From Magnolia sinica (taxonomy: Eukaryota; Streptophyta; Magnoliopsida; Magnoliales; Magnoliaceae): a stretch of 64,000 bases of DNA. Every line of letters begins with the position of its first letter. Position 1 is the first letter of the stretch. Below, one piece after another: positions 1-64,000 of this stretch. The notes beneath the pieces were generated by a model that made no database searches, was not told where the DNA came from, and worked only from the letters and a program-made list of their open reading frames with translations. The stretch lies in assembly GCF_029962835.1 (NCBI RefSeq), contig NC_080573.1:93119501-93183500 (forward strand), in the 5' to 3' direction. A program made the translations under genes and the position numbers.

Positions 1-945
1 ACTAAATATACCCATTTCTCCAAAGCTCTGAACGAACCAACCTATTGGAGAAGGCAAGTCTACACAATAATAGAAAAGGAAGAAATCAAAATCAAATATA
101 TCATCCAAATTCCAAATATTTGGATTGGATATATGCTTTAAAAAAAAGAAACCACATATCATTTAAGTCTTTGTTTTTTTTTGCTACCTGACCTGTGGGG
201 GTTGTCTTGAAGTCTTTGGCTTTAAATCTAGAAATGCAGTCCACATTCAACTGATGGGCCCTAACATGGATGCCACAAAAAACTCACATACGCTTCAATT
301 CTGATACAAAGAGTACAAGTGGGGGGCCCATAATTTTAGGGACGTGCAGTTGATCTGATGGACCCACCATGCATACTGCAAGAACCTTCCAGGCACTTCA
401 ACTCTAATGATCTATGCAAGTGGGACAGATGGTTAAGTGATCTGGAGCATTGATATGATGACCACATGGACATCACAAAAACCTCAGGGACAATTAGGCT
501 GTGATGTGTCACAATACATGCATTTTCATTTCTTAAATATTTCTACTAAACTTCGACAACCTCATGGACACTTTGATTCTGATAACCCACATATCTGTTT
601 CTTTTCATATTTCTCATATTTCTATATTTCCACAAAATGTCTCCAGAACAATGCGTATATATTATAAAGCGTCAAAAGCTTATGGACACTTCATCCATTG
701 AGATTTTTTATACCTATGTCAATATGCATACTTTCTATTTTATCATTCCACTCATCGTGCAAATGACGTGTATGTTGTATCCATGTGGGATGTACCATGT
801 TCTAAATTTGAGGGCAGTTTCCTCGCTGTGAGTACTAAATGAAATATTCACAATTCAATTTGCACGTGCATCGAAATGCAGTGTAAGCTAATAAATATAA
901 TGAGTATTGAAAGCTCGAGTAGGAATTAGTATCAACAAAAATTAC
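1..945. other. Non-coding flank, repeat-like
   Basis: I see no convincing exon here. The stretch 240-480 has the phrasing of the window's dispersed repeats (GGGCCC runs, 'gatggacccacc'), so it is probably old MITE or transposon DNA. The remaining 3' exons of the VPS2-like gene should lie on this side on the minus strand, but none is recognisable before the window edge. They are therefore either beyond position 1 or lost. Confidence 0.4.
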
Positions 946-1548
946 CGTCATGTCCATTTGTGCTGACTGCTTCTGGAATTCTTGCATCACTTTGGCCTGC
1001 TTTGCTGGTGCCATTCGCTGAAAACACCAATGTATTTGGAAGGTCATAAGAGAATGTACAAGAAACATTCTACTACCCTAGGAGAAACAGTATTCTTCAC
1101 TACTTAGAGAGGAAAAGGCAAGGTAAATGATCATGCAATAAACACAGATGACATGCATTGGTAAGCTTGGGAAGCTGAACACCTGAACTCTACATTTGAT
1201 TTTTGGACATTGACAATAAAAGTTAAATCACATCTAATGGTCCGTTACATGTAAGCAAAAGTACATACTTTATTCATAGTTGCCATTGCTTTGCTTGCAC
1301 CTTTCATTCCTTTACGATAAGTACTAGCATACATGGCCTGAAAAGATAAAATAAAAATAAAATCAAATGCTGTTTATAGAAGCAGATAAATGAAAGCCAA
1401 TTACAGAGAATTAACCACGCTGTGTTGTTGTTAGAAATTCAGACCTGTGTATGAGTTGCTACCCTCTGATCTGTGCACGACTCCCTTGCAAGTTGGTGAT
1501 TTGCTGCCTCAGACGGACGAGTTGACGGGCCAAGATTCTAGTGGCAGC
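946..1548 (-). pseudogene. ESCRT-III VPS2.2/VPS2.3-like gene, three exons with a frame break
   Basis: Three minus-strand exons with GT-AG borders lie at 1548-1445, 1337-1269 and 1017-946. They read as the middle of a plant VPS2.2/VPS2.3 (CHMP2-like) protein: ILARQLVRLRQQITNLQGSR, then KGMKGASKAMATMNK, then RMAPAKQAKVMQEFQKQSAQ. Family knowledge: ESCRT-III subunits polymerise on endosomes to form multivesicular bodies. The last two exons are 69 and 72 nt, both phase 0. The first is 104 nt where the family needs 105: one base is missing just after the codons for QIRG, so the frame shifts into a stop before the donor. The N-terminal exon (start, basic helix 1) is not found between 1549 and 5600, and the acidic C-terminus is not found before position 1. 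This is either a decayed copy or a real gene with a one-base sequencing error and long introns. The family call is firm; function is doubtful. Confidence 0.75.
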
Positions 1549-2926
1549 CTGGTGGATGCAATATGATCACATAATGGCGTGAAAAGCTAAAAATGCAGGC
1601 CATACGTGTTCCCTTCAATAGCCAAAACCATACATCTCTTACTTCTGAGTTGGAAAGGCAAGAAATAGAAGCATGCTTTATGTGGTTCAGTTTCCACACC
1701 GCCCCAAATGCAAAAATTGCATCTAGTTTGATCAGAAGTCCCGCCAATCACTATTTCGACGCTATCTGAATGATTAATAATCAACTTTTGCCGAAATACC
1801 ATTTATTTTACCATGAAGAAAATGGGTTTAAAATGATTTCATATGGGTTCAGTTTTTCACACCACCCCAAATGCAAAAAATAGCAGTTGGGTGGGAAGTC
1901 CGGCCGTACCACTGTTTTGGTGTTTTACATCCAAATGATAAATAAGCCAACTCTTTTCTGTTCTGATGATGTTTCTTTTACCATATGGAAAAAGGTCTAA
2001 AATGACTATTGATTTAACAATTAACAATTAACAATTGCATAGCTTGCTGGTTGAGTGTGCACCTGTGACAGAGGTCCGCGACTCAATCGTATCAGAGCCT
2101 AGCCACTCTTAAGATTTGAATTTTACCAGTTTCAAATCGAGTCAGAGAGTCATAAACTTTTTTGTAACACTTCCATGTACGAATGATACACTTCAGCCTG
2201 CATCATCAAACACTCATCTCCCAAAACAAATCTCAGAATATGGGTTGTTACTGCTCTTAAGAATAATTGTTAGGATCCTCCAATTTGGCAAATTTTTGGT
2301 GCATCTCCCATTTACAGGGAGTCCATCATATCAACAGATTGGACAAGAGAAAAATGGTGGCATGCTTTTAATAAAGTAACAAGTAGAGAAAAATGAATCT
2401 TACTTCTAGCATAAGATGTTTAACCTCGGCTTGCATTAAAATAATGTATGTGAAGTCTGATTTTGGCTCAATTAGTAAATAGGTTAGATTCAGGATGACC
2501 TTGACATGGCCCAAACCTGGCCCATAACCACCCCTAAATGATTATCCAATCAATTTACTTTCATTCAACATAAATATAGTAATAAGCCTGCTGGAAAATA
2601 ATTTACTGCAAATAGGAACTACAATATCTTCCTTCCAAGTACCCCTAAAAAATGTGCTGGATAGCATTCCAATACTCTGTGTAGGTTAAAGACCAGGGCA
2701 CAAGAACTATTCAGTTACTTTTAATGGTAAAACAAAGCAAAACATAACAAAGAAAATGCAATCAATAACAAGACATAGATTAAAAGTACAAGACTAATAA
2801 CCATCTGGTTTTGTTAAAAAATATAAGCACTTCTCTAATCAATGCTAAAGATCTACATTTTTCAGTAATTGAGTTACTATACATATAAAAAAATAGTCTA
2901 GAGATGGCCAATATGAAAAAAAAAAA

Positions 2927-2957
<31 letters not shown>

Positions 2958-3559
2958 GATATTGAGAATTTTGAAATTGATTCCATGTGTGCTCACATTT
3001 ATGCTCCAGATAACCAAACTGCATCAAAATGTGATTAAGCATTGCCTTGATAACCAAGTTGCATCAAAATGTGATCAACCAAAAAAGGAAGCTAATAATT
3101 AGAAAAGCTTGATTTTTTTAACTCAAAGTATCAAGATTCAAGAATCACATTTCATTGGTCATGGCTTTTAAAGGTATTGAATACAGTTTTTTTTTTTTTT
3201 TTCTTTTGAGGGCTTTCATACATTTTCTTTTCTCATGAAAGGGATGACAATTCACAAAATGTAATATAAATGTCTTATCTGAATAGGCAAGGATTCTGCT
3301 CAAAGCCAACACTGATTTTGCCATTCCTTCATCCTATAGCCACTTATACATTAAATACCTATGTAACTCAATTGTCTTCAGTAAAATCAAATCATTGTCT
3401 TAAAAGAAATGCATATTTACATGAGTGATGACGCTTGTTTCAAACATGACTGCTTATCTTGGTTTCTACTTTTTAAGCTGAAGTGATTAAGTAATCTTAA
3501 ACCAAACTCCCGAGAGACTACCTCGAGCAAGAGTAAGGATCCGTCAACAGTGATGTTTA
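1549..3559. other. Non-coding stretch with short repeats
   Basis: No supported exon. It holds a diverged local duplication (1676-1935), A-rich runs near 2918-2955 including a CAAAA short tandem, a T-rich run at 3188-3202, and a small repeat of 'gataaccaa.tgcatcaaaatgtgat' near 3005-3077. If the VPS2-like gene is expressed, this would be intron sequence on the minus strand. Confidence 0.4.
1676..1935. repeat. Diverged local tandem duplication
   Basis: Two related segments, about 1676-1765 and 1848-1935, share 'tatg.ggttcagttt..cacacc.cccaaatgcaaaaa' and then a 'gaagtcc.gcc' block. They differ at many positions, so the duplication is old. No coding role is seen. Confidence 0.5.
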
Positions 3560-3925
3560 AATGCCACACGTACAGTTCATAACCTCAATTCCATTGGGAT
3601 GAAATGAGAACACAAATATTACCCTAATTCAAAACTTCAGCAGCCTCATGAATATTTCAACAGCAGACGTTCAATCCTCACATTTTTCAGCCCACTTGAA
3701 TATTAGATTCTGCTCATTTTTTATCCCATGTCCTAAAATAAGCTAACAAAACAGACGGGCGCATCTCCAAATAGAACAGTAAGAAGCTTTGAGTGGCCAC
3801 CATGATATATGTGTCCTATCCACACCGTCCATCCATTGTTTAGTATCATTTTAGGATATAAAAACAAAAATCAGCCAGATACAAGGATCAAGCAGACTAC
3901 ACAATGGGGACTAAACTCTCGCCGT
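3560..3925. mobile_element. GGGCCCACC-family MITE, degenerate copy
   Basis: The block carries the phrases that recur through this window: 'tgaaatgagaacacaaatat', 'aatatttcaac', 'cacatttttcagccca', then 'gtggccaccatgatatatgtg' and 'ccacaccgtccatccat'. This copy sits between the VPS2-like exons and the unidentified exons downstream. It has no coding capacity. Confidence 0.6.
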
Positions 3926-4033
3926 TGAAAACTCTCAAGCAAACTACACTGGTCTTGTTTGAAGGAAAACATTCTGCTAACATCAATCTTACGATTAAAA
4001 AATTGTAGATTTTTGAGAAATTGGGTTGATTAC

Positions 4034-5569
4034 CTTGAAATCTTCATATCCTACCTCCATTGCATCTTCAAGTGCAGAAAGACCAGGTTGCACCTGCAAA
4101 AAGGGAACCCAAATAGCATGACAAGGATTTCAATACTCAAAAAAGGGTAGAATTACTCTAGTGATGAAGAGAGACGGCAAAAAATAGATAGCTCAATGCA
4201 GGTTAATAACTAGTATTTCTGCTAACAAGGTCTTTCTAATCCCAAATGTGTGTACAACCCAAGCTCCTTCATGCAACCACATATGGCAAATTGACATGAG
4301 TTCAAGATATAGAGAAATGGATGGGCAGAAAAAAAAAAAAAAAAACAGGTTGCTAAATTTCCCTATTTCAAATGTTATGGTCAACAAGAATAGAGCAGCA
4401 TTAATGTTAGGATAGGACATTTGCAAGCTGGTACTCAATTGGTGGACAACTTGGATCTTGCACTTGTGTTCCACATACCAACCTTGTCTGAACTCTAAAG
4501 CAAATCTCAGGAAGGGGAGATCAACCAGCTCCCTCCCAGTGATAAGCTTAGGAAACTGCTCCATGCTACAGAAAATTCATGATGTGCCACTCCCCTCATC
4601 TGAGAATTGGATGGCATAGATAGACATTACCTGCCTTGGACAAAAGGTCACCGTAGTTCTAGGAACCTCGTGCAACACATTCTGTAATAGCCCACTATCA
4701 TTTGAATTGCACATGGTATAGATTGCAATCATCAAATGAGAGAGAGGCCCACAACAGTAGATCTGTGCTAAAAACAATAAGAAAGTAATCTGCTGGACAC
4801 AAACACAAACACAAACACAATCTAAAAGTAATCTGCTGGACACAAACACATCTCATGGACATGCACGCCACGCATGTGAAACATCATTTTCAAACCAAAC
4901 TGCACTCGCTATTTTCAAATCTCACTTCATAGATCATATTTCGAGATAAAAGGTGTCAATTATATAAAAAATTATAATTCAAAAATAGACAATAAAGAGC
5001 ACAAATTCTGATTATAAAGGTGATATTTAGAGTTAAGTTTACCTTCATTGTCATGTTGAAACCGTTCCTTGAATACAGGGACGTCCCTTATTGATCTAAA
5101 ACATTTAAAGAGAATTACAATTAAAAGAAAGAAAGAAAGAAGAAAAGAAAAAAGGCAAGCAGGTAATTAGACACTCAAATGCAACCAAAAAGAAAAATAT
5201 AAACTTATCTGGTTAACTCCCCCTGAAGTGACACCTACACCAACCTGCAACAACGGAAACTAGATCAGTCCCTAATGTGTACTTAGCAATCGAGGCATTA
5301 AAAAAATGTAAGAGTACCTTTGGGGTGAGAACCAGCCAGTGCAACTTTAGCAGATGATCCTGCAACACTCAAAACCAGATCCTGCAAATAAGAGTACCTC
5401 TAGCATTAGCATCTTGCTATTTAAATGATTTTAAGATAGCCAGAGTAAAACCATTTACCCTTAAAGTAACTTACAGCAGATGATACTCTGTTTGAGGTGT
5501 AATTTCTGTACACCTGCTGGTGGCGCATTCTCTGCAACAGCTGCCATGGATGATGAAAATTCCCTACAC

Positions 5570-5570
<1 letters not shown>
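4034..5570 (-). other. Unidentified minus-strand candidate exons
   Basis: Several short stretches have exon-like borders on the minus strand. 4093-4034 (60 nt, phase 0) reads VQPGLSALEDAMEVGYEDFK. 4681-4631 (51 nt, phase 0) reads NVLHEVPRTTVTFCPRQ. About 4560-4493 reads LITGRELVDLPFLRFALEF. A stretch near 5383-5324 reads DLVLSVAGSSAKVALAGSH. Acceptor and donor consensus is present at each, but the phases of the other pieces do not all chain into one frame, and I recognise no family. The stretch lies upstream of the VPS2-like exons on the same strand but does not resemble a VPS2 N-terminus. It may be a rapidly evolving gene, an old pseudogene or partly chance. Confidence 0.3.

Positions 5571-5571
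<1 letters not shown>

Positions 5572-5626
<55 letters not shown>
5572..5626. repeat. (TC)n microsatellite
   Basis: An uninterrupted CT dinucleotide run of roughly 50 bases. It directly precedes (on the minus strand) the last candidate exon of the unidentified gene, so it may be 5' untranslated or promoter-type pyrimidine DNA. The Ser-Leu readings across it are repeat translation, not a protein. Confidence 0.9.
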
Positions 5627-5628
<2 letters not shown>

Positions 5629-5896
5629 ACAAGTGCAAATTACACTTAAAGAAGTGAAAATTATTACAAATCTTTCAATTCCTCAAATGGAGGTTGAAAA
5701 TTGAAATGTCAACCAAATATATCAATGTAGAAATGTGGGTGTTAAATCCATTCCATTCAATATATGTGGGTGTAATCTGAAGTGAGTGTTAAATTCATTC
5801 GATTCCATAATATGCATGCATCTGTCTATGTTACTGTATAGTTTAAAAACAAAAGTTAATTGTGTTAGTTATTGTAATGTATAATATTCATAAACA

Positions 5897-8503
5897 TCAC
5901 GGATAGATGGTTAGAAATAGCTTGGGCCATACGACAAATCCTCCTACACCGACCTCTCCAAGCGTATCATGATAACCATCTTCCTTCCATAGCTCTGATT
6001 GCGGAGCTATAATCTCCATCAGGACGACACTAAAATTTCCATCGCCCATTTCTGCTCTATGGACATGGGTTTTTGGATCCACTGCATGCACCTCACCATG
6101 AGCAATTACCCGTTTCTTCCAATCACAGAGATCGCATCTCTTGCCAAGATTTACCAAATCAGGCTACATGTACGCATATAACATGTCGTTAGTATTTTTA
6201 AATGGAAGTGCATATAATCATAACCTTAAATTAGTATTAGAGAAACGCATACATATCGACGATGCATGACTAGATTTAAATGGAGGAATTGTCGGTGGAG
6301 CCACATCCCCTTGTTCCCCTTGCTTATCTACAAAGCATTGAAACTTCTGGTGGAGATCTCCTAGGCTTTTCTGCATTTCATCTAATTTATCTACCAAATT
6401 ATCTCATTCCCGCGACACCACACCGAGCTTATGTACAATAGGCATTGTCTTCTTCAATGTAATCTTGCCTACATTTCCACCTATCCCCCGCATGCGCCCT
6501 CTACTATCACTCCCAATTGACTGTAAACAGAATTGCAATTAGATTTATCAGAGAATGCATAAGTCTAAATAAACTCAAGTATTTGAAGGACATGCATATA
6601 TACCTGTGTAAGGGCATCATCTACACTGGTCATCCGAGATGCGGGATTACTACTTTGAATCGATTTTATTTTTTCCTATGACAACATCCAAAAGAAAAAT
6701 TATAGTGCAGGAAAGAAGCATTTAAAATTCACATGGATAATGAAAGGATGTACGAGGGTTGCACTTACAAAGGTTTCTGGAAACTGCACTTTGTTATCCT
6801 TTGTTGTATGGGCTCGGATGTACACCTCAGCCCTACCAACCTTGGCATCAGTAGTAAGATTCCTCGCAATTGCCTTTTCCCCATAACATCCATGCCAAAA
6901 CACATAAATAATGGAATTAAACGACTAATAAATTGAAATAATCATCATAAATAAAGTAGAACTTTGTTATTTTAGGACATGTACCATCTCATGACGTGTG
7001 GCAGCCATGCTACGCCGACCAAGTGTAGAAGGGCCAACTTGTTTGGCCCGATTGGATGCATTTCTTACACTTGATTCCTTGAATTTATCAGTATTGCAAT
7101 AATCCACGAAGATCATCCAATCCTCAATAGGGACACCAATAGGGGTAGGATACGATTTCACAACTGCAGGATCCTTGTCCTTAATATACTTTGCATGCAA
7201 AGTGTTCTTGAAATTTCTCCAAGCAGCCTTACAGTGATCACGAACGTATGGTGACCACGCTTCTTGGTTATCCTGAAATTCATAACTACATGCCAGGATA
7301 TCACTGACCCTCTGAATGTATTGTGGAGGCACCAACCGAAAGTCTGTGTAAGTGATCGGAATGTGTGCACAGGTGAGAACACCAATGCTTGAATTGAATG
7401 CGATCTGATTTGCATCCCCTATATTCGGTTGCCCAAATTCATTAATCCCAATGACCCTTTTCACTGAAGTCCTCTCATGTAATTCTGAACCTCGCGTAGG
7501 ACCTCTCTTCTTAGACGATGAAGATGACAACCTGCCTGCATAAAAAGAAAAATATCTACACATGTTTCATCATCGCTAATATAAAAGATATTTTAAATCT
7601 AGACAATTAAGGAAAGCTATCTTATTACCTCTAGCATCTTCAGGGTCTGCATCTGCAGGGGCTGCATCCCCTAGCGGCTCTGCGCCGAATGACTCTACCT
7701 CTGAGTGAAAGAACATTTTTAAAAAAATGTTAAATCTAAACAGCTAACAAGAGCTATGTTATTACCCCTGGCATAAAAAGAAAAATAGCTACACATGTTT
7801 CATCATCACCAATATAAAAGATATTTTAAATCTAGACAATTAAGGAAAGCTATCTTATTACCTCTAACATCTTCAGGGTCTGCATCTGCAGGGGCTGCAT
7901 CCCCTAGCGGCTCTGCGCCGAATGACTCTGCCTCTGAGTGAAAGATCATTTTAAAAGAAATGTTAAATCTAAACAGCTAATGAGAGCTATGTTATTACCC
8001 CTGGCATAAAAAGAAAAATAGCTACACATGTTTCATCATCGCCAATATAAAAGATATTTTAAATCTAGACAATTAAGGAAAGCTATCTTATTACCTTTAG
8101 CATCTTCAGGGTCTGCATCTGCAGGGGCTGCATCCCCTAGCGGCTCTGTGCCGAATGACTCTGTCTCTGAGTGAAAGATCATTTTAAAAGAATTGTTAAA
8201 TCTAAACAGCTAACGAGAGCTATGTTATTACCCCTGGCATAAAAAGAAAAATAGCTACACACATGTTTCATCATCGCCAATATAGAAGAAATTTTAAATC
8301 TAAACAATTACGAAAGGCTATCTTATTACCTCTAGCATCTTCAGGGGCTGCATCCCCTAGCGACTCTGCGCCCAATGACAGTGCCTCTAAGTGAAAGATC
8401 ATTTTAAAAGAAATGTTAAATCTAAACGGATAACGAGAGCTATGTTATTACCCCTGGCATCTTTATAGGATGCATCCCCGAGCGGCTCTGCCTCTAGATC
8501 CAT
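5897..8503 (-). CDS. CACTA second gene (Transposase_24 / DUF8039), multi-exon, near intact
   Basis: Start ATG is at 8503 (MDLEAEPLGDASYKDAR, exon 8503-8452). Four small phase-1 exons follow at 8386-8330, 8166-8095, 7933-7862 and 7700-7629, then a 551-nt exon at 7535-6985. The latter holds the Transposase_24 region (…AWSPYVRDHCKAAWRNFKNT…). Later exons are near 6893-6769 (…GRAEVYIRAHTTKD…), 6676-6604 (…SSNPASRMTSVDDALTQ) and 6522-6260 (a coiled-coil stretch), ending with a DUF8039-like exon near 6157-5900 (GKRCDLCDW…). Splice borders and phases agree through the first six exons. The coiled-coil exon carries one in-frame TGA, near 6400, after VVSRE. The family is known from plant CACTA elements and is thought to help bind element DNA. 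The copy looks young apart from that stop. Confidence 0.75.
7629..8470 (-). repeat. 233-bp tandem repeat, each unit carrying one exon
   Basis: Four units repeat with a period of about 233-235 bases. Each contains an acceptor (TTTCACTCAG, TTTCACTTAG in one unit), a 72-nt exon and a donor (AGAG/GTAATAAG). The exons at 7700-7629, 7933-7862 and 8166-8095 are 72 nt. The one at 8386-8330 is 57 nt, a 15-nt in-frame deletion. All start and end in phase 1 and encode SFGAEPLGDAAPADADPEDA-type acidic peptides. The array starts from the first coding exon (8503-8452), which has a related sequence (EAEPLGDAS..KDAR). Each unit also carries a second donor-like site (CCAGG/GGTAATAAC), a relic of the first exon's donor fused to the next acceptor. 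Confidence 0.85.
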
Positions 8504-8689
8504 CTTCAAGATCTAATTTGTAACGTAATTACTATAAAATTTTCTATCCAAATAGCAAAGTACCAAGTATAATAAAGAGACAAGTAAATTAATTCATAAA
8601 TTTCTTCTATCACATTAATATGATAATGGAAAAATCAAAAAGGGCATAAATCAAAATCGTTTCGTTACATGCATAATATAACCAACAAA

Positions 8690-8986
8690 TCAGGTTTTTT
8701 TCCCTGCTCTCTTTCTTTTCTTTTTCTTTTCAACAACCACACAAATATCTTCAATGTCATTGAATAACAACTCGCCACCCATGTCTACTTCGGTGAGATC
8801 AGGTCCTACTTCAGCCTCAGTTACAACCCGTGTTTCTGATAAAATGCTTGTCTCATCTTCAACGAAAATCTTTCTTGGAACCTCCAAGACCACATGCCAA
8901 TTAGGATTTTTTGGATCTCTAGAATAGAAAACTTGCACGGCATGCTCCGTAAGAATAAATGGCTCATCACCCACTTGGTCTGAACT
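8690..8986 (-). pseudogene. C-terminal exon of CACTA TNP2-type transposase (DUF4216)
   Basis: The open stretch reads DEPFILTEHAVQVFYSRDP and then NWHVVLEVPRK, the signature of the DUF4216 tail found at the C-terminus of plant CACTA TNP2-type proteins. It ends in a Lys/Arg-rich tail. An acceptor (CTCAGTTCAG) precedes it at about 8987, so it is a genuine last exon. The upstream transposase body is missing, so this is a remnant of the first CACTA gene, correctly placed before the second gene. Confidence 0.75.
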
Positions 8987-9287
8987 GAGAAGAAAACCTG
9001 ACCATTAACAGTTAATCTCCAACAACAAAAGGGTTCTTATATTTTTATTGAATTATAACTAGAGATGGCGATTGAAGCTATTAGCTAGGCAGGAAAGCCT
9101 CTACTTCCTACACATGCAGTAAAACTCTCATGGCCATGGACAGAGCGATCGTCAGAGCGATTCTTGGTTGAAGCATTTCTTCAAACATGTAGGAGACCAT
9201 GGACAGTGGCAAATATGGCTGCCACTGCCATGGTTGCTACCCAATTTCTGGCCCTTAAAAGAGAAAATGAGAGAGAGAGAGAGTACC

Positions 9288-9371
9288 TTTCACTTCGTGT
9301 GCTCTGATTTCTTCTATTCTCTTCAGCTATTGAAGGGAGATCGATCAATGGCTGCTTCGAAGAGAACATAC
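9288..9371 (-). other. Candidate first exon of an unidentified minus-strand gene
   Basis: ATG at 9371 opens MFSSKQPLIDLPSIAEE… followed by a charged stretch and a GAAAG/GTACTC donor just before a GA/CT microsatellite (about 9270-9284). No continuation is found: downstream on this strand lies the CACTA remnant. It could be a real first exon cut off by the insertion, or chance. Confidence 0.2.
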
Positions 9372-9646
9372 CATAATGTTTATGAGTACCTCTCCGTCTC
9401 TCTTGAAGCAAAAAAGAAGAAGGAAAAAAAAATCTCTTTTATGTTTTTTCAATCCATCTTCCATTTTCTTCTTAACAAGAAAATCCATATTTACTAATAT
9501 TCTCATTTTTTTATTTTTCAAAAGAATGAGTTCGGACTTCGGACTCCGAAAGCGTCGGCTCTAGCACTCGTACTTTCAGCCCAAACCCTAACCAAGGACT
9601 CCAAAATTACCAAGTACCCCAAGTCCAAGTCCGTCAGCTTTGCCCA

Positions 9647-9660
9647 ATTTTTTGGTAGTG
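9647..9660 (-). other. CACTA terminal inverted repeat
   Basis: On + the sequence reads ATTTTTTGGTAGTG, so the minus strand begins CACTACCAAAAAAT, the canonical CACTA end. The next 90 bases inward carry 'gtccgtcagctttgcc', a subterminal motif shared with a second end at 13382. Confidence 0.8.
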
Positions 9661-10480
9661 GTCATTCACCTGTCCTTTTTTGTTGGATTTGGATTGTGTT
9701 TGAGGCAATTTGGGGCCCCTTCAATGGTGTATCCACCAGATTAATGATGTGGATCACCAAACATGCATAAGGTGTATTTAGCGGCATGTGGGGAAGATGA
9801 TAAGCATTTCCCATTTGTCATCTTATTTTTTTACTCCTATTAGACAATTCCATCCAAATGATAATATCGTGGCCATTAAATTGATGGCAATGACGACAAA
9901 AAATCAAGCAAATAATCTACAAAAGTACAAATTGACCCAAACAACATGCCTACCGTTTTCAAAGAAATAAGAGGTCATTTTAATCCAATGAATACATACT
10001 GGAGACTGCCGCTTGCACATTGAAAACATTTTTCAAATTTTAAAAGAATAAGAACAATGACATGTTCTTCATGTAGAAAAATCCAATAAATGAATGCCAA
10101 ATCATCTCACAGTACTTAAATGATAGCAGAGATACTAACCAACAGGTAAATATATCAACAATCCATGCATTTATAACCATATGTTTCTAGTGCATGTTTA
10201 TATCATGACCAAATTCAACTGCCTCAATGCTTTCGGGGGTACTAAAAAAAATCCAAGTAGGAATTTATCCATAACCCACCTATGTCAATAGCACCATACA
10301 TGTTCTCTAAAGTAAAATGCTCAAACTAGCCAGCCCATACTTGAGTACTGAAGACCCAACACAACTCTCTGGACACCAAAACCCACCAACCTACGGTGTC
10401 TTTGATATCAACACCAACTTCCAGCTTCTGAAGTTACTTTCTGCATGTTCCAGCCTTTCGCTTCCCAGATTGCACCCAAT
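9661..10480. other. Non-coding, nothing recognised
   Basis: AT-rich DNA outside the CACTA terminus with no supported exon, no clear repeat and no splice pattern I trust. Confidence 0.4.
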
Positions 10481-11146
10481 AGACATGATGAAACCTGGAG
10501 AGAGAGAGAGAGAGAGGGGCATACCTACCTACTAAGAACCAAGGTGCTAATTGGCTCTTAGAGAAGGGAAGCTACTGCTGCGGCTGTTGCTGGTGCTTCT
10601 TCCTCTTGCAGGCCTACACAACAAAGCCAAAAAGGAGTAAAAACTACAGAAAACCAAAGGAAGCAGGTGCTATTTGGGGCATAGAAAAAACGCTAGTCTT
10701 CCATCAACAACAACAACAACAAAAAACATTTGGTCTGAGCAAATCAAATGAACATATGAGGCTTGCCTTTGGATGATAAAATGACCCATATGATGGGCCA
10801 CATGGCTTATGGGTGATCCCCCACAAAAAGCACATGACTACAATCAAATAAATGTAAACATCAGATCGGGCCCCATTACTTATTAACCATCAGTTGTAAT
10901 TGCACATTCATCAGGTAGCGAAGATCGTTTGACAGGAGAGAGATTCATGCCATGATGTGTGCACCACACCAAAAGCTCCAGTTACCAAAATTTGGCCCCA
11001 CACATACCATTACCGGATTAAACCAAAAACATCTCCGTTGATCAAGCACCATGTTTCTTTTGGTTCTTAAGAAGTGATTTTTCATGAAGCCTTTAGAGAA
11101 TCCAAGGCAATGAGAACCCAAAGGCACAACAATTTCAAAATTTTAC

Positions 11147-11524
11147 AAAAGATTGTGTGGTTCAAGTTGGATAGGATAGGTAGATAATTCAGATGTTTGC
11201 AAGAAACCAAATGAAGAACAACAGACTACCTTCTCGGGCTACGGCTTCTAGAAATCTTCCGTACTCCCTGTGGCACAAAATTTGAGTTAGAACATCACCC
11301 TTTTCAAGAACATAGGGGTGAGATCCAATCATCCAAAAGATTGTGTGGTTCAAGTTGGATAGGATAGGTGGATAATTCAGATGTTTGTAAAGAAACCAAA
11401 TGAAGAACAACAGACTACCTTCTCGGGCTATGGCTTCTAGAAATCTTCCATACTCCCTGTGGCACAAAAATTGAGTTAGAACATCACCCTTTTCAAGAAC
11501 ATAAGGGTGAGATCCAATCATCCA
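11147..11524. repeat. 189-bp tandem duplication carrying a candidate exon
   Basis: Two near-identical units lie side by side (about 11147-11335 and 11336-11524, period 189). Each holds a 38-nt candidate minus-strand exon flanked by CCACAG and GTAGTC, with a few substitutions between copies (for example cgtactcc versus catactcc). The duplication is recent compared with other repeats here. Confidence 0.75.
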
Positions 11525-11579
11525 TCAGGCTGGTACGACCATTCAATTTTTGAGGAATGGAGTCGAACGTCTTCCGTAC

Positions 11580-11607
11580 TGAAGAAGAAGAAGAAGAAGA
11601 AGAAGAA
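11580..11607. repeat. (GAA)n microsatellite
   Basis: A run of GAA triplets. On the minus strand it is a CTT tract ending in TTCAG, so it could act as the polypyrimidine tract of a splice acceptor. Confidence 0.85.
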
Positions 11608-13109
11608 TTACTGGTCCTCAATTTGGTTTAAATGTCTTCATAAGTGATCTGTTAAGTAGCAGTGATGTGAAGGCAATGAGTATGCCTCTCACCTCTGAAA
11701 CCAATGCTTTGCGACTCCAAACAAAGGCACCCTGTAAAGCAACACAACAAAAGTAAATGGTTGTTATTAAAACCAGCACTGAATATAAGGTAGGCATGCT
11801 GCAGGTAATGGACAATGTAGTTACATGAGTAAAAGATAAATGACTTCATACACATACATGACATGCAACATCTCTGACAAAATCGGAGATAAGAGTAACA
11901 ATCATTCAATGGAAATAAAGATTCTCCCCTTGCGGATGCCTACCTTTATTTATTCCCATTTCTCACATTGTTTATATTTTTGTATAACTACTACAGAAAA
12001 TACCATAAACAAAGATGTTTCTTGCTTTCATTTCTGCATTCATTTGTCAATTAACTACAATCAAGCCATTTAAATGTCTTGAACTGAAAGAACATGCAGA
12101 GGGTCAACAGTCTTTTTTTACAAGTCAGACAAGTCTTAGTCAGTCACTGTGATCCTTGAGTGTTGGTCCTAAAAATATGGTTCTTTCCCCAGCCTTAATC
12201 AAGAATACATCTTACAGATGTTAACTAATTCAGTTCCCATTGAAGGCTTGGAAAGAAAAGAATATAGGTGTATTTACTATTGATAGAGTACAAAACTGTC
12301 TACGTGCAGAGCTCCATACCGAAAAAAAAAAACAGAACAAAACCAAAAACCAGACCACCCGCAAAACGCAGATCAGATTTTTCCACCATGTATGACATGT
12401 ATGCAATTTCTAAGTGCCTGCGTATCATCCATCACACTACAAGATATTTCAGACATGATGAAACCAGGAGAGAGAGAGAGAGAGAGTAGCATACTGCTGC
12501 GGCTATTGGAGAAGGGGAGCTGCTGGTGCTTCTTCTCTTGCCGGCTTTCTCAGACTTTAGCGTGTTCCAGCAAGAAGGAGGGCAACGACCGAGAGATCCA
12601 CGTCTTCAACAAGCAATGGAAATGGAAGCCATATCAAGAGAGGCCGGAGTGGAGAAGGGAGATCGAGAGACGTTGGAGAGAGGAAGAGAGAGAGACTTTC
12701 GGGATTTGGGGATATGGGTGCGCGATTAGGGGATGGGGCGAGGGAAGAAGGGTTTGGGAGAGAAATGGCGCGAGCGATTTGGGAAAGTGGGGGCAAATGC
12801 CGCTCGATATCCCGAATCCTCTTCTGCATCAGATAACTTTTTAAATCTAAAATAGTGTACGTTTACCATTGTTTATAACAAAAATATCTGTTAACAGTCG
12901 TACATGCAAGAGGGACCAATTTATGGACGATTAAGATTTTATTATATAAGAAAATTATAAATATTAAACACCTAAAACTAAACAGATTATTTGAATGGTT
13001 TGGATAACTCTACATCATTGTCACTATTTTCATGAACGAGTCACCACTATATAACATCTTATACCAAACTCACAAGCTTTTACAAAAGAAAAAAAACGGT
13101 AAACCTATC

Positions 13110-13382
13110 TTTGGAAAGGGGAGGGCTCTATGGGCCCCACCATGATGTATATTTTTCATCCACACCGTCCATCCATTTTCCAAGATCATTCTAGGGTTGA
13201 TCCCCAAAAATGAGCTTTAAATAAGTCTCACTTGAACCACAAAATGAGAAACATCTAGATGGTTGGACGTCCACCATTCAAAACTGAACCTACGGCGACG
13301 GATTAGTGACCTTCGCCGACGGATTTTAGCTGTAGCTAAAGCCACAGCAAGTCCGTCGGCTTTGCCCCGTTTTTTGGTAGTG
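13110..13382. mobile_element. CACTA terminus with a MITE fragment, inserted in gypsy gag
   Basis: TTTTTTGGTAGTG ends exactly at 13382. Inward lie paired subterminal motifs ('cgccgacggatttt', 'agctgtagctaaa', 'gtccgtcggctttgcc') that partly form a hairpin, typical of CACTA subterminal repeats. A piece of the GGGCCCACC MITE family (13118-13262) adjoins it. Immediately right of the terminus the sequence is gypsy gag, so the CACTA element landed inside that retroelement. Only one end is present. Confidence 0.7.
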
Positions 13383-13745
13383 GGGAGTCGTTGTTGGGTC
13401 GTACATCTTATAATGTCAAAAAGCTTCTCCAACTCGGAGGGCCATATCTCTATTGTAGTAGGGTTTGACACGCCCTGGAAGCGTGAGGGATCGTGCCGTC
13501 GGAAGCCTCTGAGAAGGGCGCTCACGGGCTCCTGCTCTGCCTGGGCTGGCGTAACAATGGGCCGCCTGCCCTACCCCTGAAGGATATTGGTCATCGTCTG
13601 TAGCATCTGCTGAAGCTGCTTTGTAGTCACGGGTGCTGTCGAGGCTACGCCAGGCTCACACGGGGGAGCGGGAGTCGCTCGGGTTGCTCTCCTAAGCAGC
13701 ATGTCCTACAGGAAGGAGCAAGGGCCTATCAGCCTTGAGATTTCT
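13383..13745 (-). mobile_element. Ty3/gypsy gag fossil
   Basis: On the minus strand the stretch reads like a gypsy gag N-terminus: a Pro/Thr-rich start and then a motif of the FRRHDPSRFQG…ELEKLFDII type. It follows a leader and a primer-binding-like site next to the LTR edge at 13882. The fossil is broken, and its continuation is lost at the CACTA insertion (13382). Confidence 0.6.
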
Positions 13746-15529
13746 TTAAGGCATAAACGTTAAGGGTCAATGTTGGAAAATCACTAAGTTATTCGGACTC
13801 GGGACCTATTCATTCTAAGTTCATAGTAGATATGTGATGTGATTCTCAGGTATTCCCAAGTTATGCTTTGATACTAACTTCTGTCACACCCCAAACTCGA
13901 AAAACGGGCTCACAAATTCTCGATCTCCAAATCCGGCGCCGACAGCCTCTGTAGTGCCCCATTCTTTGCTCTCGGCACTCATATGCCAAATTCCGATCCT
14001 GGGATCCTACAATGAAAATTTTCAGTATGATTTTTTTTATAATTGAGCATAACCACAAGTATAACCAAGTCACAAAACAGCATCATTACATATCTACTAT
14101 ATCAAAAACTTTAAGTACAATACAAAAAAAGAAATACAAGGTGATCAAAAAGCTCCAAAATAATCTAGTGCGCGCTCCTGCCTTAGCGCTGTTGCAATCC
14201 AACGTTACCTGCATGCAACAGTCGTACATAAGCTTACGAAAGCTTAGATGGGGGTGTAAGTGTGCGCGCAAGGCGAGTGTCAAGTATGAAGTATCAGAGA
14301 AATGCAAAAATATTCTGGTAAATCCTTGAATACTATCAGCCATATCAAGGTTATGCGATGCAAGGCATAAATATTTATCGACCATACCAAGGTCATGTGA
14401 TGCGAGGCCTATGTAGCCGAATGTTATATGCGAGATATAATGCAAGCATGCCAGTCCTCATCAAGTACATATATCAGTACAGTTCCCCTCTGAAATATCA
14501 CAGGGGTCTAGTATACTCCACACTGATTGTCGCCTTCCAGCCGCATAGCCCAGCGAGTGGAAAATACCACACTATCCGCCTCACCTGACCAATAGTCTGT
14601 CAATACCTACCCGACTCGTCGATAGCGGACCCATTTGCGAGCTGGTTAAACTGAACCTAGCTTACAACCCTTTCACTCGGGCAGATAAGGCCACACCCCC
14701 TTCCAACCGACCTTGACATAATGGGAGATGCGGCCTAATGGTATTCGACACTCATGCGCTCGTGTACCCACTCGGTCTAGACGTTGGAGCATCTCCTAGT
14801 ACCAAAAAGGTTCTGAGATTTTCACCTAAGGACATCTTATGTGCCTTTAGTGTTAGAGCCAATATTTCTGATATCCAATTCGACCATCCACAATGTGCCT
14901 GTGGAGGCCATGGCCCTGATGTCACTAGGGCGTAAATGATCATGTCACACATATGTGAGATGCATGAGTCACACCGTCCAATCATGTAGCAATCCTGCGC
15001 GTACCGCGCACTCATGTGGGTAACTCCTATCATTGAGTCCCATAAATAATTTGCCCAATAACATATGCTATGATCGGTCACTACTCATATCAAGCATACA
15101 TATATGCGTATGGCATGAGTCATGAAATTATACTAAGCATGTTATAAGGTGATGAACAATCCTCACAACGAAGATGGGCCTAGACGACCTACACACAACA
15201 AGTATGAGCCTATCAATGGGCCCTAGGGAGAGTTACAATGCGGACATTTAACCATCATTGTTCTTATAATGTAAGTGTCAAACCATCATTGCTCCCAAGG
15301 CATGGTCAGCCATAAACATCATTACATAACCATGGTGGAATCACACATTGCAATGAGCTTTATATACATCCCATTGAGCCTCAACCCATGGGCCTCAAAT
15401 ACATCAAATGGGCCGCATCACATGGGCCTCATATATATCAAGGTGGGCCTCGACAACGGGCCTTATACACATCAAGGTGGGCTGCATCAATGGGCCGCAC
15501 CGATGTGCCTTATATACATTGCAATGGGC

Positions 15530-16960
15530 CATAACCCATTTAGAGATCATTCTAGAGTATTTCCAAAGGAATGAATCGTATCGAAAGATCATCTGGACCA
15601 TATCATAAATAACAGTGGAGATAATGATTTTTCACTGTTATAAAAATTCCAGGGCCCACCATCACGTTTATTTTCCATCTAATCTGTTAGTAAGGTCACA
15701 AAGACCTGGTTGGGAGGAAGAACAAACATCAATTTTATCCAAGACGGTTGTGGTCCAAAAAGGACTTAATGGTAGGCGTTCATCTCTCCACTGTTTTCTG
15801 TGGTGTGGTCCACCTAATACATTTGTCTCATTTTTAGTCTTGCTTAAGACGGGCTTGCCAATTGGATGGATGGTTTGGATACAACACATATATCAACGAG
15901 GACCCCACAAATCGGGTGCACACTTCACTAAGGTGGGCTCCACATAACCTGCTACATCACAACGGCTATAGGGCTAGTGTGTGGTACACCTGCCAATCCA
16001 ATCCCATCACAGGTGGGTCTCACGTGGGGCCCACCATAACGTTTATTTTCCATCTTAACAGTTGATAAGGTCACACAGACCTAATAAAAATAAATAAATA
16101 AAATTTAATTTATCCAAAACCTCTGGACTAAAGGAGTTTCAATGGTAGACGTTCAACCCACCACTGTTTCCTGTCGTGTGGGCCACCTGAGCTTCTGTAT
16201 ACGGTTGATTTCTGGGTTGCTCCACTGTAAAAAGGGGCCCCATTAAATGCACGGTGTTGATGTCAACACACATCACGGTGGGGCCTGCAGCTGGGACCCA
16301 CGGTCCCTGCCCTTTCCGTCCACAGCGTAGTAGGACGCTGTTGCGCCGTCCTCTGGACAACAGCAGCAGCAGCGCTTGCTGCTTAATATATATATTTAAT
16401 TCAATTTTCCATGGTTTTTCCTAGGTGGGGCCCGCATTAGGAGGATCCACTCCATCCATTGGATTTTATAGCTCATGATCGACCAAACAAGCCCAATATT
16501 CAGCATGTTTTGGCGTGTGGAAACATCAAAGTGGCTCTTAACAGCTTTTAACAGTCAATATCATTATTTTCTATGATGCGGCCCACCAGATATTCGGATT
16601 GGCCTCATTTTTCGGCTCAACGCCTAAAATGAGCCGGGAAATAGGGTGGACGATGTGGATTAGATCCATACATCAAGGTGGGGCCTGTATGAGCGGCCCA
16701 CCAGAAATTTTGAATCAAGCTAATATTTCAGTTTTACTTTCCAACCTCCAGCGTCTAGGGAAGTTGGACGTTAAACATACTGGATTACCTCCATCGAGGT
16801 AGGGCCCCACATGGCACTATATACTTCACATTGGGGTGGGTCCACACATGTGGGACCCACTAGCCTTGGATAAAGCGAATATTTGTGTATTTCCTCCAAT
16901 TAGGCCCCCTTAAACGGACTGCTAGGTGGGCCCACTAGGTGGACTACATGGATGTGAAAC
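15530..16960. mobile_element. Cluster of GGGCCCACC-family MITEs
   Basis: At least three copies or part-copies (about 15530-15950, 16010-16330, 16420-16960) share 'gggcccacca', 'gtttattttccatc', 'aaggtcaca.agacct', 'tcaatggtagacgttcaa', 'cactgtttcctgt.gtgtgg' and 'ggatgga..gtttgga'. They sit inside the gypsy LTR, so they are younger than it. Confidence 0.7.
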
Positions 16961-16990
16961 ATATCACAAGGTGGGCCATAACATATGGGA

Positions 16991-17050
<60 letters not shown>
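16991..17050. repeat. (GA)n microsatellite
   Basis: About 57 bases of uninterrupted GA dinucleotides inside the LTR/MITE region. Confidence 0.95.
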
Positions 17051-17051
<1 letters not shown>

Positions 17052-18271
17052 GTGTGATGGAGGGCTCCGCCATTATGAGCCCTCCCTTCCATGCAATTCA
17101 ATCATACATCAAGTGGGTCCCAATACATGTAGGCCCATCAAAATAAAATCAATGGTGAAGATTCCTTCTCCACCAAAACGGAAGGTCTAGATGACCCCTT
17201 TTAACTTAGAAAAGTAAACATCATGATGGGGTCCATGGAGAATGACCCCATCATGGAATGATCATGTGAACCATGGTGGACCATCGGGCACATATAGGGT
17301 CCAAAGTGAGATCCATACCATCAATCGGTTGGCCCCACTTGATCCATCATCAAAACATGAAATCTAGGCTTATAAAACACCCACCGTTCAATCTTCTTAG
17401 TCCGATGGAATGCCAAACTCCTTGTGTCTCACTTTGATGGAAGATGATGGGAATTAAAGGGCTAGGATAATGGTCTTGGGATAGGAAGTGGGCCACACAT
17501 AACACACTTTTCTCTCCTTAGAAGTGCTTGGACGTGCACCTCTTTGGTTGCTTGGAGAATGTGAAGAGAAAAAGAGAGAAAGGGTGGTTGTAAGAGAGAG
17601 GTGATGAGTGTGAGTAATGGATGTGAGTGATAGATGTACTTGACTTGAGAATTGACTCAGGGTAGGTTACTTGTCTTGGGGAGAAAAAAAGCATGGGTTG
17701 TGTACTTTGATTAATTGATTGGATGGGCTGTAGAGATTCTCTTTGGTTCACAAATGCGCGACGTTTCTTAAAGATAAACGCAGGCCTACATCTCCTGGCA
17801 GTGTATCAAATCGGTGTGCAAGACACGGCGTTGGAACCGCAGCAACGGTGCGGTCGCAATGGTATAAGTCTCGGATTAAGCCGACTCAAATCTACGGGAT
17901 ACGACTTAGGGTCGCGCGCAAACGTCGATTATAGGTTGCGGGTTGCCGAAATTCGATGGGAAGAATCGCAGAAGTCTATGAAACGATACGGACTAGGATA
18001 CGGGCCTTACAGTTATATCATATATTTCCCTTCCAACATTGTACTCGAACTGATATTATGGTGGAAATGTGATGATGCTTTTGGTTTTGGTACACTTGTG
18101 GTTATACTCATGTATTAAAAAACCACCATGAGAATTCTCTTTGTGGGATCCCTGGATCGGAACTTGGCGTACGAGAGATAGGAGTCGAGAATATAATACT
18201 ACGAGGCTGTCACCGCCGGATTCAGAGCTTAGAAATTTTGTGAGCCCATCCACCAAGTTTGGGGCATGACA

Positions 18272-20153
18272 GATGGTGTTATAGCACTAAAGTTCATTCA
18301 TGGCATTCTTATATGAATTGTATTCATGACAATATTTGGTTGACACCTTATATAGTTCTCGCCTGTTATTGATTCATGTATGCATGATATTTCCTTTCGA
18401 ATTCAACCGTGGTGGATATAATCTCAATAGGCTTCTAGCTCACCTAATTTAATAATTCTTATAGGTTTTTTAAGATAAGAGAGGAGAAGGAGAAAGATGA
18501 AGGATATCTAAATGGCTACTTTCATTAGATTATAGGTTTTAATTTATTTGAGAACTTATAATAAACTTAAAGTATAGAACTATAAGAGGAAATTAATAAA
18601 AAGTAGATGATTTAGATGATGAATTTATGAAACTTACTTTAAAGTTTAAGTTTAAATTATTATGGTTTGGATGATTTATTAATGGTTTAGTTTGAATGTT
18701 TAATGATTTGAGAATGAATATGGTGAATGAATGCATGAAATATTATTTCATAATCTCGAACTCGAGATCAGGATCGCCGTACTTGGGTTTAGAATTTTGA
18801 GGCAAGACACTGCTAATTTTTAAAATTTAACAATAAGCGAAGTAGAGTTAGAATTAGGGACACCTGATTATCCCTTTTCATCTAAGAGTGCTTAGCTTTC
18901 CTCTTCCTATTCTCACACTCAATCAATTCACACTAACATTCCACACATAGCACACCAACATTGTGCTATCACCTCTCTACTTTCTATTTGTTTTCTTCGA
19001 ATTTTTGTCCGCTTGAACTCTAGATGTAGTAACTTTTAAAACTTTCCTCAAATCCTTAAAAATTCTAAAATTCTGTAAAAGCGTCTAATATGTTCTTTTT
19101 CCATCACCGAGACCCTTACATAGAATATTCGGCCATAGACTAACCATATGAGTCATTCAAATTGAGAGATCTTCGAAATTTTCATTTGGTAAGTAATTTT
19201 ATAGTTTATTGTCAGTCGAAGAATCATCAAAGCTATTTCGATATCTCATTTTATAGTTTAGAGTCTTTGTAAATCCATATATCTCTAGTTCTTTTATTTC
19301 TTTGTTCTGAACCATTCTTTCAATTCTTCACTATTTCTCTTCTATGTGCTAGACTTCATATGCTTATTAATTTAATCCACAATCACAGATGAAATGAAAG
19401 AACATCTATTGAAATCCATCTAAATTCAGTGGGATGATAACTAGTGAATATCTTATATCACATATACATGCGTTTCTTCCATAACGTAAACCATCTACAT
19501 CTTATATTGAATTGAATTATGGAATTATTCTTCGAAACATATATAAGATTGGCTTATGGTCATCTAAACTTTCATTGGTTAGTGGTAACTTCAAAACTAT
19601 ATGTTGTTTCATTTGAGTCAATACCCCTCATCTTTAACACGTACAAGAGATCAACATAGAAAGTAGAAGTGCGACCTTAGCCTGCCTGCATGGGGTTGCC
19701 TTCCACAATACTTTATGTAGTGCTGGAAACGAAACATACATTTTTACTTTTTACCACTAAGTATTATATTTACTAAATACCTTTTTTTAACACGCCCTCA
19801 CACACCACAGTGAGTACCTGAACTCATGACTTTTATGTTAAAACTCTTATGAGTTTACCACCACACCATGAGTAAGATCCAAATATACTCATTTGCTGAA
19901 TAAATAAAAACCAAGATAAACTAATTGAGATAAAATAGGCTTATGTAACGTACCAGTCACATAAGCCTTTAATGGATGTTTAAAATGAAAAATATCCAAT
20001 GGAACTAAATTAACTGAGGTGCCCACTCATCAGAGTTACGGTTTCCCCAGTCAATGTGAATTTTGGATGAGGACCTACATGTCATGGAGTGCCTGAGTAT
20101 GAAGAGTCATACTCGGCTAGAGTATCAAATCAATCCCGTGCGGACGTCCTTTG
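18272..20153. other. AT-rich non-coding stretch
   Basis: I see no exon and no clear element boundary. If the LTR belongs to a plus-strand element, this would be its leader and gag region, but no gag motif is recognisable. Confidence 0.4.
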
Positions 20154-20256
20154 TAGGGGTGTCAATGGGGCAGGCTCAGGTATTCCAAAATCAGGCTTGA
20201 AACAGTTCAAAATCCGGGCTGAGACCACCGCCAGGCCCAACCCGTTGACAGCCCTA
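20154..20256. mobile_element. Short hAT-type MITE with 8-bp target duplication
   Basis: The 103-bp element begins TAGGGGTGTCAATGGG and ends CCCGTTGACAGCCCTA, an imperfect inverted repeat. It is flanked by GTCCTTTG and GTCCTTGG (7 of 8 match). The TAGGG end and 8-bp duplication fit a hAT-derived MITE. Confidence 0.8.
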
Positions 20257-20299
20257 GTCCTTGGGGAGTTTTCTCCCGCTCATCTTACGTGATGTGATT

Positions 20300-20605
20300 C
20301 CAAAGCGATGCACATCCAAAGCTCAAAATGGCCACCCTGCGAGATACAGTGGGAATTGAACGCCGGGTCTACAGAAGTTTTGAATCGGTTTGATATTTGG
20401 CTTTTTTAAACACCGTAACATTTCAATGGTGGGCATTCAATCCCACTGTTTATTATGGTGTGGTCCGTTAAAGTTTTGGATATGCCTCATTTCTTGGATG
20501 GCATCCTAACCTGAGCCGAAGAAACGGATGGACGGAGTGGATGTAATACAGAAATCGATGGTGGGCCCCACAGAGTTTTGTGCTACATGGTCTCCGGGTA
20601 CCAGG
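20300..20605. mobile_element. GGGCCCACC-family MITE upstream of the HD2 gene
   Basis: The copy holds 'caatggtgggcattcaatccc', 'ttatggtgtggtcc', 'ggatggacgg.gtggat' and ends 'gatggtgggccccaca'. It lies less than 200 bp before the HD2 start codon, so it may form part of the promoter. Confidence 0.65.
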
Positions 20606-20644
20606 TTGCTACTCGCAAGTCCCGGGCCTTTAAAATGACACCAG

Positions 20645-20653
20645 AACCCTAAA
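20645..20653 (+). promoter_or_regulatory. telo-box-like motif in HD2 promoter
   Basis: AACCCTAAA lies about 140 bp before the ATG, in a pyrimidine-rich leader. Telo-boxes are common in plant promoters of nucleolar, ribosomal and proliferation-linked genes; HD2 proteins are nucleolar. The regulatory role is inferred from position only. Confidence 0.4.
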
Positions 20654-20785
20654 CTCTCAGCTCCCGAATCATTTCGCCGCTTTCGCTTCAACTGCCCTAA
20701 AACCCTTCCAAAACCCTTTTCTCCTTCAACAGCCACAAAACCCTTACCAAACTCCTCCCACCCCGACTGTCTCTCTCTTCTAAAA

Positions 20786-38892
<18,107 letters not shown>

Positions 38893-40230
38893 GAGGATGA
38901 TGGTGAATTTTTGTAACAGCACTCTTCCTCTTAGGAAGAAAACGGTATGAATTCATTTAGTGCTCCTATATGAGAAATAGGTAGCTAATTTTTGTGGGTG
39001 AGGTGCTTATAGCTACTTGTGGTGGTATTTTGGTTATGGAGTCTGTGGCCTTTTGTTATCTACATCTCTGGGAAGACAATTGATGTATTGTTTGCGGGGG
39101 CTTCACTTGCTGGTAGCATAGTTTATTATATTCGCATTTCTGTTGAAAGTGTTTTCTCCATCCTCATCTGGTTGTGTAGACATGCACTTGAATCGACTCA
39201 TCCGTGTATTTCGCATGACTTGCACGCTCATGTAAAACCTATGACTACTGTTGTTAATCTACCCTAGCTGTAGGCTGCCGCAATTGGATTTACATGGTCT
39301 CTTGTAAAAATTGTTTAGAAATGCATGCATTTATTGAAAGGTGGATTTGGGTGATTACATTTTTGACCAAGGATCACCCAGCAAGAGCTTTAGAGAGGGT
39401 CAATCCGAACCATTGATTGTTTTTCTTCAGTCCTTTTGGTCAGTTATTTGTTGATCGCTTTTTAGTTTTACCCATGAGTAATACGTACACGTAGCTGCTT
39501 GCAAGAATGTACTGTAGAAAGGCACCAAAAATATCATACCAGAAACACTAGGACAATGATTCAATGAGAGATTTTTAGTATTTTACACTCCTTGATGAAT
39601 GGCCTGGATCTCTAACACGTTCATCCTAGAGGGTTTTAACATGCGCAATTCTAACAATTTTTCTCATAAACAATTAAACATGTAAGAAATTCAGAAACAA
39701 TGGCAGACACGAGTATTGCTGATCTACATCACATGTTAGAAATGCAAAAGGTTAAGAGAAAAGTGCGGAGATGGCTCTTACTTGAGTCGGAGTTGATATT
39801 GGTCAGGTTTGATAGCTAAATATTATAAATCATCCGAATCTCGGATCAACAAGAAAAGTGCATTGGTGCTTAACATGTTTGGAGCATGTAGTTGCTGCAA
39901 GGACCGTATAATGAAAGTTTGTTGACTATTTGGTCAACTAGGCGTATATGAAGTTTGTTTATAATTTGGTTATCAGAATAGATCATTCGTAAGAATAACA
40001 AATTTTATTTTTCCTAGTAGGTTTTATTAATTTATTTAGGACTATACATTCTATTCTAAGTACCAGAAGCCTTTAATTACTTCTCTAAAAGGAAAACCAT
40101 TATTACAAGGGAAACTAAATAAACAACATTAATACTAGTGTATGTTATCCATAGATGCAGTGTGTAACTAGGTCTAATTTTTTGTAGCTTGGCGTCTTTA
40201 AGATCTCTAATGTGGTTATTGTAGTAGTTA
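38893..40230. other. HD2 3' untranslated region and downstream DNA
   Basis: The first few hundred bases after the stop (TGA at 38890-38892) are the likely 3' UTR. No strong poly(A) signal can be singled out. The rest is non-coding with no recognised element. Confidence 0.4.
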
Positions 40231-41185
40231 ATTAGCATTTTCTTTATAGTTGTTGACCGTCAAGGAGACTTATTTAGTTGATGGGTGTCAAGATAGTTAT
40301 TTGGTATAGAGCATCAGACCATCCATGTAAACACCAAGTGGGTAGATAGCATTGATCATGAAGCATCTAAGTTCCTTTGTCTACTAGCATGCGCAACTTG
40401 GTGGGACAATGCAATGAATGACCGGGATGGTTCCCAGGTGACAAGGTGAGAAGAAAAGCCCAATGGGACTTCACATGATAGAAAAAGCTGGCACTGTACG
40501 GATTTTGATCACATGGGGTGAAAATGTGCAAGGTGAAAGGACTAGTTGGGAAAACACTGAGGAGGTCACCTTGCTAGATGCAACACTAGTTAAACGCTCC
40601 TTGGGCAGCGTGTTGTCATGTCTTCAATCTATGGAAACAGGGTCTGCCAATGCCATCGATCGACCACTTGATCCCATTGAGCATATGTTGGTCCCATTGA
40701 TAATCCACTCAATCCTATCGAAAAATATTTTCTAAAGTGCTACTCAATTCCATTAAAGGTTGCTTCGATTCCATTGACAAACACTTGATGGCTATCAATC
40801 CTATAAAAGGTCTCATCGACAGACGTGCGTGATTTTGTTGAAGTGTGTATTTTTTTATTTTTACTTTTCTAATTCAGTTGTAATTCTATACAAAGCTTTG
40901 TAAACAGGAGAATTGGGTTAATCACATATAAGGGGCTTCTAGAGCAGGAGGGATAGCAAAGATATGATTTTTTTGAACGGATTTTAGGGTTGTTCGGATT
41001 GGTTATTCCATCTATCTCTTATAATTTCATTTTCATAGTAAATTTGTTGTCGCTTTATGTCGTGGTTTTTTCCTGCAAAGGTTTTTCCATGAATAAAAAA
41101 ATTGTATGATCTGGGTGTGTTTGTGGTGTGATTGATTTCTTCTTATTTGAATGAATTCGGGTTTGCTTTCGCACTATTACCAACA
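40230..41185 (+). mobile_element. LTR retrotransposon remnant with LTR tail
   Basis: A primer-like TTTGGTATAGAGCATCAGACC occurs near 40299. From about 40710 the sequence has LTR-like features: 'atataaggggctt' as a TATA-type region near 40930, a U5-like T-rich stretch, and an end 'tttcgcactattaccaaca' at 41185 typical of copia LTRs. It is a degraded, broken remnant. Its exact start and family are uncertain. Confidence 0.4.
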
Positions 41186-41997
41186 CAGCTGAGGGTGTAA
41201 TGCCATAGCTAAGAGCTGCTCACAACAATGCGGTATGAAAAGAACTTTGATGGGATGCCAAGCTAGTTATGTGCTACTTGCGCTGGTGCAAAGTGACTGT
41301 TGTGGGGCAATGCTAGCAGAACATTGCAGGTTAAAAAGACACTGTTGTGGCGCAATGCTAGCAGAACAGTGGACCCGACCGTTGATAGCCCATGGCTCTT
41401 CAGAATCATTTTGATACAAATCAAATGATCCAAACAATCTAATCAAAGCTCATACATCATGTAGGTCCTACCTTTTTGATTGCCCATACATCTCCAAAGT
41501 CGCTTCAACATGGTGATATAAACCATTTACACATTGATCCAATAATCCAAACCATCCCACAGTATGGTTCACTATCGTGCCTCTCAAGAAACCCTTTGAT
41601 ATTACGATCCTAACATTTAACATTTCAATCAATGGCTAAGAAAATTTGGTCAACTGTCTTCCTATTCACATTGCTTGAATAGGAAAACGGTTGGCCAAAT
41701 TTATTATACTAAGAAATATGACGAACACCGCCATCCATCATGTGGGCCCCACTTTGGATAATCCTTGCCTCTTAAGAACCAATTTGATATGGTGATCCAA
41801 GCATTATGATCAAAGACAATCCATCATAGGCCTTACATTTGGGCCATCGATCATGTGGGGCCCAAGTAGATTACTTATATACCTTCAATGCACTCTCTCA
41901 ACCCCCTAAATGCGGGTGCAATATAGAAATTGCTTTATTCAAAATCCGATTGTTTGTTGAGCTAAGTTTGTGGATGCTCCTTCTAGAGGGGTGGGGG
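41186..41997. other. Non-coding, repeat-like
   Basis: It contains a small local duplication ('ttgtggggcaatgctagcagaac' and 'ttgtggcgcaatgctagcagaac') and phrases such as 'gatccaaaccatcccac' and 'catcatgtgggccccac' that look like decayed MITE DNA. No gene is seen. Confidence 0.4.
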
Positions 41998-42340
41998 TAG
42001 AGGTGGGCAGGACCTGACTCGACTCGTCGGATCTGACTCAACCTGAACCGAATGCCAGAGTTGGGTTCAGACCGAGTAGACCCACCCAGATTCGAAGCCC
42101 AACCGAGTCGAGTTCAGATCACGTAGCAACTCAATCCGGTCGGATCCGATCCGAACCGGAATCGGGTACTATAAAGTCATTAAAAAAAAAAAAAAAACCT
42201 TTACCCTTTAGGTACTTGAACCCTAACCTTACCCGATCCGGCGCTGCACCGAACTCGATCGGAATCCAGGTCAGTCAGCAGCCCAACACCCTATCTTCAT
42301 CGGTCATCCTCGTCCTTTCATTAGGTAGGTTTATTTTATA

Positions 42341-42378
<38 letters not shown>

Positions 42379-42785
42379 TGTTTTTTCGAGCTCCATTCAT
42401 CAAGTGCAGGCCGTCGGTGGCCCACCTTGGCTCGAGACCTCGGGTGCAGCCGTGCAGGCTGTTGGTGGTCCGCCCTGGCTCTAGACCTTGGTCGTGGCTC
42501 GCCCTGGATCAGGACAGACGCGGATTAGCTATTAAACAAGACAGTGGGTCCACCTTGGCTCGTTGGTGGACTGCACTGCATGGTGGGTCCCGCCCTGACT
42601 CGCTAGTGGTTCGGCCGATCACGGGACCTCACTGGCTCAGCTGCAGCTGGTGGCCCGCCCTGACTCAACCTTGCTGGTGGACTGACCTTCATGGTGGTTC
42701 CCGCCTTGGCTCGCTGGTGGTCCGGCCGATCTCGGGACCTCGCTGGCTCGGGTGCAATGTCCCGCCATGGCTCGCTAGTGGTCTG

Positions 42786-43135
42786 GCTGAGCTAACCCTA
42801 ATCCTACCCCAACCCTAAACCCTAAAACCCTAACCCTAAGCCCAAATCCTAACCCTAAACCCTACCCTAACCCTAACCCTAAACCCTACCCTAACCCTAA
42901 CCTAAAGCCTAAAGCCTAAAGCCTAAACCTAACCCTAGACCCCTTAAACCTAAATCCTAACCCAAACCCTAACCTAAACCCTAAACCTAACCCTAAACCC
43001 TAAACTTTAAACCTTGAACCTAACCCTAAACCCTAAACCTTAAACCTTAAACCTAACCCTAACCCCTTAACCTTAACCCTAACCCTCCCTGGCCCTAAAC
43101 CCTAACCCTAAACCTAATCCCCAAACCCTAATTCT
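42786..43135. repeat. Degenerate telomere-type (CCCTAAA)n array
   Basis: About 350 bases of CCCTAAA, CCCTAA and CCTAAAG-like units, the plant telomere repeat in degenerate form. The array lies wholly inside the 7.2-kb hAT element, after its left subterminal region. It is not a chromosome end, since unique DNA continues on both sides. Confidence 0.9.
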
Positions 43136-43484
43136 TAAATTGAAAAAGTGTTTAATTTATTTGAAATTTTGAATTAAACAATTAGTAGTTACTTTTTATG
43201 GAATTACCATTTACATTGCTTATTAGTTAACTTAATATGTTTGTATAATTGTATTACATTACTTTTTTGCTTATCTTATTTTTGTGTATTATATAGTTAG
43301 TTTAATATGTATTACATTACTTTTTTTACTTAGCTTATTATTGTGACTTGTGTTTGTGAGTTAGATAATTATTTGCCCATTTGATGATTTCTATGTGGCA
43401 TACATAGATATAGTGTGCTTTTGGTGACATAGAAATTGCATAAATTGTCCCATTTTGGACAATTCAATGATCGATGGATAGTAT

Positions 43485-44418
43485 TAGAGCCATACACGAG
43501 TTGAGTTATCTTGTTAGCTTGCTTGGATCAACTCAGAAAAGCTCAACTCAACTCAGATCGAAACTGTGTTCGAGCCGAGTCGAGTCGATTTTTTGAGCTC
43601 GAAAAAATTTCGAAAAAATTTTGAACCGAGTTCAAGCTTGCCCAAGCTTGAATCGACTCGGATCAAACCCAACTCGAATCAAACTTGGATTGAACTAGTT
43701 CGGTGACTTGGTTACTTTGATATTGTTGTTGCTCACCATGTGTTTGATGAAATGACTCAACGAAGTGTAGCTGGTGGCAACTTGCACTTCAGTCTGTTAT
43801 TTTCTTACTTTTCCTCTGGTTGTCATATTTTATAGATAATGTTCCTGTTGCATTTTCTTTTTGTGCTTCTCTTGAGTTTGATAGGATATCTGTCTTTTAG
43901 TGAAATCCGAAAATATCAAAAGAGCACTGAACTGCTGATTAGGAAGCTGTCATTCCAGAGGTTGGTCCGTGAGATTGCACAGGACTTCAAGGTGAGTTGG
44001 AGATGAAATTATAATGTTGGTCCCTTTTTCCAATGTGAGGTAACAAGCTAACTCGACTCGTGTACAGCCCTACTGGCAAGGAAGGTACGTATATGAAACC
44101 AAATACCCTTTTTTTCTTGATTTTATGTTACTTATAAGGTGTTTGATGAAATACCTGTAAATCCATTGTTGTTGTTTTACATACAATAAGATTTTAAAAA
44201 TGCAGTTCATGTGTTTGTGAAAATGCCGCACAGGCGAACTCAACTTGATCTTGGCTCGAACTCAACTCCAATTGGCCTGAGTTGCTGACCAAATTGAGCT
44301 GAGCTGGCCAGTCAGGCTCGAGGACCGAGCTGAGCCGAGTCCGAATTGGGGTCAACAAGTGCCCGAGCCGAGTCGACCTGTACCAAGCTCGACTCGGATC
44401 GACTCGTGTACACCTCTA
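43485..44418. mobile_element. Nested hAT-type element (GTACACGAGTCGAG family) holding an H3 exon
   Basis: Ends are TAGAGCCATACACGAG and the inverse of TAGAGGTGTACACGAG, flanked by GATAGTAT and GATGGTAT (7 of 8). An internal second right end (…CTCGTGTACAGCCCTA at about 44074) shows that a further copy of the same family is nested inside. The stretch between about 43773 and 44046 is foreign to the family and contains a histone H3.3-like exon with intron flanks. 594-bp relatives such as 32651-33244 lack it. Confidence 0.8.
43901..43991 (+). pseudogene. Histone H3.3-like internal exon, captured fragment
   Basis: The 91-nt exon is bordered by a good acceptor (ATCTGTCTTTTAG) and donor (GTGAGT). 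It reads [16 protein letters not shown] and then [14 protein letters not shown], which is histone H3 from the αN region into α1, with Ser replacing the usual Pro of KLPF. Plant H3.3 genes have introns, and both borders match positions I recall (before EIRKY and after QDFK). About 120 bases of T-rich intron precede it and about 50 follow. The rest of H3 (tail and histone-fold C-terminus) is absent, so it cannot make a histone. It lies inside nested hAT DNA and is probably a transposon-captured genomic piece. Confidence 0.88.
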
Positions 44419-45154
44419 GATGGTATGCTTTAATATAACTTATTGAAATGTTTATGCCTGATTTGCGGTTCATCTCTTCATTTCTCTTCCGATATGTTTC
44501 TTCATTTTCATTTCTAATGTCAAATATCTTCACATTGCTTAGATATTTGGTATTGGAATGTAACAGAAGATCAACTTATCTGCAGAGACATGAGGAGATG
44601 CTGCCAGATTTTCAGCGTGGACGTTTAAATAGGAATATGAAAGTATTATAATCTATCCAACCTTTTATGGGTAACTAATTTAACTTATTATTGTGACTTG
44701 TGAGTTAGATAATTAGTTGTCCATTTGAAAATTTCTATGTGACCATATATAGATATAGTGTGTTTTTGGTGGCATAGAAATTGTTCAAATTGTCCCATTT
44801 TAGACAGTTCAAGGTTAGATGGATAGTATGCTTTCATATAACTTATTTAAATGTTCATGCCTGATATGCGGTCCATCTCCTCATTTCTCTCTGGATATGT
44901 TTATTCCTTTTTATCTCTAATGTCAAATATCTTCACATTGTTTAGATATTTGACATTAGAATGTAATGGAGGATCAACTTATTTGGAGAGGCATGGAGAG
45001 ATGCTGCCGAATTTTCGGCGCGGATGTTTAAATAAGAATATGAAAGTATTACAATTTATCCAACCTTAGATGAGTAATTAATTTAGTATTTAATATAACT
45101 CTTTTAATATTAGATTGCTAATGCTAATATGATTTAGTATCTTTAAACTATTAG

Positions 45155-47208
45155 ATGGCTAGTGAGGGTCTTTCGAATACCCTAGGCGGTTTGTCAGTTA
45201 CATCACTGATGATCCTGGAACATGAAGGATTAGGTCTAGAAGATGAAGAGGTGCCCATTGATATTAGTACCTCACAGTCACATCTTACAGGAAAAGTGAA
45301 AAAAAGATCGGTAGTATGAGAAGATTTTGAAGAAGTAACCCTGAAGAACAGCGCCGTGAAGATACAATGTAAGTACTGTAAAACTTAATATGCTAAGTAA
45401 GCAAATGGGTCGACTACAACTCTTAAGAAACATAGTCTAAAGTGTTAGAAAAAAGTGGGAACTCAGACCTCAGGGCAATAAACACTTTCATTTACCCAAT
45501 TAGGGGGTCCATCACAAGGTACATTATCCATCTATAAGTATAACAAAGACCAAGTGAATGAGTTAACGACCAAATTTATTATTGCCAATGAAAGACCATT
45601 TCAAATGGTAGAGAGTCCTGCTTTTGTCGAATTAGCCAGATGCCTTAATCCTAAATACGAGAAGGTCTCATGTACAACAATAAAGAGAGTGTTCATAAAC
45701 ATGTATAAAAGCGAGAAGCTTAAGATGGAAGGACAGTTGGAATCGATTTCCCAAATTAACCTGACATCAGATTTATGAACGACATCTAATTAATGAAAGG
45801 GGTATATGTCACTCACTTCTCACTACGTTGATGTCAAATGAAGGTTCTGCAAGATAATCATAAACTTTCGTTATTTCACACCTCCTCACACCGGATTGAT
45901 GATTTCAGACTGCATGTACAAATGTCTTATGGAGTGGGGCATTGAAAAGAAAATCTTCTCAATAACTTTAGACAATGCCTCTGCAAATGATAGCGTGATA
46001 ACAAATTTGCAGAACCAGTTTAGGGCCACTGGTGACTTGTATTTTTGTGGAAAGATATTTCTTGTTAGGTGTTGTGCCCACATCCTAAACTTGATTGTAC
46101 AAGATGACCTTAAAACAATTGAGCTAACGATCGAGAACATAAGAGAGAATGTGAAGTACATAAGGGGGTCACCTTCACGATTATATACATGGAATGAGAT
46201 CGTGAAGCGGTTGAATTTGTCATATCAGAGAACGATGAAGCTGGATGTCATGACACGTTGAAATTCAACTTTTGAAATGTTGGATTCAGCGATAGCTTTA
46301 AGAGATGATTCTCTCACTATGTGGAGCCTGATAGTGCGTATCTTTGGTTTCCTTCTGAAGATGATTAGTGAAAAACTGAATCAGTTCGCAAGTTCCTTTC
46401 GATTTTTTACGACACAATGAAGAAATTTTTAGGAAGCAAGTATTCAACAACAAATATATTTCTACCAGAACTTTGGAGGGTAAAAAATGTCTTACATAGA
46501 AGCTGTAGTGGACTGGACTTTTTAAAATTAACGACTATGGGTATGCAGTTAAAGTTTGATAAGTATTGGTCTGAGTGTAGTCTGGCAATGACTGTTGCAG
46601 TCATTCTTGATCCTCGATACAAGATGATCATGGTTGTATTGATATGTAATAAGTTGTATGGTGAGAAGAGTGCCCCTAAGGTCGATAAGGTCGATAAGAT
46701 AAGTGATGCAGCTAATGATCTGTACAATTTCTATATGTGCGCCGCAAAAGAGAAAACTCCTTAAGTGAGTTCTAGTTTTGCTTTTGATGAATCGTGAGAA
46801 GAAACGGTAGATGATTTCATGTATTTCGTAGTATAACATGAGACTCAAATCCAGACACCCCAATCAGAACTTGAAAACTATATCAAGGAGCCACTTGTAA
46901 ACTACAAAAGCAATGAGTTTGATGTTTTGGACTGATAGAAGATGAAATCTCGTGATTCACAATACATGATGCTCTTGTTAATAGCACAAGACATATTATC
47001 AATTTCAACGGTGGCTTTAGAATCTGCTTTTAGTATGGGGAGTAGGGCCGTGAACGAGTATCGAAGCTCACTTACACTAGAATCGATTGAAGCGCTCATT
47101 TGTACACAGGATTGGCTACGTCCAATTTACGGGAAAGGGAACTCTGTTGATGAGGAGTTCGAGGAAGAGAAAAGTGACACGCAAGATGAGACAATACCTG
47201 CAGGATAA
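45155..47208 (+). pseudogene. Ac-like hAT transposase, decayed
   Basis: ATG at 45155 opens MASEGLSNTLGG. A BED-finger-like region follows near 45320-45450 (EDFEEVTLKN, IQCKYCKT, TTTLKKHSLKC). Then come FIIANERPFQMVESPAFVEL (45576 on), the catalytic-core region FSITLDNASANDSVI and RCCAHILNLIVQD (45950-46120), a DUF4413-like part (FDKYWSECSLAM, ILDPRYKM, 46550-46640), and the dimerisation end ILSISTVALESAFSMGSRAV then LICTQDWLRPIYG (46990-47130). Order and content match plant Ac-type transposases. Several in-frame stops lie before 45554, with others near 45780-45860, 46261, 46764 and 46935, so no full protein is made. It is the likely former transposase of the 41998-49199 element. Confidence 0.85.
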
Positions 47209-47482
47209 AACACTGTCTTCTATTTAACTTGCAGTTTCTTATAAGTTACAACATGATATCTGTAATTATTTTTTGATGGTTTAAATTGTAATATTTTATG
47301 GGTGGATGAATATTTCTCTCTTTTCATTTGTACTATTCAATTAGTTAATGTTGCTTAAATATCATATCATATGGTTGGCTAATTGCGTTCATTCATCACT
47401 ATAACTTTATATATATATATATATATATATATTGCCTTTAGCCTAACCACATATTTTTCTTTTAAAATATACACCTGTAGAT

Positions 47483-48261
47483 ATGTCATCGGAAGATGAT
47501 GCATCGAAATATATTTGGGATTATGGAGTTCAAGTCTACTCCCAAGATAGAAAGATAAAGTTACAATGTAAGTTGTGTGGAAAACAATTTATAAACAAAA
47601 CAAATCGGCTGAAATTACATTTGGCTTGTCGGGGAGGAGACGCTGCACCATATAGCAAAGCTCCTCAAGAAGTTCGTAATTTATTTCGAGTCATTCTCGA
47701 TTCAAATATAAAGACTTTCTACACCCCTCCCCCTACAATTACAACTAATACAACCAGCCATAGAATATATAGAAGTATGCCCATTATAAATGAAGGGTTA
47801 AGCAAATGAACTGCCTCCAGACCCTCCACAGTTAATAGAGAAGAAGAACAATAGAGACTTCTAAGGGAACATGAAGAACAAGATTATAAAGAGGCCATAA
47901 AATAAAGTTTACAATGGCATCCAGGACCAAACAACAATATCTACCCCTTCTGAGATAACATGATGCTGAAGTAGGCATGAGTAAATCATCAAAGTTTCTT
48001 AAAAGTTTCGCAACATTTTATATGAGGTTGGAAATCCCGTACAAATCGAATCATAAAAAGCGCCTGAAAAAACTAGTTCAATCTATGAATGAGGACGATG
48101 GGAAGACATCTCCACCATCCGATTCAGCAGAGGTGAACGACCATCTTTTAGACACCTCTAACTCGGAGTCGTCCCAGAGTTGGAGTGCAGTTGAAGTCGT
48201 AAAAATAGAACCAAATGATGATTTTAGTGATGAAAGTAAAGGTGGAGGAGGGGGTTACTAG
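47483..48261 (+). pseudogene. Second hAT ORF: BED zinc-finger protein
   Basis: An open stretch at 47483-47809 (108 aa) starts MSSEDDASKYIWDYGVQVYS and has a BED-type finger (CKLCGKQFINKTNRLKLHL then AC), followed by DAAPYSKAPQEV, wording typical of plant hAT BED proteins. After a few stops, a 94-aa frame at 47977-48261 continues with a basic then acidic tail (…NHKKRLKKLVQSM…, …VEVVKIEPNDDFSDES…). No catalytic or dimerisation domain is seen. It lies 270 bp after the transposase and inside the same element, so it may be an accessory protein or the head of a second, truncated hAT copy. No extra hAT terminus is seen between the two. Confidence 0.6.
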
Positions 48262-48897
48262 TACGGACAAGGTTTATCTGGTTATATGTCACAAAAGACA
48301 TACATCATATAAAGGCTATTGAATATATGAAAGTTTTATTTATTTGTATATGCATGTTAGGTTTATTTACTTTTGATTATGGACAGATTTTATTTACTTT
48401 ATTCGTTTTATGGACATAATTTATTTACTTTGGAAGTTGGATCTGTGATATTTTAACAGTTGAATGACCTATATAAATGGTCTAACGTATTGATATCATG
48501 CGTCTCACCATGGATGATGGTTCATGAAATCTCCCAAATTGAAAGATTTTACCTTGGATCTCCCAAATAACAATTAAATGACCCATTGTGTGCCAAGTGT
48601 GTAGATGTGTGAGGTTTTAGCTAAAGCTCTCTATATTTGTACGTGTACCACTATCAATTTTCAAGTGCCCAATCCGACTTCAATAAGAGTATAGGATCCA
48701 ACTTGAAAATCCGGCTCAACATTTCTAACCCTAACCCCACCTGAATTCCTTTTTGTTCAACACACTATAAGATTCAAGCGCTTAGTATTTCATTCATTGT
48801 TTAATTGATTTTATTTCTCTCAAATATATTTTAAATATGTAAAATTAGTTATTTATTAACTTAGGAAAGTTATCCTTAATTTCTTCTTCTTTTTCTT

Positions 48898-48929
<32 letters not shown>

Positions 48930-49199
48930 TAATACAACTTTTTGAAATTTTTCAAAAAATAAAAAAAAAAATTTAAAAACAAAAGACTCGATCTGAATCG
49001 TACCCAACTCTATCCAACTTGGTTTCCCTGACTGAGTCGAACTTAGTTCGGGTCAGGCTAGCCAAGAATCGGTTCGGATTGAGTCAGCCCTTTTGGACTC
49101 GGTCCCGAGTTGGATCGAGTTTGGGTCAGGTAGTTGGCAAAACTGGATCGAGTTGAGTTGGACCTAACTCAGTCTGACTCGACTCGATGCCCATCTCTA

Positions 49200-50943
49200 G
49201 GTGGGGGGTAAAGAAAGGGAGTAGCGATGACAATATACATTCCTAACAGCGACATTACACAGGCTATTAATTACATTTACATAGTCCTTGATTAAGAGGG
49301 AAAGCCAAGCATGCAAGACTTTGTGAATAGTGACGTGCATGCACTATCTGCAGTTGTCTAATGGTCCTAGTTGTTTGAGTGAAGCAGTCCCCAAGGAAGT
49401 AGTGTTGCATTTGATTAGCATTTGCAGAATATTGTGTGAGGTGCTGAGCATCAAAGCAGATTAACTTGCCGTAAGGTACTGGAATGTATGTCCATTGGCT
49501 GTTGGCTAACAAGTGGGGGTTGCATGGAGATATCCACAGCCATGAACAGTGTGACGGCTCTTGGCAGTAGAGTGTTTAAGTGCCTCTAGCTGTAGCTGTA
49601 GTGATAGGAGAGGTCCCTGTTGCCTATGAATCATTCATGGCTCCACGCCATTTTATATATATCTGTAATACAGTTTTGGTCTGCACAGATAAATTCTATG
49701 ATTTAACTATCTTCTAAAACCGGTACATCTCACCTGATGCAACAACCCACTTCAAACCTTTTTTTGTATAGAAGGGTGCTACATGGTGCCCACAAAGCTG
49801 AGGCTGGGTGCTCTGTTAACAAGGGGTACTCAAAAAAGTGCCAGGGGACACCCAGCGAAGGGAATTAAGGTTCCATTGCAATTTTATGACCACAAAGGAG
49901 GCCTGTTTCGCAACAATGTCCTCGCGCCTTTGTTATGGAAACAAACAATAATACTAATCCATTTCACCGGTTGCAATTTGAGTGGGAAAGAATCCATTTC
50001 ACCAAACATGACAAGATCATCCAAATTACTGTCAGCTCATTTGGGGGCTTGGGCTTTAAAACACAGGTCAGCCTGCCTGGCTGGATATACAAGAATGAAG
50101 ATGCAACAAAGAATTCATAAACAAAGGAAATATGCTCGCCAGCCGCATTAGTAACAATCCAAACACAGTTGCTCAGATATTTCTATAATTTAACCAAACA
50201 GTGCATATAAAGCTCTGGAAAACAAGCCATTGTTTAACAGCAAACCAAACTCAAATGGTTTTGAAAGCTTTAGTCTAAGACTGTCAGACAAGAACAAAAC
50301 CACCTACAGAAGGGTGAATGAATATACATTATCTCAAAAACCTCACCTGCGTCTGTAAAGACAGCCCTGTGAATCCTGTAAAATGCAACGCACCCTGCCC
50401 AAGCCTTCTGTGAATCCTGTAAACTCAGTTCCGAGAGAGAAGGCAGCCACACCCACCCATCAACTACCTGTACACAAATTTTCAGATAAGCTCACATAAA
50501 AATGAGGCTCGATCCTTTAGAAGCAGGGATACCTGAACCTGCAAAAAAAAACTTGCTGAATGCGTAAGCTCAAGCTGTCCCATACCAAAAACAAAAGGGC
50601 TGGAGGTGGGTAATATTGAAAATCGAAGATTTGTTCACTACCCCCCTTGGATGTGAGGTTACTGAAAAAGAAAGTGGAGAGAAGAAACAAAAAAAGCTGC
50701 ATGCAGATAACGCAATTATCATAAAGACATTTGGATTCTTGATAATGCGTTTTGGTTCCTATTGTGCAGTCCAGAAATTATAAATACAGTGGAGCATTAA
50801 TAAGAACCTATATATTCTGGAAATTTGCTAGCATTTGGTCACCCTTTCTGCCCCACTAGATGGTGATCTGGATTCCAGTAGGCCCCACTATGGATCGTCC
50901 TTAGCTAGAACCTCAAGTTGCTATGTAGAAAATAAATAAATAA

Positions 50944-51009
<66 letters not shown>

Positions 51010-51425
51010 ACATAAAAATAAGAAGAGAAATTAACAGAAAAATAGGGAAAAAATGTACAACACAATATACCATTTATTAGTGTTTTTAACACATTTTTGC
51101 ATATCAGACTATTCTTTGATAAGAATGTGACTATCAAAAACAAATCAGGCATGATTAGGTGGATTATGACTCATTAAAATCACAAAAAAAGAAAAAGAAA
51201 ACGGAAGTGATGGTTTACCCTTTCATCGATCTTTCCCCAAAATGCCCCATTCCACTTTGATTCATCAAGTCCCTCTCAAATGTTGTGTTTGATTCCCAAA
51301 ACAGGCATAGAACTAGATCTAGTCTAAAATAAGCTTCTAAAGCTTCCTTAAGGGTTAATATGAAGAAAAAAGAAAGAAAGAGAAACATAAAATAAAAGCA
51401 GAAAAAAAAAAAAAAAAAAAAAAAC
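49200..51425. other. Non-coding stretch downstream of U2AF35 (on its strand)
   Basis: No exon with a recognisable family is seen. A 122-codon plus-strand frame at 49783 and several minus-strand frames lack splice or family support. A-rich and T-rich runs and an AT microsatellite (50949-51003) are present. Confidence 0.35.
50940..51004. repeat. (AT)n microsatellite
   Basis: A short AAAT run followed by about 55 bases of TA dinucleotides. Confidence 0.95.
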
Positions 51426-51429
51426 AAAA

Positions 51430-51600
51430 AACACTAGTGCCCTCATGACCATATCAGACCTGGCCTGTATCACATGCTATCAGTAAATACAGGCTGATAC
51501 AGCCCTTTTTTCCAGTCAGCACATTCACCCATTTCACCGTAACATAAAATGGTGGGGACCAGTATCGTAACCGCTTTTTAAAACCGTGATGTAGTGACTA
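51430..51600. mobile_element. Degenerate MITE, GTATC/GATAC type
   Basis: 'tgaccatatcagacctggcctgtatcac', 'caggctgatacagccc' and 'accagtatcgtaaccg' resemble the inverted-repeat elements at 34725 and 37450. The boundaries are unclear. Confidence 0.4.
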
Positions 51601-52189
51601 GTGAGGCATAGGACTGATAGGTGGCAAACAACAAGGGCAAGCAATGCTAGCAAACCTCCTTTTTCAATATGCAGAAATCTTGGAGAGATTTGCTCTTGTT
51701 GGAATCAAGAGATCTTTGAAACGTTGGGGCTTTTACTAAAAATACAAAATTTCACAATTTTCTTTTCCAATGTATCAAGCGCTTTAACCTGTTCTAAGAC
51801 ATTCTAATAATATTGCTAAGATATTTTGGTTCAATAAAACATCAAACCAGGAAAAAGAAAGCGCCATGGTTTTGAAATATAGGAGCAAGAAAAGGACACT
51901 CGATTTGCTCAAGGCAGCCAAAGATGGGAAGGTTGTTAGTTTAAAAAACAAGCATGCAAGGAATATGAGTGGGGGACTGCTGCAGTGGTGAAGACAAAAA
52001 AGAAAAAGAAAACACTTTTTTACATCCCATATCACAGAACAGTGGACCTGCACACCACCTGCACAGTGCAAAATGGGCTGTAAGCTACATTTCCTGAAGG
52101 GGTGGTTTTTTTCGTAAAAAGCAGCAACTACATCTTCTAAAAGAAGAATAATATAATCCTCAATCTGAAGATGTGTAGCATTCCTTGGA

Positions 52190-52510
52190 TCCCTAGTCTG
52201 CAAAGGTGGGGCCCATAGTTGGCCAATCAAAAATTCCTTAATCAAATGGAGCACAGTGAATGGACAATGGCCCAAAGAGTTAGATAGTTGGGACAATCCA
52301 ACCCTATCATTAGCAGCCTGCAAACAGATGGTCGAGAAAAGAAATACTCGGCAAGAGTCCATAATAAACTGAAAAAAGACTGAATATTTGAATGGTAAGA
52401 TCATCCAATCCGGGAAATCTTGGGGCATGATCCATCCACAGTAGGTCCCATCAAATTAGCAGTCTATATCATTGAACTATGGACCCACCTTGTAAAACTA
52501 GTAACCCAAG
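52190..52510. repeat. Dispersed repeat near the U2AF35 3' end
   Basis: The segment with 'ggtggggcccatagttgg', 'ggaaatcttggggcatgatcc' and 'gaactatggacccacc' is a diverged relative of the intron repeat at 53680-53990 ('ggagagttttggggcatgctcc', 'gaaccatggtctccac'). A 214-codon minus-strand frame runs through it but has no family support. Confidence 0.5.
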
Positions 52511-52605
52511 AATATAAGCACACCCTGGGCTCGAGAATCATACAATTTTCTTTTTCTAAAGGTCTTAACAAGATAAATCTGAGTAAGAGGCAAACCAGGC
52601 ACTGC

Positions 52606-55535
52606 TCAGTAACCAGATCCTCCTTGCTGTTGCTGCTGCTGCTCATAGTACTGCCCTCCATTTTGTGTGTAACCAGTGCTGTCAGCATTATTATCATTAG
52701 CAGCATTGCTATTCTTATGACCTGACTCTGCCTGTTCTTTTTCCCTGTTCCATTGCTCGATTTTAGCCCGCCTCTCAGCACTGCCTTCCCTAACTGGGCT
52801 CCTATTCCGCTTTCCCCCAGGGCTCCTGCTTCGTCCCCTTCGGTTTCGTCCAGGGCTACGGCTCCTGGCCCTCCTCCGATCTTCAAGGTAGTTGTCCTTC
52901 TCATCGTAACGCCTCCCATGACCACGGCCACCGTGGGAGCGTTCTTCATGGCTGCGATGCCTGTAGGGGCTGCGGCTTCTGCTGTGGCTGCGACTGTGCC
53001 TACGTCGGTACCGTCCAAATAGTTGCCGTCTCAGCTCTCTAGTAATCAATGGACAGAAATCATCAGAGAAAGGGTTGAGTGGGCAGATGAAATTCCAAGA
53101 AAAATGATAGCTTAGAGGTTTACCTGCTAATCTTTTTCAGATGCATGAAATTGCAATAGCCGCCTCGGTTGCACGTGTTTTCTTCATATTGCCTGCATGT
53201 TGCTTCCCGGAAATCCGTCACTGGGGAGAAGTCAACAATAATGGGACGCCCTGAAACAACAACAACATGACAACAAAATAGTCCAATTTCCTGTTGAAAA
53301 CAAAAAATGAAAATAAAAAGTAGAAATTAGAGTTGCAAGGTGATAACTTAGTGAGTGACAATAAAAGGAAACGCGGCAGTGCCTAGAGAACAAGGATCTT
53401 GAAACAGGATAACGGCAGTGCCAAGAGAACAAAGATCTTGAGATAGGAAGACGGCAATGGCAAGAGAACAAGAATCTTGAGGCAGGAATTACATTATACG
53501 TGGTCTTTCTTTTTCACAGTCGACGGTTTATTAAATTCTAATTAGTGGGATGATAATCCAGAAAATTGGTCTGTCATGACCCACCGCAGATGGGCTATGC
53601 CTCAAAATTTTACTCCATGGGACAGCATCAAACATTTGATTTGTGGACTATAGATAAGAAAAGAAATACAGCAACAGTCCACTTTCAACTGAAAAAGGTC
53701 TTAATATTGATCACTGGGATCTTCTTCCATCTGGGAGAGTTTTGGGGCATGCTCCTTCCAGTAGAACTCAATACAGCATCAAACATTTGATTTGTGGACT
53801 ATAGATAAGAAAAGAAATACAGCAACAGTCCACTTTCAACTGAAAAAGGTCTTAATATTGATCACTGGGATCTTCTTCCATCTGGGAGAGTTTTGGGGCA
53901 TGCTCCTTCCAGTAGAACTCAATAGTCTAATATCTCAATCACTGAACCATGGTCTCCACTTGTTAGATTTGAAAACTCATCTATATTGTGCAAAGATGAA
54001 GGCCATGCATCAAATGAGAAATGCTAATATGCCGACCAGGCAGCTCCCTTATCACGCTACACACAGCAAACACATGGTGATTGGGAACATTGATCAGGTG
54101 AGTAACCACATGGAGAGGCCATATACCAAAATTCAAAGGTATTGAACAGTGGTAGACATCCAACAGATGAATGCAAAAGGAACAGTTAGCAGTGGCTCAC
54201 ATTCAAACAGACAATTCCAGAATGGTCAGATTTGTCCAATCACTTGGACTTTCCAAGAATAGTGCATTGACACAATGTCCCACCGGATCAATGGTCCCAA
54301 TCAAACGCATGTTTGTCACATGTATTCAGCAGGAGCTGCATAGAACCTTTATGGCATGACATGAGCACATCTTAGCATGTCACCAAGGACTTTAGCAGTC
54401 AAACCACAAAGGAGAACCAAAAACTTGATGAAAAGCTGGTGATTCTTTGTACCGAAAACTATACCATAATTCTAAGGAGAGAGAAGACTAACCTGCATAA
54501 AATCTTCCACTCAAATTTCGGAGCGCATTTGCAGCATGTTCTTCCTCTCTAAACTGAACATACACATTTCCCACCTGCCAAGATAAAGTCACGATGATAC
54601 TCATGTACCTCAGAAAACTGGAGTCCTAGCTCAGGTACTCGGATAACCAAAAGGATATGAGACCCTTCTTTCCCCAGAATCCATCCAGTTTCAAGCTCTA
54701 GACCTACTAGTTATCTGAAAGAGTGAGTGTGCCGCATGGGCTGCAAAAAAATCTAGCTTGAGATAATAATTGAGGAATTGGGGAACATTTAATAAGGGAT
54801 ACTCAGATGACAAAAAAGAATTCGAAACCCTTAGTCAAAATTCACCAAGTTTCAAGCTCTAGACCTACTAGTTATTCGAACTTCAAAGTGACTGCGTCAC
54901 ATGGGCTACAAAAAACCCAACTAGTGATAATTGTTGGGGAACATTTAATAAGATTAAAATTATGATTTGTATCCAATACTTCCCTTACTCATGTCCTGTG
55001 AGTTCGGTTTAGGAGAAACAGAAGATCTCTCATCCCCAATCCTTACTGTAATTGACACCCATTTCCATACGTAACCTATTAAAAAGGAATTAAATGCTGT
55101 GGAAAAACATTCAATTCTATGTCACTCACCATGTGATCAGCCAAATTGTCACAGATATTCAGGCTCTCAATCTCCCCATATTTGCTCAGCTCCTCAAACA
55201 GATCCTCATAGAAATCCTGCACTTTCAGAGAAATATGCTCACCAAATGACCAGATAACTAATGATATATCTCAGAAGAGAACGGAGTATCAATTTTTTTA
55301 TTTTTTTGAAAAAAAGAACGTGAAGGGAAAGTGTACAATGGAGGGGGTCCTGTACATCATCAGATGTGCAAGTTATTTGTTCATATGCAGGATCCCATGC
55401 ATGTGGATTTCATGGTTCAGTAATGCAGATTGCTAATCCGATAGGCCCCACTGGATGGGGTGGGGTGCTCCTAACAACACCCACATCAGAAGAACGAAGT
55501 CCTTCAATCTTTGACTATTTCCACTGAATGTACTG

Positions 55536-55600
<65 letters not shown>

Positions 55601-57252
55601 CTCTTTAAAGGCAAATTGATATAAGGGTCAGGATTTCCCGAATGCTAGAATTTCAGGCATCCCCATTAAACAACTCAGGTCACCAGACCTAGGCCCTGCA
55701 TGTATGGAATCTTCCATGTATATATTATAGCCAACAAAAAGATATCCCCCAAAAGTGTAACTCCAACAAGACATTTCCGAAAAACAAAAAAATCCAACAT
55801 GACCTTGTGCATTCTAGCCATGTCTTAAAAACAGAAAAACTCGACTTGGGAGTCAGTGACTCAACGGATAGAGTCAAATTGACCCGGAGGCTCAGTCCAG
55901 TCTTGAACATTGATACTCAATAATGACCATGGTTCAAAAAATCCACCATTGAGTAGCATATTGGCCCAAGGTTCTGAAAATTAGTTTCAGCGAATGCATT
56001 AGCCAGGCCTGAAAATGATCAAAGTATGGGGCATGCATATAGGAAAATATTGGCCCACTTTTTCTATTGGGTATATCACAAAAAGGGAGGTAATATCACA
56101 AAAAAGGGGGGAAATGGAAAATACAAGAATTATAATTTATTTGTGCTTTTGGCATGTATTCAATGGACCATCAGACCATTCTTTGATGAGAAGGTTGTTT
56201 GTCAGCTGACCTAATGAAGACCTACCGAAAGCCGATTTTTAAGTCTTTGAACACTAAAATTGGTTTTAACTCTTAATGCTCGTGTGATTAGAAATAGTTT
56301 TGTTTATTGTCAATTTTTACTATGAGTTTGGTTGCATACATTTAATCGAAGACCGGATGAATATCTATTCAACATATATTATCCATAATTAAAATACAGG
56401 GGCGAGTTCCAGTTCAGAACTTAGTTTGTCAATGTGGGGCCAATGGTTAGTCTATCCAAGCTATTGATCTGACGGACCCCAACGTGGATTGACCATTCCC
56501 AGAAATCCTCTTAGTTGATCAATTCTAACCTTCCCATTGTTGGCATGCAAATGCATAATTAAAAAAGAAATGCAAGGTGAACCACATTCAATGGAGGAAA
56601 GACCAATCATTCGATGGCTAACATCTCCCGGTTTTGGAGATTTTGGGGGAATGGTTTGACCATGATGGGGCTGTCAGCTCAATGGCTTGGATAGATCAAA
56701 ACCATGGGCCCCACATCTGACCTATCAGATGTGGATGTTGATCTGGGGGTCGATGCTCTACTGACTGACCTACCAGATGATTCTACCCACCCAAAGAAAG
56801 TGGACAATCAGAATAACGGCATTCATTTAACAGGGGCCAGAGCAGACCTCTAGGATCATCCAACGGAGGAGATCTTTGGGACATCTCCAATCCACCATGG
56901 AAGCCACCATGCCAACGGTTTGGATCGTCAAGAGTCGGGCACCAAATGTGAGATTTGTAGGGCGGAGCATCTACGGGACTAAAAATTAAAAGGAGAAGAG
57001 GAGAAAGAAGGGAACCTCGAAGTGCTCCTGGATCTTGCGGGGATCCATGGCCTGGCCCTGAGGGTCCACGCCAGGTGTCACCATATCAGGCCTCTGATAC
57101 ATGTTCGAGAGCAGCAGCGTAGGGCTGATGCTCGGCCGAGTATGGAGCCTCGAGCACCGATCACCGTGCCTGCACGCCCCGATCTTGAAGTAGAAAGGGC
57201 AGTTCACCCGATCCTTCTCTGTCCCGAAGATCGACGCCAAGTGCTCCGCCAT
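52606..57252 (-). CDS. U2AF35: U2AF small subunit (U2AF35), splicing factor
   Basis: Five minus-strand exons chain in phase: 57252-57016, 55216-55130, 54574-54493, 53250-53124 and 53038-52606 (321 aa, stop at 52608-52606). [20 protein letters not shown] begins the protein. The first CCCH finger ([16 protein letters not shown] then LH) is in exon 1. The U2AF-homology RRM spans exons 1-4 ([51 protein letters not shown]). The second CCCH finger is [20 protein letters not shown]. The C-terminus is an Arg/Ser-rich domain ([14 protein letters not shown]…) followed by a Gln/Gly tail. U2AF35 reads the AG of 3' splice sites and pairs with U2AF65. Arabidopsis U2AF35a/b are a little shorter. All splice sites are canonical and no frame break is seen. 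Confidence 0.96.
53622..53923. repeat. Perfect 151-bp tandem duplication in U2AF35 intron 3
   Basis: 53622-53772 and 53773-53923 appear identical base for base (starting acagcatcaaacatttgatt). Identity implies either a very recent duplication or an assembly artefact. It lies between exons 3 and 4 and does not touch splice sites. Confidence 0.9.
55538..55596. repeat. (TA)n microsatellite in U2AF35 intron 1
   Basis: About 56 bases of TA dinucleotides, 320 bp upstream of exon 2 on the gene's strand. Confidence 0.95.
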
Positions 57253-57500
57253 CGCAAGATCTAACGGCTAGGATCGAGTTCGATGGACCTCAAGGGAATG
57301 ATCGACGGCCAAGATTGGAGATGAGAAGAAAAATCGCAGGTTTTCCTCTGTAAGAGAGGGGTGGCCGCGAAGGAAAGGAACGGAGAAGACAAAACGAAGA
57401 CTTCCGCTTCCCATTCGGATACATTTATAGGGAAGCGGATTGGCTGATGACCCCAACACCACTGTGATATCCCTGCTAACCCCACTCTGTGGGGCCCACT
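57253..57500 (-). promoter_or_regulatory. U2AF35 5' leader and promoter region
   Basis: The 250 bases before the ATG are unique DNA between the start codon and a MITE. 'tacatttatagggaagcgg' on + contains TATAAATG on the minus strand near 57428, a possible TATA box about 175 bp before the ATG. The transcript start is not otherwise marked. Confidence 0.4.
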
Positions 57501-58430
57501 GTAATCTATGCGTTCTATCCACGACGTCCATCCATTTTTTCAGATCATTTTATAGGATAAGCCCAAAATTGAATGATATAAAAATCTCAAGTATACCACA
57601 CCACTGGAAATAGTGGGGATTGAACGCTTACCGTTGGAAACTTTTTTTTTTAATTGCAACTTAAGTTTTGGATCAAGCTTATATTTTTGTTTTCACTTTG
57701 TCCGGGTCCGCTTGATCAATTGAACCGGTTGGATGGCAAATAAACATCATGGTAGGTCCTAAAAGATTTCAACGGTGGACATCACTATCCTACTGTTTCC
57801 TTTGGTGTGATCTAATTGAGCTTTCGGTATGCTTCGATTTTGGGCTCACATCATAAAATGAGCTGGAAAAACGGATGGATCGACTGGATGAAAATCTTAC
57901 ATTATGGTGAGCCCTAACCAGGGATTTTTGTAGGGGTGGAATCACCCCAATCCGCTGGACCGGATTTCCTTGCGAAAGCATGAAGTTCCTGCGCTGGTAT
58001 GAAAGGTGGGTCCACCGTAATGATCATGGGAAATTCAACTCGTCCATACATCTTTTCGAGCTCATTTTAACAAATGTGGCAAAAATTAACCAAGATCCAA
58101 AACTCAAATTAGCCATATGAAATAAAACAGTGGGAAATGGAATGGCTACCGTTGAAACCTTCTTAGGCTCTACCTCTGTATGCCATCCAAACCTTTCGTA
58201 ATGTCATTTTCACTTACATACATCAAGTGAAAACACTTAAGACTGATACAAAGCTTCCGTGGCTATATAAATATTTCAACGGTGGTTACTAAATTGTCAC
58301 TATTTCCTCTCACGTGGCTCATTTGAATTTTGGATCCACCCTATTTTAGCTGCGTGTCCTAAAATGAGATTGAAAAATGAATGGATTAGTTGGACTTCTC
58401 ATGAACACCGCAGTGGACCCCTGATGGTGT
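57495..58430. mobile_element. Two GGGCCCACC-family MITEs upstream of U2AF35
   Basis: Copy 1 (about 57495-57920) and copy 2 (about 57998-58430) each carry paired halves in inverted orientation: 'gtggggcccac', 'ccatccattttttcagatcattttata' and, at the far side, 'aaatgagctggaaaaacggatgg'. The first copy begins within about 250 bp of the U2AF35 start, so it may affect the promoter. Confidence 0.75.
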
Positions 58431-58654
58431 CGGATGTGATTTCTATCAACACTTATACATTAACTAAATTATGCATCATAATGATCATATGATAAATATA
58501 AGCATAACTAGATAAATGTACTCAAAGCAATCCCAAGCACAATCATATATAGTGGTTCGGCAACTTGCCTACTCCACTCCCCGACGGACGCACTCTCTCC
58601 TAGAGTGTACCGAATTTCACTATCCAATGGTTTTAAATCAGGTTAACCATGAAC

Positions 58655-58890
58655 TTTTACAACCTACATAAGGTTAACTAGGATACCTATACAAGGTTCT
58701 CCTAGGTGTCTACATAAGGCGACTTGTCCTACACAAAGACTCAACTGGGAGCCTACCCAAGGCAACCCAAGCCTACACAATGCTAGGCCTACATAAGGCT
58801 ACTTAGTCTTACACAAGGACATAACACTGGGAGCCTACACAAGGCAACTCAAGCCTACATAAGGCAATGTCTACATAAGGCAACACGTAT
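58655..58890. repeat. CCTACATAAGGCAAC minisatellite
   Basis: About twelve imperfect units of 15-22 bases built on 'cctacacaaggcaac' or 'cctacataaggct', partly organised into a higher-order unit with 'aacactgggag'. Confidence 0.75.
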
Positions 58891-59477
58891 TCTCCTGTCG
58901 GAGGCTTATAAATAGAACTTGACAAATTTGACACTCAAACTTTAAATCTCAATCATACACAAGGAAATGGCTTCAGACACATTAGACTCTAAGTAATTAT
59001 AACTAAGTGGATGAGTCTCGTTCTCGCACAATGCGAAGATCTTTAATGATGACAAAGAGTCTTCAGCTCTCTTGAACTGCAACCTGCTTTTGATGCTCTG
59101 ATGAATGCTCCGAGGTTGTGAGGTTTAGGGTTTTGTTCTTCTCTATTTAAATAATATGATTTAAATACATAGAGAAGGTTCTCATGAGCTATGCATTCAA
59201 GAGTTCTAATAACATGATTGACCTATAAGGAGGTTTGTTGGAATCTCACTGAATGCTAGAGTTCATAATTCAATCTTAAGCACATAAGATGGTGAGTTAA
59301 TGCATATGCCAAGATTGAATGATGAACTCTAATGGGAAAGAGAGAGTGAGGAAGAAGGTATATAGATCTTGAAAGAACAGGCTCAAACTCTCTTGGATTC
59401 TACTTCATTTTATTAAGAGGCAACCTATGGTATTTATAAAAGAAGAATACCAACAGTAAAAAAAAGGGCAAAAATCT

Positions 59478-60175
59478 ATTATTGTCGATACTATCGAATA
59501 GTCTTCAATATCATCTAAATTTGAATTTCGATGGTATCAAGTCTAATTCGATTGTATCGACACTCTACACATATATGTTCATTTTTGTGTAGAACAGATT
59601 CTGCTTGATTTTATCAAGTAACCTTCGATTTTATCGATGTGCACTTCGATGTCATCGAAAGATAGTTCGATCCAATAGGATTTTCTTCAGAAAATTACCT
59701 TTTGGTTGTTGAAAGATTTTGTCCAGATATTCGATGCTATTGATCATCTTTGATGCAATTGAAATTTGAAGTTCGATTATATCGAAGCATATTCGATGTG
59801 ATTGAAGAGTTTGTATTTTCTTTGATGGCTTGCTGGACAAAATGTTCCTTATCTTCGATGTAATCAAACACACTCCGATACAATCGAGAACTTACTCTCG
59901 ATGTACTCGAAGGTGACTCGATTATATCGATGAACACTTTTTAAAATGTATTTCATGTAGAGGGAGTAGCCTAAGTCGATGTTATCGAATAGGGTTTGAT
60001 TCTATTGAAGTTTGAATTTCGATATCATCGAACATCATTCGATATAATTGATAATTCTCAGCATTTGGTCTTTTTGTTGTTAGACAGAATGGGCCTAATC
60101 TTCGATTCAATCGAACCATGTTCGATAGAATCAAAACTGACTTCAATTGCAAATCGATGCAATCGAATATATCTG
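59478..60175. repeat. TCGAT–ATCGA palindromic motif cluster
   Basis: Some 20-25 copies of the half-palindromic motif TCGAT(n2-6)ATCGA occur with irregular 15-40 bp spacing (for example 'tcgattttatcgatgtg', 'ttcgatgtcatcgaa', 'tcgattatatcgaa'). The sense seems non-coding. Minus-strand Ile/Ser-rich readings are repeat translation. Confidence 0.8.
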
Positions 60176-60441
60176 TGTAGTTCATGTTTTACTCCTCTAA
60201 CATTCTAACTGTTCAACACTTAAGCTTTTCAAAGGTGATTTTCAATGAATTTGAGGTAAGGTTAAGTTGGATGGGGGTCATATAGCTTAGGGATTGGTTT
60301 AGGAAGAGAGGCTTCATTCACCTGTTTGGAGCACTCAGGTTTCTCTTTTGTTGATGTCTTCATCTTGAAATCTTCATCTTGGGATTCACTTAAAGACAGT
60401 CTCAACATTCACGTGATTTGACAAACTAGAGCACTTTCATG

Positions 60442-62830
60442 TAGAGCTGGGCATCGGACCGAGTCGAATCAGATTCGGCCCAACTCGACCAGGTCCGAGT
60501 TCTGCTTGGTCTGACTCGAACTCGGTTAGATCCGGGACCAAGTCTGGGTCATCTGACCCAATCTAATCCGTTGTAACGTTAGACTGACCCGAATTGAGTC
60601 CGACTCGGTCAAAAAAACTGAGTCGGATCTGATTGGCTACTGTTCGGATTGAGTTCTTTAAAAAATAAAAAAATCACCGTTAAAAATTTTGTACAGCCTA
60701 CCACAATGTTTATTTTTCCATCCAATCTATCAATAACGTAACAACTACATGGATGTAGGGGAAAAACAACCTTCATATTGATCTGAAACTTCTGTGACCC
60801 TTAAAAGAGTTTCAACGGTAGATGCTCAACCCCCACTGCTTTTTGAAGTGTAGTCCATTTGATCTTTAGATCTGTCTTATTTTTCGGCTCAAGCCTTAAG
60901 ACGAGCCTGCCAAATGGATGGACGGTTTGGATATAACACATACGTCATGATGGGACCCACATAATTTGCTAACGTCAATGCAAATATACAGTGCTGGTGC
61001 ACGGTACACCTGCCAACTTCAGGACGTCTTGTCACGTCAACGCGTACGCGGATTTCGTGCAAAAGCCTTTCACAGGAAGTTACCGCACTTAAAGTTAGGT
61101 GGGGCACACCGTGATGTTTGCAAGAAATCCACAACTTCCATCAGTTTTGCGAGATCATTTTAAGACTTGAGACCAAAACTGAATAGGATCCAAGACTCAA
61201 GTGGGCCGCAATAAAGGAAAATGTGTAGGGAAATTCCTGTCGTTGAAACGTTCCTGGCGTCTATGGTGATGTTTGCATGCCATCTTTACCATTTATAATT
61301 TCGTTCCTATTGGGTTGAAATGAAAACACAAATACTAGCATGATTCAAAGCTTTTGTGGCCACATGAATATTTCAACTATAAACATTCAATCCTCACATT
61401 TTTGGCCCACCTGAGTATTGGATCCAGATAAGTTTTTGGCTTGTGTCCTAGAATGAGCTCACAAAACGGATGGATGGAGTGGGTTTCTCAAAAAAAATCA
61501 CTGTAGGCCCCACCTAAGTTACAAGCGTAGGAACTCGTTGCGAAAGGCTTTCACCCGACGCGAGCTTTACACTCGCTACATAGGTTCTCGAAGAAGCTTA
61601 ATAAAAGAACTACCTGTCTGTAGCTAGTCTGTAGCTAACACCAGCTATATAGTTGCTCTAGTACGTGTCGTGCGAAGACAACACGGACGCTCCTCGAGCT
61701 CTGAGCTGTGAGAACGGTTCAAAGGAGATCAAAGTTGCATGGGCCCCACAATGATGTATTTATTATATCTACATTGTTCATCTATTTTTAGAGATCATTT
61801 TAGAGCACTATCCAAAAAATAAATCATATCCAAAGATCATTTGGACCACACCATAAGTAGTGGCGGAGATAATGATTTTCACTATTAAAAAATTTGTAGG
61901 GCCCACCATAATGTTTATTTTACATCCAATTTGTTCATAAGGTCACAAGTACCTGATTGAAAAGGAAAAATAAATTTTATAAGGTCACACGTATCTGAAT
62001 GAAGAGGAAAAACAAATTTGATATTGATCCCAAACTTCTGTGACCCTGAAAAGGGTTTCAACGGTAAACGTTCAATCCCTCACTGCTTTCCGTAGTGTGG
62101 TCCACTTAATAGTTAGATTTGTCTTATTTTTTGTCTCAAGCCTTAATACGATATTGCCAAATGGATGGACGGTTTGGATATAACACTTACCTCGTGATAA
62201 GACCTACAAAACTTGTTAACATTACACCAGCCAATTCGCTTCTGTCTAACTTTGGGGTCTGACTGTCAAGACAACGTAAACAGCGTTATGCCGATGCCTG
62301 CTGCGACTATCTATCTTTCTCTCTTCCATATACAGCTATATACCATTTCTTGATGTATATCTCTCTCCACCAGAGAAATCCCGTAAAGCTCCAGAATCTA
62401 ATTTGATCTACTGCAAGACATCTAGCTAGCTTTCTACTTGTCTTCTTCTTCAACAGATAGGGAGAGACAGATATAAAGAGAGAGAGAGAGATAGATATAG
62501 AGAGATAGAAAGATAGAGTTGACAGCCTTAGGTGTACATTGGGCGGGATTTTTTGACGCCGAACGTAAAGACTAGGAGGTAAAAATAATATATATATATA
62601 TATATATATACAAACACACACTAATACATATACGGTTCGGATCGGGTGAGTCCGAATCGGATCCAATCGGATCGGGTCGGTTCGGAACAGGGCATATCCG
62701 GATTCGATCCGAAAATAATTCAGATTTGGATTATGCTACCCGATCCTGACCATCGGTTCTGTTCTAATCGGGTCGGATCGGGTCTGATCGGGCCGGATCT
62801 ACCGATTCAGGTATGAAATGCCCAGCTCTA
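60442..62830. mobile_element. 2.4-kb non-autonomous hAT element, perfect 8-bp target duplication
   Basis: Starts TAGAGCTGGGCATCGGACCG and ends GAAATGCCCAGCTCTA. It is flanked by CTTTCATG at 60434-60441 and 62831-62838, identical on both sides. Subterminal repeats ('gactcgaactcgg', 'gatcgggtcgg') resemble those of the 7.2-kb hAT at 41998, so this is a non-autonomous relative. The inside is mostly GGGCCCACC-family MITEs, a (GA)n stretch and a TA microsatellite (about 62589-62611). Confidence 0.9.
60665..62215. mobile_element. GGGCCCACC-family MITEs inside the 2.4-kb hAT element
   Basis: Copies at about 60665-60975, 61090-61530 and 61740-62215 share 'ccaccataatgtttattt', 'aaggtcaca.gtacctga', 'gtttcaacggtaaacgttcaat' and 'gccaaatggatggacggtttgga'. 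They account for most of the element's interior. Confidence 0.7.
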
Positions 62831-62839
62831 CTTTCATGA

Positions 62840-64000
62840 AGGACTTTATTTCATTGCACTAAGGGAAGTCCTCATAGTCGGTCATGTAGTTCGGATAGTC
62901 GAGAAATTATTTAAAAGAATTCTCCCTCTAACTTGGGGAAGTTCTTTTATTGTAGAACTCCTAAAGCAGTAGAAAACACAATAGTAGAATCATGAGCACC
63001 TTTTTCCCTTTTAAAAATGGAGGTCGCTCTTGGTCAAGAAGGTTGGGGTTGGCTGATGAGTCTTATTACCAAGCTCGGTTGATTGGTTTAGCTCGGTCGT
63101 TAGGTTTCCTTGACCAGCCCACTTTCTTAAGTACCTATTCCGGATTGGTGTTTAAGGGAGTGTACCGATGAAAGCGACTTTCCGAATGTTGGTTGGTATG
63201 ATTATTTCGATCTTGGTCGTCCTCTTTCTTTCTTTTGGTGTTAACAGTAGAGGGCTCCTCTTATTCCATTTGCTTCCTATCCTTAGCTGAGTTGTTTCCT
63301 TCTCAAGTAGCTCTTCTTGAACTAAAGAACTCCTTGGCATTGGAATATTTTTGAGCTCGGTTAAGTAGGTAAACGAGGGTAGTTGGGGGGTTCTTACAAA
63401 TGAAGAAGATGAACTTTCCTCGTTTAAGGTTGTCTACCATGGAGGCCAGAGCTATTTGGTCAAAATAATTGTTGACTTGGATAGCTTCAACGTCGAAACA
63501 AATGACGTAGTCTTTTAGCAGCTCGTTCTCTCTCTGAGTGATTGTGAGAAGATGAGTTAATGGCTTTCTTTTGTCTTTCCCTCTAACAAATTTAGTGATG
63601 AAGGCCTTGCTGAGCTACGCGAACAAACTAATGGATTTCTGTTTAATTGCCGAAACCATTTTGTGCAATCTCCAACAAAGTTAGGGAGGAGGCTTGACAC
63701 ATAACCGAGCTTGATGTGCCGTGGAGCTTTATCAATGCCCTAAACGATTCAAAATGCTCGACCGGATTGCCAAACTCGGAGTAGGGGGCGATTTGTGGCA
63801 TTCAGAATTTGGGCGGGAGTTAGGCTCTCATAATGTTGTCAGTAAACGACGAATCAATCTCCTTTAGTATAGCTTCGACGAAGGTCGGTATTTAGGTGCG
63901 ATAGCTTGGTAGATATCGCCGATCTAACCTCGCAGTTCCTTGAGTTCTGACTTTTAGGGGCCCTCGTTCTTGGCTACCGCCTCGGGAGCCTTTCCATGCC
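62840..64000 (-). mobile_element. Ty3/gypsy gag fossil (Tat/Ogre-like)
   Basis: On the minus strand the stretch 63990-63360 reads like a gypsy gag core: a motif of the …YSEFGNPVEHFESF…KLHGTSS type near 63770-63690, 'KWF.QL' and 'RGKDKRKP' type motifs further on, and '…NLKRGKFIF…' near 63400. This is the Retrotransposon_gag fold typical of the Tat/Ogre branch. The fossil is broken and continues beyond the window. The 2.4-kb hAT element lies directly next to it. Confidence 0.6.

Follow-up and report, generated by a model that had tools for sequence, protein, structure and literature searches.

A hAT MITE of Magnolia sinica carrying a genomic piece of a histone H3.3 gene, with junctions suggestive of capture at a cut nested copy

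In this work we analysed a window of 64,000 nucleotides of the Magnolia sinica genome (C1:93119501-93183500 of a 1.84-Gb genome; unless stated otherwise, positions are those of the window), in which an earlier note made from the letters alone had placed a histone H3.3 exon inside nested hAT DNA. The features concerned are the following.

43330..45085, + strand: two tandem repeats of ~400 bp adjoining a hAT coding relic; the first is broken by the MITE, the second is the empty site
43477..43484, no strand: left target duplication of the outer MITE, GATAGTAT, equal to 44822-44829 in the uninterrupted sister repeat
43485..44418, + strand: element A, the hAT MITE carrying the H3.3 piece, 934 bp, with terminal inverted repeats and flanking duplications
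43774..43781, no strand: left copy of the inner 8-bp duplication, GTGGCAAC
43782..43791, + strand: last 10 nt of H3.3 exon 2 (window TTGCACTTCA; donor TTGCACTTCG)
43792..43900, + strand: complete H3.3 intron 2, 109 nt
43901..43991, + strand: H3.3 exon 3, 91 nt, frame intact, one P-to-S change
43992..44035, + strand: first 44 nt of H3.3 intron 3
44036..44072, - strand: terminal ~37 bp of a second hAT copy (element B), a left-type end, inverted, with terminus TAGGGCTGTACACGAG
44073..44080, no strand: right copy of the inner duplication (CTGGCAAG in the window; GTGGCAAG in L012, L014 and L016)
44419..44426, no strand: right target duplication of the outer MITE, GATGGTAT
46372..46761, + strand: hAT transposase RNase-H fold of the larger relic (PF14372, E 4.8e-25)

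Judged by its sequence, element A is a non-autonomous hAT element (MITE). Its ends read TAGAGCCATACACGAG.../...CTCGTGTACACCTCTA, and it is flanked by an 8-bp target duplication of which 7 of the 8 bases are equal (GATAGTAT vs GATGGTAT). The sister tandem repeat (44680-45085) reads GATAGTAT unbroken at 44822-44829; being continuous through this word, it represents the empty site, without element A. The inverted repeats, the duplications and the empty site bear out the earlier assignment of the exon to a hAT-type MITE, and the nested structure proposed at the same time is visible in the inner 8-bp duplication and in the inverted left-type family end that lies inside element A. From their position, the tandem repeats appear to belong to a decayed hAT relic, which would place element A within a larger decayed hAT; the frame at 45143-45463, upstream of the RNase-H fold, contains stop codons. 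Beside the relic, at 42780-43135, lie degenerate telomere-like CCCTAAA repeats with 36 CCTAA words. In the window, neither Rfam (gathering threshold) nor a tRNA scan gave a match.

The H3 exon is where it had been described: its 91 nt are in frame at 43901-43991 and run from EIRKY to QDFK, between an acceptor TTTTAG at 43895-43900 and a donor GTGAGT starting at 43992. A 30-residue query beginning at the second full codon of exon 3 matched H3 chains over 29 residues with a best E of 1.9e-12 (170 distinct PDB sequences at E<=0.001), and tblastn of a full H3 against the window hit the place of exon 3 at E 5e-13, the next match having an E of 0.88, so that the window holds no second credible H3 exon. 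The single P-to-S change reported in the otherwise intact frame was also found, the donor gene having P and two of the seven copies described below having S. The extent of the piece had to be redrawn, as it holds, in addition to exon 3 and its intron flanks, intron 2 in full and, before it, the 3'-terminal 10 nt of exon 2, while on the 3' side the intron-3 part stops near 44035 and 44036-44072 is the inverted left end of the family, not histone DNA. The histone piece thus amounts to 254 bp (43782-44035), 91% identical to an intact H3.3 gene on C4.

Alignment to the H3.3 genes, the check that the earlier note had proposed, identified the donor as C4:8595506-8595761, with a 256-bp alignment at 91%, introns included, within a gene whose four exons encode an intact 136-residue H3. 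The match corresponds to positions 298-551 of the element, and at E<=1e-4 the 9.9-kb donor locus has no other match to the element. A second H3.3 gene at C4:8609656, 14 kb off, matches at 78% over a shorter stretch. Since intron 2 in its entirety, some of intron 3 and the 10-nt tail of exon 2 are present and match the C4 gene, the retained introns mark the source of the capture as genomic DNA and not cDNA, as had been claimed, and rule out a retrocopy or processed pseudogene. The two intron-bearing H3.3 genes (L009 and L010, at C4:8.595 and 8.610 Mb) are in opposite orientation, and both ORFs beside the donor gene encode PPR repeats according to Pfam.

A genome search with 43773-44074, in which every candidate was scored and the counts are lower bounds, gave at least 19 matches: seven MITE copies with the piece, the window included, the donor gene, the second H3.3 gene, five other H3 genes or gene copies, and five places that match by the hAT end alone. 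Seven is therefore a lower bound for the H3-carrying copies. The six other elements (L011 to L016), found by the further search that had been suggested, restrict the claim that relatives of the MITE lack the exon: it holds for the relative at 32651-33244, which has a perfect 8-bp duplication (ATGATAGA, reverse strand) and no H3 piece, but not for these six elsewhere in the genome. Element A aligns with L011, L013, L014 and L016 at 85-87% over all or most of its length and with L012 and L015 at 83%. Elsewhere on C4, L019 (77.2 Mb; 4517-4924 of the locus) is an H3 gene copy that has no introns and contains a stop codon in frame; it is probably a pseudogene.

The MITE family is apparently very large, as the right half alone gave 6573 first-look candidates genome-wide, 40 of which were scored. 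Thirty loci were extracted: 28 members together with two H3 copies, that of the window and the one at the L016 site. On neither strand does any of these 28 members match H3; the right half is present in every one of them, accompanied by the left half in whole or in part, and terminal repeats were recognized at up to 3 mismatches at the left end in 22 and at the right end in 24 of these 28 related loci. One member, L035 (C5:99626235 region), has a partly GC-rich filler (~1150-1450) at another position inside the element. In a tree built on the outer columns from the seven H3 copies, the 32651 relative and 21 of the 28 members (all but L035 and six members of at most 560 bp), the seven H3 copies form one clade with a support of 0.998 against the 22 members without the piece. 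All seven copies share both histone junctions. Shared junctions and a common clade mean one capture, and we judge it almost certain that a single capture was followed by spread.

Target duplications are perfect at L012 (TGCACAAA) and L014 (GGTGTAGA), and match at 7 of 8 bases in the window and at L016. At L011 and L013 they are partial, and at L015 there is no duplication. The flanks of L013 and L016 are common to both copies, and on C17 about 105 kb separates L011 from L015, which are situated in duplicated DNA and have one flank in common. These shared flanks rule out seven independent transpositions and reduce the seven copies to about five insertions. The flanks and the target duplications point to spread by hAT transposition together with duplication of larger DNA. 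Element A therefore combines the two properties of a Pack-hAT, a host gene fragment between its ends (254 bp of H3.3, donor on C4) and movement after capture (seven copies at about five distinct sites). Pfam was run on eight ORFs, from the donor locus and from the flanks of L011, L012, L014 and L015; besides the PPR repeats, it recognized a hAT dimerisation domain near L014 and WAK-type domains near L015, and no family in the remaining four ORFs.

The junctions of the insert can be read against members of the family without the piece, in which the capture site is GTGGCAAG in 22 of 28 and GGTGGCAAGGAAGG in 16 of 28. Apart from private changes, the H3 copies read GGTGGCAAC/TTGCAC at the left junction and ...GTGTACAGCCCTA/GTGGCAAG at the right junction (the slash marks the join; the window has CTGGCAAG in place of the last word). 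An 8-bp duplication flanks the insert, and its left copy terminates in C, not G; this base, adjacent to the junction, is the complement of the base in members without the piece. The resulting footprint, GGCAACTTGC, is present in five of the seven copies, L013 and L014 deviating by changes unique to each among the copies. On the right, TCCAA is common to donor intron 3 and the element end (five bases; joins sharing at least five bases make up 0.3% of the 7802 possible). Element B lacks its other end, so that element A contains a single internal hAT terminus, and in L015 13 bp of the inner B end are absent.

These observations suggest a route of capture. A second family member, B, would have inserted in A at GTGGCAAG, creating the inner 8-bp duplication, and the transposase would then have cut B at one of its ends. 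There the flanking DNA might have formed a hairpin which, opened off-centre, would give GTGGCAA-C-TTGC. The TTGC end could then have annealed to TTGC near the end of H3.3 exon 2 and served as primer for a copy that extended across exon 3 into intron 3 and was rejoined at TCCAA to the ~37 bp that were left of B. Since A would have kept both outer ends undamaged, the enlarged element would still have been able to move. The nested insertion is supported by the unoccupied site GTGGCAAG of 22 of the 28 members, which is present on both sides of the insert, and the hairpin by GCAA-C-TTGC, a palindrome centred on C, the complement of the last base (G) of the duplication. Such palindromes have been described for Ac/Ds footprints. 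The donor match itself begins with TTGC; hence this word possibly acted as priming homology, and for the same reason the palindrome may be due to chance. We put the chance of finding C plus TTGC at about 1 in 1000, which is our own estimate and not a computed control. At the right junction, the five-base word fits the B end only if one indel and two mismatches are allowed next to it. A pattern search for the pre-capture intermediate, in which B would lie within A and histone DNA would be absent, allowed up to 3 mismatches and returned five matches, all of them H3 copies, and no such intermediate; this search was non-exhaustive, as it missed the known copies L011 and L015. Since each junction signal is short, the route is one that we infer from their combination. 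Taken as a whole, one capture of 254 bp by the MITE and its spread, by way of a cut nested B and a hairpin primer, is the account that we favour as somewhat probable. Its most specific statement, that cutting of a nested copy left a hairpin-opened P-nucleotide end which primed the copying of a host gene by 4-nt homology, so that the element would be a base-level fossil of that event, is advanced only tentatively.

Other ways of acquiring the piece account for part of these signals. Element B could have been itself a complete H3-carrying Pack-MITE that transposed into A and later lost its other end by deletion, an order of events with which the inner 8-bp duplication and the adjoining true hAT terminus agree. 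However, this deletion would have to end within a base of the target duplication, and no two-ended H3-carrying B is present among the at least 19 matches of the genome search, a lower bound for which all candidates were scored, which makes this explanation unlikely. Five shared bases at the right junction would also be expected from the capture route for which PMC8277862, an account of animal Pack-TIRs that presents gap-filling and FoSTeST models, finds compatible multicopy Pack-TIRs in animals; by itself that route predicts neither the 8-bp duplication of A around the insert nor the complemented last base, and we consider it improbable here. Joint mobilization of two MITEs flanking the H3.3 exon, as in the published tandem re-mobilisation model for plants (PMC8903248), would explain why an internal hAT terminus is present, but both halves of A are in register with members without the piece and one internal end stands alone, so that this origin appears very improbable. 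The favoured route, by a cut nested copy and a hairpin primer, is not named in the portions of the Pack-TYPE accounts PMC8903248, PMC8277862 and PMC13317346 on which we draw.

The seven copies show decay. On average, they diverge from one another by 0.104 in intron 2, 0.114 in exon 3, 0.092 in the intron-3 part and 0.143 in the 10-nt exon-2 tail; stop codons interrupt three of the seven exons, the acceptor AG is lost in one copy, the GT at the start of intron 2 is lost in two (L011 and L016), and the exon-3 donor GT is kept in all seven. G-to-A and C-to-T together account for 59 of the 106 counted changes from the majority. Changes in exon 3 from the per-column majority number 11, 10 and 20 at codon positions 1, 2 and 3, and this third-position excess is not taken as protein-level selection on the exon, given the stop codons. 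The exon-3 majority differs from the donor solely by synonymous changes, and the piece was therefore probably intact at capture and decayed later. Measured by these divergences, the copies are shown to decay as if neutral. The earlier note had seen in the exon a splice-competent cassette that could be exonised into other genes or yield RNA matching H3.3. That the exon is kept for such a use, in host genes or as RNA regulating H3.3, could draw on the retained splice sites (donor GT 7/7, acceptor AG 6/7) and on a longest exact match to the donor gene of 23-27 nt per copy; nevertheless exon 3 diverges like intron 2, stop codons are frequent, the longest exact match of the window exon to the donor mRNA is 20 nt and the window copy sits in a decayed hAT, and such a use finds no support in these sequences and is very improbable. 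An ordinary H3.3 pseudogene with colinear exons merely struck by a MITE, which has nothing in its favour beyond the exon itself, can be practically dismissed and is ruled out as a candidate by the lack of any other credible H3 exon in the window, by histone junctions that recur in the six other elements, and by the target duplications.

The locus joins the published gene-capturing hATs, which include a fungal one with H3 and maize Ds elements with exon and intron DNA, and its junctions are unusually legible. In Pseudocercospora fijiensis and relatives, a hAT carries a histone H3 that PMC6710886 derives from a transcript or retrocopy. The two cases are alike in their 8-bp duplications, in an H3 that was captured and amplified, in the inactivation of the copies and in the intact original gene; as described there, the fungal element is ~9.5 kb at full length, with a transposase domain, hundreds of copies, an intronless H3 and decay by RIP, whereas the Magnolia element is a 934-bp MITE with at least seven copies and genomic DNA with introns. 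In maize, gene fragments are carried by Ds2 and Ds-l4 elements such as Ds2-22 (PMC3260210), which are likewise non-autonomous plant hATs with filler from genes, exons and introns among it, the donor being on another chromosome; the genes concerned are others, and the passages considered here mention no nested copy flanked by an inner 8-bp duplication. Maize and rice Pack-hATs (PMC8903248) are also non-autonomous and hold coding DNA, in families that include members without it; the model given with them is tandem insertion followed by joint re-mobilisation, while in Magnolia the junctions suggest that a nested copy was cut. In the western clawed frog, Pack-hAT-N8_XT, as presented in PMC8277862, similarly has a 291-bp piece of a host gene, taken up by a hAT and then amplified, with distinct target duplications, but it is an animal element, with a 5' UTR piece and three copies on different chromosomes. 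No H3 capture by a plant hAT appeared in literature titles and abstract openings, listings that are no proof of absence, and a word search of the main text of a 2026 review of plant transposon gene capture (PMC13317346) found no occurrence of 'hAT' or 'histone'.

The mechanism by which cut-and-paste elements pick up host genes is a matter of debate. In the present case one can read the donor gene, the element in its unoccupied and occupied states and the two junctions, so that competing models of capture can be compared base by base. A core histone exon has been scattered with its splice sites by a MITE, whereas the published hAT case that we found, in fungi, carries a spliced H3. The element may be regarded as a readable fossil of the pick-up of a host gene by jumping DNA, the copied piece giving so far no sign that it acts. 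If the hairpin-primer route is true, fillers elsewhere in the large MITE family could bear the same junction signature.

One of the copies has in addition acquired DNA at its end. In L015 (C17:4596400-4606300), 106 bp (4342-4447) lying directly at the element end are 100% identical to the window flank 44419-44524, while the elements of L015 and of the window differ by about 15%. L011, the duplicate of L015, has different DNA at this place, the main aligned pieces of the two being 79-91% identical. The L015 flank is apparently the product of recent ectopic copying at a hAT end, although it may also be a mis-assembly, and as such it would support ectopic copying at the ends of the H3-carrying MITE subfamily. 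Unlike the H3 capture, this event placed DNA outside the element, not inside it.
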